64,000 nucleotides of DNA, from contig JACOST010000028.1 in the NCBI GenBank assembly GCA_016178705.1, forward strand, positions 130,951-194,950, in the 5' to 3' direction. The stretch comes from Deltaproteobacteria bacterium (lineage in GTDB: Bacteria; Desulfobacterota; Binatia; HRBIN30; JACQVA1). Each line of letters opens with the position of its first letter. Position 1 is the first letter of the stretch. Under the pieces are notes generated by a model. The model had not been told where the DNA came from. It did no database searches and was given only the letters and a program-made list of their open reading frames with translations. This document shows positions 1 through 64,000 of this stretch, piece after piece. The translations under genes were made by a program, and so were the position numbers.

Positions 1-78
1 CGCTGCGGCAAACGTTTCCGTCTCCCTGAGGGGCTGTCCACAAGCGCGCGCTGGTTCCAACCAGATTTCCCTCTCCTT

Positions 79-159
79 GTAGGGGCGACGCATGCGTCGC
101 CCGCGACGTGACATGTTCGCGGCGGAGAAGCCGGAGGGCGATGCATGCATCGCCCCTAC
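79..159. repeat. Palindrome doublet, family D copy 1 (REP-like)
   Basis: Two 24-nt arms (79-102 and 136-159) start GTAGGGG and end CCCCTAC, and are separated by 33 nt. Each arm contains its own perfect palindrome: a GACGCATGCGTC core on the left and a GATGCATGCATC core on the right. A second copy with the same 24-33-24 layout lies at 45233-45313 in the opposite orientation. The layout resembles REP/BIME elements. No transposase is nearby. Confidence 0.85.
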
Positions 160-183
160 GCTCAGAGAAAGTCGAAAGTCTCT

Positions 184-260
184 GAGGGAGAGGGTCAGGG
201 TGAGGAGGGCAGCGGCGTGCGCGATTGCCCTCACCCCAGCCCTCTCCCAGAGGGAGAGGG
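184..260. repeat. GA/CT-rich inverted repeat, family F
   Basis: A left arm rich in GAGGGAGAGGG and AGGGTGAG (184-210) pairs with a right arm rich in CCCTCACCCC and CCCTCTCCC (226-250). The sequence then turns back again with AGAGGGAGAGGG. It lies just 3' of the peroxiredoxin gene, so it could form a transcript-end hairpin. There is no T-tract, and only one copy was noticed in the window. Confidence 0.7.
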
Positions 261-273
261 AGCGAGCGTCGAC

Positions 274-759
274 CTACAGTTTGCCCAGAACCGACTCGGC
301 GCTCGATACGTTGAGCCCCGGACCGGGCTCGACGAGCAAGTCTTGCACGACGCCGTCGTTGACGATCATCGCGTAGCGTTGCGAACGCAGGCCCATGCCA
401 AACCCGCTGGCGTCGAGCGTGAGACCGAGCGCCTTGGTCAGATCGCCGTTACCGTCGGCGATCATGCGCACCTTGCCGGCCGCGTTGTTGGCCTTGCCCC
501 ACGCGCCCATGACGAAGGCGTCGTTGACCGACAGGCAGACGATGTCCTTCACGCCCTTGGCCTTGATCGCGTTGGTCTGCTCCAGGAATCCGGGCAGGTG
601 CTTCATCGAACACGTCGGGGTGAACGCGCCCGGCACGGCGAACACGACGACCTTCTTACCCTTGAAGATTTCATCGACCGTGACCGGCTTGGGGCCGCTG
701 TCCCCCATCTCCGCCAACTTCACATCGGTCGGCAAACGATCGCCCGCTTTGATGGCCAT
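274..759 (-). CDS. Prx5-type peroxiredoxin
   Basis: A 161-residue thiol peroxidase of the AhpC/TSA (redoxin) superfamily, expected to reduce H2O2 and organic peroxides in the cytoplasm. The peroxidatic Cys is C50 in the motif PGAFTPTCS, the form typical of the Prx5 group, and the C-terminal GPGLNVSSAE also fits this group. The full length matches single-domain family members without a fused glutaredoxin. The ATG start is preceded by AGGAGG at good spacing. It is divergent from the copper-monooxygenase-like gene at 898, so the 138-bp gap should hold both promoters. The active site is Cys, not selenocysteine. Confidence 0.93.
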   Translation of the reverse strand: MAIKAGDRLPTDVKLAEMGDSGPKPVTVDEIFKGKKVVVFAVPGAFTPTCSMKHLPGFLEQTNAIKAKGVKDIVCLSVNDAFVMGAWGKANNAAGKVRMIADGNGDLTKALGLTLDASGFGMGLRSQRYAMIVNDGVVQDLLVEPGPGLNVSSAESVLGKL

Positions 760-897
760 GTAGTCCTCCTCAGCTTTGAATGTAGATCCTTCCTTTATCT
801 GGGCCCCCGCAGCGGATCAACCCGCGGTCGCATGCGAGTTTCGCAGCATGCGAATTCGCGGTTGCCCGATGCGGTTGCGTCGCGTAAACTCCGCATC

Positions 898-2289
898 GTG
901 AAAACATCGAGTCAATCGCAGCGGGTAGTAGGATCGGCGTTGATCGTTGCAGCCTTGCTGCTGGCAGGCTGCGCCGGTAGCGGCGAACCGGCGTCGACGG
1001 GCTCGGTCTCCGGCTCGACCTTCGCGCGGATTCAGACTGAAGTCTTCAACGTCAGTTGCTCGTCCGACTCGTGCCACAGCAGCGTGGGACGCGCCGGCAA
1101 CTTGGTGCTTGAGGAGGGTCAGTCTTGGGACAGCTTGGTCAACGTTTCCCCAAGCAACCCGGTCGCCGCAGCCGACGGGTGGATGCGGGTGATGCCCAGC
1201 CGGCCGGACTCAAGTTTCTTGCTCGCCAAAGTGGCGGACAACCTCGCGGCGGGCCAAGGGCAATCGATGCCGTGGGGTGCGGCGCTGCTGACCACCGAGA
1301 CGGTCGACGTCATCCGCGCGTGGATCGTTGCCGGCGCGCCGCACGACGGCATCGTTCCGGGTGACGATGGCCGCCCGCTCGGCGGTGGCGGCGAGAAGCC
1401 GGGCGACATCGTGCTGCCGCCGCCAGCCAAAGGCGTGCAGTTGCAAGTGACGGCTGCGGCAATTCCAAAAGGCAAAGAGGAAACCAGTTGTCACTACTTG
1501 AAGCTCCCTTCCGACGTCGATTTCGACGTGAACCGATTCCAGATCGCTGTGACCGGCGGCAGTCATCACGTTCATTTGTATCGGCCGTATGATTCGACGC
1601 TGAACCTCGCCGACGGCGTCGAGGTATGCAACACTGCAGTGGACTTCGACAAGTGGGAGCTGGTGGTCGCCACGCAATTGCGCCACAGCGATTGGGAGCT
1701 GCCCGAGGGCGTCGCGTATCACTTCCACGCCGGCGAGCAGTTGCTGATGCAGACCCACTTCGTCAACGTTGGTTCACTGGAGACCGACGGCGACGGCAAG
1801 GTGCTGATGAATCTCAACGCGGCCGCAGCCGGCAGCGTCACCGCTCACGCCGGCGCCATCTTTGGCCAGGACAAGGATGTATTCGTCGCTGCACATTCCA
1901 CTCCTACGTTAAGCGCCGAGTGCGTCTTTCCCAAGCCAATCGTCCTGATGGCGGAGACAGGGCACTACCATTTCCGCGGTCGACACTTCTGGGCGTATCG
2001 CTGGGACAACAACATGCTCGGCGATCTGACCTACGAGTACGTCGGATACGACGATCCGCCGTTCGCGGTCCACGCTCCACCGCTGGAATTTGCCGCGGGG
2101 CAGGGCTTGCAATGGCAGTGCTACTGGGAGAACAACACGGACAACGACTTCAAGTTCGGCCCGTTCACCGATACCAACGAGCACTGCAACTGGTTCGGCT
2201 TCTACTATCCGACCGACACCGACAACGAAGCGATCACCTGCGTCAAGAAGGACGGCGTCTCGGTGACCACGGTGCGCGCGCCGAAGTAG
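898..2289 (+). CDS. Lipoprotein with cytochrome-c-like region and type II copper monooxygenase-like domain
   Basis: 463 residues from a GTG at 898. This start is chosen because it immediately precedes a lipoprotein signal ending in the lipobox LLAGC; the open frame extends upstream to 145 without gene-like sequence. Residues about 40-150 resemble the planctomycete-type cytochrome c module: a CSSDSCH (CX4CH) site and a C-terminal helix reading TVDVIRAWIVAGAP. The C-terminal two thirds resemble copper-dependent PHM/DBM monooxygenases, with SHHVHLY, LLMQTHFVN and GHYHFRG as likely copper-ligand regions. The final EMC segment expected in the family reads EHC here. It probably acts on the outer face of an envelope membrane as a redox enzyme. 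Its substrate is unknown. Confidence 0.75.
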   Translation: MKTSSQSQRVVGSALIVAALLLAGCAGSGEPASTGSVSGSTFARIQTEVFNVSCSSDSCHSSVGRAGNLVLEEGQSWDSLVNVSPSNPVAAADGWMRVMPSRPDSSFLLAKVADNLAAGQGQSMPWGAALLTTETVDVIRAWIVAGAPHDGIVPGDDGRPLGGGGEKPGDIVLPPPAKGVQLQVTAAAIPKGKEETSCHYLKLPSDVDFDVNRFQIAVTGGSHHVHLYRPYDSTLNLADGVEVCNTAVDFDKWELVVATQLRHSDWELPEGVAYHFHAGEQLLMQTHFVNVGSLETDGDGKVLMNLNAAAAGSVTAHAGAIFGQDKDVFVAAHSTPTLSAECVFPKPIVLMAETGHYHFRGRHFWAYRWDNNMLGDLTYEYVGYDDPPFAVHAPPLEFAAGQGLQWQCYWENNTDNDFKFGPFTDTNEHCNWFGFYYPTDTDNEAITCVKKDGVSVTTVRAPK

Positions 2290-2388
2290 ACCTCGATCCG
2301 AAGAGAGAAGCGAAACCGCCGATTCACGCCGATGTACGCAGATGCGGAATTGGCTCCACTGCAAGACGTTCGGAACGCGTGATCACTC

Positions 2389-2448
2389 GTAGCCGCAGGC
2401 TTTAGCCTGCGTCCGAAACGAAGAGCGCAGGCTGAAGCCTGCGGCTAC
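2389..2448. repeat. Palindromic repeat, family E
   Basis: Two 23-nt arms, GTAGCCGCAGGC...CTGCG and its near-perfect inverse, flank a 14-nt centre. Each arm is itself nearly palindromic around GCAGGCTTTAGCCTGC or GCAGGCTGAAGCCTGC. It lies between the convergent genes ending at 2289 and 2470, where a hairpin could serve as a bidirectional transcript end. Only one copy was seen in the window. Confidence 0.85.
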
Positions 2449-2469
2449 GGCGGAGTGCGGTGGTTCAGG

Positions 2470-3606
2470 CTACCCGCACACGTCTGTGATCACGCGGAGC
2501 GCGTTTTCTCCCAGCACCTTGCGCACCGTCTGCGGCCGCTGACCGCGGGCGAGCAAGCCGGCGGTCAGGCGGGGCAACGTCGTGACGTCCTCCAAGCCTG
2601 TTGGAGGCGTGATGAAGCCGTCGTAGTCGCTGCCGATGCCGACGGCATCTTCACCCCCGACGTTGATGGCGTGATCGAAGTGATCGAGCACGCGGTCGAG
2701 GTTGGCATCGTGGTCGGCGACGAAGCTGCTCGCCAAAACCATTCCGATCACGCCGCCGCGCTCGGCGACCGCACGAATCTGCTCGTCGGTGAGATTGCGC
2801 CGGTGCGGACACACCGCGCGACAGCCGGCATGGCTCACCATGAACGGCCGCTGCATCACCGTGAGTGCATCGGCAAATCCCGCATCGTTCACATGCGCGA
2901 GGTCGACCAGCATTTTGAGCCGCTCCATTTCACCGATCAGGTCGCGGCCAAAGTCGGTCAAGCCGCGACCGTCGAATTCGGGCACGGTCATCGGATATGC
3001 GGCTTCGGTGGCTTGAAAGTGGACCAGGCCGATCGAGCGCAGCCCTCGCTCGTAGGCCGTGCGTACGTTGTCGAGCGAGCCCTCGATGCCGTGCGTACCT
3101 TCGAGACAAGGCAGGCCGGCGATCTTTCCCGCGGCGCGCGCGGCGCGAATCTCCGTGCCGTTGCCGACGACGACAAACCGATCCGGATAGCGTCGCGCGG
3201 TTTCGTGCATGAGATCGAGTGTCGCGAGCACGGCCTCGATTCCGCGCTGGCGTTCGAACCACGCCAGCATCTTCAGCGGTAGCATCAGCTCGGGACGGAC
3301 TTCGCGCGGATTGACGACGATACCAAAGCCGACTGCGCTGACGCCGCCTTCGGCGAGGCGAGGCAAGTCCGCGTGCCACGCAAACGGCGCCGACGGCAAC
3401 CGATTCTCATGGCCTCGGCCCATGTCGTAACCGAACAGTCTCGCCCACAAGAACGAGTCGACGTGAAGATCGACCACCAGCGAGTCGTGATGTAGCGCCA
3501 GCGCATCCGCCGACACCGGTGCGGCCGGCGCGCGCTGGCTGCAGCCGAGCGCCAGCGCCCCGGCCGTTAGCGCGCTTCGTTGCAGCAACTCGCGGCGAGT
3601 GAGCAT
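2470..3606 (-). CDS. Membrane dipeptidase, peptidase family M19
   Basis: 378 residues. The N-terminus MLTRRELLQRSA followed by a hydrophobic stretch and LALGC suggests export, probably by the Tat route and possibly as a lipoprotein. The mature part is a renal-dipeptidase-type zinc hydrolase that cleaves dipeptides. Metal-site regions include HVD at residues 48-50 (DLHVDS), a Glu in LEGTHG, the His in VDLAHVN, VSHAGCRAVCPHRRN, and the Asp in GIGSDYDG. The length is normal for the family. It lies downstream of, and co-directional with, the LLM gene; the gap between them is filled by a heptamer repeat array. Confidence 0.93.
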   Translation of the reverse strand: MLTRRELLQRSALTAGALALGCSQRAPAAPVSADALALHHDSLVVDLHVDSFLWARLFGYDMGRGHENRLPSAPFAWHADLPRLAEGGVSAVGFGIVVNPREVRPELMLPLKMLAWFERQRGIEAVLATLDLMHETARRYPDRFVVVGNGTEIRAARAAGKIAGLPCLEGTHGIEGSLDNVRTAYERGLRSIGLVHFQATEAAYPMTVPEFDGRGLTDFGRDLIGEMERLKMLVDLAHVNDAGFADALTVMQRPFMVSHAGCRAVCPHRRNLTDEQIRAVAERGGVIGMVLASSFVADHDANLDRVLDHFDHAINVGGEDAVGIGSDYDGFITPPTGLEDVTTLPRLTAGLLARGQRPQTVRKVLGENALRVITDVCG

Positions 3607-3611
3607 GGAGG

Positions 3612-3716
3612 ATAGTAGGCAGTGGGCAGTCGGCAGGGGGCAGTTGAGGTAGGAGTCAGCAGTCCAGAGTCAGAAGTCCTACTGCCGACTGCCCCCTACC
3701 GACTGCCGACTATCTT
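3612..3716. repeat. Heptamer hairpin array, family B (GGCAGTN)
   Basis: The left arm consists of about 7-nt units such as TAGGCAG, TGGGCAG, TCGGCAG and GGGGCAG. The right arm carries the complementary units (CTGCCGA, CTGCCCC), in a different order. It fills nearly the whole space between the stop of the LLM gene (3718) and the ATG of the M19 gene (3606). Related arrays lie at 12032-12068 and 27640-27717. Confidence 0.85.
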
Positions 3717-3717
3717 C

Positions 3718-4743
3718 CTACTGTGCCTCCGCCAGTACTCGGAGCGTCTCCACTTGCATCGTGGCGCAGATCATTGTCGTCACGCTCGACTCGCTCCAGG
3801 CTGCTAAGCGATCGCGGATACGTTCCTTCGGGCCGACCAGCGACACCTCGTCAGCGAGTGCGTCGGGCACTGCGGCGGTGGCTTCGTTCTTCTTGCCGTC
3901 GAGGTAGAGATCTTGGATCGTCTTTGCCGCCGCCTCGAAGCCGTAACGGCAGGCGAGGTCGTTGTAGAAATTCTTGCCGCGCGCGCCCATGCCGCCGATG
4001 TAGAGCGCGAGGATCGGCTTGATGAAGTTGAGGCACGCGGCGACGTCGTCGCCGAGAATCACCGTGGGGCCGGCGGCGATGTCGAAGGTCTGGAGGTTTT
4101 TGCCGCCGCCCGCTTTCTTGAACCCCGCTTGCAAAGCATCGCCATACACTTTCTCCGCGCGATACGGCGAGTAGAAAATCGGCAACCAGCCGTCGGCGAT
4201 CTCGGCAACTTGCTCGACGCTCTTGAGTCCGGTGGCGGCGACGTAGATTGGAATCTGGCGTCCGCGCAGGATGCTCTTGAGCGGCTTGCCGAGTCCGCTG
4301 GCGCCCGCGCCGCGATACGGGATCTGGTAGTGCTCGCCGCTGTGTTCGACGGGTTTCTCGCGCGCCCAGATCGCGCGCAGGATCTCGATGTACTCGCGCG
4401 TCCGCTTGAGCGGCTTGCCGTACGGCACGCCGTGCCAGCCTTCGACCACTTGCGGTCCGGAGACGCCGAGGCCGAGCAGGAAGCGACCGCCGGAAAGCTG
4501 ATCGAGCGTGGTCGCGGTCATCGCCGTCATCGCCGGCGTGCGGGCGGGCATCTGCATGATGCCGGTGCCGACTTTGATCTGCTTGGTCTGCGCCGCGATC
4601 CACGTCGCGGGCGTCACCGCATCGGAGCCGTAGGCTTCCGCCGTCCACACCGAATGGAAGCCGAGGCGATCGGCTTCGTGAATCATCTCCATGTTGAGCG
4701 CCATGCGCGCGCCCGAGTATCCCGCGTTCAATCCGAAGCGCAT
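3718..4743 (-). CDS. LLM-class (luciferase-like, probably F420-dependent) oxidoreductase
   Basis: 341 residues with the bacterial luciferase-like TIM-barrel fold. Features include an N-terminal [11 protein letters not shown] strand, [19 protein letters not shown], the family-typical [26 protein letters not shown], and a C-terminal [10 protein letters not shown] helix. Close homologues usually use coenzyme F420, some use FMN. The substrate cannot be told from sequence; proteins of this type occur with lipid, steroid and xenobiotic catabolism. It lies between the CDGSH gene upstream and the M19 gene downstream, all on the minus strand and separated only by repeat arrays. A second paralogue is at 39104. 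Confidence 0.88.
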
Positions 4744-4753
4744 AATGTCTCCT

Positions 4754-4820
4754 CGTGAATCGTGAGTCGTGAGTCGTGAGTGTGAGTCGAGATTGGCTCG
4801 TCACTCACTACTCGTCACTT
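4754..4820. repeat. Heptamer hairpin array, family A (CGTGAGT)
   Basis: Units of CGTGAGT and CGTGAAT at 4754-4791 are answered by inverted units (TCACTCA, CTCGTCACT) at 4799-4820. The array fills the gap between the CDGSH stop (4825) and the LLM start (4743). Confidence 0.82.
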
Positions 4821-4824
4821 GCTC

Positions 4825-5028
4825 TCAGCGCGCTGGCTCTTCCGATTTGAACCCGACCTTGGTGTGCGTGCCGTCGCAGAACGGCTTGTTCGCCGACTGG
4901 CCGCAGCGACAGAGGTAGATCGGATCTTCGCTGAGTTTGAAATCGGCGCGCTTGGCGTCGACGAGCTGAATCGCGCCCTTCACTTCGTAGGGGCCGTCCT
5001 TGAGTGTTTTGATTCGGATGTCTGCCAT
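4825..5028 (-). CDS. CDGSH-type iron-sulfur protein
   Basis: A 67-residue protein with the three-Cys/one-His signature of CDGSH 2Fe-2S domains: C40-x-C42 in YLCRCG, then C51 and H55 in KPFCDGTH. The Ser of CDGSH is Thr here, which is common in prokaryotes. The family includes mitoNEET; the proteins are small cluster carriers or redox sensors. It is soluble and a complete single domain. It is divergent from the deiodinase-like selenoprotein, so the two share a 92-bp promoter region. ATG at 5028 is preceded by GGAGG. Confidence 0.93.
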   Translation of the reverse strand: MADIRIKTLKDGPYEVKGAIQLVDAKRADFKLSEDPIYLCRCGQSANKPFCDGTHTKVGFKSEEPAR

Positions 5029-5120
5029 CGATGCACCTCCGTGCGGGTAGTGGAATGGCTCCCTCAGTACTGCGGCCTCGTGTCTCGTGCAAGCCGGGGC
5101 ACCGTGATAGAACGCGGTGC

Positions 5121-5783
5121 ATGGACTTCGTCGAGATGCTGCAGAAGGTTCTGTCGCCGACCGACTTCGCCCGCATGCAAGCGTGGATGATGGGAATGGA
5201 GCCGGCGCGCCAAATGGAGATGATGCAGTTCATCACTGATCGCGAGACCCGCGCGCCCGCCATTGGCGATCCCGCGCCCGACTTCGAGTTGCCGCGGCTC
5301 GGCAGCGACGAGCGCGTACGGTTGTCGACCTTTCATGGCGACCAGCCGGTGGCGTTGATCTTCGGCAGCTTCACCTGACCGCCGTTTCGTGCCCAGGTTG
5401 GGCACCTCGAAGACCTGCATCGGCGCTTCGGCGATCGCATCGCCTTCTTCGTCGTCTACATTCGCGAGGCGCATCCGACCAACGAGTGGCAAGTCGAGAG
5501 CAATGAGCAGGAGCATGTACTGTTCGAGCAACCGACCACGCTCGACCAACGAACTGACGTGGCGCAAGCCTGTGCGCTGCGTTTGGACATCTCGATCCCG
5601 ACGCTCATCGACGACATGGAGAACTCAACCGATCTGAAGTACTACGCCTTGCCCGATCGCTTGTACCTGATTGATCGTGACGGACGCGTGGCCTACCGCG
5701 GCGCGCCCGGCCCGTTCGGATTCATCGCCGCCGAGTTGGAGAAAGCGATCGAGGAACTCCTCTCCGCATCGTCTCGACCGTGA
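5121..5783 (+). CDS. Iodothyronine-deiodinase-like selenoprotein (in-frame UGA = Sec86)
   Basis: One reading frame of 220 residues is interrupted only by TGA at 5376-5378. Read as selenocysteine (U86), the site is IFGSFTUPPFRAQ, matching the GSxTUPPF active site of animal iodothyronine deiodinases. Downstream, VVYIREAHPTNEW matches the deiodinase YIEEAHPSDGW block. MENS, RLYLIDRDG, YRGAPGPFGF and a C-terminal EL helix continue the family, so homology spans both sides of the TGA. A textbook bacterial SECIS hairpin follows the codon. The fold is thioredoxin-like: residues about 1-50 are helical, and the redoxin domain starts at PAPDFELPRL. There is no signal or membrane anchor, unlike the animal enzymes. 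The likely role is a thiol or selenol redox reaction, or reductive dehalogenation; the substrate is unknown. It overlaps DUF3995 by GTGA. No sel genes lie in this window. Confidence 0.9.
5386..5411 (+). promoter_or_regulatory. Bacterial SECIS element
   Basis: The hairpin starts 10 nt after the UGA at 5376-5378. The stem GTGCCC (5389-5394) pairs with GGGCAC (5400-5405) around the loop AGGTT, with outer TTC/GAA pairs (5386-5388 with 5409-5411) across a small bulge. The AGGU-type loop on a 6-bp stem close behind the UGA is the form recognised by SelB, as in E. coli fdhF. It should direct Sec-tRNA insertion. Confidence 0.85.
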
Positions 5784-6217
5784 GGACTCCGGTGACGCGC
5801 TTCATCGGCATTTTGACCGCTGGCGTTCTCTTCTCGCTGAGTCTTTTGCATGCGTACTGGGCCGCAGGCGGCCGATGGGGGACGGGTGTGACGATTCCGC
5901 TGCGCGACGGCAAGCCGCTGTTCGAGCCATCGCCGGCTGCAACGCTGCTCGTTGCGTTTCTACTCCTGTCTGCCGGCCTGGTGGTGTTGGGCCGACTCGG
6001 ATTCTGGGGTAGCGCGCTACCGCGCTGGCTATTCGTCGCTGGAAGCTGGACGCTCGTCGCCGTCTTCATCGGCCGCGTCGTCGGCGACTTCAGGTGGTTC
6101 GGTCTATTCAAGCCGACGAGCGCGAGCGCCTTCGCCTGGTGGGATACGTGGCTCTACGTGCCGCTCTGCTTCTTCCTCGCTCTCGGGTGCCTGATCGTCG
6201 CCTTGAGCGAACGATGA
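5780..6217 (+). CDS. DUF3995 family membrane protein
   Basis: 145 residues with four predicted membrane helices (about 8-26, 53-72, 83-100 and 124-141). The opening LLHAYWAAGGRWG is the typical DUF3995 motif, and WGTGVTIPLRDGKPLF supports the assignment. The GTG start overlaps the selenoprotein stop by four bases (GTGA), so translation is probably coupled. The stop in turn overlaps the start of the antitoxin-like gene (ATGA). The family's function is unknown. Coupling to a deiodinase-like protein raises the possibility of a membrane partner, which is inference only. Confidence 0.85.
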   Translation: MRTPVTRFIGILTAGVLFSLSLLHAYWAAGGRWGTGVTIPLRDGKPLFEPSPAATLLVAFLLLSAGLVVLGRLGFWGSALPRWLFVAGSWTLVAVFIGRVVGDFRWFGLFKPTSASAFAWWDTWLYVPLCFFLALGCLIVALSER

Positions 6218-6558
6218 AGGCAGTCGCACTGTCCGAACTCAGGTACGACCTTTCACGCTACCTGCGTCAGGCAGCGAAGGAAGAAATCGTGATCACCCGG
6301 CGCGGCAAGGCCGCCGGCATCTTGATCGGCTTCGACACCGACGATGACTGGTTCGACTACCGTCTCGAAAACGATCCGCGCTTCCTCGATCGCGCCGCTG
6401 CGGCCCGGTCCAGTCTGCGCAGCGGACGCGGTGTGCGGCTTGAGAATCTCGACGAAGGGGGCAGGTCCAGTTCCGCCGCGGCACCGGACCGCAGCCAGAG
6501 GCGCGTTTCGCCCAAGACCGCTACGTCACGTCGTGGCCCGCGGCCGGTAACTTCTTGA
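6214..6558 (+). CDS. Phd/YefM-type antitoxin-like protein with an odd C-terminal tail
   Basis: 114 residues. The first 80 are a Phd/YefM-type antitoxin fold: MKAVALSELRYDLSRYLRQ, then EEIVITRRGKAAGILIGF. Such proteins bind their own promoter through the N-terminus and neutralise a toxin through the C-terminus. The last 30 residues are Arg/Ser-rich and look unlike the family, as if the frame had slipped near residue 83. No RelE or PIN toxin follows. The ATG overlaps the DUF3995 stop by four bases. It is either an orphan antitoxin or the remnant of a toxin-antitoxin pair. Confidence 0.6.
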   Translation: MKAVALSELRYDLSRYLRQAAKEEIVITRRGKAAGILIGFDTDDDWFDYRLENDPRFLDRAAAARSSLRSGRGVRLENLDEGGRSSSAAAPDRSQRRVSPKTATSRRGPRPVTS

Positions 6559-6626
6559 GTGCGCGCCAAACTCCGGCAACGACTAGGAAAGCGGAGAGGT
6601 CTGTGTATTCAAAACCAACGCTGGTC

Positions 6627-6872
6627 ATGAACATCAAGCGAGAACATTTTGCAGCCATCCTTGCTGTTCCGAGGCGAAAGCCTGTTGAGCGGGTCGGCAA
6701 GGCACCCTTCAACTTGCGCCTGCTGAATGGCATGACGCCGCCAGTTCCCGACGCCACGGTTCGCGTCATCAGAGTCGTCCGCAATCGGCGCTCCAGACAG
6801 CTAGAGTTCTACCTTGGTCAAGTACTGAAGGTTCGCCACTGGAATCGTGCGAAAGAGCGTCCAGCCAGGTAG
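6627..6872 (+). CDS. Small hypothetical protein, possibly ASCH/PUA-like
   Basis: 81 residues from ATG 6627; a TTG at 6555 overlapping the previous stop would add 24 residues. The opening MNIKREHFAAILA and the later VGKAPFNLRLLNGM and LEFYLGQVLKVRHW are loosely like ASCH-domain proteins, small RNA-binding PUA-related folds. The usual Glu-x-Arg segment after the first helix seems replaced or shortened, so the gene may be degraded. No Shine-Dalgarno sequence is visible. Function unknown. Confidence 0.4.
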   Translation: MNIKREHFAAILAVPRRKPVERVGKAPFNLRLLNGMTPPVPDATVRVIRVVRNRRSRQLEFYLGQVLKVRHWNRAKERPAR

Positions 6873-6982
6873 CGTATGTCGACACGGGCTGGCCATGCGG
6901 CGGTGAGATCGAAGGGCAAATCAAGCGAAGATCAACTCGCCACGTTCACCGTCTGTGCGGGCCCGACATTGCCACCGTGCCA

Positions 6983-7414
6983 TCAACTTGTCGCCGCGTC
7001 CGGCAGTCGAGCCAGGAACTCACGCTGGGCTGGGATCATCAACTCGGCGGCCTTTTCGATCGAATAGAAACGGCAGACGTTGTTCTCGCTGTCGTGCGCG
7101 AGGCAGCGGCCCTGGGCGTCGATGCCGGACTCGCTCTCGGGTTCGACCGTAGCCCAGAACGCGAAGACGATCTTCCCGGATTTCTGCCGCACGTTACCCA
7201 GCGACGCTTGCAGGCGAACGCGCAGTCCGGTTTCTTCGAGCGTCTCCCGCAATGCCGTGACTTCGGCGGTTTCGTCGGACTCGACGAGTCCCTTCGGAAT
7301 TCCAAACAACGGCTGCTTGAACGTCGCGCCACGCGGATGCACGAGCAATACCTGGATGCCCCGCTCGCCGCGTCGGGTCACCAGACAACCGGCAGAGATG
7401 AGGTGGCCCTTCAT
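6983..7414 (-). CDS. NUDIX hydrolase
   Basis: 143 residues. The complete Nudix box lies at residues 42-64: Gly42, then Glu at 48, ending RETLEETGL with the metal-binding Glu pair. It would hydrolyse a nucleoside diphosphate linked to another moiety. The N-terminus SAGCLVTRRG and the KQPLFGIPKG strand before the box resemble MutT- and diadenosine-polyphosphate-hydrolase-like members, but the substrate cannot be assigned. It lies 12 nt downstream of a methyltransferase on the same strand. Confidence 0.9.
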   Translation of the reverse strand: MKGHLISAGCLVTRRGERGIQVLLVHPRGATFKQPLFGIPKGLVESDETAEVTALRETLEETGLRVRLQASLGNVRQKSGKIVFAFWATVEPESESGIDAQGRCLAHDSENNVCRFYSIEKAAELMIPAQREFLARLPDAATS

Positions 7415-7426
7415 TCGCGCTGCTGT

Positions 7427-8191
7427 TCACGGTTTCCGCGCCACCACGCCGAAGATGCGGTGCGGCACCGGCAGCGGATCGGGATAGTCGCGCGCCAATA
7501 GCTCCGCAAGATCGGTGTCGAACGCGGCGATGGTCTCCGTCGGCAATGTCAGCACACCGTTGCAGGCGCGCTGCCGGCCGCGCCACGCCTCGTGAGTCAT
7601 CGAGATGTCGAGGTCGAACTCGAACGTGTCGATGTGCCGTAAACCCGCCGCCGTGAGGTCATCGACGAACCCGGCCGCGCGACCGTCGCTGCCGGCGAAC
7701 GGCCAGGTCGGGTTGTGTTTGAGAATTAGCGCTTCGGTGGCGGCGCCCACACCGCCTGGCTCACTCAGATACGTGAAGTACGCGATCAGCGCGAAACCGC
7801 CGCGGCGCAACAGGCGAGTGACTTCGGCCGCGGCGCGCGGGCGATCGAACCAGTGCCAGCACTGGCCCGCACACACGATCTCGAATGACTCGCCCGGTAG
7901 CCCCGTGTCTTCTGCGCCGGCTTCGACGTAACGGACGACGACGCCCGCCTCGTGATCGAGCGCCTTGGCCTGTTCGAGCATCTGCGGCGACGGATCGAGC
8001 CCGGTCGACTGACAACCGCGTAGCGCAAACCCGCGCGCCAGCGTGCCGGCCCCGGTGCCGAGATCGAGCACGTGCTGGCCAGCGACCCCGATGCCGTAGC
8101 GGCCCACGTGATTGAAGAACTGGTCCGGGAATCCCGGCCGGTGGCGGCCGTAGTCAGCGGCGGCGACGCCGAAGTCGATCAGGGGGCGCAT
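7427..8191 (-). CDS. Class I SAM-dependent methyltransferase
   Basis: 254 residues of the UbiE/COQ5-like class I fold. Motif I is VLDLGTGAGTLA (residues 41-52), followed by the acidic TGLDPS after strand 2, a motif II-like FEIVCAGQCWHWFD, and the post-motif RLLRRGGFALI. GQCWHWFD is characteristic of the 11-type methyltransferases that act on small molecules. The substrate is unknown. The ATG directly abuts a heptamer repeat array, so no ordinary Shine-Dalgarno sequence precedes it. It is probably co-transcribed with the downstream Nudix gene. Confidence 0.88.
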   Translation of the reverse strand: MRPLIDFGVAAADYGRHRPGFPDQFFNHVGRYGIGVAGQHVLDLGTGAGTLARGFALRGCQSTGLDPSPQMLEQAKALDHEAGVVVRYVEAGAEDTGLPGESFEIVCAGQCWHWFDRPRAAAEVTRLLRRGGFALIAYFTYLSEPGGVGAATEALILKHNPTWPFAGSDGRAAGFVDDLTAAGLRHIDTFEFDLDISMTHEAWRGRQRACNGVLTLPTETIAAFDTDLAELLARDYPDPLPVPHRIFGVVARKP

Positions 8192-8192
8192 C

Positions 8193-8348
8193 GTCGTGAG
8201 TCGTGAATGGTGAGGTGTGAGTCGTGAGTTGTGAATCGTGAGTCGTGAAGCGTGACGTGTGAGTGGTGAGCGTGAGTCGTGGTGCGGTTGCGATCGCTTG
8301 TGTTTCGGCTCCTCACCGATTCACGAGTCACGAGTCACGACTCCCGAC
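8193..8348. repeat. Heptamer hairpin array, family A
   Basis: About a dozen units of CGTGAGT, CGTGAAT and TGTGAGT run from 8193 to 8280. Inverted units (ATTCACG, AGTCACG) lie at 8321-8348. The array occupies the entire gap between the stop of the thioredoxin-TPR gene (8350) and the start of the methyltransferase (8191). Confidence 0.87.
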
Positions 8349-8349
8349 T

Positions 8350-9204
8350 TCACCTGAACAACACGCTGGCAAGCGCCCCGCGCGAGCGGTCGACGATCTC
8401 GTTGTCGGGTCCGAGCAGTTCGTAGATGTCGAGCATCGCTTTGCGGGCGGCGTCGTCGCGGAAGCGGCGGTCGCGTTTGACGATCTCCAGATACATGTCG
8501 AGCGCTTCGTCGTAGCGCGCCGCGGCCGCCAGAACCTGCGCCAAGGTGAAGCGGCTCTCCAGATCCTTGGGGTCGGCGTTGACCTTGATGCGCAGCGTTG
8601 CCTCGTCCGCACCGCCGACTTGCTGGATGCGAATCGCCGCCGCCAACCGGTCTGCGTCGTTGCGCGCCGGTGTGCCGGGCGCCACGCGATCGAGCAGCGC
8701 CAGCGCGTCGTCGTCTTGCTGTCGATCGGCGTGGATGTGGGCGAGTCCGACCAACGCGCGATCGCAGCGCGGGTCGAGTTCAAGGGCGCGATGAAACGCG
8801 GCCTCGGATTCGTCGAGTTGCCCGGCCGCTCGCAGCACGAGGGCTTCCGCAGCGAGTGTGTCCGCCGCGCTCGGCAGCACGCGCGCGAGGAAATCGCGCA
8901 CGCCGGCTTCGGGCAACGCGCCGACAAATTCGGACACCACTTGCCCGTCGCGCAGCCCGAGTACCATCGGAATGCTGTTGGCGCCGAAGCCCTGCGCCAG
9001 GCCGGGATTTTCGTCGACGTTCACCTTGGCGAGCACAAACGCTCCCGCGTGTTCTTCGGCGAGGCGTTCGAGCAGCGGCCCCAGCGTGCGGCACGGCCCG
9101 CACCATGGCGCCCAGAAGTCGATGACCACCGGCACTCGTTTCGAGCGCTCGACGACATCCGTTTCGAAACGGCTGTCCGTTGTATCGAAAACCCACTCGC
9201 TCAT
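8350..9204 (-). CDS. Thioredoxin-TPR co-chaperone, CnoX/YbbN-like
   Basis: 284 residues from the ATG at 9204; the open frame extends upstream without homology. The N-terminal thioredoxin domain has the active site WCGPC at residues 34-38 and a cis-Pro in SIPMVLGLRDG. The C-terminal half carries tetratricopeptide-like helices (LDESEAAFHRALELDP, YDEALDMYLEIVKRD). This arrangement is that of YbbN/CnoX, a holdase that protects proteins from oxidation and hands them to DnaK or GroEL. Unlike E. coli CnoX, both redox Cys are present, so it should be catalytic. Confidence 0.9.
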   Translation of the reverse strand: MSEWVFDTTDSRFETDVVERSKRVPVVIDFWAPWCGPCRTLGPLLERLAEEHAGAFVLAKVNVDENPGLAQGFGANSIPMVLGLRDGQVVSEFVGALPEAGVRDFLARVLPSAADTLAAEALVLRAAGQLDESEAAFHRALELDPRCDRALVGLAHIHADRQQDDDALALLDRVAPGTPARNDADRLAAAIRIQQVGGADEATLRIKVNADPKDLESRFTLAQVLAAAARYDEALDMYLEIVKRDRRFRDDAARKAMLDIYELLGPDNEIVDRSRGALASVLFR

Positions 9205-9313
9205 GCTGCGTCTCGTTGCACCTGCGGAATCTAGCTCACCAGCGCCGGAGAGAGAAGCCTGCGTTGACTCGTTCGAGCGCGCGGCATAGATCGCGAGCAC
9301 GGGTGAGGTGGCC

Positions 9314-9649
9314 ATGTCGGAACTCGCGAAGATGAACTGCGTCCCGTGCAAAGGCGGCGTGCCGCCGTTGAAGGGCGCCGAGCTGGAACCGTTGCGCGCG
9401 CAGATCGATTCGGACTGGACGGTGATCGATGAGCATCACTTGTCGCGTTTGTATCGCTTTAAGTCCTTCGCGCCGGCGCTCGAGTTCGTCAATCGCGTCG
9501 GCGCCATCGCCGAAGCGCAAAACCATCATCCCGATATCTACCTCGCGTGGGGCCGCGTGCGCATCGAGATCTGGACGCATAAGATTAACGGCTTGACCGA
9601 GAGTGACTTCATCTTCGCCGCGAAGTGCGACGCGGTGTACGCAGTCTAG
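9314..9649 (+). CDS. 4a-hydroxytetrahydrobiopterin dehydratase (PCD/DCoH family)
   Basis: 111 residues from the ATG at 9314; a GTG two codons upstream is possible. The PCD signature is intact: EAQNHHPDIYLAWGRV with the catalytic His pair at 71-72, then EIWTHKINGLTESDFIFAA with the third His at 89. The enzyme dehydrates 4a-hydroxytetrahydropterin after aromatic amino acid hydroxylation. No hydroxylase lies nearby, and in such genomes the family may serve molybdopterin metabolism instead. The 3' end overlaps the convergent nucleotidyltransferase gene by 41 bp. Confidence 0.9.
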   Translation: MSELAKMNCVPCKGGVPPLKGAELEPLRAQIDSDWTVIDEHHLSRLYRFKSFAPALEFVNRVGAIAEAQNHHPDIYLAWGRVRIEIWTHKINGLTESDFIFAAKCDAVYAV

Positions 9650-10502
9650 CCGGCAACGGCGGCAGATCGCGTAGCGCCGCCGCGCATAGTTCCTGGCACG
9701 CGGCGACGAGTGCGCCGAGTCGAACGACCGAAGTGGTCAACGCCTCCGCTGTGCTTCCCGGCTGCGCCATCACCGCGTTGATGGTTCGCACGAAATCCGG
9801 CGGACGCTGCGGGAAGGTCTCGCTGAGCGCCACCGAGCCCTTTTCATTCATGAAGTAGCGCTCGTTGAGCGCGAACAGCGCCTGCACCAGGCAGGCGACG
9901 CAGCGGAACAAGCAACCAGCGACGTACGAGGCGTCGGCGCGCGCGGTGGCTTTGCGCGCGATCATCAGCGAGAAGTCGGCCTCGAACAGATGGCGCTCGA
10001 TCACCACACGCCGCAACAGCGGCGGGTAGGTAATCGTCTGCGCCTTGAGGAGCGCCAGCGCTCCGCTCGGGTCGTGCAGCACGCGACAGTGATGCACTTC
10101 GGCCATGTACATGTGGTTGTGAAAACCGTGCGGATGGCCTGGCTGATAGTCGCACGTGTGGCGGCCGGCACGACACTGCGCGATGGTGCGCGTTACCAAC
10201 TCGAGATCGCGATAGAGCCAGTCGACGTGCTGGCCCTCGATCTGCAACCACGCGCCGCCGTTGATCCACGGACCCCATTCGCCCGGCACGGTGACTGTCG
10301 CGGTTTGGCTGGTGTCGAGTTCACGCGCGAGCGCGCGCAAAGCATCGACGTCGAGCGGACGATCCGGATGGTAGTAGATCCCGAGATCGATGTCCGACTC
10401 GGCATGTGCAGTGCCGCGCGCGCGCGAACCGCCGAGTACGACGGCGACGATCCCATCGATCGCAGCGAGACGGCGGGCCACATCTTGGATCAGCGATTCC
10501 AT
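9609..10502 (-). CDS. Nucleotidyltransferase-domain protein (MNT-like)
   Basis: 297 residues from the ATG at 10502; an upstream GTG extension would be encoded entirely by the repeat array. The polymerase-beta-type nucleotidyltransferase core is GGSRARG at 24-30 with SDIDLGIYY, giving the two metal-binding Asp at 37 and 39. The helical C-terminal part (about 130-280) resembles DUF4037-like or kanamycin-nucleotidyltransferase helical bundles. It may modify an antibiotic, a small molecule or a protein; the target is unknown. The start codon abuts the heptamer array with no Shine-Dalgarno sequence. Confidence 0.82.
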   Translation of the reverse strand: MESLIQDVARRLAAIDGIVAVVLGGSRARGTAHAESDIDLGIYYHPDRPLDVDALRALARELDTSQTATVTVPGEWGPWINGGAWLQIEGQHVDWLYRDLELVTRTIAQCRAGRHTCDYQPGHPHGFHNHMYMAEVHHCRVLHDPSGALALLKAQTITYPPLLRRVVIERHLFEADFSLMIARKATARADASYVAGCLFRCVACLVQALFALNERYFMNEKGSVALSETFPQRPPDFVRTINAVMAQPGSTAEALTTSVVRLGALVAACQELCAAALRDLPPLPARLRTPRRTSRRR

Positions 10503-10578
10503 CGTGAGTCGCGAATCACGAGTCACTAATCACGAGTCACGACTTCACGAATCACGACTTCACGAATCACGACGTCAC
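10503..10578. repeat. Heptamer array, family A
   Basis: Units of ACGAGTC, ACGAATC and ACGACTTC run without interruption from the base after the nucleotidyltransferase ATG to the stop codon of the upstream membrane protein. That stop codon (10575-10577) lies inside the last unit. A short opposite-strand portion (GTGAGTC) begins the array, so a small hairpin is possible. Confidence 0.85.
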
Positions 10579-11000
10579 GCTCCGAGCCAGCGGCGGTGGC
10601 GCCAGACGTAGCTCATCAGGAACGGGCCGAAGAGGAAGCAGGTGACGTTGATGAGAACTTCGGCGGCCATCTCGGGGCCGATCGACGCGTACATCCCGTT
10701 TTCGAGGTTGTAGAGCGTGTCCATCAACCCCAGGTAAATGAACGCGCTGCCGGCGGCGACGCCCCACAACACGGCGCGCGGCCGGCGGCGGCGCAGGCTG
10801 GAGGCGCAGGCGAGCGCCGCGATCGCAAGCCAGGCGTCCGCCGCAGGAAAGGCGCGCTCGAATACGGTGTAGCACGGCTCCTGCGTCGCTTGCGTCGCCC
10901 CGCTGGTGAAGAACACCACCCAGTAGAGGCCGGTGAAGGCGGCGCTCAGCCACAACAGTCTCGCTACCGTTCGCAGCCCGGCGGGTTCACTGCCTTGCAT
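10575..11000 (-). CDS. Hypothetical four-helix membrane protein
   Basis: 141 residues with four hydrophobic segments (about 10-31, 53-67, 74-92 and 112-132). Conserved-looking polar loops are ATQATQEPCYTVFERAFPAAD and DTLYNLENGMY. It is not recognised as a named family, though the pattern is like small DUF-type integral membrane proteins. ATG at 11000. It is divergent from the metallo-beta-lactamase-fold gene at 11148. No function is proposed. Confidence 0.65.
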   Translation of the reverse strand: MQGSEPAGLRTVARLLWLSAAFTGLYWVVFFTSGATQATQEPCYTVFERAFPAADAWLAIAALACASSLRRRRPRAVLWGVAAGSAFIYLGLMDTLYNLENGMYASIGPEMAAEVLINVTCFLFGPFLMSYVWRHRRWLGA

Positions 11001-11147
11001 GACGCGCCGTATAGTACGCCGCTACTCAGCCGACAAACACGGCGCGCAGCGCCACGTGCGAAATGGTTTCAATTTACGTACGACCTGTGCGATAGGCTGC
11101 GCTCCACCCCGTGAACAGCGGTCGACCGTGGGCAGGAGGAGGACGCG

Positions 11148-12038
11148 ATGCTGCGCAAGATTCTGATCGGACTTGGGGCGCTTCTCAGCGTGGTGCTCGT
11201 TGTCGTGGCGTGGGCCTGGTGGACCGTGGGGCAGATCGCTGTGCAGCGCGTTACCGATGACCTCTACATGATGACGGGTGTCGGCGGGAACGTTGGCGTG
11301 CTCGTGACCGGGAACGGCGTGGTGGTGGTCGACACGATGACTTTCGCGCGCCAGGGCGACGCCATCCGTGCCCGCATTCGTGAAATCACCGACAAGCCGG
11401 TGTCGATCGTGATCAACACCCACTACCACATGGATCACACGCACGGGAATCCGGCCTTCCCACCAGGCACCAAGGTGATCGCCACCGACAACACCCTCAA
11501 ACACTTGCGCGAGCGCGATGCCGACTACTGGCGTGATGCGCCGGCGCGCGACCTGTTGCCCAACGACACGTTCGAGACCGAGCGCGAGCTGACCGTCGGC
11601 GGTAAGACGATTCGCCTGTTCCATCCCGGCCGTGGTCACACCGACGGCGACCTGGTGGTGGAGTTCGTCGCCGAGCACACGATCCACACCGGCGATCTCT
11701 ACTTCAACGGCCGCTTCCCCAACATCGATCTCGACTCCGGCGGCTCGGTGAAGGAGTGGGACGCGACATTGGCGGCGGTGGCGGCGCGCGATTTCGAGCG
11801 CGTGATCCCGGGCCACGGCGATCTGTCCGACCGCGCCGGCTTGCTGCGCTTTCAGGAATTCATGCGCGCGGTGTGGAGCGGCACCAAGGCCGACGTCGAT
11901 CGCGGCGGCACGCTGGCCGACGCGCAGCAAGTCGATCTCTCGCGCTTCGACATGCACACGATCTGGTTTGCGCCCTACCTCAACCAGAACTTCGTCGTGA
12001 AGCGCGCGTACGAAGAGGCAACGGGGAAGAAGCAGTAG
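11148..12038 (+). CDS. Metallo-beta-lactamase-fold hydrolase
   Basis: 296 residues with an N-terminal hydrophobic segment (5-27), so membrane-anchored or exported. The MBL core has THYHMDHTHGN, giving H92, H94, D96 and H97, then HPGRGHTDGDLVV and GDLYFNGRFPNID for the remaining ligands, and a late IPGHGDL. The arrangement is that of the subclass B3-like or QPE-type MBL proteins that follow periplasmic export; the substrate is unknown. The strong AGGAGGAGG before ATG 11148 supports the start. The TAG stop lies within the first unit of a family B repeat. Confidence 0.9.
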   Translation: MLRKILIGLGALLSVVLVVVAWAWWTVGQIAVQRVTDDLYMMTGVGGNVGVLVTGNGVVVVDTMTFARQGDAIRARIREITDKPVSIVINTHYHMDHTHGNPAFPPGTKVIATDNTLKHLRERDADYWRDAPARDLLPNDTFETERELTVGGKTIRLFHPGRGHTDGDLVVEFVAEHTIHTGDLYFNGRFPNIDLDSGGSVKEWDATLAAVAARDFERVIPGHGDLSDRAGLLRFQEFMRAVWSGTKADVDRGGTLADAQQVDLSRFDMHTIWFAPYLNQNFVVKRAYEEATGKKQ

Positions 12039-12068
12039 GCAGAGGGCAGTAGGCAGAGGGGCAGTAGA
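12032..12068. repeat. Heptamer array, family B (single arm)
   Basis: CAGTAGG, CAGAGGG, CAGTAGG and CAGAGGG units begin inside the last codons of the MBL gene and supply its TAG stop. No inverted arm follows, unlike the other family B arrays. It lies between the convergent genes ending at 12038 and 12090. Confidence 0.75.
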
Positions 12069-12089
12069 AGGAGGGAGTCAGGAGTTACT

Positions 12090-13067
12090 CTAACGGCGCG
12101 CCAAGACGCGCGCTGCGTCCTTGGCGAAATACGTGAGGATCATGTCGGCGCCGGCGCGGCGGATGGCGATCAGGCTTTCCATCATCACGCGCTCTTCGTC
12201 GAGCCAGCCGTTTTGCGCGGCGGCTTTGATCATCGCGTACTCGCCGCTGACGTTGTACGCGGCCACTGGGTAGCCGAACTCTTGTTTCACCCGCCAGATT
12301 AGATCGAGATACGGCAACGCCGGCTTCACCATCACAATGTCGGCGCCCTCGTCGAGGTCGAGCGCGACTTCGCGCAGCGCTTCCAGCGCGTTGGGCGGGT
12401 CCATCTGATACGAGCGGCGATCGCCGAATTGCGGCGTCGACTCGGCGGCCTCGCGAAACGGTCCGTAGAATCCCGACGCAAACTTCGCCGCGTACGCCAT
12501 GATCGGCACCTGATCGAAGCCTTCGTCATCGAGTAACTCGCGGATCGCGCCGACACGACCGTCCATCATATCGGACGGCGCCACCATGTCGGCGCCCGCC
12601 TTCACGTGCGACAGCGCTTCCTTCGCGAGCAGATCGAGCGTCGAGTCATTGTCGACGTCGCCTTCGACGATGATCCCGCAGTGGCCGTGATCGGTGTACT
12701 CGCACAGGCAGACGTCGGTGATGAGCAGCAAGCCGGGCACGGCTTCCTTGATCGCGCGCAAGGCTTCTTGCACCACGCCGCGCTCGCTGTAGGCGCCGGA
12801 GCCGGTCGCGTCCTTTTGTTCCGGAATGCCGAACAGGATCACCGCCGGAATGCCGAGATCGCGGATCGCCTTGCACTCCTCGACCGCGCGATCGACGGAC
12901 AACTGCGCGATGCCCGGCATGCTGCCGACCGGATTGGCGACGCGCGTGCCGGGTACGATGAACAGCGGCATGATGAGATTGTCGACGCTCAGCCGCGTTT
13001 CGCGCACCATGCGGCGCAGGGTTTCGTTCTGGCGCAGTCGGCGCATCCGAAGGGCGGGGAATTCCAT
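12090..13067 (-). CDS. hemB: Delta-aminolevulinic acid dehydratase (porphobilinogen synthase)
   Basis: 325 residues from ATG 13067. It condenses two aminolevulinate molecules to porphobilinogen. Zinc-type Cys ligands are present at C120, C122 and C130 ([15 protein letters not shown]). The catalytic lysines lie in [12 protein letters not shown] and [11 protein letters not shown]. The length is normal. It is the last gene of a minus-strand heme and siroheme operon, 4 nt after the stop of the cobA-hemD fusion. Confidence 0.97.
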
Positions 13068-13071
13068 GAGA

Positions 13072-14613
13072 TCACTCCAATGAACGGCTGAAATGAGAGA
13101 TGATGGCCGCGGTGAACGCCGGGATCGTATACGCTGTCGGTTGAATCGCAACCGACAAGCCGGCCGCGCGCACGGTATCGGCGGTGATGGGGCCGATGCA
13201 GCCAATCGGGGTACGACCGAGCAACGCCGCGGCGTCGTGACCGAGTAAGGCGAGGAAGTTCCGCACCGTGCTCGAGCTGGTAAACGTAACCAAATCGATG
13301 GCGCCGTCGTGCAGCAGGCGGTGCAACTCGGTCATGTCGGTATGAGGGCGGACGGTTTGGTAACTCGCGACTTCCTCGACCGTCGCGCCGGCCTCGCGCA
13401 GCATGACGGGGAGGACATCGCGAGCGGCGGCGGCGCGCGCGAGGAGGATGCGTTGGCCCGCCACGCCGTTCGCGCGCATCGCCTCAGCCACGCCCTCGGC
13501 GCGAAACTCGGCCGGCATCACGTCGACGAGTAGCCCGCGTGCCGCCAATGCTTCCGCGGTCTGCGGTCCGACGGCGGCGAGGCGTGCGCGATGGAGGGCG
13601 CGTATGTCCCGCCGCAACGCCCGCAGTCGTGCGAAGAACATCTCGACGCCGTTGACGCTAGTGAACACCAGCCAATCGAACGCATCGATGTGCTCGACCG
13701 CGTCGTCGAACGGTTGCCACGACGCCGGCGGCACGATCTCGATCGTAGGGCAGGGGATGACCTCGGCACCTGCGGCCGACAGCGCTTCGATGAAGCCCGC
13801 GGCTTGTGCGCGCGGACGCGTCACCACCACGCGACGACCGAACAGCGGCTTGCGCTCGTACCAATTGAGTTGCTCGCGCAGGCGCACGACATCGCCGACC
13901 ACAGCCAACGCCGGCGGTTGGAGATGCTGAGTTGTCGCGAGCCGTGCGATGGTGGCCACCGTGCCGACGACGGTGGCGTGCTCGGCTCGCGTGCCCCAGC
14001 GAATCACGGCGGCCGGCGTCGTCGGGTCGATGCCCGCTGCGAGGAGCTTGTTCATGTTGGCGTCGAGCTGGCGCGTCGTCATCAGGAATACCAGCGTGCC
14101 ACCGCGCCGCGCGACCGCGTCCCAGTGCACGGCCATCTCGGGTTTGTCAGGGTATTCGTAGCCGGTGAGAATGGTGACGCTGGAGGCCATCTCGCGATGG
14201 GTCAGCGGAATGCCGGCATACGCGGGAACGGCGATGGCGGCGCTGACGCCGGGCACGACTTCGAAGGCGATCCCGGCAGCGGCCAGCGCCTCGGCTTCCT
14301 CACCGCCACGACCGAACAAGAACGGATCGCCGCCCTTGAGTCGCACGACGGTACGCCCGGCGCGAGCATGCGCAATCAGCATCTGGTTAAGATACGCTTG
14401 CTCGACGCGCGTGCCGCCGCCGTGTTTGCCGGCGAGAACGCGCTCTGCCGTCGGCGGCGCGTAGTCAAGCAAGCCGGGATTGGCAAGGTAGTCGTAGATG
14501 ACGACGTCGGCGCGTTCGAGGCAGCGGCGGCCGGTGAGCGTCAGCAATCCGGGATCGCCCGGTCCCGCGCCGACCAGATAGACGATGCCCGGCGATGTGG
14601 CCTGGGAACTCAT
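13072..14613 (-). CDS. cobA-hemD: Fused uroporphyrinogen-III C-methyltransferase / uroporphyrinogen-III synthase
   Basis: 513 residues. Residues about 1-250 are SUMT (CobA), with [16 protein letters not shown] near 11-26, [20 protein letters not shown] and GIPLTHR; it makes precorrin-2 from uroporphyrinogen III. Residues about 260-510 are uroporphyrinogen-III synthase (HemD), with [25 protein letters not shown] and [10 protein letters not shown]. Such fusions are known in clostridia and deltaproteobacteria. The start overlaps the hemC stop by four bases (ATGA). The fusion places the heme/siroheme branch point on one polypeptide. Confidence 0.96.
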
Positions 14614-15533
14614 GCGTTGGTCTGGAGCGCGCGGAGGATGTCGGCGCCGCCGCGTGCCAGCAGTTCGTCGGCGAGCGCGACACCGAGTGCGGCGGCTTCC
14701 CTGGTTGTGCCCCGGCGCTCGCTGCGCAACACGCGCTCGCCATCCGGGCTGGCGATCATCGCGGCGAGGTGAAGTTGATCACCGTCGATCGTGGCGTATG
14801 CGGCAAGCGGAGTGTGGCAGCTGCCGCCGATGTGCCGCAGGAACGCACGCTCCGCGTCGGTAGCGATGCGTGTCGAAGCATGATCGAGCGCGGCAACCTC
14901 GTCGGGCACGTCATCGGCACGCGTCTCGATGGCGAGTGCACCTTGACCGACTGCGGGAACGAAGAGCCGTGGGTCGAGCGGCTGCGCATCCGCCCGCGTC
15001 AGCCCGAGGCGCTGCAAGCCGGCCGCGGCGAGGATGATCGCGTCGAACTCGCCCGCGTCGAATTTACGCAGCCGGGTGTCGACGTTGCCGCGCAACGATA
15101 CGACGTCGAGGGTCGGGTGCAACGCGTGAATGAGTGCCATGCGGCGCAAGCTGCTGGTGCCGACTCGCGCACCGGCGGGCAGCGCAGCGAGGGGTGCGCC
15201 GCCGCGCGTGAGTGCGACGTCGCGCGCGTCGGCACGTGCCGGTACAGCGGCGATGGTGAGTCCGGGAGCCAACTCGCCCGGCAAGTCCTTCATCGAGTGG
15301 ACCGCGCAATCGATGCGGCGATCGCGCAATGCCTCTTCGATTTCCTTCACGAACAGGCCCTTCCCGCCGATGCTCGACAGTGAGCGGTCGACGAATCGAT
15401 CGCCCGAGGTGGTGATCGTCACCAGCTTTGCCGTCGGTCGCGATGTGTGCGATTCGATCGCCTGTTGCGTCCAGCGCGCCTGCGCGAGCGCGAGGGCGCT
15501 GCCGCGTGTGCCGATGCGGAGGAAGTAGTTCAC
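14610..15533 (-). CDS. hemC: Porphobilinogen deaminase (hydroxymethylbilane synthase)
   Basis: 307 residues from a GTG start that overlaps the hemA stop (GTGA). It polymerises four porphobilinogens into hydroxymethylbilane. The dipyrromethane cofactor is attached at C239 in IGGSCHTPLAAYA, and RIGTRGSALALAQ and VGTSSLRR are the usual conserved blocks. The length is typical. It is the fourth gene of the operon. Confidence 0.97.
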   Translation of the reverse strand: MNYFLRIGTRGSALALAQARWTQQAIESHTSRPTAKLVTITTSGDRFVDRSLSSIGGKGLFVKEIEEALRDRRIDCAVHSMKDLPGELAPGLTIAAVPARADARDVALTRGGAPLAALPAGARVGTSSLRRMALIHALHPTLDVVSLRGNVDTRLRKFDAGEFDAIILAAAGLQRLGLTRADAQPLDPRLFVPAVGQGALAIETRADDVPDEVAALDHASTRIATDAERAFLRHIGGSCHTPLAAYATIDGDQLHLAAMIASPDGERVLRSERRGTTREAAALGVALADELLARGGADILRALQTNA

Positions 15534-16819
15534 TTGTCGTCCTTGTTTTCCGGATCGCCGAGGTCGAAGAGGCGGCGCGCGGCGTCGATGTAGAACATCT
15601 CCGACTCAGCGTCGGGGCGCTTGAGATGTGTGACGGGTGCGTGAAGGATCTTGTTGATGATGGCGGAGGTCAGGGCGTCGATGGCCTCGCGCTGGCGCGG
15701 GGTAAGGTCCTTCAGCGCCGACACGGTCTTCTCGACCTCGCGGCGACGGATGTCTTCGACCCGCTCGCGCAACGCGACGATGGTGGGCTTGGCGTCGAGG
15801 CGCGTGAGCCATTCCCAGAAGCCGGTGACCTCGGCTTCGACGATCAGCTCGGCCTTGCCGGCTTCGCGTTGGCGCTCGGCGAGATTGTCCTCGCTGATGT
15901 CGCCGAGGTCGTCGATGTCGTAGAGGTAGACGTTGTCGATGTCGTTGATGGCCGGATCGAACGAACGCGGCACGCTCAGATCGATGAGGAACATGCCGCG
16001 CTGCTTGCGCTCGCGCAAGGCCTCGTGGATCAGCGCCGGTGTCAGGACGTGCTGCGGCGCCGCGGTCGAACCAATGACGACGTCGGCCAGGTGCAAGTAG
16101 CGCGGAAAATGTTCGAACGGCACCGGTGTCCCGCCGAACTCGCGCGCCAGCTCGACGGCGCGGTCGAACGTGCGGTTGGTGACGATCAAAGTGCCAACCC
16201 CAGCGGAGAGCAGGTGACGCGCGGCCAGCTCGCTCATCTCGCCGGCGCCGATCAACATCGCGGACTTGTCTTCGAGGCGATCGAAGATATTGCGGGCGAG
16301 TTCGACGGCGGCGGAGCTGACCGACACGGCCTTGCTGGCGATGCCGGTTTCGGTGCGGATGCGCTTGGCGGTCGAGAACGACTTGTGAAAACAGCGGTGC
16401 AAGACGGTCTGCACCGCGCCGAGCGCGGCCGCGCGCGCGTAGAACTCCTTGAGTTGACCGAGGATCTGCGGTTCGCCGACGACCATCGAATCGAGGCTGG
16501 CGGCGACGCGAAACAGGTGCTGCACCGCGGCGCGCCCTTGATAGCGGTAGAGGTGTTGCTCGATGTGGTCGCGCGGCATGCGCTGTTCCTCGGCGAGGAA
16601 CGCGGCGATGCCGTCCAACGCGGCGGACGCATCGTCGGCGTAGGCGACGACCTCGACTCGATTGCAGGTACACAGCAGCACGGCTTCCTTGATCGGTCCG
16701 AGCGCGAGTAGACGGCGATGGGCGTCGTCGAGCTGACCGTCGGCCAGCGCCAGCCGTTCGCGGATCTCCACCGGCGCGCTGCGATGATTCACGCCGACAA
16801 TGACAATGTCCTGCGCCAT
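15530..16819 (-). CDS. hemA: Glutamyl-tRNA reductase
   Basis: 429 residues from ATG 16819. The first dedicated step of the C5 route to aminolevulinate: it reduces glutamyl-tRNA to glutamate semialdehyde. The catalytic Cys is C52 in LLCTCNRVEV, with VVGEPQILGQLKEFY and the NADPH-binding IGAGEMSELAARHL. The C-terminal dimerisation helix ends RLFDLGD. The ATG overlaps the ccsA-like stop as TAATG. The open frame reads on upstream through ccsA in another phase of meaning, so the longer reading is spurious. No hemL lies in the window. Confidence 0.96.
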   Translation of the reverse strand: MAQDIVIVGVNHRSAPVEIRERLALADGQLDDAHRRLLALGPIKEAVLLCTCNRVEVVAYADDASAALDGIAAFLAEEQRMPRDHIEQHLYRYQGRAAVQHLFRVAASLDSMVVGEPQILGQLKEFYARAAALGAVQTVLHRCFHKSFSTAKRIRTETGIASKAVSVSSAAVELARNIFDRLEDKSAMLIGAGEMSELAARHLLSAGVGTLIVTNRTFDRAVELAREFGGTPVPFEHFPRYLHLADVVIGSTAAPQHVLTPALIHEALRERKQRGMFLIDLSVPRSFDPAINDIDNVYLYDIDDLGDISEDNLAERQREAGKAELIVEAEVTGFWEWLTRLDAKPTIVALRERVEDIRRREVEKTVSALKDLTPRQREAIDALTSAIINKILHAPVTHLKRPDAESEMFYIDAARRLFDLGDPENKDDK

Positions 16820-17634
16820 TATCCCAATGCGCTGTGACGGCCGGTGAAGAGCAGATTGACGCTCAGAAACGAGACGATCAGCAACGCGAAGCCGACGATC
16901 GTGAGCGTTGCGGCGCGCCGACCGCGCCAGCCGACCAAGCGCGTGTGCAGCAGCACGGCGTAGAGGAGCCAGGTGATCAAGGAGCAGAGCTGAACCGGCT
17001 CCCATGACCAGAACGCACCCCAGCGCTCGCGCGCAAGCACGGAGCCAGTGATGATGCCGACGGTGAACAACGTGAAGCCCCAGGTGACGAAGCGGTAGTT
17101 GAGTTCGTCGAGCGTTTCGAGCGATGGCAAGCGGCGGCGCAAATCGCTGCGACGCTTGGTCTTGAGCTGCTGGTCTTGCAAAAGGTAGATAAGGCTGACG
17201 CACGAGGCGACGGCGAAGATCGCGTAGCCGAGGAACGCCGGCGCGATGTGCGCCGGCAGCCATAAGTTGTGCATGTCGCGCGGGAACTCGCGATTGCCGC
17301 TGTAGAACACGTAGGCGGACAGCACGAACAGGAACGCGAGCGGGCTGATCAGTGATCCCAAAACCGTGAGCGGGTAGCGGCGTTGCATCCACAAGTACAT
17401 CCCGACGATCAAGCACGCGAACAGTGAGAGCTGGTCGTGAAATGAGGTCACGGCCAGTGCACCTGAAACGATCGAGCGAGCGGTGATGGCCAGGGCGTCG
17501 ACGACGAACGCGCCCGCCAATGCCGCCAGCGCCAGCCGGCGGACGAGATCCCGCCCGCTCAGCAGGTGGGTGACGAATCCAACCGTGGCGGCCAGATACA
17601 GCACGAGGGCTAGGATCAACAGTAGCAGTTCCAT
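16819..17634 (-). CDS. CcsA/HemX-type cytochrome c assembly protein
   Basis: 271 residues with about eight membrane helices. The tryptophan-rich WGAFWSWEPVQ loop is the heme-handling WWD-like motif of CcsA/CcmC/HemX proteins, and conserved histidines lie in TSFHDQLSLF, PAHIAP and LLHTRL. Placement directly before hemA is typical of hemX, which can control HemA level, but the full WGxFWSWE motif favours a role in cytochrome c maturation (system II). It lies 3 nt after the precorrin-2 dehydrogenase gene. Confidence 0.88.
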   Translation of the reverse strand: MELLLLILALVLYLAATVGFVTHLLSGRDLVRRLALAALAGAFVVDALAITARSIVSGALAVTSFHDQLSLFACLIVGMYLWMQRRYPLTVLGSLISPLAFLFVLSAYVFYSGNREFPRDMHNLWLPAHIAPAFLGYAIFAVASCVSLIYLLQDQQLKTKRRSDLRRRLPSLETLDELNYRFVTWGFTLFTVGIITGSVLARERWGAFWSWEPVQLCSLITWLLYAVLLHTRLVGWRGRRAATLTIVGFALLIVSFLSVNLLFTGRHSALG

Positions 17635-17637
17635 TAC

Positions 17638-18348
17638 TCAACCATTTGAACCCGAAGGCGATGCCGAACCCGAAGCCGATGCCTGAGATTCCTGCAGTCC
17701 GAGACTCGCCACGGAGGCGCCGTCGCCGACCGTGGTCTGTAAGAGTTGATCCACCTGCGCGGCGTCGCCGGCGCGCAGCAGATCGAGCAAATCCGACCGC
17801 ACCAGCGCGGTCAGGATATCCCGTCGTTCCTCCGTGGCGCGTTGTTCACTCTGGAGTCGTTGCCGCACGGCGCGCAGGATCGCGAGCGCCTGCTCGTACT
17901 CTGGCCCGAGCAGAGTCGCAAACTCTTCGCGCAATCGCTTGGCGAGCGCGGGACTGGCGCCGCTGGTCGAAATGGCCACCGTGAGATCACCGCGGGCGAC
18001 GACCGCCGGCACGATGAACGAGCACAGCTGCGGCCGATCGACCACGTTCAGCAACACGCCCGCCGCGTCGGCGTCGCGCGCGATGATCGCGTGGAGCGCC
18101 TCATCGTTGGTCGCCGCGAACGCGAGTTGAAACCCGTCGAGGTCCCCTGCGCGATACTGGCGGGCGTAGTGCACGAAGCGCTGCGCGGCCGCCGCGGCGG
18201 TCAAGCTAGGTGTGAGGGTCGAGCTAATGATGGTGACGCGAGCCCTCGCTTTCAGTAGCGAGAGAACTTTGCGCGCCGCGACCTCGCCGCCCCCAATGAC
18301 CAGGCAGGGCCGACCCTCTACCCGCAGACAAATCGGGTAGTACTGCAT
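17638..18348 (-). CDS. Precorrin-2 dehydrogenase / sirohydrochlorin ferrochelatase (CysG N-domain, Met8-like)
   Basis: 236 residues. The Rossmann NAD site is LVIGGGEVAARK (about 16-27), followed by LAFAATND and LLNVVDRPQLCSFIVPA, with the Met8/CysG TSGASPALAKRLRE motif. It oxidises precorrin-2 to sirohydrochlorin and may insert iron to give siroheme. The last 40 residues are a Ser/Gly/Ala-rich tail, unusual for the family. It is the first gene of the six-gene operon, so the promoter should lie in the 54 bp before it or overlap the NHL gene end. Confidence 0.93.
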   Translation of the reverse strand: MQYYPICLRVEGRPCLVIGGGEVAARKVLSLLKARARVTIISSTLTPSLTAAAAAQRFVHYARQYRAGDLDGFQLAFAATNDEALHAIIARDADAAGVLLNVVDRPQLCSFIVPAVVARGDLTVAISTSGASPALAKRLREEFATLLGPEYEQALAILRAVRQRLQSEQRATEERRDILTALVRSDLLDLLRAGDAAQVDQLLQTTVGDGASVASLGLQESQASASGSASPSGSNG

Positions 18349-18402
18349 AGCGCGGAAATCCTAGCACAGGGCTTCCGCAGCGGAAACGAAGCGTGCGTGT
18401 TC

Positions 18403-21400
18403 CTATGGCTGCCCGGTTGGGGTGCGGGTCGGGATCAGGGTCAACGTGGCGGTCCGCGTCGCGGTGGGTACGCGCGTGTTGGTGGCCGTTGGGGTGCGCG
18501 TGGGGGTCCGCGTGCTCGTGGCCGTCGGAGTCGAGGTTGGCGTTCGCGTGGGTGTCCGAGTCGGCGTCACTGTCGGTGTCCGCGTCGGTGTGCGTGTCGG
18601 CGTTGCCGTCGGTGTCCGCGTTGGTGTCCGCGTAGGGGTCCGGGTCGGGGTCACTGTGGGTGTGGAAGTGGAGGTCGGGGTCCGCGACGGCGTTCGCGTC
18701 GAAGTGTGAGTTGGCGTACGAGATGGTGTTCGCGTCGCGGTCGGTGTTGGGGTGGATGTTCGCGTCGGGGTCGACGTGCGAGTGGGAGTGCTCGTCGGGG
18801 TGCGCGTCAATGTCCGCGTCGAGGTACGGGTTGGCGTACTCGTCGGCGTCCGTGTCGCGGTCCGCGACGGTGTCGACGTCGGTGTCCGAGTCAGTGTGCG
18901 GGTGGGCGTCACGGTACGGGAAAATGTTGCGGTGGGGGTCGGCGTTGCGGTCTTGCTGGCAGTGAACACGTGGGTTGGTGAATGAGTCGGAGTTGGAGTC
19001 GGTACCTTGGTGTTGGTGGAGACGAGCGTCGCGGTGAGTGTACGGGTCGCGGTCGTCGTTGGCGTTTCAGTCGGGGTCGCGGTGTCCGTTGGCGTCACGG
19101 TGTCGGTTGGCGTCACGGTGTCGGTTGGAGTGCTGCTGGGCGTGCGCGACGCGGTCGTCGTTGGTGACGCCGTGTGAGTGCGCGTGGAAGTTGTGGTGGC
19201 GGTTGGACTCGCCGTGTTGGTCGCGGTCTTGGTAACGGTCGCCGACGGTGTGTTGGTGACCGTCGCGGTCGCGGTGGCGGTCTTGGTTGACGTGGCCGAC
19301 GGCGGCGGTGGCGTCGGGGTGCTGGTGGCGGTCGGGCTTGCCGTGGGTGCGACAAAGCCCGTCGCGGTAGGCAGCGGCTCGCTGCCGGCGAAGACTTCGC
19401 GCACGCGCCCGGCTGTGGTGTCACTGATCAGAAGATTGCCGTTGGCGGTGGCAAAGATGCTCCCGGCCGAGTTGAAGGTGGCGGCGGCAAGACTGCCGAG
19501 GTCTCCGAGATTGTCGATGGGGTTACCGCCTTCGCCATCGAGTTGACCGGTGACCAAGCCGTTGCCGCCCAGGGTCGAGAGCCAACCAACGCTCAGCATG
19601 CGGATGCGGCGGTTACCTTGGTCGGTGATGTACAGGACGCCATCGCCGAATGAGATGCCGGCCGGAACGCTGAGCGACACGCCGGTTGCTGTGCCGTCGC
19701 CATTGAACTCGGGAATGCCCGTGCCGGCGATGGTGTGCATGATCCCCAAGGTATCGCGCATGCGAAGACGGTGCGCGCCGATGTCCGAGATGAACAGATT
19801 GCCCGCCGCGTCGCGGGCGAGCTCAGTCGGATAGTTCAACGTCGCCAACAGGGCCGATCCGAGGTCGCCGAGGTCGTCGTCGGGGTTGCCGCCTTGGCCA
19901 TCGATCGAGCCGCTGGCGATTCCGGTGGCAACGTAGGCGTTGATGTAACCATCGACATTGATCACGCGCACACGGCGCGCATCGACGAGGTAGATCTGAT
20001 TCTGCGCATCGACGTGGATTCCCAACGGAGCGATCAGGGAGGCGTTGATGGCGAGGCCGCCATCACCCAGGCCGGTTCCGTCACCGTTACCGGCGACCGT
20101 GGTGATGATCTTACTCTGCGCGTCGACGCGGCGAATCCGCAGGTTACCGGCGTCGCTGATGTAGAGATTGCCCGCCGAGTCGAGAGCCAGTTTGCGCGGA
20201 GACTTCAGCATGGCGCTGAGCGCCGGCTGGTTGTCGCCGTTGTATCCGGCGGCGCCGGTCCCGGCGTAGGTGTCGATGATGCCGCCGGAGTTGATGATCC
20301 GCACGCGATGCGAGTTGGTGTCGGCTATGTAGGTATTGCCCGCGCTGTCGCGCACGGCACTCGATGGATTGGCAAGTTTGCCCACCGGCGCTGGCCAACC
20401 GTCGCCGTTGAAGGTGGCGGCGACGCCGGCCAGGGTGTCGATCGCGCCGCCCGCGACGGCGACGATGCGCACACGGCTGTTGTCGCGATCCGCGATCAGC
20501 ACGTCGCCGCCACTGTTCACCGCGACGCCGGACGGATTGTTGAGGGTGGCGGTGATGGCCGAAATCTGATCGCCGTTGTAGCCGGCCGTCCCGGTGCCGG
20601 CGACGGTGTAAATTTTTCCCGCGCTGATCTTGCGCACGCGATGGTTCGACTGATCGGCGATGAAGAGATTGCCCTGCCCGTCTTTCCACGCCGCGTTTGG
20701 TTTGTTGAGCATCGCCGAGGTGGCGACCGTTCCGTCGACGCTGAAGCCCGCAGTACCGTTGCCGGCAACCGTGTGAATGATCCCCGCCGTATCGACGGAG
20801 CGGACGCGGTGGTTGAAGAGGTCGGCGATATAGTAGACGCCACTGCTGTCGGCCCACACACTCAGCGGAAAGCGAAACTGGGCGGAGAGCGCGTTGCCGT
20901 TGTCTCCGAAGTAGCCGTAGGTTCCCGATCCCGCTACGGTGGAAACCAATCCGGTGCCGAAATCGAGGTAGCGAATGCGGGTATTCGATGGATCGGCGAT
21001 CAGCACGTTGCGGAAGCGATCCACCGCGACTCCCTTTGGCCATTGGAACCGCGCCGACAACGCCGCCCCGTCGAGGTAACCCGAGGTGCCGGAGCCAGCC
21101 ACCGTCGTGATGATTCCGCTGATGTCGACCTTGCGGATGCGATGGTTCTTCTGATCGCAGATGTAAACGTTGCCGAGATCATCGGCGGCGGCGCTGGTTG
21201 GCTCCCAGAGTTGCGCGAGGGTAGCGGGTCCGCCGTCGCCGGCGAAGCCGGCCCCGCCGGCCCCGGCAAGGGTTGTGATGACGCCGCTTTGCGCGTCGAT
21301 GCGACGGATGCGATTGGCGACCGATTCGGCGATGTAGATGGTGCCGTCGGGCCCGACGCTGACCGCGTCGGGGTGCACCGTTCCGACGATTGCCGAATAG

Positions 21401-21558
21401 CCGTCACCGTTGCCACCGCCGGTGATCGTATCGATCGCATTGTCGGAAGTGACGGCAAGCGCAGAATCGGGCGGCGCGCACGTCAAGACCCACAGCGTCC
21501 ATACGGACACCGCGGCCAGCCACTGACGCCGCGCACGAAAACCTGGACCGATGATCAC
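18403..21558 (-). CDS. Secreted NHL-repeat protein with long Thr/Pro-rich C-terminal region
   Basis: 1051 residues from a GTG start, with an N-terminal export signal ([19 protein letters not shown]). Residues about 45-740 hold twelve NHL-type repeats of the form NHRIRKVD...[11 protein letters not shown] with YIAD strands, enough for two six-bladed beta-propellers. NHL propellers bind proteins or ligands. Residues about 750-1051 are almost only Thr, Pro, Ser, Ala and Arg in TPTxTPT units. The chain ends GQP with no membrane anchor or sorting tail. It is divergent from two secreted proteins with similar TPT regions. It is probably extracellular; its function is unknown. Confidence 0.85.
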
Positions 21559-21805
21559 GTCAGCTCAAAACGAGCAGCGACTATGCCAGGGATTCGGTCT
21601 GTTGGAATGACACGACGCAACCGCAGCACTCACCACTTCTCCGCCCCAAGGCCACGTCATCAAAATGCCGGGCCCGCACAAAACTGAATCCGCTGTCTAT
21701 CATGCTGTCTCGGGGTTTGACAACGAAGAAAATACTGAGACACATCCAGAGGCCTTGAGCGACAGCCCCGGATAGCCTCGGAGAGTGCCCGCTGCCCATT
21801 TGCGC

Positions 21806-21834
21806 TTGACATCGCAGGGGTATTGGAAGTATCT
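21806..21834 (+). promoter_or_regulatory. Putative sigma-70 promoter for the first Thr-Pro-repeat paralogue
   Basis: A perfect -35 TTGACA (21806-21811), a 17-nt spacer and a weak -10 GTATCT (21829-21834) lie 81 nt before the ATG at 21916. The rest of the 357-bp divergent gap (21559-21915) shows no further recognisable structure. It must also carry the promoter for the NHL gene. Confidence 0.5.
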
Positions 21835-21915
21835 GAGAGCGCGCCGCTATCAGGCTGTGCGGGCAACCGACAGGACGAGCGACATGATGAGCCGGATGGT
21901 CAAGGAGGACGCGGT

Positions 21916-23286
21916 ATGAAGCTTCGGGGATGGGCAGTCATCGGGGCGGTGGTGGCGAGTACAGCAGCCGGTTCGCTATCTCCGGCAGTTGCCGCATTGG
22001 TGCAGCAGCAATTCTTTCTCTCGAACAACAATAAACTGTACTACGTCCTGCGCAGCGACCCGTCCGGTGGCGGCATCGGCATTCAAGTCACCAGCTTGAT
22101 GATGACGAGCGGAACCGCGAATTCGTTGAACGAGACCTTCAATTCTGCGCTCATCAACCCGACGCCGACGCCGAACGGCGACGCTGTCTTGACCTCGGTC
22201 TCGCTCGCCTCGAGCGGCATGACCCTACCCAATGGTGTGCTGAGCAGCATCAAGCGCACCGACATCACCACCACAACGGCTGGGTCGTTCACCTTCGATC
22301 CGGCGGCCAATGGGGGTAACGGCTTGCTTACGCTGCCTGACGGAGCGCAGCAGGTAACGTTTACCGGCGCGTCCGGTCTCACGCTGACCCAGATCACTAC
22401 GTCTGGCGGCTCTGGAGTGACGTTCGTGCCCGCGGCCGCGACCACGACGATCAGCCGACGCCTGGGTGGCACGACGTCCTCGGGTGTCTTGGCCATCGTG
22501 TTCCCCAATCCGGCGGGGGCGGTCGTGACATCGGCCGCCGCTACCTGCGGGGGTGGCGCGTGTGCTGCTGGGATCCCCTGCGATCCGGCCAACGGCCCGA
22601 TTGGACCGACTGATTTGGATGATGGAGGCGCGTGTGGCGCCTGCGGCGGCACCTGCTCCAATCTCGGCGGCGAGATGGCGGGCCAGAACGTAACTCTCGA
22701 TGATACCAAGGGCAGCCGCATCGGTAATCCCGCGAGCCAGGCAGCGGTCATCGACGGATTCTTGCTCCACAACACGACCGACACCATCATCTTGGTTGTG
22801 GACAGCGCGACTACTCCAAGCTTCGGATTGAGCGCGTCTGGATTCGGAGTCGATGCCGAAACGCTTGACAGCCGTAACGTCACGGCGAGCACGGGCGACG
22901 CCGACAACTCTTCGGTCAACACGCCGACCGTGACACCCACGAACACGCCGACTCAGACCCCCACCGCGACCCCGACGCAGACGCCGACACAGACGCAGAC
23001 GCGCACGCCGACCGCGACGCCGACGAACACACCGACGCGCACGCCGACCAACACGCCGACAGTAACACCGACCGCGACCCCGACGTTTACGCCGACCGCG
23101 ACGCCGACGTTGACGCCGACGCGAACACCGACGGTGACCCCGACACTCACACCGCCACCGACCAGTACGCGTCCGCCGATCCCAGTGGTGCCGTCACCGA
23201 CAGCACCGGCTGGTCTGGCGCTCATCGCCGGCCTCGGCATCGCCATCGCGCTCTCGTTGCGCCGCCTCAGTCGCGTCGGTCGCTGA
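21916..23286 (+). CDS. Secreted Thr-Pro-repeat surface protein, paralogue 1
   Basis: 456 residues from ATG 21916, with AAGGAGG 7 nt before it. A signal peptide (about 1-27, ending AVAAL) is followed by [16 protein letters not shown] and a beta-rich domain. Next is a Cys cluster (CGACGGTC) followed by [18 protein letters not shown]. Then comes a TPTxTPT linker of about 90 residues, and finally RPPIPVVPSPTAPAGL, a hydrophobic helix and RRLSRVGR. The end looks like a tripartite C-terminal sorting signal (motif, membrane helix, basic tail) of the exosortase-substrate type. It is about half identical to the next gene. The family is not recognised. Confidence 0.82.
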   Translation: MKLRGWAVIGAVVASTAAGSLSPAVAALVQQQFFLSNNNKLYYVLRSDPSGGGIGIQVTSLMMTSGTANSLNETFNSALINPTPTPNGDAVLTSVSLASSGMTLPNGVLSSIKRTDITTTTAGSFTFDPAANGGNGLLTLPDGAQQVTFTGASGLTLTQITTSGGSGVTFVPAAATTTISRRLGGTTSSGVLAIVFPNPAGAVVTSAAATCGGGACAAGIPCDPANGPIGPTDLDDGGACGACGGTCSNLGGEMAGQNVTLDDTKGSRIGNPASQAAVIDGFLLHNTTDTIILVVDSATTPSFGLSASGFGVDAETLDSRNVTASTGDADNSSVNTPTVTPTNTPTQTPTATPTQTPTQTQTRTPTATPTNTPTRTPTNTPTVTPTATPTFTPTATPTLTPTRTPTVTPTLTPPPTSTRPPIPVVPSPTAPAGLALIAGLGIAIALSLRRLSRVGR

Positions 23287-23307
23287 GAGCGAGTTAATTG
23301 ACTGACC

Positions 23308-23335
23308 AAGAGGGCTCCCTAGTGGGAGCCCTCTT
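23308..23335 (+). terminator. Intrinsic terminator after paralogue 1
   Basis: A perfect 12-bp stem AAGAGGGCTCCC / GGGAGCCCTCTT around the loop TAGT lies 22 nt after the stop codon. It is followed by GCGTTTCGT, a weak T-rich tail. Confidence 0.85.
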
Positions 23336-23389
23336 GCGTTTCGTCACGGGCTGCACACCGGTTCGGTGCTCGCTTCAGGGGATTTTCAC

Positions 23390-23418
23390 TTGACAACCTC
23401 TAGACTTAAACGTAAGAC
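23390..23418 (+). promoter_or_regulatory. Putative sigma-70 promoter for paralogue 2
   Basis: TTGACA (23390-23395), a spacer of exactly 17 nt and TAAGAC (23413-23418). It lies between the terminator of paralogue 1 and the ATG of paralogue 2 at 23482. Together with the terminator this suggests that the two paralogues are transcribed separately. Confidence 0.55.
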
Positions 23419-23481
23419 GGTGCGCGTGCGCAGGCCCATTAGGCTTGCGTGCTTCGTGGCGGGCGGGAACCGGGAGGGTTC

Positions 23482-25161
23482 ATGACGAAGCTCCGGCAGC
23501 GGCTGACGATCGGTCTGGTAGCGGTGATGGTGGTCGCTGGTCTGTCTTCCCGCGCGTTTGCCGCTCTGATGAGTCAGGAGTTCTTCATCTCCAATAACAA
23601 TAAGCTGTACTACGTCCTGAGCGTGAATAATTCTGGTTCCGGCTCTGCGGTACAGGTGACGAGCCTGATGATCACGAGCGGCACCTCCAACTCGCTGAAC
23701 GAGACTTTCAATTCCGCGCTGCCTGACCCAGAGCTGACATCGGTCTCGTTAGCCTCTAGCGGAATCACCCTTCCGAACGGCGTCTTGAGCAATATCAAGC
23801 GCACCGATATTCTCCCGCTGATCACGACCTCTGCATCGCCGACGTTTGACCCTACAGCCAACGGCGGCGACGGTTTGCTGACGTTGCCGGACGGCATTAC
23901 CCAGGTAACCTTCAGCGGCGCCTCCGGTGCCTCGCTGCTGCCGATCACGACCGCAACCAGCTCCGGCGCGCAATCGATCCCGCTGGCCGCGACGACCACG
24001 CTGTCGCGTCGTCTCGGCGGCACCACGTCGTCGGGTGTGCTGTCGATCGTGTTTCCTAATCCGGCAGGAACTCCGATGTTGTCCGACGGTGCGACCTGTG
24101 GCGCCCCGTGCCCGAGCGGCATCGTCTGCGATCCCGCCAACGCCGGATCGGATGCGGTTGCGTGTGGGGGCTGTGGCGGTGCCTGTACGAACCTTGGCGG
24201 CGAGGCGACCGGTCAGAACGTTACGCTCGACGACACCAAGGGAACCCGCGTCGGTAACCCCGTGAGCCAGGTGGGTGTGGTTGACGGCCTTCTGCTGCGC
24301 GTAACGGCCTCGACGAGCGATTTCATTGTGTTCCTGGTTGCTGACGGCTCGCCCAGTTTTGGTTTGAGCGCGTCGGGATTCTCGGTGGACGGCGACATGA
24401 CCTACACCGTCGCCTCGCGCATTGTGCAAGCCAGTACCGGTGACGCGGACAATTCGAACTTCAACACACCAACGGTGACCCCGACCAATACGCCGACCAA
24501 TACACCGACGCAGACGCCGACCGCGACCCCGACGGCGACCCCGACGAGTACCCCGACCAATACCCCGACGGCGACGCCGACGCATACACCGACGAATACT
24601 CCCACGGCGACACCGACGTTCACGCCGACGAATACCCCGACCCTGACCCCGACTCAGACGCCGACGCGCACGCCGACGAACACACCCACGGCGACGCCGA
24701 CGTTCACGCCGACGAACACCCCGACGCAGACGCCGACGCATACACCGACGAACACGCCGACCGAGACCCCGACACAGACACCGACGCGGACCCCGACCAA
24801 CACGCCGACCGTGACGCCGACGTTCACGCCGACGAATACGCCGACGAATACGCCGACGCACACACCGACGCGGACACCGACGAACACGCCAACCGCGACG
24901 CCAACGTTCACGCCGACCAACACGCCGACCCTGACGCCGACGCAGACGCCGACGAATACGCCGACGTTCACGCCGACCGAGACGCCGACGATCACGCCGA
25001 CGGCGACGCCGACCCTGACGCCAAGTCCAACGCGTACCCGCCCGCCGATCCCTGTGGTTTCATCGCCGACCGCCCCCAGCGGCCTGCTGCTGATCTCGCT
25101 GCTTGGTATCGCGATGGCGTGGGCGCTCACGCGCGGTATGCGATTCCGTACCCGCGACTAA
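23482..25161 (+). CDS. Secreted Thr-Pro-repeat surface protein, paralogue 2
   Basis: 559 residues from ATG 23482 after GGGAGGG. It has the same design as paralogue 1: a signal peptide ending SRAFAAL, then [15 protein letters not shown], a beta-rich domain with [14 protein letters not shown], a Cys cluster (CGGCGGAC) and [18 protein letters not shown]. The TPTxTPT linker is longer, about 190 residues, with a higher-order repeat in which FTPTNTPT recurs every 28-40 residues. The end is [16 protein letters not shown], a hydrophobic helix and RGMRFRTRD. The linker is a likely O-glycosylation target, which is inference. Confidence 0.82.
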
Positions 25162-25186
25162 GTCGCCTGAGTTCAAACGTGTGAGG

Positions 25187-25221
25187 AACGGGGAGAGCGA
25201 GGATCGCTCTCCCCGTTTTGC
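25187..25221 (+). terminator. Intrinsic terminator between convergent genes
   Basis: A 13-bp stem AACGGGGAGAGCG / CGCTCTCCCCGTT with loop AGGAT, followed on the plus strand by TTGCTTTGG. It lies between the end of paralogue 2 (25161) and the end of the coxE-like gene on the other strand (25236). It could serve both strands. Confidence 0.85.
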
Positions 25222-25235
25222 TTTGGAGGCATCGC

Positions 25236-26351
25236 TTACAGCAAAGCCGACTTCATCGCCGCGGTCAGTTCACGCAAGTTCGTTGCGGCGAGGACGGCAT
25301 TGCAATGGCGAGTGTAGCTCGCCAGCACGCTGTCGCCGGTATTCCAGCGACCAAGGCCTTCAGGATTGAGCCAGATCACGCGACGCACGCGGGCGTGCAC
25401 GCGCGCCAGTACGTCGGCCCGCGGCGGACGACGGTTGTTGCGCGCGTCGCCGAGAATCAGCACGACGGTGTTGCGCGTGAACGCGGCTTCGCATTGGTCC
25501 CATAGTTGGCGCAAGACGTTGCCGAAGTCGGAGCGAGCTGCGAGGTCCAGTGGCTGGTGCGGAATCACGTGGCCGCGTTCGAACGAAATCTCCACCAAGC
25601 GGTCGACGTATCCGAATAGTCGCACGCGACGAAAGAAATGCGCGGCGGGCGCGAGCAGGGCGAGGCAGAAATCAGCGGCGGTTGCGGTGGAGTGGGAGAG
25701 GTCGCACAGTGCGATCAAGTCGATCTTGCCGGGGCGACGTTGGCGGAAGATCGGATCGATCGGTACGCCGCCAGTAGCGAGCGACGCGCGAATCGTACGG
25801 CGAAAATCCACTCGTCCGCGGTTTGCTCGCGTGAGCCGGCGGCTCAGGTGCGCGTGGAGCCGACGCGACAACTCCTCGACGAGCAGCGCGGCTTCCTCGG
25901 CCACGCGCGACTCCATCGATTCGAACGCGGTGACGAGCACCTCGCGTCGCCGCGCGAGGCGTGCCGCGGCGGCTTGCTCGCGTTGCCGCTGCTCGCGTTC
26001 GCGGTCTGCGGTGTCGCGCGCGGCGGATTTCGATGACTGCGGTTCCTCGGATTGCCGATCACTCGCCGCAGCCTGCCCCAGGCCGCGGCCGATGCCTTCG
26101 CCGATCGGCTGCGCGTGCTCGCCTTTGCCGCGGACTCGTCCGGGCGCGGCGAAGAAGCGATCGAACAACGCATCGAACGCCGGCCGATCGGCCGCGTCCT
26201 TTACCAACGTCGCCGCCAGCGCGGCGCGCAGGTGATGGCGCTCGGTGGGCACGGCGCTCGCCGCGGCGAGCGCGTCGAGGCTTTCCGCCACACTGGCGCG
26301 CACGCCGGCGGCGCGCAGTTGATCGATGAATTCGCTGAGGCGCGTTTGCAC
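25236..26351 (-). CDS. CoxE-like von Willebrand factor A domain protein
   Basis: 371 residues from a GTG at 26351. The N-terminal helical part (EFIDQLRAAGVRASVAESLDAL) and a charged linker (about 90-140) precede a VWA domain. There the metal-ion-dependent adhesion site is DLSHSTA and the later strands read VVLILGDARNNRRPP. CoxE/VWA-CoxE proteins work with MoxR AAA ATPases to mature or insert cofactors into enzymes such as CO dehydrogenase. The moxR-like gene lies 9 nt upstream. No target enzyme is next to it here. Confidence 0.88.
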   Translation of the reverse strand: MQTRLSEFIDQLRAAGVRASVAESLDALAAASAVPTERHHLRAALAATLVKDAADRPAFDALFDRFFAAPGRVRGKGEHAQPIGEGIGRGLGQAAASDRQSEEPQSSKSAARDTADREREQRQREQAAAARLARRREVLVTAFESMESRVAEEAALLVEELSRRLHAHLSRRLTRANRGRVDFRRTIRASLATGGVPIDPIFRQRRPGKIDLIALCDLSHSTATAADFCLALLAPAAHFFRRVRLFGYVDRLVEISFERGHVIPHQPLDLAARSDFGNVLRQLWDQCEAAFTRNTVVLILGDARNNRRPPRADVLARVHARVRRVIWLNPEGLGRWNTGDSVLASYTRHCNAVLAATNLRELTAAMKSALL

Positions 26352-26360
26352 GGTGCGAGG

Positions 26361-27278
26361 TCAGTCGATGCGACTGGTCGATTTGAGCAGCGCACCGGTC
26401 TTGCTTTCGACCTTGCGCAGATCCTCTTCATGCTTGAGGACGAGGTTCAGCGTCTGTCGCACACCGGCGGCGTCCAGTTCCTTGATACCCAACGCGCGCA
26501 GCGCGCGTGCCCAATCGAGCGTCTCGGCGATGCTCGGCGCTTTGCGCAGATCGAGCTTGCGCAGGCTATTGACGAAGCGCGCCACCTGTTCACGCAGCTT
26601 GTCGTCGAGATCCGGGACTTTGAGGCGAATGATCTCGCGCTCGACCTCGATGCCGGGAAAATCGAGATAGAGATACAGACAGCGCCGCTTGAGTGCTTCG
26701 GACAACTCGCGGGCGCGGTTTGAAGTGAGCACGACCGCAGGCCGATTCACTGCGGTGACGGTGCCGAGTTCGGGAATACTGACCTGGAAGTCGCTCAGCA
26801 CCTCCAGCAGGAACGCTTCGAACTCTTCGTCGGCTTTGTCGATCTCGTCGATGAGCAGCACCACTTTGCGGGGTGCGGCGATCGCTCGCAGCAGCGGTCG
26901 TTCGAGCAGATAGTCACGGGAGAAGATGTGCGAGGTCACGTCTTCCCACGAGCGGTCTTGCTCGCGGTCGGCTTGAATGCGCAGCAGCTGCTTCTGGTAG
27001 TTCCACTCGTAGAGCGCCTTCGCTTCGTCGAGTCCTTCATAGCACTGCAAGCGGATCAGATCGGTGTGCAGGATCTCTGCGAGCACTTTGCCGATCTCGG
27101 TCTTGCCGGCGCCGGCGGGACCCTCGATGAGCAGTGGCTTCTCGAGCACCAGCAACAGGTACAGCGTGGTCTCCACCGCCGGTATCGTCAGGTAGCGGGC
27201 GCGTCGTAAGCCATCCTGGATCAACTCTGGCGTAATCTGCACGAGTGGAACTGTGCGGCTTTTTCGCACCGGCGTCAA
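26361..27278 (-). CDS. MoxR-family AAA+ ATPase
   Basis: 305 residues with Walker A GPAGAGKTE, Walker B VVLLIDEIDKADEEFEAFLLEVL, and the MoxR-type VLTSNRARELSEALKRRCLYLY sensor region. It is a chaperone-like ATPase that acts with a VWA protein, here the adjacent CoxE-like gene. The TTG at 27278 overlaps the DUF309 stop (TTGA). An alternative GTG at 27242 would begin VQITPELIQDGLRR, where family homology starts, so the first 12 residues are uncertain. Confidence 0.92.
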   Translation of the reverse strand: MTPVRKSRTVPLVQITPELIQDGLRRARYLTIPAVETTLYLLLVLEKPLLIEGPAGAGKTEIGKVLAEILHTDLIRLQCYEGLDEAKALYEWNYQKQLLRIQADREQDRSWEDVTSHIFSRDYLLERPLLRAIAAPRKVVLLIDEIDKADEEFEAFLLEVLSDFQVSIPELGTVTAVNRPAVVLTSNRARELSEALKRRCLYLYLDFPGIEVEREIIRLKVPDLDDKLREQVARFVNSLRKLDLRKAPSIAETLDWARALRALGIKELDAAGVRQTLNLVLKHEEDLRKVESKTGALLKSTSRID

Positions 27279-27634
27279 CGCCGAACGCGAATGCGCGGCA
27301 CCAGCCAGCGATCGATGAATCGCGGCTGCTGCAGCGTGCGCGATTCGAGATCGTCAAGATAGGCCTGGACCGCGTCGCACAACTCGTCAATCGCGACGCC
27401 GTCGTGTTCCGGACGCAGACCGTCGAGCGTCAGCAGCGTCTGACGCATGAGATTGAGCGCGCCGCGCCCACCACCGCGGTGGAAGAAGAGATGCATCGCG
27501 CCGCTCAGCATGAGCAGGCCCTTCGCCAGCAATTCATCGTGACCGCTGATCGTCGGCAAAATCGCCTCGAAGCCAGCCTGACTCTCGATGTAGTCGCCGC
27601 GGTTGAAGAGATCGATGGCGGCGCGCAGATCCAT
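27275..27634 (-). CDS. DUF309-type small helical protein
   Basis: 119 residues beginning MDLRAAIDLFNRGDYIESQAGFE, which fits the DUF309 pattern of an N-terminal NxGDYxEAHE-like helix, here with Ser-Gln in place of the usual acidic-His pair. LMLSGAMHLFFHRGGGRGALNLM is the second helix pair. Function unknown. It overlaps the moxR-like gene by four bases, so it probably belongs to that unit. The start codon is followed upstream by a family B array, with no Shine-Dalgarno sequence. Confidence 0.75.
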   Translation of the reverse strand: MDLRAAIDLFNRGDYIESQAGFEAILPTISGHDELLAKGLLMLSGAMHLFFHRGGGRGALNLMRQTLLTLDGLRPEHDGVAIDELCDAVQAYLDDLESRTLQQPRFIDRWLVPRIRVRR

Positions 27635-27639
27635 GAAGA

Positions 27640-27717
27640 CAGTAGGCAGTGGGCAGTAGGCAGTCGGCAGTCGGAGCGGACCAAACTGCCGACTGCCCCC
27701 TGCCTACTGCCGACCGT
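27640..27717. repeat. Heptamer hairpin array, family B
   Basis: TAGGCAG, TGGGCAG, TAGGCAG and TCGGCAG units (27640-27675) face inverted units CTGCCGA, CTGCCCC, CTGCCTA and CTGCCGA (27684-27717). The array fills the space from the thyX stop (27721) to the DUF309 ATG (27634). Confidence 0.87.
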
Positions 27718-27720
27718 CCT

Positions 27721-28530
27721 TCACAGTTGTTCCTGCTTCTCGACGACGTCGTATTCCTTTTCCGACAGGCCGCGCAGCGCCAGCTTGCCATGCTGCTGAT
27801 ACAGCTCGAAGAGTGCGGCCTTGTGCGGGCGGACTTTACCGAGCGGACACTTCGCCCAGTCTTCGTACGATTCGTCGCAATAGCCCATGCGCAGCTCGCC
27901 GCACTTGGGCTGGAGATACTGCGCCAGCTCGGGGATCGCTTTCTTGATCTCCAGCCGCATCAGCGCGACCATCTTGCGGATCTCCCACTGCGCGCGCACG
28001 CACAGGCGCAGGTCGGCGATGTGGAGCATCTCGGAGAAGTTCACCATCACTTGGAAATTCGTCGGCGCAGCGTTGGGCAGAACGAAGCGCGCATCTTCTG
28101 CGGGGATACCGGCCGCCAGCGCCTTGGTGTAGGTGGCGGAGATTTGCGCCGCCACTTGATCGAAATCGCTTGCCATCCCCGCGCGCTTCCACGACTCGGG
28201 CATGATGTACTCGAGCTTGTCTTCTTTGAAGCGCACGTAGCGCTGACTCTGCTGCTCGAAGCTGATGCCGATTCGATGGCGGACGAATTGGTGCGACAGC
28301 GAGCGCGATACCCCGTGAATGCCGAACCAAAACACCACCTGTTCGAGTGGCGACGCATGGCCGGTCTTCAGCCGTTCGGCGATGAACTGCCGAATACGTT
28401 CGCTGGTGATCGCGCCGCTGCGAATCTTCTCCCAAATCTCTGTCGGCGTGTCCGAGGAGTAACAGGTGCGATATGCCCCATAGAGCTTCTCGAACGGATC
28501 GGCCGCGACATCGATCAGTTTGACCTGCAT
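27721..28530 (-). CDS. thyX: Flavin-dependent thymidylate synthase
   Basis: 269 residues from ATG 28530, preceded by AGGAGGAGG. It makes dTMP from dUMP with FAD and methylenetetrahydrofolate. The ThyX signature is RHRIGISFEQQSQRYV; there are eight residues between RHR and the Ser rather than the usual seven. An extended C-terminal part has MGYCDESYEDWAKCPLGK. It is longer than minimal ThyX proteins (about 220-250). It lies 12 nt downstream of DUF1015. Confidence 0.93.
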   Translation of the reverse strand: MQVKLIDVAADPFEKLYGAYRTCYSSDTPTEIWEKIRSGAITSERIRQFIAERLKTGHASPLEQVVFWFGIHGVSRSLSHQFVRHRIGISFEQQSQRYVRFKEDKLEYIMPESWKRAGMASDFDQVAAQISATYTKALAAGIPAEDARFVLPNAAPTNFQVMVNFSEMLHIADLRLCVRAQWEIRKMVALMRLEIKKAIPELAQYLQPKCGELRMGYCDESYEDWAKCPLGKVRPHKAALFELYQQHGKLALRGLSEKEYDVVEKQEQL

Positions 28531-28542
28531 CACCCCTCCTCC

Positions 28543-29865
28543 TTACGCGCTGCGCGCGTCCTCGACCACACTCACCTGCACCTCACGCATGAGCGTGTGG
28601 AACACCAACCCCGTGAGCAGCTTCGGATAGAAGTACGTCGACTTCTGCGGCATGGTCTCCCCCGAGCGACACACGGCCTCCACCTGCGCCAGATCGGGCG
28701 GGCCGAGCAGGAACGCCACCTGGTCGATGCGCGCGTCGACGGCGTCGAAGGTTTCGCGAGTGTCGTGACAATATCGCAGTTGACCCGCGCGCGCGGCGGC
28801 GTCGGGGTCGAGGCCGAGCATACCGCGCAGAATGAGGCGATCGAGCAGCGTCACGTCGATGTGACGCACTTCCGGCGGCAACTCGGGAGCAATCTGGTCG
28901 ATGGCCGCGGCGCTACGCGGAGTAATTTCGTACAGCGCCGTAGCGTCGGCCAGCGCCACGCCGAAATGGCCGCGGCTTCCATTCGTGGCCAGCGCGGCCA
29001 GTAGACGGTCCTGACCTGCGGCCGAGCGCGGGAACTCATTGACGTGGAAGTTGCGGCTCAACGCGGCGAGGAACTCCTCCGAACGGAGCGCAACACCGCG
29101 CAGCAGACGATGCGTGGGCAGCACGAGCAGCCCCGGATCGTCCATGCTGCAGAGGTACATCATGATGAAGTTGGCGGGATCGTCGGGCATCAACCCGCCG
29201 CGCCCGTGCAGTCGATCGCGATAGGCGAGCGCGGTTTCGTAGCGATGGTGACCATCAGCGATGAAGATCGTCTGCGCGCCGAGCGTGCGCGTGATCGTGT
29301 CGAGTTGCGGTGAATTGCTGATGCGCCAGACGCGATGGCGCACGGCGAACTCGTCGGTGACGTCCATCGCCGGCGCGCCTCGCTCCGCGAGCTGACGGGC
29401 CTCGTCAAGGACGCGGCGTTGATCGGCATAGAGGCCGAAGATCGGGCTGAGATTGGTCTGACACGCCTCGATCAGCCGCATGCGATCTTCTTTCGGTCCC
29501 GACAACGTACGCTCGTGTGGCCTGATATGCCCCGAGCTGAACGGTTCGAGGCGGACCGTGCCGATGATGCCGGTGCGTACGAACTCGGTGTTGCCGTAGT
29601 GAAACGTTTGCCCGTACAGCCACAGCGCCGGCGTGTCGTCTTGCCGCAGTACGCCCGCATCCACCCATGCGCTCAGATGCGCCGCAGCCGAGCCGTAGCG
29701 ATCCGCGTCGCGATTCAAGATCAAGCGAATGACGTTGTGCGGATCGCGCGCGTAAAGCGCGTCACGATGAGCCTCGTCGATGACGTCGTAGGGCGGCGCG
29801 ACGACCTGAGAGAGTCGTACTCGACGGTCGTCGTAGCGCAGCGCGTGAAACGGGCGGAGATCCAT
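28543..29865 (-). CDS. DUF1015 family protein
   Basis: 440 residues. The opening DLRPFHALRYD and VVAPPYDVIDEAHRDALYARDPHNVIRL is diagnostic for DUF1015. The internal FIADGHHRYETALAYRDR carries a conserved Asp-Gly-His-His and resembles a phosphoesterase-like active site. The biochemical role is not established. The TGATG junction with tsaC suggests translational coupling. It lies in the alr-pur-tsaC-DUF1015-thyX string. Confidence 0.9.
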   Translation of the reverse strand: MDLRPFHALRYDDRRVRLSQVVAPPYDVIDEAHRDALYARDPHNVIRLILNRDADRYGSAAAHLSAWVDAGVLRQDDTPALWLYGQTFHYGNTEFVRTGIIGTVRLEPFSSGHIRPHERTLSGPKEDRMRLIEACQTNLSPIFGLYADQRRVLDEARQLAERGAPAMDVTDEFAVRHRVWRISNSPQLDTITRTLGAQTIFIADGHHRYETALAYRDRLHGRGGLMPDDPANFIMMYLCSMDDPGLLVLPTHRLLRGVALRSEEFLAALSRNFHVNEFPRSAAGQDRLLAALATNGSRGHFGVALADATALYEITPRSAAAIDQIAPELPPEVRHIDVTLLDRLILRGMLGLDPDAAARAGQLRYCHDTRETFDAVDARIDQVAFLLGPPDLAQVEAVCRSGETMPQKSTYFYPKLLTGLVFHTLMREVQVSVVEDARSA

Positions 29866-30497
29866 CACGCCGCCTCGGCGAGTGCGGCCTGCAAGGCGGC
29901 GATGGCGATCGCGCCTTCGCGCAGTACCCGCGGTTGATCGCCGGTGACATCGACGACCGTCGACGCCATTCCGCCCGGCAACCTGCCGCCATCGACGTAG
30001 CTCGCCACGCGATCACCGAAGTACGCGCGCGCCTGGGCGATCGTCGTCGGCGGTGTCTGGCCGGTCGGATTCGCGCTGGGAGTGGTGAGTGGACTGCCGA
30101 GCTTCTCCACCAAGGCGTTCGCGATTGGATGACTCGACCAGCGCACGCCGATGGTGCCGCTGCCAGCGGTGAGGATGTTCGACAGCGATGGGCGCGCCGT
30201 CATCACGAGCGTGAGCGGGCCGGGCCAGAAGCGCGCGATCAAGCGCCGCGCGAGCGGCGTGATACGTGCCGCGACCGTATTCAGCATCGCGTTCCCCACG
30301 ATCAGCACCGAGATGGGTTTGTGGTCAGCGCGAACCTTGAGGGCCACGAGGGCGTCGAGCGCCGCGGGGTTGCTGGTGTCCGCCCCGAGGCCGTAGAGCG
30401 TTTCGGTGGGATAGACGATCAGCGCGCCCCGCTGCAATGCCGCCGCGGCGGCGGCGATCGCAGTACTATCGGCTGCGCTGTTGAGCGAGTCGCGCAT
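29865..30497 (-). CDS. tsaC: L-threonylcarbamoyladenylate synthase (TsaC/Sua5/YrdC)
   Basis: 210 residues. YrdC-domain motifs are VYPTETLYGLGAD, a KxRADHKPISVLI stretch and SPLTTPSANPTGQ. It makes threonylcarbamoyl-AMP for the t6A37 modification of ANN-decoding tRNAs. It is short, without the Sua5 C-terminal domain, as in bacterial TsaC. ATG 30497 lies 32 bp inside the 3' end of purE. A longer reading upstream has no family homology. Confidence 0.9.
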   Translation of the reverse strand: MRDSLNSAADSTAIAAAAAALQRGALIVYPTETLYGLGADTSNPAALDALVALKVRADHKPISVLIVGNAMLNTVAARITPLARRLIARFWPGPLTLVMTARPSLSNILTAGSGTIGVRWSSHPIANALVEKLGSPLTTPSANPTGQTPPTTIAQARAYFGDRVASYVDGGRLPGGMASTVVDVTGDQPRVLREGAIAIAALQAALAEAA

Positions 30498-30990
30498 TTT
30501 TTTCCTCGACCTGGCGGCCCAGTTCGGTTTTGAATTCATCGAGCCGCTTGGCCAACGCGGCATCACTGAGGGCGAGAATTTGTGCCGCGAGGATCGCGGC
30601 ATTCTCTGCACCAGACTTGCCGATGGCAACGGTGGCGACCGGGACGCCAGCCGGCATCTGAACGGTGGCGAGCAACGCATCAAGTCCGCGCAGGCCAGTG
30701 GCGTCGAGCGGTACGCCGATCACCGGGAGCGTCGTGTGCGCCGCGACCACTCCGGCGAGGTGCGCTGCGGCGCCGGCGCCGGCGATGATGACCTGCAACC
30801 CGCGCTCACGCGCTCCGGTTGCATAGGCCGCCGTCTTTCCCGGCGCACGATGGGCCGAGATGACCTGGACTTCGTACGCGACGCCGAAAGTCTCCAGGCG
30901 ACTGGCGGCCGCCGACATGACCTCCCAATCGCTGTCGCTGCCCATCACAATACCGACCTTGAGATCGCCTCGGGGATCGCCTTGCTTCAT
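30466..30990 (-). CDS. purE: N5-carboxyaminoimidazole ribonucleotide mutase
   Basis: 174 residues of class I Pur[48 protein letters not shown] and [16 protein letters not shown]. It moves the carboxylate of N5-CAIR to C4 in purine synthesis and needs PurK, which is not in this window. It overlaps the purD stop by four bases and the tsaC start by 32. Confidence 0.95.
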
Positions 30991-32279
30991 TTGCTCGCTC
31001 CGCCGCTTGACCGCTCCAGTGCCCGCCGCCCGATGTCACGGCGATAGTACATTCCGTCCCACTCGATCTGCTTGACCGCACGGTACGCCTCCGCGACCGC
31101 GGCCGCAATGTCGCTGCCCAACGCCGTGACACCCAACACACGACCGCCGTTGGTGACGATGTCGCCGTTGCGCGTCGCGGTACCGGAGTGGAAGACCACG
31201 CCGTCGCGCCAGCCGCGCAACCGATCGAGACCGAGAATCGATTGGCCCTTGCTGTAGGTGCCGGGATAGCCGTCGGCGGCCAGGACGACGCATGCCGCCG
31301 CTCGCGTGTCCCATTCCAATGCGATGTCCGCCAGCCGATTGTCCACCACCGCCTCCAGTACCGTCAGCAGATCACTCTTGAGTCGCAGCAGCAACGCCTG
31401 ACACTCGGGATCGCCGAAGCGCGCGTTGAACTCCAACACCTTGGGTGATCCGTTGTGGATCATGAGCCCGGCGTACAGCACGCCCTTGTACACGATGCCG
31501 CGCTCGCGCAGGCCGGTGACGATCGGGGTCATCACCTCGCGCATGATGCGGTCGTGCAGCTGGGCTGAAACGATCGGCGCCGGAGAGTAGGCGCCCATGC
31601 CGCCGGTGTTCGGGCCGGTGTCGCCATCGCCGATGCGCTTGTGGTCCTGCGATGAGGCCAGCGGCAACACAGTCTGGCCATCGGTGATGGCCATGAACGA
31701 GACTTCCTCGCCTTCGAGAAATTCTTCGATGACGACGCGGTTACCGGCGTCGCCGAAAATCTTACCGCGCATGATCTCGCTGACCGCATCTTCAGCGTCT
31801 TTCACGGATTGGCAAATGATGACGCCCTTGCCGGCGGCGAGGCCGTCGGCCTTTACTACAATTGGTGCTCCGACTTCGTGGATGTATCGCACAGCTTCGT
31901 CGATTTCGGTGAAGCTGCCGAAGAACCCAGTCGGGATGTGGCAGCGCCGCATCAGGTCTTTAGTGAACGCTTTGCTGCCTTCGAGTTGAGCGCCCGCACG
32001 GGTAGGGCCGAACACGCGCAGGCCGTGGCGCTCAAACTCATCGACGATGCCGAGGGTGAGGGGCAGCTCGGGGCCGGGGATGGTCAGATCGATCCGTTGC
32101 GCGCGCGCGAATGCAAGCAGGGCCGGAATGTCGTCGGCGGCAATCGGAAGCAGTTCCGCCAGCGCGCCGATGCCGGCGTTGCCGGGCGCGCAGTAGATCC
32201 GGCGGACGCGCGGCGACTGGCGCAACTTCCACACCAAGGCGTGCTCGCGGCCACCGCCGCCGATGACGAGGAGGTTCAT
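30987..32279 (-). CDS. purD: Phosphoribosylamine-glycine ligase (GAR synthetase)
   Basis: 430 residues of the ATP-grasp family. It opens MNLLVIGGGGREHALVWKL, has the ATP-grasp segment APIVVKADGLAAGKGVI, the metal site LEFNARFGDPECQALL, and the family-typical TGGMGAYSPAP. It joins phosphoribosylamine and glycine. The length is normal. Gene order is purH, 19-nt gap, purD, then purE overlapping by four bases. Confidence 0.97.
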   Translation of the reverse strand: MNLLVIGGGGREHALVWKLRQSPRVRRIYCAPGNAGIGALAELLPIAADDIPALLAFARAQRIDLTIPGPELPLTLGIVDEFERHGLRVFGPTRAGAQLEGSKAFTKDLMRRCHIPTGFFGSFTEIDEAVRYIHEVGAPIVVKADGLAAGKGVIICQSVKDAEDAVSEIMRGKIFGDAGNRVVIEEFLEGEEVSFMAITDGQTVLPLASSQDHKRIGDGDTGPNTGGMGAYSPAPIVSAQLHDRIMREVMTPIVTGLRERGIVYKGVLYAGLMIHNGSPKVLEFNARFGDPECQALLLRLKSDLLTVLEAVVDNRLADIALEWDTRAAACVVLAADGYPGTYSKGQSILGLDRLRGWRDGVVFHSGTATRNGDIVTNGGRVLGVTALGSDIAAAVAEAYRAVKQIEWDGMYYRRDIGRRALERSSGGASK

Positions 32280-32298
32280 TGTTTCGCAGACGCGCGAT

Positions 32299-33846
32299 CT
32301 AGTGCTTGAAGTGGCGGACGCCGGTGAAGACCATCGCCATGTTGCGGTGATCAGCGAGGGCGATCACTTCGTCGTCGCGCGTACTGCCGCCGGGCTGGAT
32401 CAGTGCAACCGCGCCGGCATCCGCCGCGGCTTCGACGCCGTCGGGAAACGGGAAGAACGCTTCACTGGCGACCACCGAGCCGCTCAGGTCGATGCCGAGG
32501 CGCTGCGCCCGCGCAACCGCCAAGCGCACGGGATCGACGCGCGAGGTTTGTCCGCCACCGACGGCGAGCGTGCGATCGTCGGTGCAGAACACGACGGCGT
32601 TCGACTTGATGTGTTTCGCGATCGGCAGACCGAACGCCATCGCCCGCAGTTCCGTCGCCGTGGGCTTGCGCTTGGTGACGATCTTGCCCTCGGCAGGATT
32701 CTCCATGGCGAGATCGGGATCTTGCACCAGGAGGCCGCCGAACACGCGCTTCAAGTCGCGCTCGCTGCGATTGATTCGGTCGGCGTGCCACAACATGAGT
32801 CGGCGGTTCTTCTTCTTGCGCAGCAGTTCGAGGGCAGCGGGATCGAACGCGGGAGCGATGAGGACCTCGCTGAAGATCTCATCGACCACCTTGGCCAGCG
32901 CGAGGCTCCAACGCTGGTTGGTGATGATGATGCCGCCGAAGGGTGAATCGGGATCGGTGATATACGCCTTCTGGTACGCTTCGGCATCGGTGGCCGCGGT
33001 GGCGACGCCGCACGGTGTGTTGTGCTTGAGAATGGCGACGATCGGCTGCGGAGTACCGGGAAACTCCAGCATCAGTTGCATCGCCGCGTTGATGTCGACG
33101 ATGTTGTTGAACGACAGCTCCTTGCCGTGGAGCTGCTCAGTGATGCGGAGGAAGTCGCCGTAGAGGGCGCCCTGCTGATGCGGGTTCTCGCCGTAGCGCA
33201 GATCCTGCGCCTTGTGGAGTTGCAAGTGCAGCGTCTCGCCGAACGGACTCTCTCCGCCGCGGGCGCCGAGGTAGTCGCTGATCGCGCCATCGTAGCGTGC
33301 GGTAGCCTGAAAGGCCTTCTTGGCGAGGCGAAAGTTCGTCGTCGCGCTCACGCTGCCATGGTTGGCGCGCAGCTCGTCGAGCACGGTGCGGTAGTCGGCC
33401 GGGTCGACGATCACCGTCACGTCATGGTGATTCTTGGCGGCGGAGCGCAGCATCGACGGACCGCCGATGTCGATGTTTTCGATCGCGTCCTCCAGCGTGC
33501 AGTTCGGTTTCGCCACCGTGGCCTCGAACGGGTAGAGATTCACCACCACCATGTCGATCGGTTGGATCGCGTTGGCGGTCATTTGTTGACGATGACTCTC
33601 TACATCGCGGCGACCGAGCAGACCGCCGTGAATCTTCGGGTGCAGCGTCTTGACGCGGCCGTCGAGGATCTCCGGCGAACCGGTGTAGTTGCTGACGGCG
33701 ACCACCGGAATACCGCCGTCGGCGAGCGCCTTCGCGGTGCCGCCGGTGGAGAGAATCTCGACTCCGAAGCCGTGCAACTCGCGGACGAAGTCGATCAGTC
33801 CGCTCTTGTCGCTGACGCTCACCAGTGCGCGTGCAATCTTGCTCAT
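32299..33846 (-). CDS. purH: Bifunctional AICAR transformylase / IMP cyclohydrolase
   Basis: 515 residues. The N-terminal IMP cyclohydrolase domain has ALVSVSDKSGLIDF, EILSTGGTAKAL and DIGGPSMLRSAAKNH. The C-terminal transformylase domain has the catalytic Lys-His in LKHNTPCGVA, then PFGGII and the final ARDDEVIALADHRNMAMVFTG-type end (here TRDDEV...VRHFKH). It catalyses the last two purine steps. The ATG overlaps the alr stop by four bases. Confidence 0.97.
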   Translation of the reverse strand: MSKIARALVSVSDKSGLIDFVRELHGFGVEILSTGGTAKALADGGIPVVAVSNYTGSPEILDGRVKTLHPKIHGGLLGRRDVESHRQQMTANAIQPIDMVVVNLYPFEATVAKPNCTLEDAIENIDIGGPSMLRSAAKNHHDVTVIVDPADYRTVLDELRANHGSVSATTNFRLAKKAFQATARYDGAISDYLGARGGESPFGETLHLQLHKAQDLRYGENPHQQGALYGDFLRITEQLHGKELSFNNIVDINAAMQLMLEFPGTPQPIVAILKHNTPCGVATAATDAEAYQKAYITDPDSPFGGIIITNQRWSLALAKVVDEIFSEVLIAPAFDPAALELLRKKKNRRLMLWHADRINRSERDLKRVFGGLLVQDPDLAMENPAEGKIVTKRKPTATELRAMAFGLPIAKHIKSNAVVFCTDDRTLAVGGGQTSRVDPVRLAVARAQRLGIDLSGSVVASEAFFPFPDGVEAAADAGAVALIQPGGSTRDDEVIALADHRNMAMVFTGVRHFKH

Positions 33847-34979
33847 GCGTTCCTCCCCACCTCGTCATCGTGCAGCACCCGCGTCACGCGTTTGCCAAGT
33901 CGGGTGAGCACTTCATATGCAATCGAATCCTGCCAGCCGGCCACTTCTTCCACGCTGATGCGCGCATCGCCCTGGGTACCCCAGAGCACGACCTCATCGT
34001 GCGGCTCGACCCCGGCGACATCGGTCACGTCGATCAGCGTGAGATCCATGCACACCAGGCCGACGATGGGCGCGCGTTGTCCGCGCACCAGCACGAAGCC
34101 GCGATTCGACAGCCGGCGATCGTAGCCGTCGGCATAGCCGATTGGGATTGTTGCGATGCGGCTCGGGCGTCGGGTGATGAACGTCTGCCCGTAGCTCAGC
34201 GGTCGCTCGGCGGCGACGGACTTGAGTTGAATGATGCGGGTCACCAGTCGCATCGCCGGTGCGAGCGCGACCGGACAGTCCGCCATCGGTGCGATGCCGT
34301 AGAGCGCGACCCCTGGGCGTACCATTGTAAAGTGGGACGTGGGCTGGACGAGTGCGCCGGTACTGTTGGCCAGGTGAACAAACGCGGGCCGCACGCCCGC
34401 AGCCACGGCGGTAGCCAACGCCTGTTGGAATTGTTGGAGCTGGAAGGCGTAGATCTCGTCATCGCTGAGGTTCGCGTTGGCGAAGTGCGAGAAGATGCCG
34501 GCCACGACGATTTCGGGCGCGCCGCGCAGGTCTTCGAGCAGCGCCGGCAGCTCCGACGGCGTCACTCCCAAGCGACCCATCCCGGTATCGACTTTCAAGT
34601 GCACGGTGAGCTGCCGCCCGCGCAGTGCGGCACGCCACTCGGCGAGCATGCTGCGATCGACGAGGGCGACGCTGAGTTGATGGGTCAGCACGGCTTCGAG
34701 TTGCGATCCCATCGCGCCGGCGAGCACCAAGATCGGCTTGCGGACACCTACGGTCCGCAGCTCGATGGCTTCCTCGACCGTGGCGACACCGAAGGCCTCG
34801 ACGCCCGGTTCGAGCAGCGGCGCGACCAGCGCGGCGCCGTGCCCGTAGGCGTCGGCCTTCACTACCGCGAGCAGCGCCACATTGGCGTGCGCCAGCCCGT
34901 TGCGGATGGCCGCGAGATTGTGACGCAATGCCGCTCCATCGATCTGCGCTACCGTGGGGCGACCGGTACTGACATGCAT
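33843..34979 (-). CDS. alr: Alanine racemase
   Basis: 378 residues from ATG 34979. It is PLP-dependent, with the Schiff-base lysine in AVVKADAYGHGA, the TKVDTGMGRLG-like block KVDTGMGRLGV, and the catalytic Tyr region ALYGIAP. It supplies D-alanine for peptidoglycan. It heads the minus-strand alr-pur string and overlaps purH by four bases. It is divergent from thiS with an 80-bp gap. Confidence 0.95.
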   Translation of the reverse strand: MHVSTGRPTVAQIDGAALRHNLAAIRNGLAHANVALLAVVKADAYGHGAALVAPLLEPGVEAFGVATVEEAIELRTVGVRKPILVLAGAMGSQLEAVLTHQLSVALVDRSMLAEWRAALRGRQLTVHLKVDTGMGRLGVTPSELPALLEDLRGAPEIVVAGIFSHFANANLSDDEIYAFQLQQFQQALATAVAAGVRPAFVHLANSTGALVQPTSHFTMVRPGVALYGIAPMADCPVALAPAMRLVTRIIQLKSVAAERPLSYGQTFITRRPSRIATIPIGYADGYDRRLSNRGFVLVRGQRAPIVGLVCMDLTLIDVTDVAGVEPHDEVVLWGTQGDARISVEEVAGWQDSIAYEVLTRLGKRVTRVLHDDEVGRNA

Positions 34980-35059
34980 TGGAGTACGTGACGAGTGCGC
35001 TTGCGCTACCAAATGCTTCCCAGGTTGTAAAGGTCGTTTGAAGCGTCTATCTTTTCCCC

Positions 35060-35260
35060 GTGCGTGTGACAGTGAACGGAGAACCGCACGACCTTCCCGC
35101 AACGATGACAGTGGCCGATTTAGTGGCGGATCTCGCACTCAGCCAGCGCCGCATCGCCGTCGAAGTGAATTGCGATATCGTGCCGCGAGAGCGTTACGCC
35201 ACACACCCCTTACGCGACGGCGACGCGGTCGAGATCGTCCACTTCATTGGTGGCGGGTGA
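35060..35260 (+). CDS. thiS: Sulfur carrier protein ThiS
   Basis: 66 residues from a GTG start. Ubiquitin-like beta-grasp, starting VRVTVNGEPHDLP and ending HFIGGG, the Gly-Gly tail that becomes the thiocarboxylate. It donates sulfur to ThiG in thiazole synthesis. It lies 33 nt before thiG. The 80-bp upstream gap shows no TPP riboswitch. Confidence 0.93.
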   Translation: MRVTVNGEPHDLPATMTVADLVADLALSQRRIAVEVNCDIVPRERYATHPLRDGDAVEIVHFIGGG

Positions 35261-35293
35261 CACGGAGGCATGACGGGACATGGAGACGAGCCA

Positions 35294-36067
35294 ATGAGTG
35301 ATGCGTTCGAGTTGGCGGGCCGAAGCTATCACTCGCGTTTGATCGTCGGCACCGGCAAGTACCGTGACTTCGCCGAGACTCGCCGCGCCGTCGAGGCGTC
35401 GGCTGCCGAGATCGTCACCGTCGCCGTTCGGCGCGTCAACATTACCGACCCGAAGGCGGAGAATCTGCTCGACTACCTCGATCCCAAGCGCTTCACGATT
35501 CTCCCCAATACCGCCGGTTGCTATACTGCCGAGGATGCGATCCGTACGGCGCGCCTCGCGCGCGAGGCTGGGGTGGGCAACTTGGTGAAGCTGGAAGTCA
35601 TCGGCGACCAACGGACGCTGTTCCCGGATGTGCCCGAGACCATGCGGGCAGCGGAGGTGCTGGTGCGCGAGGGATTCGCGGTGTTGCCGTACATCAACGA
35701 CGACCCAATCGCCGCGAAGCGAATGGAAGAGTTGGGTTGTGCCGCGGTGATGCCATTGGCGGCGCCGATCGGATCGGGGTTGGGCATCCGTAACCCGTAC
35801 AACATCCGCATCATCCTCGAACAGAGCCGGGTGCCGGTGATCGTCGATGCGGGTGTGGGCACGGCGTCAGACGCGGCGGTGGCGATGGAGTTGGGTTGCG
35901 CAGCGGTGTTGATGAACACCGCAATTGCCAGTGCCAAGGATCCAATTCTCATGGCCGAAGCGATGCGGCTCGGGGTCGAAGCGGGCCGCAAGGCATTTCT
36001 GGCCGGTCGCATCCCGCGCAAACTGTACGCGACCGCGTCCAGTCCACTCACCGATTTGATCGAGTAA
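35294..36067 (+). CDS. thiG: Thiazole synthase ThiG
   Basis: 257 residues from ATG 35294. It assembles the thiazole ring from deoxyxylulose phosphate, dehydroglycine and ThiS thiocarboxylate. Conserved blocks are [41 protein letters not shown] with the Schiff-base Lys, and [22 protein letters not shown]. The length is normal. It is the middle gene of thiS-thiG-thiE. Confidence 0.96.
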
Positions 36068-36072
36068 GCGAT

Positions 36073-36714
36073 CTGACGCCGCCGATTCAGCTCTATCTCA
36101 TCACGGACCGCACGCAGACCGGCGGGCGCGCGCTGATCGACGTGGTGGCGACCGCGGTGCGCGGAGGCGTCGATGCCGTGCAGCTCCGGGAAAGGGATCT
36201 CAGCGCGCGTGCGCTCGCCGAGTTGGCGCGAGCGCTGCTGCCAGTGTGTCGGCAACACGGCGCGCGCTTGCTCATCAGCGATCGCATCGACGTCGCGCTC
36301 GCGATCAGTGCCGATGGCGTGCATTTGCCTACCGCGTCGTTCTCGGTCGCCGACGCCCGCCGGCTGCTTGGTGATCGGTTGATCGGAGTGTCGACGCACA
36401 GCGTGCGCGACGTGCAAGCGGCGGTCGGGGCTGACTTCGTGGTGCTGGGGCCGATCTACGCCACGCCATCGAAGGCCGAGTTCGGCGCCCCGCTGGGATT
36501 GGCGGTGCTGGCGGAAGCCACCCGCTGCGCCACCATGCCGGTGCTGGCGCTGGGAGGAATTACACCGGACCGGGTTGCCCCGGTCGTCGCGCACGGTGCC
36601 GCCGGTATTGCAGTCGTGCGCGCAGTGTGTGGCGCGTCTGATCCAGCCGCTGCAGCGTCAAGCTTGCGCGCCGCGCTGACTCGACACTTGCATTCCCCAG
36701 AAGAACGAAGCTAA
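36073..36714 (+). CDS. thiE: Thiamine-phosphate synthase ThiE
   Basis: 213 residues. It couples HMP-PP with thiazole phosphate. Family blocks are IQLYLITDR, VDAVQLRERDL, DGVHLP, GVSTHS, DFVVLGPIYATPSK and LALGGI. Homology begins within a few residues of a CTG at 36073. No ATG, GTG or TTG exists in this frame between there and deep inside thiG, so CTG is the best available start, 5 nt after the thiG stop. Coupling to thiG translation is likely. Confidence 0.88.
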   Translation: MTPPIQLYLITDRTQTGGRALIDVVATAVRGGVDAVQLRERDLSARALAELARALLPVCRQHGARLLISDRIDVALAISADGVHLPTASFSVADARRLLGDRLIGVSTHSVRDVQAAVGADFVVLGPIYATPSKAEFGAPLGLAVLAEATRCATMPVLALGGITPDRVAPVVAHGAAGIAVVRAVCGASDPAAAASSLRAALTRHLHSPEERS

Positions 36715-36790
36715 AAGACGAGCAGCGGTCATTCGCTAGGCGGTATTGCCTCTGCGAGTGGTAGCTAAATTGCCACGACGGAAGATCATC

Positions 36791-37000
36791 ATGCGTCCCA
36801 GTCTAATGCTCGGTGATTTGTTAGAGCGCGAACCTGTTGCTGAGCGCTTGCTCAGCGTCCGGCTTCCGGTTGAGCTGCTCGATCGCCTTGATCGGCTTGC
36901 GAGAGCCCTTCATACCCGCAAAGGCGAGATCGTGGTCGCCATGTTGAATGAAGGGTTGAGCCGGTTCGGCAAGAAGGCTGGTCGCAAGCGCTCCAAGTAG
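36791..37000 (+). CDS. Small ribbon-helix-helix-like protein
   Basis: 69 residues from ATG 36791. The centre reads ERLLSVRLPVELLDRLDRLAR, the beta-strand plus helix of ribbon-helix-helix DNA-binding proteins, followed by TRKGEIVVAMLNEGL and a basic GRKRSK tail. Such proteins are usually antitoxins or small repressors. No toxin gene adjoins it. An in-frame TTG at 36746 would add 15 residues. Confidence 0.55.
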   Translation: MRPSLMLGDLLEREPVAERLLSVRLPVELLDRLDRLARALHTRKGEIVVAMLNEGLSRFGKKAGRKRSK

Positions 37001-37063
37001 TACACGGACCATCCCGCGTTCCAGCGGTCAATTCACTTTCGGCGCGCGGCGGATGTGATCCCG

Positions 37064-37930
37064 TCACGTCACGTACTTTGCATCGAGAGCGTATTTCGCC
37101 TCGAGGTCGATCAGGGCGTGAAACTCCTCGAAGCCGAGCAGTCGGTCTAACATGTCACGCGTCGTGCCGTGCGCGCGCAAATGCTGGTAGGCCTCGCGCA
37201 GCGCCTTGGCTGCCGCGAGCAAGCCGACCAGCGGGCAGACGATCATCTGGAAACCCAAGTCGCGGAGCTCGTCCCTCGTCAATAAGGGGGTGCGACCCTG
37301 TTCGACCATGTTCGCCACCAAAGGTACGCCAGGCAGCGCGCGGGCCACGGCGCGCAGCTCATCGACGGACTCCGGCGCTTCGACGAAGACCGCGTCGACG
37401 CCGAGATCGCGAAATGCCTGGCCGCGCCGAATCGCTTCATCGAGGCTGACGGCCGCGCGGGCGTCCGTGCGCGCCACGACGAACAGCTCGTCGGGGTTGC
37501 GGGTATCCAATGCGGCGCGCAGTTTGCCTAGTTGCTCGTCGACGGGAATAACGCGTTTGCCGCGCATATGGCCGCAACGCTTCGGCCACACCTGGTCTTC
37601 GAGAAAAATACCGGCCGCGCCCGCGCGTTGCATGTCGTGGACGGTGCGGATCACGTTGATCGCGTTGCCGTAGCCGGTGTCGCAGTCGATCAGCACCGGA
37701 ATCGCCGTCGCGTTGCACACCGCCCGCGCGGTGGCGGTGATTTCGGTCTGCGTCAGCACACCGAAGTCGGGTTCACCCAACGCGGTGGCCGCAACGCTGT
37801 AACCCGAGACGAAGATTACCTCGAACCCCGCCTCGGTCGCGATCTTGGCGCTCAGGGCATCATAGACACCGGCCATCAGTAGCGGTTCAGGTTGGCGGAC
37901 GAGATCACGAATGCGTTGCGCAGGGGTCAT
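37064..37930 (-). CDS. Isocitrate lyase / PEP mutase family protein
   Basis: 288 residues with a TIM-barrel fold. LMAGVYDALSAKIATEAGF is the N-terminal block, IDCDTGYGNA the metal-binding Asp segment, and IFLEDQVWPKRCGHMRGK carries the lyase-type KRCGH loop with the catalytic Cys. It most resembles 2-methylisocitrate lyase (PrpB) and carboxyphosphonoenolpyruvate mutases; the Cys favours a lyase. No prp genes adjoin it, so the substrate is open. Confidence 0.85.
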   Translation of the reverse strand: MTPAQRIRDLVRQPEPLLMAGVYDALSAKIATEAGFEVIFVSGYSVAATALGEPDFGVLTQTEITATARAVCNATAIPVLIDCDTGYGNAINVIRTVHDMQRAGAAGIFLEDQVWPKRCGHMRGKRVIPVDEQLGKLRAALDTRNPDELFVVARTDARAAVSLDEAIRRGQAFRDLGVDAVFVEAPESVDELRAVARALPGVPLVANMVEQGRTPLLTRDELRDLGFQMIVCPLVGLLAAAKALREAYQHLRAHGTTRDMLDRLLGFEEFHALIDLEAKYALDAKYVT

Positions 37931-38070
37931 AAGCGGGGTCCTTCGTTGCGGGCGCGATCATGCACTGCGGCCTCGACGACTGCAACGGTGCTCCCCCGCT
38001 GGCTATCGCGCTTGCCTTGCTGATCAGGCCAGTGAGAGACTAGAGTCGATCGCACGCAAGGGAGGACGCC

Positions 38071-39093
38071 ATGCCGGTGATTCGCGCCGAGGAACTGACC
38101 TACACGAAAGTCCGTCAACTGGATGGCCATCGCACCGTCTGCTTTCAGCCGATGAGCGCGCTCGAGGTGCACGGGCCGCATCTGCCGTTAGGGATGGACT
38201 TCTACATGGCGCGCTGGATGGCGGAGGAGACGGGGCGCCGTTTCGCCGAACGGCATCCCGACTGGACGGTGATTCAAATGCCGCCGCTGCCGCTCGGCAC
38301 CGACGAGCTACCACTCGCCGGCTCGATGCATGCGTCGCAGCGCACGGTCTACTCGGCCTTGGTGTCGCATGGGCGCTCGCTGGCGCGCGCGGGGTACAAG
38401 TACGTGGTGGTGACCAACGGCCATGGCGGGCCGCGCCATGCCTCGGCATTGGAAGCGGCGTGCCGCATCGTCAGCAAGCGCGAAGGCATCAACATGTTTT
38501 CGCCGTCGATTCTGACGCTCCACCGCATCATCACCGGCCAGCGCTTCGCGCCAGTCGAAGAGATAATCGGCCGCGCACTCACCGATGCGGAGCGCCGCGG
38601 CTTGCTCAGCGGCGAACACGCGGGGAGTTGGGAAACCTCGTTCATGCTCGCGCAACAGCCGGAGTTGGTCGAGCGCGACTATCTGTCGCTCGGGCCCGTG
38701 CAGCCGCCGGCGTTCAAGCCGCTGGCGCAGCTCGGCGAGCGCCTCGTCGCGTGGCAAGAACGGCGTGGCCGCGATGCCACGCATCTCAAGACCGTCTTTC
38801 ACGGCGTGGCCGGCGGACTCGGCTGGCTGCTCAACGCCAAGTACGGCTACGGCGGGCCGGTCGTGTCGTATCAAGGCGATCCGTCGGTCGCGTCGATGGA
38901 GATTGGGCACGCTTTCCGCGAGATCCTCGCGCGCGATTGTCTCGAACTGCTCGAAGGGGTGACCGAAGGGCGCCTGCGTGCGGATGAGGTTCGCAGCATC
39001 GCGTCGGACCCAGCGCTCATCCAGCCGCAGTTCTGGCGGCGCATCGGATTGGCTGCCGCCGCGGTCTTGGCGCTGCTCATTCTTTGGCGATAG
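38071..39093 (+). CDS. Creatininase-family amidohydrolase with C-terminal membrane helix
   Basis: 340 residues. Creatininase-family metal ligands lie in SALEVHGPHLPLGMDFYM, VTNGHGGPRH and GEHAGSWETSFML. The family hydrolyses cyclic amides such as creatinine, or deformylates F420- and mycofactocin-type precursors (FapB, MftE), so pairing with the following LLM oxidoreductase is suggestive. An unusual C-terminal hydrophobic helix (about 325-339) should anchor it. ATG follows GGGAGG. Confidence 0.85.
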   Translation: MPVIRAEELTYTKVRQLDGHRTVCFQPMSALEVHGPHLPLGMDFYMARWMAEETGRRFAERHPDWTVIQMPPLPLGTDELPLAGSMHASQRTVYSALVSHGRSLARAGYKYVVVTNGHGGPRHASALEAACRIVSKREGINMFSPSILTLHRIITGQRFAPVEEIIGRALTDAERRGLLSGEHAGSWETSFMLAQQPELVERDYLSLGPVQPPAFKPLAQLGERLVAWQERRGRDATHLKTVFHGVAGGLGWLLNAKYGYGGPVVSYQGDPSVASMEIGHAFREILARDCLELLEGVTEGRLRADEVRSIASDPALIQPQFWRRIGLAAAAVLALLILWR

Positions 39094-39103
39094 GTGATCC
39101 GCG

Positions 39104-40048
39104 GTGAGCACTCTCTTCGGCGTCCACACCGGTCCGCAGAATTGTACGCTCGACGACCTGCGACAGGTCTGGCATCTCGCCGACCGTTCCGGATTTCACT
39201 GGGTGTCGATCTGGGATCATTTCTATCCGGCGATGCTGGTGCCCGGCGATGCCCAGGGCACATGCTTCGAAGCCGTGTCGATCATGACCGCGCTCGCCGC
39301 GGAGACCAAGCACGTCCGCGTCGGTTCGCTGGTGTACTGCATCAGCTACCGGCATCCGGCCGTGCTGGCGAATGCGATGGTCACCATCGATCACGTCAGC
39401 GGCGGCCGCATGGAGTTGGGTCTCGGCGCGGGGTGGAGTCAGCTCGAGTACGATGCCTACGGAATTCCGTTTCTCCCGATCAAGGACCGCCTCGATCAAT
39501 TGGAAGAGGGCCTGCAGGTCGTCCGCGGCCTGTTCACGCAAGAGGTCACGAACTTCAACGGCAAGCACTTCACGCTGACCAACGCGCGCTGCGAACCCAA
39601 ACCGGTGCAAAGGAGCCCGCGCCTGTGGGTCGGTGGGATGGGCGAAAAGCGGCTGCTGCGCATGGTGGCGAAGTACGCCGACGGCTGGAACGTGCCGTTC
39701 ATCGGCCCCGAGCTATTCGCGCAGAAGAATCAGGTGCTGACGCGCTGGTGCGAGAAGGAGCAGCGCGATCCCTCTGCGATCCTGCGCACGATCAACCTCG
39801 GTCTGGCGATCGGCCGCAACGAAGCCGAAGCGCAAACGAAGCGCGATGGGTTGAAGGCACAGTTCGGCGGCGCGCTCAGCTTCATGGAGCCCGGCATGCT
39901 GATCGGCACACCGCAACAGGTGATCGATCGCATCGGTCAGTACGTCCGCAACGGCGCCGAGTGGATCATCCTGGCGTTGCGTGCGCCGTTCGACGTGGAA
40001 GGGTTACACGTGTTCATTGATGAAGTGATGCCGGTGTTTCGAGCGTGA
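39104..40048 (+). CDS. LLM-class (probably F420-dependent) oxidoreductase
   Basis: 314 residues from GTG 39104, 10 nt after the creatininase-like gene. TIM-barrel luciferase-like: SDxxGFHWVSIWDHFYP (here DRSGFHWVSIWDHFYP), VRVGSLVYCISYRHPAVLA, TIDHVSGGRMELGLGAGW and RSPRLWVGGMGEKRLL. This subgroup typically uses F420. The substrate is unknown. It is probably an operon with the preceding gene. Confidence 0.88.
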   Translation: MSTLFGVHTGPQNCTLDDLRQVWHLADRSGFHWVSIWDHFYPAMLVPGDAQGTCFEAVSIMTALAAETKHVRVGSLVYCISYRHPAVLANAMVTIDHVSGGRMELGLGAGWSQLEYDAYGIPFLPIKDRLDQLEEGLQVVRGLFTQEVTNFNGKHFTLTNARCEPKPVQRSPRLWVGGMGEKRLLRMVAKYADGWNVPFIGPELFAQKNQVLTRWCEKEQRDPSAILRTINLGLAIGRNEAEAQTKRDGLKAQFGGALSFMEPGMLIGTPQQVIDRIGQYVRNGAEWIILALRAPFDVEGLHVFIDEVMPVFRA

Positions 40049-40082
40049 GGGCGTGACTCGACAGCCTGCGCGCTTGAGTTGG

Positions 40083-40135
40083 TGGCGGCGGGCGTCCCGC
40101 CCGTCGTGCAGGCAAGGACGCCTGCCTCCACCGGT
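40083..40135. repeat. GC-rich inverted repeat, family J
   Basis: GGTGGCGGCGGGCGTCCCGCCCGTC is followed by GCAGGCAAGGACGCCTGCCTCCACC. The outer GGTGG/CCACC pair and both halves are internally palindromic (GGCGGGC/GCCCGCC-like and GCAGGC/GCCTGC). It lies in the 168-bp gap between the convergent genes ending at 40048 and 40217. Confidence 0.65.
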
Positions 40136-40216
40136 ACAAGAAGCCACGCGTTTCTGCCCGACAGCCGGCGTGCAAACACCTGCGAATGCTACTCGGAACG
40201 AACGAAGGTGCTCGCA

Positions 40217-40612
40217 TTAGTCGGCCCGGTGCTGGTGTGACGCCACCAGCGCGAGCACAAATCCCACGATCGAAGTGGCAAAGAGCACTCCGATCCAACC
40301 GAAGAGCTGCATCGGTTCGATCGGCCCGCTGCCGCGTTCACCAAGATGTTCGAGATGGCTGAAGAAGCTGGCGTAGAACATGCACACCGTGAAACCCCAC
40401 CCGCCGCAGAGCGGTCCAACCCGCGGCGCCGCCGACAATGCGACCCGACCGCCCCAAAGGAGGAGCCCTACGGCGATGTAGTCGACCAACCACCACGGCC
40501 ACCACTCCCAGTCGCCCCAGTTACGCCGCACCTCAGCAATTGCGAGAAACAGACCGAAGCCGATCGCCAGGCGCGCGCTCCAAACCAGAACCGAGACTCG
40601 ACGAGTACTCAT
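40217..40612 (-). CDS. Hypothetical four-helix membrane protein
   Basis: 131 residues from ATG 40612, with four hydrophobic helices (about 8-27, 42-62, 70-88 and 102-125). Distinctive loops are NWGDWEWWPWWLVDY and FSHLEHLGERGSGPIEP. It is not recognised. A longer upstream reading is encoded partly by a repeat array and is not credible. No function is proposed. Confidence 0.65.
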   Translation of the reverse strand: MSTRRVSVLVWSARLAIGFGLFLAIAEVRRNWGDWEWWPWWLVDYIAVGLLLWGGRVALSAAPRVGPLCGGWGFTVCMFYASFFSHLEHLGERGSGPIEPMQLFGWIGVLFATSIVGFVLALVASHQHRAD

Positions 40613-40705
40613 GCTTCCCCTCAGTGCGGGGCGGTCGATATCACGTTGGAGTAGGGGAAGCGAAGTCGCCCGTCTTCGCCTCGATCCCGGATATCGATCG
40701 CCAGG

Positions 40706-40798
40706 GTGAGCCGTGAGTCGTGAGGAATGAGTCTCCCCGGAGAAGCGATCCGAATCCGACAACTCACGGCTCACGATTCACGGCTCACGGCTCACGAC
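40706..40798. repeat. Heptamer hairpin array, family A
   Basis: CGTGAGC and CGTGAGT units (40706-40729) face five inverted units (ACTCACG, GCTCACG, ATTCACG, GCTCACG, GCTCACG) at 40760-40798. It lies in the divergent 268-bp gap before ileS. Nothing else is recognisable in that gap; there is no T-box. Confidence 0.85.
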
Positions 40799-40880
40799 CA
40801 CAGTCGTGGGCACCAATCTCCGTGCATCAATTGAATCGTTGCCGACCGGTTGGTAAGACCTCGCAGCGACGCACTCGACC

Positions 40881-43670
40881 ATGGACTACAAACACACCCT
40901 CAATCTGCCCAAGACCGACTTCCCGATGCGGGCCAATCTGCCGCAGCGCGAGCCCGAGATGCTGGCGCGTTGGGAAGCGATGCGCATCTATCACCGCATG
41001 CAGGAGGCCAACGCCGGCAAGCCGAAGTTCATCCTGCACGACGGGCCGCCCTACGCGAACAACAACATCCATCTCGGCCAAGCGCTAAACAAAATTCTCA
41101 AGGACTTCATCGTCAAGCTGAAGTCGATGTCGGGTTACCTGTCGCCCTACATCCCGGGCTGGGACTGCCACGGGCTGCCGATCGAGTTGCAGGTGGAGAA
41201 GAAGCTCGACAAAGGCAAGGCGTCGATGGAGCCCGCGGAGATCATCCGCCGCTGTCGCGAGCATGCGCTGACTTTCGTTGACGTGCAGCGCGAGGAGTTC
41301 AAGCGCCTCGGTGTGTTCGGCGACTGGGAGCATCCGTACCTCACCCTCGACCCGGAGTACGAAGCCACCGAGGTGCGCGAGCTGGGCCGCTTCATGGCGT
41401 CGGGGGTCCTCTATCGCCGCAAGAAGCCGGTGTACTGGTGCCCGTCGTGCGTGACCGCGCTCGCTGAAGCGGAGGTCGAGTACGCGGATCACAAGTCGCC
41501 GTCGATCTACGTCGCCTTCAAAGTGGTTGAGCCGTTACCGGCGAAACTGGTATCGCTGCGCGGTCGTGATCTGTCGGTGATCATCTGGACGACCACTCCA
41601 TGGACACTACCGGCCAATTTGGCGATCGCCTTTCATCCCGAACTTGAATACGTCGCGGTTGAGATCGGCGAGAAGGTGTACCTGGTCGCGCGGGGGTTGC
41701 TCGATGCGACCGCGCGCGCGTTGAGCTGGAGCGATCCGCGTGAGTTGCTGTCGCTGCACGGCGCCGATCTCGTTGGCGGGCGCGCCCGCCATCCGTGGAT
41801 CGATCGCGACTCGGTGTTCTTGCTGGGCGAGCACGTCACGCTGGAGCAGGGCACGGGCTGCGTTCACACCGCGCCGGGTCATGGACACGAAGACTACGAG
41901 ATCGGACTGGCAAACGGACTCGACATCTACTGTCCGGTCGACGCACACGGCAAGTTCACCAACGAGGTGCCGGAGTTTGTCGGCCAGTTTGTGTTCAAGG
42001 CAGACGCTGGCGTGCTTTCGAAGTTGCGCGAGCTCGGCGCATTGATGGCTGAGGAGAAGTTCACGCATTCGTACCCGCATTGCTGGCGCTGCAAGCAGCC
42101 GGTGATCTTCCGCGCCACGGAACAGTGGTTCATTCCGATGGAGCAGAACGGTCTGCGCGCGCGGGCGTTGGCGGAGATCGAGCGCGTGCAATGGATTCCG
42201 CCGTGGGGGCGCGACCGCATCCGCGGCATGATGGAAGGCCGTCCCGACTGGTGCATCTCGCGCCAGCGTGTTTGGGGCGTGCCGATCGTGGCCGTGTATT
42301 GCGATGCCTGTGGCACGGTGATCGCCGATACGCGGGTGGCCGAACATGCCGCGAGCAAGATTGCCCAGCACGGTGCATCGGTTTGGTTCAGCGGCACCAA
42401 CGACGAGTTGCTGCCACTGGGGTTTCGCTGTCCGTCGTGCGGGGCAAGCGACCAACTGCGCCGAGAGAAAGACATCCTCGACGTGTGGTTCGATTCGGGC
42501 GTCAGCCACGCCGCGGTTGTAGCGGCGCGGCCCGAGCTGGGCGGCCGCGCCGATCTCTACTTGGAAGGCAGCGATCAGCATCGCGGCTGGTTTCACACCT
42601 CGCTGTTGACGTCGATCGGCACCGGCCGCCCGGCGCCGTACGGCGCGGTCCTCACGCACGGCTTCTACGTCGACGCCGAAGGCAAGAAGATGTCGAAGTC
42701 GCTCGGCAATGTCGTGGCGCCGGAGGCGTTGACCAACAAGTACGGCGCCGAAATTCTGCGGCTCTGGGTGTCGGCCGCCGACTACCGAGACGACATGCGC
42801 ATCTCGCAGGAGATCCTCGATCGCCTGCTCGAATCGTATCGCCGCATTCGCAACACCGCGCGGTTTCTGCTCGGCAATCTCTACGACTTCGCACCCGATA
42901 CCGATCGCGTGCCGGTCGCCGAAATGCCGGAGCTCGACCGCTGGGCGTTGCATCGCACGCACGCGTTGATTGCGCGCTGCCGTGCCGCCTACGACAACTA
43001 CGAGTTCCATCAGGTCTACCACAGCCTGAACAACTTTTGTGTCGTCGATTTGAGCGCGCTCTATCTTGATATCGTGAAAGACCGCCTGTATTGCTCGGCG
43101 CCAGCGAGTCGCGAGCGGCGCGCGGCCCAGACGGTGCAGTGGGTCATCCTCGACGCGATGGCGCGACTGATGGCGCCGATTCTGTCGTTCACAGCGGAAG
43201 AGATTTGGACGCACGTGCCGGCGCAACGCGACAAGACCGAGAGCGTGTTCTTGGCGGGGTTCCCGGCGCTCGATGCGGTTGCGACCGACGACGCGCTGGC
43301 AGCGCGTTGGGATCGGTTGCTGGACGTGCGCGCCGCCGTCACCAAGGCGCTCGAAGACGCGCGCAAGAGCGGCCAGATCGGTCACTCGCTCGATGCGCGC
43401 GTGCAGCTCGCCGCGAGCGACGGCTTGCAGCCGGCGCTTACCGAGGTGAGTCGTGATCTGCCCGCGCTGTTCATCGTGTCGCAAGTGGAGTTGGTGCCTG
43501 AGCTTGCCGGTGAGCCCAGCCCTCTGCTGCGTGATCTCAAAGTGCGGATCGAGTCGGCTCGTGGCGGCAAGTGCGAACGCTGCTGGAACTTCAGCGAAGC
43601 GGTTGGCAGCAGCGCCAAGCATCCCGGCCTGTGTGAGCGCTGCCAGCGGGTCGTGGCCACTCTCGCATGA
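40881..43670 (+). CDS. ileS: Isoleucyl-tRNA synthetase
   Basis: 929 residues, class I. The HIGH-type motif is NNIHLGQAL (H64). WTTTPWTLPANLAIA marks the start of the editing domain, and KMSKS lies near 603-607 in GKKMSKSLGN. The C-terminal zinc site is CERCWNF followed by CERCQ. ITWRQVW-like CISRQRVWGVPI is also present. It has the length of the bacterial mupirocin-sensitive type. It overlaps lspA by four bases, the common ileS-lspA pairing. Confidence 0.98.
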   Translation: MDYKHTLNLPKTDFPMRANLPQREPEMLARWEAMRIYHRMQEANAGKPKFILHDGPPYANNNIHLGQALNKILKDFIVKLKSMSGYLSPYIPGWDCHGLPIELQVEKKLDKGKASMEPAEIIRRCREHALTFVDVQREEFKRLGVFGDWEHPYLTLDPEYEATEVRELGRFMASGVLYRRKKPVYWCPSCVTALAEAEVEYADHKSPSIYVAFKVVEPLPAKLVSLRGRDLSVIIWTTTPWTLPANLAIAFHPELEYVAVEIGEKVYLVARGLLDATARALSWSDPRELLSLHGADLVGGRARHPWIDRDSVFLLGEHVTLEQGTGCVHTAPGHGHEDYEIGLANGLDIYCPVDAHGKFTNEVPEFVGQFVFKADAGVLSKLRELGALMAEEKFTHSYPHCWRCKQPVIFRATEQWFIPMEQNGLRARALAEIERVQWIPPWGRDRIRGMMEGRPDWCISRQRVWGVPIVAVYCDACGTVIADTRVAEHAASKIAQHGASVWFSGTNDELLPLGFRCPSCGASDQLRREKDILDVWFDSGVSHAAVVAARPELGGRADLYLEGSDQHRGWFHTSLLTSIGTGRPAPYGAVLTHGFYVDAEGKKMSKSLGNVVAPEALTNKYGAEILRLWVSAADYRDDMRISQEILDRLLESYRRIRNTARFLLGNLYDFAPDTDRVPVAEMPELDRWALHRTHALIARCRAAYDNYEFHQVYHSLNNFCVVDLSALYLDIVKDRLYCSAPASRERRAAQTVQWVILDAMARLMAPILSFTAEEIWTHVPAQRDKTESVFLAGFPALDAVATDDALAARWDRLLDVRAAVTKALEDARKSGQIGHSLDARVQLAASDGLQPALTEVSRDLPALFIVSQVELVPELAGEPSPLLRDLKVRIESARGGKCERCWNFSEAVGSSAKHPGLCERCQRVVATLA

Positions 43671-44155
43671 AGTTCGTCCTGGTGCTGGCACTGGCGCTGG
43701 CGGTCGTCGGACTCGATCAGGCGAGCAAATCGCTCATCCAACAGCGGATGGAGATGTACCAGTCGATCCCGGTGATCGACGGCTTCTTCCACATCACGTA
43801 CGTGCGCAACACCGGCGGCGCGTTCGGATTTCTGCACGAGGCGAACGCGGCGCTCCGGTTGCCGTTCTTCATCGGCGTATCGATCCTGGCAGTGGGCGCG
43901 CTGCTGTACTTCGTGCGCCAAGTGGAGGCCCGGCAATACCTCTTGCTGGCCGCGCTGGGCGCGATTCTCGGCGGCGCACTCGGCAACCTCACCGATCGCA
44001 TGCGGATGGGCACCGTCGTGGATTTCCTCGACGTACACTACCGCGGCTGGTATTGGCCGACATTCAACGTCGCCGACTCGTTCATCTCTACTGGTGTGGT
44101 CGTGCTGCTGCTGCACTCGCTGTTGGTCGGCGACCAGGTGAAGGGTGACGGGTGA
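43667..44155 (+). CDS. lspA: Lipoprotein signal peptidase II
   Basis: 162 residues, four membrane helices. It cleaves prolipoproteins before the lipidated Cys. Conserved boxes are GLDQASKSLIQ, RNTGGAFGF, LGNLTDRMRMGTVVDFLD with the first catalytic Asp, and FNVADSFI with the second. The ATG overlaps the ileS stop. It would process the lipoprotein at 898. Confidence 0.97.
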   Translation: MKFVLVLALALAVVGLDQASKSLIQQRMEMYQSIPVIDGFFHITYVRNTGGAFGFLHEANAALRLPFFIGVSILAVGALLYFVRQVEARQYLLLAALGAILGGALGNLTDRMRMGTVVDFLDVHYRGWYWPTFNVADSFISTGVVVLLLHSLLVGDQVKGDG

Positions 44156-44167
44156 CCGGGCGCACCC

Positions 44168-44304
44168 GGCCCTCGATACGATCGCTTCGCGATCTACTCG
44201 GGCAAACGGGATTGGAGTTCTTGAAAGGATATTACCGCTTCCCCGCGTAGTCGCGCTGAGTAGAAGCCGTAGGCTTCGTACCGAAGGGCGACGTATCGAG
44301 GGGC
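44168..44304. repeat. Dispersed 136-nt inverted element, family I copy 1
   Basis: The ends are GGCCCTCGATACG and CGTATCGAGGGG, inverted. Inside are CGATCTACTCGGGCAAACGG, CCGCTTCCCC, and GAAGCCGTAGGCTTCGTA. A second copy lies at 58454-58589 with the same block order and a differing centre. It sits between the convergent genes lspA and the crotonase. Confidence 0.88.
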
Positions 44305-44320
44305 GGGGGTCACCCGCATC

Positions 44321-45169
44321 TCACTTGAACTTCCGCTGCCCCCACCACGGATAGAACGGTGGCATATCGCTGCTGGGCTTCATCGCGAACTGAGCCGGAC
44401 GTTTCTGCAAGAATGAAGTGACCCCTTCGATGGCATCGGGCGACCGGCCCATGAAGTAGATGCACTTGGAATCAATTTTGTGCGCCTCCATCGGATGATC
44501 GGCGCCGAGCATGCGCCAGAGCAGCGCGCGAGACAGCGTCACCGACATCGCGGAGGTGTTGTCGGCGATCTCGCGCGCCAGCGCCCGGGCGGTCGGCAAC
44601 AGCGCCTCCGGCTCGACCACACGACTCACCAGACGGGAGCGGAGTGCCTCGTCCGCTTCGAACACACGGCCGGTGTACACCCATTCGGCGGCCTGACTGA
44701 TGCCGACAACGCGCGGGAGGAAATAGCTGCTGCACGCTTCCGGCACGATCCCACGGCGCGCGAACACGAAGCCGATACGGGCGGCGCTCGACGCGATGCG
44801 AATGTCCATCGGCAATGTCATCGTGATGCCGACGCCGACCGCCGGGCCGTTGATGGCGGCGATCACCGGCTTCTTCGATTCGTAGATGCGCAAGCTCACC
44901 AGTCCACCGGTGTCGCGGTGGTTGTCGATCGTCTCATGCGTGTTGTCGAACGTCGCACCGCCGCTGCTGAGGTCGGCGCCAGCGCAGAAGCCGCGCCCGG
45001 CGCCGGTGACGATGATGGCGCGCACCGCATCGTCGCGGTCCGCTTGATCGAATGCGTCGAGCATCTCTCTCGCCATGGTGGCGGTGAACGCGTTGAGTTT
45101 GTCGGGGCGGTTGAGCGTGATGGTGAGTACGCTCTCCGCGACATCGTACTGGATCTCCTGATAGGTCAT
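44321..45169 (-). CDS. Enoyl-CoA hydratase/isomerase (crotonase) family protein
   Basis: 282 residues. Crotonase blocks are LNRPDKLNAFTATM, the oxyanion-hole segments GRGFCAGADLSSG and AAINGPAVGVGITMTLPMDIRIAS, and ARRGIVPEACSSYFLPR. The Glu-Ala in PEACSS is at a catalytic Glu position of hydratases. It probably acts in fatty- or branched-acyl-CoA degradation; the exact acyl group is unknown. Confidence 0.9.
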   Translation of the reverse strand: MTYQEIQYDVAESVLTITLNRPDKLNAFTATMAREMLDAFDQADRDDAVRAIIVTGAGRGFCAGADLSSGGATFDNTHETIDNHRDTGGLVSLRIYESKKPVIAAINGPAVGVGITMTLPMDIRIASSAARIGFVFARRGIVPEACSSYFLPRVVGISQAAEWVYTGRVFEADEALRSRLVSRVVEPEALLPTARALAREIADNTSAMSVTLSRALLWRMLGADHPMEAHKIDSKCIYFMGRSPDAIEGVTSFLQKRPAQFAMKPSSDMPPFYPWWGQRKFK

Positions 45170-45232
45170 GTCTTACCTCGCTTGATGTTGTGATCGCCCT
45201 TGCCCGATGGGACTGTCGAATGTCTCCGAAGC

Positions 45233-45313
45233 GTAGGGGCGATGCATGCATCGCCCTCCGCATTGTCCACGGCTGCCACGTTGATTGGCGGGCGACGCAT
45301 GCGTCGCCCCTAC
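45233..45313. repeat. Palindrome doublet, family D copy 2 (REP-like)
   Basis: Same 24-33-24 layout as 79-159 but inverted: the GATGCATGCATC arm comes first and the GACGCATGCGTC arm second. The 33-nt centre is mostly unrelated to that of copy 1. It lies in the gap between the minus-strand crotonase and BKACE genes. Confidence 0.87.
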
Positions 45314-45376
45314 AGGAAACGGGAAACTCGGTGCGCAACAGTGCGACGCTCGTCATCTCCGCGGAGGCGCAGGAGG

Positions 45377-46267
45377 TTACTCCACGCGCCCCGGCACGCG
45401 GAGAATATCTGCCGCCTGCGTGGGCGTTGCCACGGCGCGGTTCGCGCGGTGCGCCATCTGCACGATCTCGCTGACCAGCTCTTCGTTCGTTGGCTGATGC
45501 GGCCCAGCGTAGTCTTCGAGTCCGACGCGGACATGACCACCGCGGGCGATCGCGAGTTCGGCCAACGTCTCGCTAACGTCGCCCGCCAGTATGCCGACCA
45601 TCCAGGGCAGATCGTGAGCACCGAGCATGGCTTGATACGCGTCGAGGCTAGCGGCGGTTGGTGGTAGCCCGAACGGCAGGGTCGGCCCGCCGAAGTAGAG
45701 CTGAATCTTGGACGGTGGCAGACGGCCAGCCGCATGATAGGCGAGGGCAACGCGCAGAAAGCCGGGCTCGAAGATCGAGATGTGTGTCCCGAGCCGGCGA
45801 GCGTTGCAGCAATCCACCATGTAGCGCACGTCTGCGAACGTATTCTGATAGACTAGGTCGATCGCTGCGGGCAGTCCCTCGCCATCGAGCGGACCGAGGC
45901 TCACCGACCCGGGATCGATCAGCGCCAAGCGCAGGACGCCGGCATCGGCCAACTCTTCCACGTGCGCGTAACGCTCGGCGATGTTGGTGTGGGGTCCGCC
46001 GCCGCCCATTGTCGGGTAGAGCAGGGTATCGGGATGTCGCTCGTAGATCGCCGTCCACGCTTGACGATACGGGTCGCTCGCGTGGCGACCATCGAGCAAG
46101 CCGTCGTTGTTGTGATGATGCACGATGGCGGCACCGGCGGCGATGCAGGCACACGCAGACTCGACGATCTCCGGCACGCTGCGCGGCACGTGCGGATTCA
46201 TGGCCTTCGACGTCGCGCCGTTGATGGCGGCTTCGATGATGAGCGGCGGTAACGACGGTGCGCTCAT
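45377..46267 (-). CDS. Beta-keto acid cleavage enzyme (BKACE, Kce-like, DUF849)
   Basis: 296 residues from ATG 46267, which overlaps the aroC stop (ATGA); a GTG two codons upstream is also possible. The N-terminal [14 protein letters not shown] and the metal site GAAIVHHHN are typical, as is the [12 protein letters not shown] block near the C-terminus. BKACE enzymes transfer an acetyl unit from a beta-keto acid to CoA partners; Kce acts on 3-keto-5-aminohexanoate in lysine fermentation. The substrate here is unassigned. Confidence 0.9.
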
Positions 46268-47346
46268 CCGCACTGACCGCGCTGACGAAGGAAGTGATCC
46301 GCCAATACCAGGCAGGCCATCGCTTCGACCATCGGCACGGCGCGCGGAAGCACGCAGGGATCGTGTCGACCTTTGGCTTCGAGCGTGACGTGCTCGCCGG
46401 CGCGATTCACCGTGTCCTGCGCTTGGCGAATCGTTGCGGTCGGCTTGAAGGCGACACGGAAGATGATGTCTTCGCCGTTGGCGATGCCGCCTTGCACGCC
46501 GCCGGAGCGGTTGCTGACCGTGCGCACGCGCCCGTTCTCGACCGTGAACGGATCATTGTGCTCGATGCCGGTGAGTTGCGTGCTGCCGGCAAAGCCGCTG
46601 CCGATCTCGAAACCCTTCGATGCCGGCAGCGACATCACGGCGCGCGCGAGGTCGGCTTCGAGCTTGTCGAACACGGGTTCGCCGAGGCCAGCGGGGACGT
46701 TGCGACAGACGCATTCAACCACACCGCCGAGCGAGTCGCCGGCCCGTCGCGCCTCCTCGATGCGCGCGATCATTTGCTCCGCGGCCTGCGGATCGGGACA
46801 GCGCGTGATGCTAGCCTCCACGTCGGCAAGCGTGACGCGGGCTGAGTCGACGTTGGCCGCAATGCTGTAGACTTGCTTCACGTACGCCAGCACTTCGACG
46901 GTCGCGCCGGTTGCGAGCACTTTGCGCGCGATGGCGCCGGCGGCAACGCGTCCAATCGTTTCACGCGCTGATGCGCGTCCCCCGCCTTGCCAATTGCGAA
47001 TGCCGAACTTCGCTTCGTACGTGTAGTCGGCGTGCGAGGGTCGGTAGGTATCTTTGAAGTCGACGTAGGCATCGGGCCGCGCGTCGGTGTTGCGCACGAG
47101 GATCGCGATTGGCGAACCGAGCGTCTGGCCCTCGAAGACACCCGACAGAATCTCTGCCCGGTCGGGTTCATCGCGCGGTGTAGTGATCGTGCTTTGACCC
47201 GGCCGGCGCCGATCGAGATCGCGCTGAATCTCGTCGACCGAGATCGACAAGCGCGGCGGGCAGCCGTCGACGACGACACCAACGCCACCACCGTGCGACT
47301 CACCGAAGGTGGTCAGACGGAACAATTGTCCAAACGTCGAGCCCAT
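46264..47346 (-). CDS. aroC: Chorismate synthase
   Basis: 360 residues. Signatures are [36 protein letters not shown] and [16 protein letters not shown]. It converts EPSP to chorismate with reduced FMN. The length is normal. Translation is coupled to the downstream BKACE gene. No other shikimate gene lies in the window. Confidence 0.97.
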
Positions 47347-47406
47347 CGCGGGCTAGTGTAGGTGAGTCAGCGCCCGCCGACAAGCGACGCCGCCCGTTGC
47401 GCGCGC

Positions 47407-47508
47407 CTACAGTCGATCGACGTGGAAATCGCGAAATCGGTCGAAGTCTCGGTCTTCGGTCAACAGACTTCGCACGACGACCAGGACGTTGGTGCCGACG
47501 GTGATCAC
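47407..47508 (-). pseudogene. VapC-type PIN toxin remnant with internal deletion
   Basis: A 33-codon reading from a GTG that overlaps the antitoxin stop (GTGA). It begins VITVGTNVLVVV, the first strand of a VapC PIN domain, and jumps directly to RSLLTEDRDFDRF, the last PIN segment. About 95-100 middle codons are gone. The first catalytic Asp (normally VDTN) is Gly here. It cannot be an active RNase. Confidence 0.8.
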
Positions 47509-47744
47509 CTGCGATCCTCCATATGATCGTAGAGTGCATCTCGATCCGTCCGGTTGAGGCGGGGGACGCGGCGGCCCTTCTTGGTAACGAGTCGGAGTCG
47601 AAACGAGCGCGTTGCGCGGCGCGGTGGCTGGAGATAACTCCACAACGCTTCTTCAATCAGGCTGGTGAGAGACCGGCCCTTCCCAGCCGCATGCTTCTTG
47701 GCGGCCCGCGCAAGCGCGTCGTTGAGGTTGAGTGTGGTTCGCAT
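47505..47744 (-). CDS. VapB-type ribbon-helix-helix antitoxin
   Basis: 79 residues. MRTTLNLNDALARAAKKHA and SLTSLIEEALWSYL form the ribbon-helix-helix DNA-binding fold of VapB antitoxins; the C-terminal RVPRLNRTDRDALYD is the usual toxin-binding part. It is intact and overlaps its broken toxin by four bases. It may persist as an autorepressor or neutralise a related toxin elsewhere. Confidence 0.82.
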   Translation of the reverse strand: MRTTLNLNDALARAAKKHAAGKGRSLTSLIEEALWSYLQPPRRATRSFRLRLVTKKGRRVPRLNRTDRDALYDHMEDRR

Positions 47745-47802
47745 GCACGTATCGGTACGCCACCGAGCAGATAGCTGTCAATCGCATGCCGTGGCTCACG
47801 CG

Positions 47803-48009
47803 GTTAACCCTGATGTGACAGAACATGGGCGGTGGGGTTGCGGTTTGCCCGCACCAGTTGCGCGGTTGGTCAAGGTTCCCCGTGCCGTTCTTAAACGTCA
47901 TTGAGAATGAGGTCCTGGGAGGGCGAGGCTCCCGCCGAGCCGCCGCACCATCGCCGCGCCGGCGGCTCGCCGGAAGGCTCGCCCTCCCGATTCGCCCACC
48001 GCTCTGTTG

Positions 48010-48025
<16 letters not shown>
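47803..48025. repeat. Composite inverted element with outer arms GTTAACCC-GATGTGACA
   Basis: The left arm GTTAACCCTGATGTGACA (47803-47820) and the inverted right arm TGTCACATCGGGGTTAAC (48008-48025) differ at one base. A second matching block GGTGGG/CCCACC lies just inside. A family G hairpin sits in the middle. The right arm supplies the last codons and the stop of ettA. The layout resembles a non-autonomous mobile element, but no target duplication was found. Confidence 0.7.
47917..47988. repeat. Palindrome doublet, family G copy 1
   Basis: 26-nt arms starting GGGAGGGCGAGGCTCCCG (left) and ending CGCCGGAAGGCTCGCCCTCCC when read with the last bases (right), with a 20-nt centre. The two arms are different variants of one sequence. 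The same two variants pair at 54392-54459 in reverse order. Confidence 0.85.
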
Positions 48026-49695
<1,670 letters not shown>

Positions 49696-49783
49696 GAGCG
49701 AGACGAGTTTCCTTCCTGGCGGCTATTCGAAAGCCGCTGAGTCTAAACGATGGACGTTGCACGGACAAGGTGCTCCGCGCTCA

Positions 49784-49822
49784 CAACGAAAACGGGGCAG
49801 CCGGTATTGCCGGCTGCCCCGT
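49784..49822 (-). terminator. Intrinsic terminator of glnA
   Basis: On the minus strand a 13-bp stem ACGGGGCAGCCGG / CCGGCTGCCCCGT with a 5-nt loop is followed by TTTTCGTT. It starts 25 nt after the glnA stop codon. Confidence 0.9.
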
Positions 49823-49846
49823 ATGGTCGAGGTGCGAGGTGACGAC

Positions 49847-51259
49847 TTAGCCGTCGTAGTACATCGCGAATTCGTGCGGATGCGGACGCAGGCGCACGGC
49901 GTTGACCTCGTTGCTCCACTTGTATTCCATCCAGGTCTCGATCACGTCTTCGGTGAATACGTCGCCCTTGAGCAGGAAGGCGTGGTCCTTCTTCAAATTG
50001 TTGAGCGCTTCGTCTAGGCCACCGGGCATGGACGGAACGTTCTTCAGCTCCTCGGGCGTGAGCGAGTAGATGTCCTTGTCGAGCGGTTCACCCGGGGACA
50101 TCCGCTTCTCGATACCGTCGAGACCGGCCATCAACATGGCGGAGAAGGCGAGGTAGCCGTTGCAGCTCGGATCGGGGAAACGCACTTCGATGCGCTTCGC
50201 CTTCGGGGACGGCGAGTACATCGGGATGCGCACTGCGGCCGAGCGGTTGCGGCTCGAGTAGGCGAGATTGACCGGTGCCTCGAAACCCGGAACCAGGCGG
50301 CGGTAGCTGTTGGTGCCGGGGTTGGTGAAGGCGGCTAGCGCCGGCGCGTGCTTGAGGATGCCGGCAATGTAATGCATCGCCATCTCCGACATGCCCCCGT
50401 ACCCGTCGCCGGCGAACAGCGGTTTGTCGCTTTTCCAGATCGACTGGTGAACGTGCATGCCCGAGCCATTGTCACCGAACACCGGCTTGGGCATGAAAGT
50501 CGCCGTCTTGCCGTTGCGACGCGCGACGTTCTTGACGACGTACTTGTACCACATGAGCGCATCGCCCATCTTCACCAGCGGCAAGAAACGCATGTCGATT
50601 TCGGCTTGGCCGGCGGTGGCGACTTCGTGATGCTGCTTCTCGATGCGGATGCCGACCGACTCCATCGTGCGGACCATTTCCTGGCGGATGTCCTGTTGCG
50701 AGTCGGTGGGCGGCACCGGGAAGTACCCTTCCTTGTAGCGCGGCTTGTAGCCGAGGTTGGGATTCTCCTCGCGACCCGTGTTCCACTGGCCCTCGACTGA
50801 ATCGAGGAAGTAGTACCCCGAGTGCTGGTTCTGTCCGTAGCGGATGTCGTCGAAGATGAAGAACTCAGGTTCGGGGCCGAAGTACGCCACGTCACCCACG
50901 CCAGTCGACTTCAGGAAGGCCTCGGCCTTGCGCGCGACGTTGCGCGGGTCGCGGCTGTAGTCTTCTTTGGTGATCGGGTCGATGATGTTGCAGATCAAGC
51001 TGAGCGTCGCGTCCTTGCAGAACGGATCCATGACGGCGGTGCTCGCATCGGGCATCACGAGCATGTCCGAAGCATGGATCGGCTGCCAGCCACGGATCGA
51101 CGAGCCGTCGAAGCCGGAGCCGTCTTCGAAGAGGGCCTCGTCGACCTCGCTCATCGGTACCGTGAAATGTTGCCAGGTGCCGAGGAAGTCGAGAAACTTC
51201 AAATCGGCGCACACGGCCTTATTCTCTTTTGCGAACTTGATTGCGTCCTTCGGGCTCAT
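49847..51259 (-). CDS. glnA: Glutamine synthetase, type I
   Basis: 470 residues from ATG 51259, preceded by GGGAGGAA. It condenses glutamate and ammonia. GS motifs are [38 protein letters not shown] and [17 protein letters not shown]. The adenylylation-type Tyr lies in [10 protein letters not shown], so control by adenylyltransferase is likely. A longer in-frame start overlapping glnB is less likely. glnB lies 91 nt upstream. Confidence 0.97.
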
Positions 51260-51350
51260 ACCCTGGTTCCTCCCTACGTGTTTCGTGCTCTTGCCCTGCC
51301 GGGCGGTTGATGTGGGTGCGCGTTTTGCGCTGACTCGTTTTGCCTTCTGC

Positions 51351-51995
<645 letters not shown>

Positions 51996-52589
51996 TTAGT
52001 AGGCGGGAGGCCGAAACCCGAACTGGGGCTCCGTCCCGTCCTGCAACCGGCCAATGTTGTCGCGGTGGCGGAGAATGATGGCTCCGGCAGTGATCAACGC
52101 CGCGAGATCGATGTCGATGCCGGCTCGACAGACGAGAGTCATCACCGGCAGAGCCGCCACCGCCGCCATCGACGCCAAGGACACGTAGCGAAACGCGCGT
52201 GCCGTCGTGGCGAACACGACCACGCAGATGGTCGCTGCCAACGGTGTCAGCACGAGAAACGTGCCCAGCGCGGTGGCGACTCCTTTGCCGCCACGAAAGC
52301 GGAGGAAGCACGAGAACAGGTGGCCGCCAATCGCGGCGAGCGCCGCGGCGGCGGGGAGCCACGGCGTTGTTGCCGCTGCCTGCGCGATCCACACCGACAG
52401 CGCCCCTTTCAGCGCGTCACCGACGAGCGTCAGCGCCCCTGGCCAGCGGCCCGCCGTACGCGCGACGTTGGTCGCGCCGATGTTGCCGCTGCCGGCGCGG
52501 CGCGGGTCGACGCCGGCGACGCGAGCGATGACCACTCCGGTCGGAATCGATCCGAGCAGATACGCCACCAGGAGCACGACGAGCGTCAT
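51996..52589 (-). CDS. plsY: Acyl-phosphate glycerol-3-phosphate acyltransferase PlsY
   Basis: 197 residues from ATG 52589, with a GTG two codons upstream as an alternative. Multi-pass inner membrane enzyme that makes lysophosphatidate. Conserved loops are LLGSIPTGVV, GSGNIGATNVAR, GDALKGALSV and LRFRGGKGVATALG, the usual PlsY motifs. The gene lies 9 nt after the SH3-domain gene. Confidence 0.94.
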   Translation of the reverse strand: MTLVVLLVAYLLGSIPTGVVIARVAGVDPRRAGSGNIGATNVARTAGRWPGALTLVGDALKGALSVWIAQAAATTPWLPAAAALAAIGGHLFSCFLRFRGGKGVATALGTFLVLTPLAATICVVVFATTARAFRYVSLASMAAVAALPVMTLVCRAGIDIDLAALITAGAIILRHRDNIGRLQDGTEPQFGFRPPAY

Positions 52590-52604
52590 GCGCACGAACT
52601 CGAT

Positions 52605-53420
52605 TCAGAAGCGGATGCGCCCGCGCCGTGTGCGTTCACGCTGGCGGCCGTAGGCACTGCCGGCCACCCAGCCGACCAGCAACGCGAAGATCACAAGCAA
52701 ACCCATCAGCGGTGAGCGCCACGAGTGCTCGGTGTCCGAATCCACCGCGGCGTCTCCCAGCGAGGTCTCCTCGAGACGATGCTGCAGGCTGTCGGCCGCG
52801 GCGGTGAGTCGTTGAACTTCGATGCGCAATGCGGCCAGTTCGGAATCGGAGTCTTTGGCGGCCGGCGACTCGCTGCGCTCAGGGGTGCTCGCCACGTTGC
52901 CGATTGCTCCCCGAACCTCTTCGCTCGGCGTTGGTGTCGGCGAACTTGCAACGGGCGTCGGTTGCGGCGTACTCGTCGGTGTCGGCGACGCGGCGCGAGG
53001 CGGTGTGACGCGCGTCGGCGCGTGGGTCCGTGTCGCCAGCGTTGGTGCAGCCGTCGTGGGCGTCGCGGATGCTGCGCTAGTCGTTGCTTCTTCTGTTGGC
53101 GGGGACGTGGGGGTGACTGCGACCGTGGCTGGAACGACAACGGTGGAGTGTCTCTCGCCCGGGAAAGAGAGGAAAGTGCTGTGTACGTATCCGGTCTGGC
53201 CCGATGCCAATCGCACCTGTGCCCACACGCCGTCGAGCGCTTCGACCTCGACACGCTCGCCGCGATCGATGGTGGCGAACGCCGGAAAGTTCGTCCCCGG
53301 CCCGCGGCGGACGTAGAGCAACTCGGCCCCAGTCACAATCGCTGGAGTCGTGTCGGCGGCATGCAGAGCGCCAGCACAGAGTGCCACGCTGAGAACGAGC
53401 AGGACTGGGATGCGATACAT
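52605..53420 (-). CDS. Secreted SH3b-domain protein with Ser/Thr/Pro linker and C-terminal membrane helix
   Basis: 271 residues. A signal peptide (1-21) is followed by an SH3b domain (about 28-88; LLYVRRGPGTNFPAFATIDRGERV, WAQVRLASGQTGYVHSTFL). Next is a low-complexity Thr/Pro/Ala linker (about 95-175), a short coiled coil (AALRIEVQRLTAAADSLQHRL), a membrane helix (about 237-258) and a basic tail. The pattern is like TIGR04211/YgiM-type SH3 proteins that bind cell wall. The linker echoes the Thr-Pro regions at 18.4-25.2 kb. Confidence 0.8.
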   Translation of the reverse strand: MYRIPVLLVLSVALCAGALHAADTTPAIVTGAELLYVRRGPGTNFPAFATIDRGERVEVEALDGVWAQVRLASGQTGYVHSTFLSFPGERHSTVVVPATVAVTPTSPPTEEATTSAASATPTTAAPTLATRTHAPTRVTPPRAASPTPTSTPQPTPVASSPTPTPSEEVRGAIGNVASTPERSESPAAKDSDSELAALRIEVQRLTAAADSLQHRLEETSLGDAAVDSDTEHSWRSPLMGLLVIFALLVGWVAGSAYGRQRERTRRGRIRF

Positions 53421-53433
53421 GTGGCGGAAAGAG

Positions 53434-53507
53434 TCGGGGTGACTGGACTTGAACCAGCGACCTCACGGTCCCGAACCGTGCGCTCTACCAGTCTGAGCTA
53501 CACCCCG
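53434..53507 (-). tRNA. tRNA-Pro (anticodon CGG)
   Basis: 74 nt. Acceptor CGGGGTG pairs with CACCCCG, with discriminator A. The D arm contains AGCTCAGACTGGTAGAGC, the anticodon stem CACGG/CCGTG closes loop TTCGGGA with anticodon CGG, and the T arm is CTGGTTCAAGTCCAG. CCA is not encoded; the next bases are CTC. Confidence 0.95.
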
Positions 53508-53592
53508 ATGGCGATTCACGCTGCTCGCCAAACCGACGAGGCCCTGTTGCTACCACAGCGCGCCGAATTTGCAAGGCGGTTCACCCGACGGC

Positions 53593-54264
53593 TCACTGGC
53601 TCGAGCCGCGCAGGGCGGCGATGGTGGCGCGGTAGTCCTTGGTGCCGAACACTCCGGAGCCGGACACCAACACCTCCGCGCCCGCGGCGATCACCGCGGC
53701 GGCATTCTCCATCTTCACGCCCCCGTCGACCTCGATCAGGAACGACAACCCGCGTGCGCGCTTGAAGTCGCGCGCCGCGCGGATCTTGTCCTTCGTCGAC
53801 TCGATGAACTGCTGGCCGCCGAACCCGGGATTCACCGTCATGATCAACAACATGTCGACATCGGCGAGAATCGGTTCGACGGCGCTCAATGGTGTCGCGG
53901 GGTTGATGACCACCGCGGGCTTCACACCCGCGGCGCGGATCTGTTGCACGACAGCATGTAAGTGCGGGCAGGCCTCCTGATGGACCGAGAGATAGTTCGC
54001 ACCGGCCGCGGCGAAGTCCTTGATGTAGCGCTCGGGCTCCTCGATCATCAGGTGGACGTCGAGCGGTAGCTTGGTGTGCGGACGCACGGCTTCGACGACC
54101 AGCGGTCCGATCGTGAGGTTCGGCACGAAGTGCCCGTCCATCACGTCGAGATGAATGAAATCGGCGCCCGCGGCATCCACCGCCCGCACTTCCTCGCCAA
54201 GGCGCGCGAAGTCCGCGGACAGCATCGACGGCGCGATCAAGATTCGAGACGGCGGAGATGACAT
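53593..54264 (-). CDS. rpe: Ribulose-phosphate 3-epimerase
   Basis: 223 residues from ATG 54264. It interconverts ribulose- and xylulose-5-phosphate. TIM-barrel motifs are APSMLSADFARL, FIHLDVMDGHFVPNLTIGP, DVHLMIEEPERYI, MTVNPGFGGQQFI and IEVDGGVK. It follows fmt on the same strand, an order seen elsewhere with rsmB between them; rsmB is missing here and a repeat occupies the gap. Confidence 0.96.
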   Translation of the reverse strand: MSSPPSRILIAPSMLSADFARLGEEVRAVDAAGADFIHLDVMDGHFVPNLTIGPLVVEAVRPHTKLPLDVHLMIEEPERYIKDFAAAGANYLSVHQEACPHLHAVVQQIRAAGVKPAVVINPATPLSAVEPILADVDMLLIMTVNPGFGGQQFIESTKDKIRAARDFKRARGLSFLIEVDGGVKMENAAAVIAAGAEVLVSGSGVFGTKDYRATIAALRGSSQ

Positions 54265-54391
54265 CGGCACGACTCTATCTGGCAGGCGGCGCGGAGGTCA
54301 ACGCGCTTCTCCGATCGTATGGGCGCACGACGGCGCGCGCGTTTGTTCAAGCCGAGTGTCGTGTGCGGAAACGCGGTTACGAGTCCAAAGA

Positions 54392-54459
54392 GGGAGGGCG
54401 AGCCTTCCGGCGAGCCGTTCGGTTTGACCAGCACGGCTCGGCAGGAGCCTCGCCCTCCC
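54392..54459. repeat. Palindrome doublet, family G copy 2
   Basis: 26-nt arms (54392-54417 and 54434-54459) around a 16-nt centre. The left arm, with GAGCCTTCCGGCGAGCCG, is identical to the inverted right arm of the copy at 47917. The right arm is the other variant with one change. It lies in the 237-bp gap between fmt and rpe. Confidence 0.87.
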
Positions 54460-54501
54460 ACTTTTGTGCCGGGGTGATCTATGGAATCCGATCGTGAGGC
54501 A

Positions 54502-55434
54502 CTACCCCAGGCGCGCCCCGCTCGGGATCCGCCCACCGTGAAGGAATTCCGCCGCGCTCAAACTCTTGCGCCCGGCGAGCTGGAGCTGTTCGATCCGTAG
54601 TGCACGTTCACCGCAAGCAACAACGATCTCGCTCCCACGCACGTGGACTGTCCCCGGCGCGTCACTGTTGGTGGCCATGACGTGGGCTCGATGGATCTTC
54701 AACAGCGTACCGTCCAACGTCGTGGTGGCCGACGGCCACGGGTTGTACGCGCGGACGGCGCGCGCGATGTCGATGGCGCGTCGGCTCCAGTCGATACGCC
54801 CGTCTTCCTTCTGAATCATCGGCGCCGCTGTCGCCGCCGCATCGTCTTGCGGTCGCGCGTGCAACTCGCCGCGTTTGAGCGATGAAAGCGCTTGCTGCAG
54901 CGCCGCCGCACCAAGATCCGCGAGCCTGGTCTGCAACTCGCCATAGGTTTCGTCGTCTCCGATCGGAGTTTCGCTTTGTAGCAAGACATCGCCGGTGTCC
55001 ATGCCTTCGTTCATCTGCATGACGGTAATGCCGGTGACCGTCTCGCCATGCAGGATCGCCCACTGGATCGGCGCCGCCCCGCGATATTTTGGAAGCAACG
55101 ACGCATGAACGTTGATGCAGCCGAGACGCGGCAACGTGAGAAAGCTCGGTGGGAGAATCTTGCCGTATGCGGCCACGACGATCAGATCCGGTCGCAGTTC
55201 ACGCAGCGCGGTGAACGCATCCTCGGCGCGCAGCTTCGGCGGTTGCAACACCGGCAGCGCCCGGGCGCTCGCGAGATCCTTGATCGGCGATGTTCCAAGC
55301 TTGTGCCCGCGTCCCGCCGGCTTGTCGGGCTGGCAGACCACCCCTACAACCTCGTCCTCTCCATCAAGGAGCGCGCGCAGTGATGGTACCGCGAACTCGG
55401 GCGTGCCGAAGAAGACGATGCGGAGTAAAGCCAT
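54502..55434 (-). CDS. fmt: Methionyl-tRNA formyltransferase
   Basis: 310 residues from ATG 55434; a longer upstream frame has no homology. It formylates initiator Met-tRNA. Motifs are RIVFFGTPEFAVPSLRAL, CQPDKPAGRG, INVHASLLPKYRGAAPIQWA with the catalytic His, and the C-terminal RAYNPWPSA. No def gene adjoins it in the window. Confidence 0.96.
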   Translation of the reverse strand: MALLRIVFFGTPEFAVPSLRALLDGEDEVVGVVCQPDKPAGRGHKLGTSPIKDLASARALPVLQPPKLRAEDAFTALRELRPDLIVVAAYGKILPPSFLTLPRLGCINVHASLLPKYRGAAPIQWAILHGETVTGITVMQMNEGMDTGDVLLQSETPIGDDETYGELQTRLADLGAAALQQALSSLKRGELHARPQDDAAATAAPMIQKEDGRIDWSRRAIDIARAVRAYNPWPSATTTLDGTLLKIHRAHVMATNSDAPGTVHVRGSEIVVACGERALRIEQLQLAGRKSLSAAEFLHGGRIPSGARLG

Positions 55435-55527
55435 GCGCAGAGACTCATTCAACCATTGTCCGCACGAGTCAATCGGTTCGCATCGTCGCGGTCGATAGTG
55501 CGCGAACAATCTGCCTATAACCGGCGC

Positions 55528-56163
55528 ATGATCGCGACGCTGACCTTTCTGCACACCGCGCCTGTTCACATCGAGACCTTCAATCGCCTCCTGGCCGAGT
55601 TGGCCCCGGAGATTCCGGCGCAGCACATTGTTGACGAGAGCCTCCTCAGCGAGGCGCGCGAATCCGGCGTGACCGAGTCGCTCGCGAAACGCGTGCAACA
55701 AGTCGTCCACGACGCACTCCGCGACGGTGCGAAGGTTGTGTTGTGCACGTGTTCGACCATCGGCGGCTGCGCCGAGTTGGCCGGTGCGTTGCGCGTGGAT
55801 CGAGCGATGGCCGAGGCCGCGGTGGCCATGGGCCCGCGTATCCTTCTAGCGGCAGCGCTAGCCAGCACGATCGGTCCGACGAGAGATTTGCTCACCGCGG
55901 TCGCGACTGAACATGGTCAGGCGATCGTCATCGGCGAACTCTTGTGCGAGCGCGCCTGGGGCAAGTTCGAACAAGGCGACCTCGACGGCTACTTGCGGGA
56001 GATCGCCGCCGACATTCGTCGCACCGACGGGTGTGACGTGATCGTGCTCGCCCAAGCCTCGATGGCCGACGCGACGAAGCACTTGTCCGATTTCCCCGTC
56101 CCGGTGCTGAGCAGCCCGCGCCTCGGCCTCGCGGCAGCGGTTGCCAGATACCGCGCTCAGTGA
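55528..56163 (+). CDS. Aspartate/glutamate racemase-superfamily protein
   Basis: 211 residues from ATG 55528. LTFLHTAPVHIETFNRLL, VVLCTCSTIGGCAEL with a Cys in the position of the first racemase Cys, and DVIVLAQASMADA, where the second catalytic Cys of Asp/Glu racemases is replaced by Ser or Ala. It resembles uncharacterised arylsulfatase- or hydantoin-racemase-like proteins. With one Cys missing it may not racemise. Function unassigned. Confidence 0.65.
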   Translation: MIATLTFLHTAPVHIETFNRLLAELAPEIPAQHIVDESLLSEARESGVTESLAKRVQQVVHDALRDGAKVVLCTCSTIGGCAELAGALRVDRAMAEAAVAMGPRILLAAALASTIGPTRDLLTAVATEHGQAIVIGELLCERAWGKFEQGDLDGYLREIAADIRRTDGCDVIVLAQASMADATKHLSDFPVPVLSSPRLGLAAAVARYRAQ

Positions 56164-56175
56164 GACGGCGCCGGC

Positions 56176-56622
56176 TCAGGCGTAGGACGGGTCGAGTGCG
56201 ACGCCGCTCTCACGCTGCCAAGCGGCGAGTTCGCCGGCCACGCTCGGATCGTATGAGTCAGCGAGATAGATGATTTTGTCGCTGGCGTACCGCACGGCTG
56301 ATCGGCCACGCAACACAAACGGCGGAAGGCCTTCTTTGGTGTAGACGACCTTCCAGCTCATCCGTATTTCCTCGCTGGTGACCTCGGGACCGCTGGTGAC
56401 CTCAATGTCGCGCTTGGTGAACTTGCGATCGAAGCCGTCGAGCGACCTCTTCATGCCGGCGAAGATCGCGGCCGGACCCGCGAGGCGGCAGCCGAACGAC
56501 TCCGCCTTCACCTCGTAGACTGCGCCGTCCGCGAAGTAGCGCCGCAGGCGGGTCCAATCGTCGTCGGCCAAGGTTCTTTCGAAATCTCCCGCGTACGCCA
56601 TGAACTGCTGCATGATGTCCAT
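56176..56622 (-). CDS. NTF2-like (SnoaL-type) small protein
   Basis: 148 residues from ATG 56622. The layout of helix (MQQFMAYAGDFERTLADDDW), then YFADGAVYEV and AAIFAGMKRSLDGF, then beta strands with EEIRMSWKVVYT fits the cone-shaped NTF2 fold. This fold hosts ketosteroid isomerases, cyclases and simple binding proteins. No catalytic set can be assigned. It is convergent with the racemase-like gene, 12 nt apart. Confidence 0.7.
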   Translation of the reverse strand: MDIMQQFMAYAGDFERTLADDDWTRLRRYFADGAVYEVKAESFGCRLAGPAAIFAGMKRSLDGFDRKFTKRDIEVTSGPEVTSEEIRMSWKVVYTKEGLPPFVLRGRSAVRYASDKIIYLADSYDPSVAGELAAWQRESGVALDPSYA

Positions 56623-56711
56623 GGCCGATCCTCTACCACCCCGCATCCGCTGACGGAATCCTACGTCCGCACGCTGGACCAGGATCAGTGCTCTGGACTA
56701 GGTTGTCGCCG

Positions 56712-57911
56712 ATGCAAGGGAACGACTGGGGCTTCGCGAGCGACCTCGAAGACGTCAGCGGACAGATCGCCATCGTGGGCATTGGTGACGCCGACTACAC
56801 CAAGGCGTCGGGACGCACGACGCAGCAGATCGCCGCGCAAGCCACCGAGCGGGCGTTGGCCGATGCCGGCCTGGCGTCGACCGACATCGACGGCATCATG
56901 TACATTCCGTTCTCGGGCGATCAGCTCACTGCTGAGGCATACCACTCACACTTCGGCACGACGCACGAAATGTGGGTGTCGGAAAAAGGCGGTGGCATGG
57001 TGTGGGCTGGCTCTGCCCCGTACGATGCCGCGCTCGCAATCCGTTCTGGCAAAGCCAAGTACGTGCTCAATACCTTCTCGGTGGCATGGGCGACGCAGCG
57101 ACCGCAGATGGTCGGCGGGCCCGGTCAAGTACACGCCGAGGATCTCTACAAACAAAACCTCGAGGTGCCGTTCGGCTGGTTCCCGCAGCCGGTGTACTTC
57201 GCCACGATCGCACGGCGGCACATGCACGAGTTCGGCACGACCCCCGCGCAACTCGGCGCCATTGCCGTCGCATGCCGGCGCCACGCGACGTTGCACCCGT
57301 CCGCGATCATGCGACACAAGCCGCTCACGCTCGACGACTATCTGCGCAGTCCGCTGATTGCCGATCCGTTCCGCAAGGAAGACTGCTGTCTGATTTCCGA
57401 CGGTGGCGCGGCGTACATCATGACTTCGCTCGAACGCGCGCGCGATCTGCCGGGTCCGATCATCGCGGTGCTCGGCGTCGGCGTCGGCAACTCGCACACT
57501 GGCGCCTACTGGTCGCAGCAGGGTGGCTTCACGTCGACGCCGCAAGTCTTCGCGGCGCCCGGCGCGTTCGCGATGGCGGGCGTCGCGCGCGACGATGTCG
57601 ACGTGCTCACCTGCTACGACCCGTTTACGATCGTGTCGCTGATGCAAATCGAGGACATGGGTTTCTGTCCGAAGGGCGAAGGCGGTCGGTTCGTCGAAGG
57701 CGACACGCTGCACTTTGATTCCGGCAAACTGCCGTACAACACCCACGGCGGCATGTTGTCGCACGCCTACGTGCTCGGCATCGCGCACGTCGTCGAAGTG
57801 GTGAAGCAATTGCGTCACGCCGCAGCGGCACAAGTGCCGAACGCGACCATCGGCATCTACGGCGGCTACACCGGCCCGCAAGCGAGCACGCTGATTCTCG
57901 GGAGACAATGA
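56712..57911 (+). CDS. Thiolase-like protein of the lipid-transfer / Ltp2-aldolase type
   Basis: 399 residues from ATG 56712; a GTG at 56688 is possible. Thiolase fold: IAIVGIGDADYTKASGRTT, DIDGIMYIPF, and C-terminal YNTHGGMLSHAYVLGIAHVVEVVKQLR. The nucleophile region reads GGGMVWAGSA, with no Cys, so it is not a classical thiolase. The pairing with a DUF35 protein matches Ltp2-ChsH2-type retro-aldolases of steroid side-chain breakdown. The substrate is inferred only by class. Confidence 0.82.
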   Translation: MQGNDWGFASDLEDVSGQIAIVGIGDADYTKASGRTTQQIAAQATERALADAGLASTDIDGIMYIPFSGDQLTAEAYHSHFGTTHEMWVSEKGGGMVWAGSAPYDAALAIRSGKAKYVLNTFSVAWATQRPQMVGGPGQVHAEDLYKQNLEVPFGWFPQPVYFATIARRHMHEFGTTPAQLGAIAVACRRHATLHPSAIMRHKPLTLDDYLRSPLIADPFRKEDCCLISDGGAAYIMTSLERARDLPGPIIAVLGVGVGNSHTGAYWSQQGGFTSTPQVFAAPGAFAMAGVARDDVDVLTCYDPFTIVSLMQIEDMGFCPKGEGGRFVEGDTLHFDSGKLPYNTHGGMLSHAYVLGIAHVVEVVKQLRHAAAAQVPNATIGIYGGYTGPQASTLILGRQ

Positions 57912-58342
57912 TGCACGCAGAGTTTCCGCTCGCCGACACGAACTGGGAACCGACGCGCGAGTTCTGGGCGGGCGCCGCGCGCGAGCAATTGCTGATCACT
58001 CGTTGCGATATGTGTGGTCGCTACGTCTGGTATCCGGAACCACCGTGCCGCTACTGCGGCGGCACTCGGTTGAGTTGGACCCGCGTGAGCGGTCGCGGCA
58101 CGCTGTTCTCGTGGTCGGTGCTGCACCACGCGTGGATTCCGCAGTTCGCCGAGCAATTGCCGTTCGTCAGCGGCCTCGTCGCGTTGGCCGAAGATCCCGC
58201 CGTCCGCGTCGTCAGCTACATCGTCGATTGTCCGATCGAGTCACTGCGTTGCGATATGCCGGTTTGCGTCGTCTTTCGTCCGCTGCGGTTCGCCGGCGTG
58301 GCCAGTTCCGTCGTCGCGCCGATGTTTGTGACAGAGAGATGA
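57908..58342 (+). CDS. DUF35 OB-fold zinc-ribbon acyl-CoA-associated protein
   Basis: 144 residues with an ATG overlapping the thiolase-like stop. N-terminal rubredoxin-like zinc ribbon: C-x2-C in TRCDMCGRY and C-x2-C in PPCRYCGGT; then an OB fold with SGRGTLFSWSVLHHAW. In Ltp2-DUF35 complexes this protein is needed for aldolase activity. The two genes very probably encode one complex. Confidence 0.9.
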   Translation: MMHAEFPLADTNWEPTREFWAGAAREQLLITRCDMCGRYVWYPEPPCRYCGGTRLSWTRVSGRGTLFSWSVLHHAWIPQFAEQLPFVSGLVALAEDPAVRVVSYIVDCPIESLRCDMPVCVVFRPLRFAGVASSVVAPMFVTER

Positions 58343-58386
58343 AAGTCAAAACGCAAAAGTCAAAACGCAAAAGTGAGGAGGATATC

Positions 58387-58653
58387 ATGACCGATCATCT
58401 CGGCCTGGCCGAACGCCTCTTGGAGCATGGCGCGCGTGGGCTTTGCACAGAAGGGCCCTCGATACGATCGCTACGCGATCTACTCGGGCAAACGGGTCTG
58501 GGGCTCCCGGGAGAAGGACCGCTTCCCCGAGTAGCCGTCCTGAGGAGAAGCCGAAGGCTTCGTATCGAAGGGCGGCGTATCGAGGGGCCGCATCTTGTGC
58601 AAAGCCGGCGAAGGTCAAGGTGGTGTCAGAAGGGCAACTTGCAGAACTTTTGA
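58387..58653 (+). pseudogene. Truncated gene start broken by a family I element
   Basis: AGGAGG with a 5-nt spacer precedes ATG 58387, which reads MTDHLGLAERLLEHGARGL before running into the inverted repeat. The frame stays open for 88 codons, but everything after residue about 20 is repeat-encoded. It looks like the 5' end of a lost gene. No family can be named from 20 residues. Confidence 0.45.
58439..58606. repeat. Dispersed inverted element, family I copy 2, with extended arms
   Basis: The core 58454-58589 matches the element at 44168-44304: CCCTCGATACG and CGTATCGAGGGG ends, with the inner CTACTCGGGCAAACGGG and GAAGGCTTCGTATCGAAGG. Here the arms continue outwards with GGCTTTGCACA (58439-58449) and TGTGCAAAGCC (58596-58606), which copy 1 lacks. 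Confidence 0.85.
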
Positions 58654-58704
58654 CTTTTGCGTTTTGACTTTTGACTGTTGCCTTTTGACTCTCCGGAGGT
58701 TTCC

Positions 58705-59889
58705 ATGTCCGAACTCTTCCATGAAGTTGCCAGCATCGACTATCCGATCATCGACTCCGACGCGCATGTGAACGAACCGCCGGATCTGTGGCAGGTGCGC
58801 GTACCGCAGCGGCTGAAGAACCGCGCGCCGAAGGTGCTGCATCAACCCGACGGCGATGTGTGGTCGTTCGACGACGGCAAGAAGTTGCGGCCGGTCGGGC
58901 TAACCGCGACGGCCGGACTCAGTTACCTGCAATTCCGTCCGTCAGGTTACAAATACGAATTGATCCGCCCTGGCAGCTTCGACACCAAAGAGCGATTGAA
59001 GGATCTCGACGCCGACGGGCTCTACGCCCAGATCATGTACCCGAGCGTCACGCTCGCCGGCGCGCGCACATACAGCGACGAGCGCGAGCTGCAATGTGCC
59101 TGCGTGCGCGCGTATAACGAATGGCTGCTCGAATTCTGCGCGCCGTCGAACGGTCGCCTGATTCCGCAGGCGATCATTCCAACGACCGGCATTGCCGACG
59201 CCGTCGCCGAGTTGGAGTGGGCGATCAAGCACGGCCACAAGGGTGCGCTGATCGCGACATTTCCCAACGGCAAATATGAGTCGACCACCGACGACGACAA
59301 GTTCTGGGCAATCGCGCAGGAGGCCGAATTTCCGCTCGGCATCCACATCGGCAGCTTCAGCGAGACCGGACTGCAGCCGACACTGACGCAAGGCACGCTC
59401 GGTTTCCTCGCCGGGGCGGGTGGCTCGAAGTCGGGCGCGGATTCAATTCCGGCCACTCTCAAGGTGATGTTCTCCGGTGCCTGCGTGAAGTTTCCGCGCC
59501 TGCGTTTCGTCATCGTCGAAGGCAACATCGGCTGGATTCCGACGGTGATGGAACAAGTCGACGACATGTTCTTGCGCTACCGCTGGTTCACCGGCGCGTC
59601 AGAGCTGATGCCGCTCATGCCGAGCCGCATTTTCCACCGCAACTTCTGGGCGACGTTCATGATCGATAGCATCGGCATCGAACTGCGCCATCACATGAAC
59701 GTCGATCACCTGATGTGGTCGACTGACTATCCGCACACCGGCACCGATTGGCCCAACAATCGCGTCACCATCGCCAAACTCTTCCGCGGCGTGCCGAAGG
59801 ACGAAGTGAAGAAGATGCTGCACGACAACTGCAAGCGGCTCTATCATCTCGATCACATTCCCGATCGGTTGCCGGACACGATCGACTGA
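58705..59889 (+). CDS. Amidohydrolase-2 family protein (ACMSD-like)
   Basis: 394 residues from ATG 58705, with CCGGAGG before it. The metal site DSDAHVNEPPDLW gives the first Asp-x-His. GIHIGSFSETG carries a ligand His, HMNVDHLMWSTDYPHTGTDWPN the last His and Asp, and FVIVEGNIGWIP is a family block. Members are decarboxylases or hydrolases of aromatic or CoA-derived acids. Its place after the Ltp2-like/DUF35 pair suggests a shared catabolic route. Confidence 0.88.
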   Translation: MSELFHEVASIDYPIIDSDAHVNEPPDLWQVRVPQRLKNRAPKVLHQPDGDVWSFDDGKKLRPVGLTATAGLSYLQFRPSGYKYELIRPGSFDTKERLKDLDADGLYAQIMYPSVTLAGARTYSDERELQCACVRAYNEWLLEFCAPSNGRLIPQAIIPTTGIADAVAELEWAIKHGHKGALIATFPNGKYESTTDDDKFWAIAQEAEFPLGIHIGSFSETGLQPTLTQGTLGFLAGAGGSKSGADSIPATLKVMFSGACVKFPRLRFVIVEGNIGWIPTVMEQVDDMFLRYRWFTGASELMPLMPSRIFHRNFWATFMIDSIGIELRHHMNVDHLMWSTDYPHTGTDWPNNRVTIAKLFRGVPKDEVKKMLHDNCKRLYHLDHIPDRLPDTID

Positions 59890-59935
59890 ATACCCAAATC
59901 GTAACCGATGCAAGGTCCTGCCTGCCAGACCGAGA

Positions 59936-61522
59936 ATGATGCTGACTCTTTCCGTAGGAGTCGGCATCGACACCGGGTCGGCGGTGATCGGCGCGATGGG
60001 TGACGGCGCCAAGAGCGAGGTGCCCGCCCTCGGCGACACCACGAGCATCGCGGCGCGCCGCGAGGCCCCCCTCGACGTGGACCCCGGCACACGCCCGCAG
60101 CGAACGTGGATGTGGCTGCTGGTTGTCGCGTTTGCTGTCCGCCTCGCTGCTCTCCTCCTGACGATTGATATCCCGGGCGACGGACCGACGCACGCGATGA
60201 TCGCGTACAACTGGTCACGATCGCCCCACTGGGCCTCCTCCGGGACATGGTTGCCCGGCTTCACGTATTTCGCCGGAGCAATGACCTTCGTCGTCAATGA
60301 CCCGCTGGTGGCGCCGAGGCTGTTGAACTTGATCCTCGGTTCACTCACCGTTCCGGTGTTCTTTGCATTGGTGCAGCACATCCATGGTTCGGAGGTGGCG
60401 CTACTCAGCGCGGCTATGCTCGTGACGCTGCCACTGCACATCGGATTGAGTGTCAGCTCCCTCACGGAGGTGAGCTACGTGTTCGAGATCATGGTCGCGG
60501 CGCTCTGCATAGTGCGCGCGTCACGGACGAACAGCGCGAGCAGCCTGTACCTCGGACTGTTCGTGGTGTCGCTCGCCATGGCAGAAATGACCCGCTACGA
60601 GGCGTGGGTGCTCGCACCCCTGCTGCTGACCTACAATGCGTGGCAGCGTCGCAACGTCCGGCTCACGGTGGGCATGGGAGTGGTCGTCCTCGCTTTCCCC
60701 TTCCTCTGGTCGGTTGGCAACTATCGCGACTTTGGCGATGCCTTCTATGGATTCACCGCAGCGGCAAAGCCGCTCGAGGGAGCCCATCCATCGGATGCCG
60801 GCACCGCTGTGACAATCATCGCGCGGCAGATGGCCGGGCACCTCGGCTGGATCCTCCCGATCGCTGCGCTGTTGGGACTGGGCGTCACGGTCCTCCGCTT
60901 GATCAGCAGAAGAGCCGTTGCTGCAGAGGTGTGCCTTCTGCTGCTGATCGGTGCAGCTTGGGTCATAGTGTTCCGACATGCGATGGATCTCGGGAGAGGC
61001 TTCTGGGATCGTTATTCGATACTCGCCTATGTTGCCCTTCTCCCCTTCGCGGCCCTCGGCTATGGGCGCTGCTTCGGTCTCAAGCGCAAGCGACTTGTGC
61101 TCGGCGCGGTTACCCTCAGCGGAACGATGCTGGCTGCGTATGTCAGCTCTAACCGAGCCGTTTTCGTAACTCAGAAACAGCCCTCTGAAATGATCGAGAT
61201 CGCCAATTGGCTCCGAAGCGGTGTGCACGATCGCGATGCGGTGCTGCTCACCAAGATGAGTTGGGAATCGAGCTACCTCCCGCTGTATCTCCCGCAGTTG
61301 AGCGGGCGCTATTTGATCGTTTCGCCCTGGGCGAGTGACGATGCGCTCCGCAATTTCGTGCGCGATCAAAAGCCTCTGCTCATTACGCGAGCCGCAGACG
61401 CCGAGGACCGGGCTCGCATCGAGCGAGTGGTAGGGATCACCATCTCCGGTGCGAGCCGGGTGCACACCGCCGGGGAAGCGGAGGTCTATAGTCTCGCGCC
61501 GCTAGTTGCCAATGGCCGCTAG
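59936..61522 (+). CDS. Membrane glycosyltransferase (GT39/ArnT-like) with a cyclase fragment at the N-terminus
   Basis: 528 residues as read from ATG 59936. From about residue 58 (ATG 60110) it is a multi-pass protein of about ten helices, with DGPTHAMIAYNW as the first-loop Asp region and ASSGTWLPGFTYFAG, typical of dolichyl- or undecaprenyl-phosphate-sugar-dependent transferases. A C-terminal soluble part (about 430-528) follows. The first 45 residues instead match a class III nucleotide cyclase. The true start may be 60110. It may glycosylate surface proteins or lipids; which ones is unknown. Confidence 0.72.
   Translation: MMLTLSVGVGIDTGSAVIGAMGDGAKSEVPALGDTTSIAARREAPLDVDPGTRPQRTWMWLLVVAFAVRLAALLLTIDIPGDGPTHAMIAYNWSRSPHWASSGTWLPGFTYFAGAMTFVVNDPLVAPRLLNLILGSLTVPVFFALVQHIHGSEVALLSAAMLVTLPLHIGLSVSSLTEVSYVFEIMVAALCIVRASRTNSASSLYLGLFVVSLAMAEMTRYEAWVLAPLLLTYNAWQRRNVRLTVGMGVVVLAFPFLWSVGNYRDFGDAFYGFTAAAKPLEGAHPSDAGTAVTIIARQMAGHLGWILPIAALLGLGVTVLRLISRRAVAAEVCLLLLIGAAWVIVFRHAMDLGRGFWDRYSILAYVALLPFAALGYGRCFGLKRKRLVLGAVTLSGTMLAAYVSSNRAVFVTQKQPSEMIEIANWLRSGVHDRDAVLLTKMSWESSYLPLYLPQLSGRYLIVSPWASDDALRNFVRDQKPLLITRAADAEDRARIERVVGITISGASRVHTAGEAEVYSLAPLVANGR
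59939..60067 (+). pseudogene. Fragment of a class III adenylate/guanylate cyclase domain
   Basis: In frame with the glycosyltransferase, the encoded VGVGIDTGSAVIGAMGDG and VPALGDTTSIAARREA match the late part of class III cyclase domains (VGINTGxVVVG, then GDTVNLAARLE). The rest of the cyclase is absent on both sides. It is probably the residue of a deleted gene. Confidence 0.7.
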
Positions 61523-61724
61523 TGAGAGAGGACAGGCCGAGAACTTTACGCTCGACCGGACGTGGGAACGCGCCGGAGAAGTCGTGTGTCTCGCCGAGCA
61601 GCTTGTTTCCGTTTTGCCTGGGAGCGGGAAGGTTGCTTAACCTGAAGCAGCACTCATCTCCTCGTGATCCGTTAGGGAGCGATTTGACAAGCACGCGTTC
61701 TGCCGTCAATCTGCGCCCGGTCCA

Positions 61725-62213
61725 ATGGCTGACGTGATCGAGCAATGTGCGGCGTTGCCGCAGCGGGAGTTTCACACCGGCGAGGTTATTCTCGAGGAAG
61801 GCAAGCGCAGCGGCTTGCTCTACGTCCTGGCCTCCGGAAGCGTCGAGGTTCTCAAGGGCGATCTGCAGGTGGCCACCGTCGATACGCCCGGGGCGTTCTT
61901 CGGTGAGGTCTCAGCCTTGCTCGACATGCCGCACATGGCGACGGTCCGGGCGCTCACCGATGCGACGCTTTTCGTGGCGACCGATTCGCAGGCGTTCCTC
62001 GATGCGCACCAGGAGATCGCTCTCAGCCTGGCGCGCTTGCTGGCCAAGCGTTTACACTCGGTGACGACGTACCTGGTGGATCTCAAGCGCCAGTTCGAGG
62101 ATCACGACAACCATCTGTCTATTGTGGACGAGGTGTTGGAGACGCTGGTTCACCATCAAGGTGTGGAGTCTGAACCGGGTTCGGATCGCTGTCCGGATCC
62201 CAAGGTCGAGTAA
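61725..62213 (+). CDS. Cyclic-nucleotide-binding domain protein
   Basis: 162 residues, mostly one cNMP-binding beta-roll (about 10-120): FHTGEVILEEGKRSGLLYVLASG, then GAFFGEVSALLDMPHMATVRALTDATLFV, in which FFGEVSALLDMPHMATVRA is the phosphate-binding cassette (the usual GE...R.A form has Glu and Arg). A helical tail follows. There is no DNA-binding domain. It probably senses cAMP or cGMP. Its 3' end overlaps the convergent phosphoesterase gene by 95 bp. Confidence 0.87.
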   Translation: MADVIEQCAALPQREFHTGEVILEEGKRSGLLYVLASGSVEVLKGDLQVATVDTPGAFFGEVSALLDMPHMATVRALTDATLFVATDSQAFLDAHQEIALSLARLLAKRLHSVTTYLVDLKRQFEDHDNHLSIVDEVLETLVHHQGVESEPGSDRCPDPKVE

Positions 62214-62958
62214 GCTCGGTAACCGGCCGCGAGGGCGATCCGTCCAACTCGACGATCTCATTGCCAGCCAACGAGCACCACGTCGCGCGCATCGCCGCGG
62301 TATCGACGGCAATGAAGGTCGGGCACGCTCCGATCTGCCGTCCGGCGTTGAAGATCCAAGTTGTATCGATGCGATCGACCCACGCGCCGCCGCTACGGAA
62401 GGGGGCCTGATGGATGTGCCCGGTGAGCACGAAGTCGGGGTGGTATTGATGAATCCAGCCCACCAGGTCGGTATCGCCGTAGTGCTTGGTGCCCGTCCAG
62501 CTGAGCGGGGATGGTTCGGGTGGTGCGTGGTACACCCAGATCCAGCGGGCCTTGCGATGGGCGGCGTCGCGGGCCAGCAACTCGCCGACGCCGTCGCGCC
62601 CGCGCGGCCCGTCCCACCATGGGCACACGGTGATCAATGCGTCGTCGACCTCGATACGCTCGCCGTCGACGAGAAACCCGAGGCCGCGCGCGTCGGCCAA
62701 CCAGCGGGCGACACGTTCGCCGGAAGCGTCGCGGCCGTTGAGGTCGTGATTCCCGGAGCTCACGAGCAGGCGCACCTTGGCTTGCAACCGGCGCAGGTAT
62801 TTCGTGATGACGACGATCTGCACGTCCATGCCCACAGCGGACGAAATGTCGAGATGATCGCCGGCGATGACGACCGTATCGAAGCAGTCGGCGACATTGT
62901 GGACCCAGTCGAACTGCTTGAGGGTGTAGTGCAGATCGGAGACGAGGAGGAGCTTCAT
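62119..62958 (-). CDS. Calcineurin-like metallophosphoesterase
   Basis: 279 residues with all five metallophosphoesterase motifs: SDLHY, VIAGDHLD, SSGNHDLNG, the His in WVYHAPPEPSP, and TGHIHQAPF. Size and motifs are like class III cyclic-nucleotide phosphodiesterases (CpdA) but also like other phosphoesterases. Position between a cNMP-binding protein and a cyclase makes cNMP hydrolysis a reasonable guess. The last 30 residues are Pro/Asp-rich and lie in the overlap. Confidence 0.88.
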   Translation of the reverse strand: MKLLLVSDLHYTLKQFDWVHNVADCFDTVVIAGDHLDISSAVGMDVQIVVITKYLRRLQAKVRLLVSSGNHDLNGRDASGERVARWLADARGLGFLVDGERIEVDDALITVCPWWDGPRGRDGVGELLARDAAHRKARWIWVYHAPPEPSPLSWTGTKHYGDTDLVGWIHQYHPDFVLTGHIHQAPFRSGGAWVDRIDTTWIFNAGRQIGACPTFIAVDTAAMRATWCSLAGNEIVELDGSPSRPVTELTRPWDPDSDPNPVQTPHLDGEPASPTPRPQ

Positions 62959-63115
62959 CGCGGTTGCGGCGACCAGCGGTGGCGTCCGTCTCCCATGCGT
63001 TGGTAGTGCCGCATCCGCCTATGTCACGTCAATGGCTGGCATCGGTGGGCTCGCACCGGAGGTCTCTTCGTGAGTTCGCACCGGGTGTGGTAGTCACCGC
63101 GAGCGAAGACACGCG

Positions 63116-64000
63116 ATGCACTGCCCGTCCTGCAACCACGACAACCGCGCTGAGCGCCGCTTTTGCGGGGAATGCGGCGCGACACTCTCCGTTACATGTC
63201 CCTCGTGCGGTGCCCCGGCCGAGGCTGGTGAGAAATTCTGCGGCGGATGTGGCGGTTCGTTAGCTGCAAGCGAAAAGTTGAAAGCCGAAAGCCAGATCGC
63301 CTCCGCAACCCTAACAACCAACAACCTAACACCGAACAACCTGTCTTCGGGCGAGCGTCGCCAACTCACCGTACTCTTCTCCGACCTCGTCGGTTCCACC
63401 GCGCTCAGCGCGCAATTCGATCCCGAAGAGTGGCGCGAGATCGTTTCCCGTTACCACCGCGCCACAACAGCCGCGGTACAAAACTTCGGCGGGCATGTTG
63501 CCAAGAACCTCGGCGATGGGCTGCTGATCTACTTCGGCTGGCCGACGGCGCGTGAGGATGATCCGGAACGCGCGATCCGCGCAGGGCTGGCGATCGTCGA
63601 GGTTGTTAGGTTGTTGGTTGTTCGGTTGTTAGGCGAAGAAGGGACCGCTTCTGACCTCACAACCAACAACCTAACAACTAACAACCTTTCGGTCCGCGTC
63701 GGCATGCACACCGGCCCTGTGGTGATCGCCGCCGGCGGCGAGGTCTTCGGCGAGACCGCGAACATTGCGGCGCGGGTGCAGAGCGCGGCCGAGCCCGACA
63801 CCGTGGTGATCACCGCCGCGACGCAGCGTTTGGTGGCTGGGCTGTTCGTGGTCGAGGATCGCGGGCCGCAAGAACTCAAGGGCGTGCGCGAGCTGGTGAC
63901 GCTCTATCGCGTCGTGCAGCCGAGCGGGGTGCGCAGCCGGCTCGATGTTGCGGCGGGACGCCTGACGCGCTTCGTCGGCCGCGACATCGAGCTGGCCACA
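63116..64000 (+). CDS. Zinc-ribbon class III nucleotide cyclase with AAA ATPase, 3' end beyond the window
   Basis: 295 codons are visible from ATG 63116, with no stop. Two N-terminal zinc ribbons (CPSC...CGEC and CPSC...CGGC) are followed by a cyclase domain: LTVLFSDLVGSTALS with the first metal Asp, NLGDGLLIYFG with the second, VRVGMHTGPVV, and GETANIAARVQSA. RFVGRDIEL begins the AAA/ORC1-like ATPase usual for this architecture. Two heptamer repeat arrays are translated in frame as TTNNL and VVRLL stretches. Confidence 0.9.
   Translation, partial: MHCPSCNHDNRAERRFCGECGATLSVTCPSCGAPAEAGEKFCGGCGGSLAASEKLKAESQIASATLTTNNLTPNNLSSGERRQLTVLFSDLVGSTALSAQFDPEEWREIVSRYHRATTAAVQNFGGHVAKNLGDGLLIYFGWPTAREDDPERAIRAGLAIVEVVRLLVVRLLGEEGTASDLTTNNLTTNNLSVRVGMHTGPVVIAAGGEVFGETANIAARVQSAAEPDTVVITAATQRLVAGLFVVEDRGPQELKGVRELVTLYRVVQPSGVRSRLDVAAGRLTRFVGRDIELAT
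63307..63343. repeat. In-gene repeat array, family H (AACAACCT units)
   Basis: Units of CTAACAAC, CAACAAC, CTAACAC and CGAACAAC lie inside the cyclase gene, between the zinc ribbons and the catalytic domain. They are translated as TLTTNNLTPNNL. Confidence 0.8.
63601..63686. repeat. In-gene hairpin array, family H
   Basis: GGTTGTTA, GGTTGTT, GGTTGTTC and GGTTGTTA units (63601-63633) face the inverted ACAACCA, ACAACCT and ACAACTA units (63658-63686). It lies in the cyclase catalytic domain, between the NLGDG and VGMHTG segments, and keeps the reading frame. Confidence 0.85.

Follow-up and report, generated by a model that had tools for sequence, protein, structure and literature searches.

Our results indicate that the gene at positions 5121 to 5783 of the window (the whole stretch of 64,000 nucleotides that was analyzed) is very probably a genuine selenoprotein gene, in which TGA 5376-5378 is decoded as selenocysteine (Sec). 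This conclusion from sequence is drawn because the TGA is kept in 76 of 81 related proteins (from the best 80 of 245 loci), the genome carries the Sec machinery, and a hairpin after the TGA covaries. We favor, with a probability of about 0.6, the reading that the product is a Sec/Cys thioredoxin-fold reductase of the bacterial deiodinase-like family, with SECIS-directed Sec, a small oxidizing substrate, and resolution by Cys151. Thyroid hormone is not expected to be the substrate. Genes of this kind have been known since 2005, and the identification of the window gene as a further member is well supported.

RESULTS

Structure of the gene and its family

The first-pass annotation had proposed that two short open frames are one gene of 220 residues interrupted by an in-frame TGA. 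Its coordinates are exact: with the TGA taken as Sec, positions 5121 to 5780 give 220 residues with one recoded codon (U86), followed downstream by YIREAHPTNEW (Table 1). The start codon is uncertain, as the open frame reaches back to ATG 5031; the Pfam matches start at residues 38 to 49, counted from ATG 5121. TGA is also used as a stop codon here. Both the deiodinase-like gene and the adjoining DUF3995 gene end in TGA, and therefore a general code change is not needed.

Table 1. Positions in the window of the deiodinase-like gene, its sites of interest, and its nearest neighbors
Feature	Position	Strand	Remarks
CDGSH iron-sulfur protein gene	4825..5028	-	67 residues; divergent, upstream; zf-CDGSH E value 2.7e-18
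Deiodinase-like selenoprotein gene	5121..5783	+	220 codons; ATG 5121; stop TGA 5781-5783; internal TGA very probably read as Sec
Ser83-Phe84-Thr85 before Sec	5367..5375	+	Ser83 = DIO3 Ser167; Thr85 = Thr169; Phe84 at proximal Cys position
Sec86 codon, in-frame TGA in GSFTUPPF	5376..5378	+	TGA (76) or Cys codon (5) among 81 related proteins (best 80 of 245 loci)
SECIS-like hairpin GTGCCCA-GGT-TGGGCAC	5389..5405	+	7 perfect pairs; loop GGT begins 18 nt past TGA
Tyr113, Glu116, His118, Pro119, Trp123	5457..5489	+	Deiodinase catalytic network and start of omega-loop
Cys151 (Sec +65)	5571..5573	+	Conserved Cys; candidate resolving cysteine
Pro178 replacing DIO3 Phe258	5652..5654	+	Pro in 86/86
DUF3995 membrane protein gene	5780..6217	+	E value 7.8e-29; GTG start overlaps stop of selenoprotein gene

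The joined protein matches Pfam PF00837 (T4_deiodinase) with 98.4 bits and an E value of 5.1e-28, the gathering cut-off being 27 bits. The part after the TGA matches the same family by itself (68.6 bits, E value 6.3e-19), and the part before the TGA has a sole match, to AhpC-TSA, that lies under the cut-off (E value 0.0011). The joined protein is also above the cut-offs for AhpC-TSA (40.7 bits, E value 2.6e-10) and Redoxin (31 bits). The structure predicted by AlphaFold2, with 65 aligned family sequences (out of 88 aligned proteins) as input, has a mean pLDDT of 94.3 and a pTM of 0.89. The nearest solved structures, by both sequence and fold, are DIO3 and DIO2. They were the top structures in Foldseek (mouse DIO3, 4tr3, E value 2.1e-14; DIO2, 9h48, E value 5.0e-14), and structural alignment over 173 residues gave Z scores of 22.0 with 30% identity for DIO3 and 22.2 with 25% identity for DIO2; the structures ranked next (disulfide isomerase-like, ResA, and AhpE) have Z scores of about 18. 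A sequence profile placed DIO3 and DIO2 far ahead (E values 1.1e-36 and 2.1e-34) of the next structure (1.1e-06).

Every one of the 65 aligned family members is recognized by the NCBIfam model NF038285 (deiodinase family protein) with an E value of 1e-5 or less. The window protein matches this same family model, but with 216.4 bits it is under the cut-off of 250 and covers just the C-terminal half (model positions 174-341). Among the proteins tested, the best fit to the model was a long planctomycete Cys form (L093; 493.4 bits, positions 6-346). The NCBIfam ResA model is matched by 23 of the 65 family members (E value of 1e-5 or less). In a tree of 87 rows and 173 columns, rooted on L028 and L029 and omitting L092, L112, and L114_1, DIO2 and DIO3 lie outside the set of bacterial UPPF proteins, but the intervening nodes are weakly supported (0.58 to 0.80).

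Relatives of the window gene

The window gene is the sole PF00837 copy found in its genome. At the order level, PF00837 genes occur in 3 of 15 genomes, one of which is that of the window; there are four such genes in all, each with one internal TGA. In a sample of the phylum, 14 of 395 genomes match PF00837 at an E value of 0.001, and 7 of 395 do so above the cut-off; of the nine matches above the cut-off, eight have one internal TGA and one (L039) has none. The weak matches L031 to L037 and the Sec-less L039 are outside every residue count given below.

When public genomes were scanned with an alignment limited to the region downstream of the Sec codon, 245 related places came up, of which the best 80 were kept. 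These include Planctomycetota, Acidobacteria, Chloroflexi, Actinobacteria, Myxococcota, Candidatus Binatia, Gammaproteobacteria, Armatimonadetes, Gemmatimonadota, and Poribacteria, among others. On the match strand, the best 80 of the 245 loci encode 81 proteins, which have TGA (76) or a Cys codon (5) at the site corresponding to position 86; the opposite strand of L056 carries one additional TGA gene. The query omits the Sec codon itself, but the ratio of 76 to 81 describes the nearest relatives only, because just the best 80 of 245 loci were kept and the seed rows of the query were TGA-form genes. The five Cys forms (L078, L093, L096, L118, and L119) read GNFTCGPF and are from planctomycetes (Pirellulaceae, Rhodopirellula, Tautonia, and Pirellula). 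From the 88-row alignment we left out L022, L023, L025, and L038, apparently the same contigs as L064, L066, L070, and L081.

The window protein was first described as soluble and unanchored, and by inspection it has no apparent signal peptide or membrane anchor; it is a thioredoxin-fold protein of probably cytosolic location. The description does not extend to its relatives, whose N-terminal parts, also by inspection, vary among short soluble, signal-peptide-like, and single or multiple hydrophobic forms and long planctomycete leaders. This variety suggests that the domain probably serves on either side of the membrane, and it is also compatible with a general redox role. Three genes, L024 979-2070 (+), L026 606-1664 (+), and L056 5413-6453 (-), have a hydrophobic-rich N-terminus of about 150 residues before the Sec domain (by inspection), and their match to NF038285 is confined to the C-terminal part. 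In the planctomycete-type forms L093 3989-5209 (+), L078, L103, L117, and L044, a long exported-looking N-terminus with EF-hand-like motifs (by inspection) precedes the Cys or Sec domain.

Sec machinery and the hairpin after the TGA

The genome examined (6.1 Mb in 33 contigs, 98% complete) contains every component that decoding of Sec would call for: one tRNA-Sec above the Rfam cut-off (74.7 bits; ARAGORN likewise reports tRNA-Sec, anticodon tca), selB (389 bits) with selA adjoining it (596.9 bits), and selD (406.9 bits), whose frame has an in-frame TGA of its own. Among the genomes of 50 of the 80 loci, selA was above the cut-off in 41 of 45 with the TGA form and in 2 of 5 with the Cys form. 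Of the remaining four TGA-form genomes, for which completeness is not given, three had no selA match and one had a match below the cut-off.

The hairpin at 5389-5405 is very probably a bacterial SECIS, as judged from the alignment of the family and not from the folding energy of the window. That energy did not differ significantly from synonymous shuffles (a fraction of 0.07 to 0.24, by length, was as low as observed or lower), and Rfam gave no match in positions 5100-5800 at E values up to 10. The hairpin score of the window was equalled by a fraction of 0.005 of 200 shuffles. For the 81 TGA genes, the top-scoring short hairpin at this site lay a mean of 1.37 standard deviations above synonymous shuffles; at eleven other positions within these genes, the means were 0.00 to 0.34. 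Individually, 24 of the 81 genes reached p<0.05. At the TGA, 76 of the 81 genes have a G as the first or second base of the loop; at the other positions, 27 to 53 of 74 to 81 do. The corresponding values for the Cys genes (n=5) were a mean of -0.59 and a loop G in one of five.

Covariation was scored in 79 sequences aligned without gaps, 78 of them distinct, with L112 and L114_1 left out of the 81. The covariation score was 0.422, compared with 0.160 in shuffles, and slid registers gave at most 0.208; 72.7% of cells were paired (55.9% in shuffles), and 94 cells had changed doubly (43.0 in shuffles). For each of these three measures, none of 500 shuffles was as high as observed. Two other measures did not exceed shuffles: pairs changed on both sides (6; 304 of 500 shuffles as high) and further pair types (23; 115 of 500 as high). 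The complete inner stem of five pairs was observed in 37 of 79 sequences; in 500 synonymous randomizations, which preserved both protein and codon usage, the mean was 2.5 and no run exceeded 8. Under this control, 53.3% of cells were paired, compared with 76.4% in the observed sequences. The relatedness of the sequences weakens each of these figures taken singly, and it is the figures combined that make a strong case.

A TGA that is a real stop or a random disruption, in a gene that is decaying, is highly improbable. A single genome alone cannot exclude a stop, but the same codon is TGA in 76 of 81 relatives (best 80 of 245 loci) with the frame conserved past it, and neither the Sec machinery of the genome nor a covarying hairpin is in keeping with decay. 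The Pfam match of the two sides when joined, together with the conserved TGA and this hairpin, led us to reject a random or disrupted gene.

Active site and conserved residues

Residues were counted in 86 bacterial proteins mapped on DIO3; L028 and L029, which are in the 88-row alignment, are outside these counts. The mapped residues are those of the hydrogen-bond network, omega-loop, and pocket of deiodinases, as given in the available sections of three papers (PMC11592359, PMC9141512, and PMC7506546). Tyr197, Glu200, His202, Pro203, Arg260, and Gly276 of DIO3 are identical in all 86 proteins, and Thr169 (84/86), Ser167 (80/86), Trp207 (79/86), and Arg225 (78/86, with Lys in the other 8) are also kept. 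In the window protein, the Ser, Thr, Sec, Tyr, Glu, and His of DIO3 positions 167, 169, 170, 197, 200, and 202 are all present. The first-pass annotation had matched GSFTUPPF and YIREAHPTNEW to animal deiodinases, and this kinship is supported.

Other positions differ from those of the animal enzymes. At the position of the proximal Cys168, the proteins have Tyr (77/86) or Phe (7/86; Phe84 in the window protein), and at that of the distal Cys239, 82 of 86 have Met, Ile, Leu, Phe, or Val (Ile159 in the window protein). At the His219 position, Pro is the commonest residue (64 of 86; Pro138 in the window protein), followed by His (13) and Ala (9). Arg275 is kept in 15 of 86; DIO2 itself has Lys there. 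All 86 proteins have Pro in place of Phe258, a residue that blocks or walls the substrate pocket; the Dio3 Phe258Pro variant has reduced activity, according to the available part of the report (PMC7506546).

With Phe84 and Ile159 at these positions, regeneration of the deiodinase type through a proximal or distal Cys is impossible in the window protein, which must therefore be regenerated differently. In the accessible text on human DIO1, the enzyme is regenerated via the proximal Cys124 and no role was found for the distal Cys194, so that a role of the distal Cys is doubtful even in DIO1 (PMC9141512); the proximal Cys is absent in DIO2 (PMC11592359, available text). The only other cysteine conserved across the 86-protein set is Cys151 or its neighbor, at +65 from Sec in 76 proteins and at +66 in 8, together 84 of 86 (L084 and L087 have no Cys there). 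It lies on a helix predicted at residues 141-154. We infer from this conservation that Cys151 may be the resolving residue. Position +3 from Sec is Phe in 85 of 88 aligned proteins, and a UxxC motif is not present.

Peroxiredoxins have the active-site motif PxxxT/SxxC, and thioredoxin-type proteins have CxxC. In the window protein, Ser83 fits the T/S position, and Leu79, seven residues before Sec86, is at the position of the peroxiredoxin Pro.

Gene neighborhood

The first-pass annotation had coupled the selenoprotein to a DUF3995 membrane protein. The genes do adjoin and overlap in the window, but the pairing was seen at no other locus among L001 to L119: a phmmer search with the single DUF3995 sequence (E value up to 1) matched only the window's own region (L001). 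A search with one sequence could miss a copy that has diverged, and some loci are cut short close to the gene, so that a copy beyond their ends would also escape it. The genome has one DUF3995 copy. A neighbor seen next to this one family member alone tells little about function, and we treat the gene as a local pairing and not as a functional partner. The ATG of a PhdYeFM antitoxin-domain gene, 6214-6558 (+), overlaps the DUF3995 stop codon. A Redoxin-family peroxiredoxin, 274-759 (-), and a thioredoxin-TPR protein, 8350-9351 (-), are both encoded less than 5 kb from the selenoprotein gene.

Open reading frames around 80 loci (the best 80 of 245) and in the window were clustered by blastp (E value 1e-6). 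Two clusters are the deiodinase-like gene itself, in sense and antisense frames. A conserved operon was not found, the largest other cluster listed spanning 9 of 81 sources (quinone oxidoreductase-like, by inspection), and none of the clusters listed, as named by inspection, points to a substrate.

DISCUSSION

How might this enzyme work? The sequence evidence supports a reading in which the ribosome decodes TGA 5376-5378 as Sec by means of the tRNA-Sec and SelB that the genome encodes, with the hairpin at 5389-5405 as the directing signal. For the reaction itself, we propose that the selenolate of Sec86 would attack a small oxidizing substrate in a pocket corresponding to that of deiodinases, presumably aided by Ser83, Thr85, Tyr113, Glu116, His118, and Arg180. 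To judge only from its conservation, Cys151 could resolve the oxidized selenium as a selenenyl sulfide, which thioredoxin or another thiol might in turn reduce.

The first-pass annotation had left the choice between a redox enzyme and a dehalogenase. We place the redox reading first on account of the conserved Cys at +65 or +66 and the change of Phe258 to Pro, and keep the dehalogenase as a rival. The family has kept the catalytic set of deiodinases but not the whole thyronine pocket. As substrate, we put a peroxide or some other small electrophile first; aromatic reductive dehalogenation is possible, and disulfide exchange comes last. Leu79 in place of the peroxiredoxin Pro counts against the peroxide reading, and the near-complete deiodinase network and omega-loop could favor dehalogenation over peroxide reduction.

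That the protein reductively dehalogenates small environmental aromatics (iodophenols, bromophenols, or halotyrosines), with deiodinase-like abstraction of the halogen by the selenolate, seems to us unlikely. Its attraction is that the Ser, Thr, Tyr, Glu, His, Pro, and Arg of the deiodinase site and the omega-loop Trp are kept and that deiodinases are clearly the nearest structures (Z of 22, next about 18). It is weakened by the changes in the thyronine pocket (Phe258 to Pro in 86/86, His219 kept in 13/86, and Arg275 kept in 15/86), by the reduced activity of Dio3 Phe258Pro in the part of PMC7506546 available, and by the neighbor clusters listed, among which inspection by eye revealed no dehalogenation gene. 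A selenium-based thiol-disulfide oxidoreductase for protein disulfides, resembling ResA or DsbE, appears less likely still. Structures of that type rank directly behind the deiodinases and 23 of 65 family members match the ResA model, but the site lacks UxxC (Phe at +3 in 85/88), and the window protein has no signal peptide by inspection. The Sec/Cys reductase of a small oxidant remains our preferred reading.

The window protein shows no basic difference from the bacterial deiodinase-like selenoproteins already described, with which it shares PF00837, the in-frame TGA, a SECIS after the TGA, and Cys homologs (available parts of PMC1088965 and PMC2398784). The 2005 Sargasso Sea study, in its accessible text, reports four Sec-containing deiodinase-like sequences with a bacterial SECIS and Cys homologs and proposes a redox function (PMC1088965). 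The 2008 Global Ocean Sampling table lists 22 Sec forms and 21 Cys homologs, and no motif is given in the part available (PMC2398784). Two reviews, in their accessible portions, give the family motif as UxxC (PMC13188914 and PMC9312934), whereas the present set is mostly UPPF; one of them describes the functions of such proteins as largely uncharacterized (PMC13188914, available text). The covarying SECIS, the Pro in place of Phe258, and the Cys at +65 or +66 were not found in the available parts of the published family descriptions compared. Nor did we find biochemistry of a bacterial member in the literature searched, most subscription journals being outside its scope.

With animal DIO1 to DIO3 (4tr3 and 9h48), the window protein shares the fold, the S-x-T-U-P-P-F site, and the Tyr/Glu/His/Pro/Arg network. 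In contrast to them, it has no proximal or distal Cys, has Pro for both Phe258 and His219, has the conserved Cys151 instead, and is without an apparent membrane anchor. It resembles peroxiredoxins and ResA-type thioredoxins in the thioredoxin fold and the AhpC-TSA match, but differs in having the deiodinase omega-loop motif and neither PxxxTxxC nor CxxC.

To our knowledge, the ancestral substrate of the thyroid-hormone deiodinases is not settled. A joint reading, which we offer as tentative, is that the UPPF family consists of Sec/Cys reductases of an environmental oxidant or halogenated aromatic and that animal deiodinases were retooled from it. If this is true, the animal enzymes would have exchanged the conserved Pro for the thyronine-pocket Phe and shifted the position of the helical resolving Cys, and the Pro/Phe difference would mark the step from a general redox enzyme to a hormone enzyme. 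With 245 related places in one pattern scan, the bacterial family is large; its nearest relatives mostly contain Sec (76/81, best 80 of 245 loci), and the few residues that set it apart from the animal enzymes can be named and tested. Without Sec decoding, such genes appear to be in two pieces, so that a soluble member for which there is a confidently predicted model and a SECIS supported by covariation should be useful for biochemistry.

A second Sec group occurs in the same phylum. L028, L029, and L030 have SSITUPAA or GSISUPAT at the site and a C-terminal extension, and their Pfam scores are just 30 to 32 bits; L028 and L029 form a UPA-site group, and L030 was not caught by the motif expression. 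In three genomes, a second deiodinase-like frame follows the Sec gene: L039 1222-1911 (+), L022 2-616 (-, cut by the contig end), and L023 848-1765 (-). By inspection, these second frames have no Sec or Cys at the active site, where they read GSSASVLRA, GKEGTFDDI, and GGSSEREMA, respectively. Animal deiodinases function as dimers, as stated in the available text of PMC11592359, and a frame of this kind, lacking both Sec and Cys, may be a dead partner subunit.
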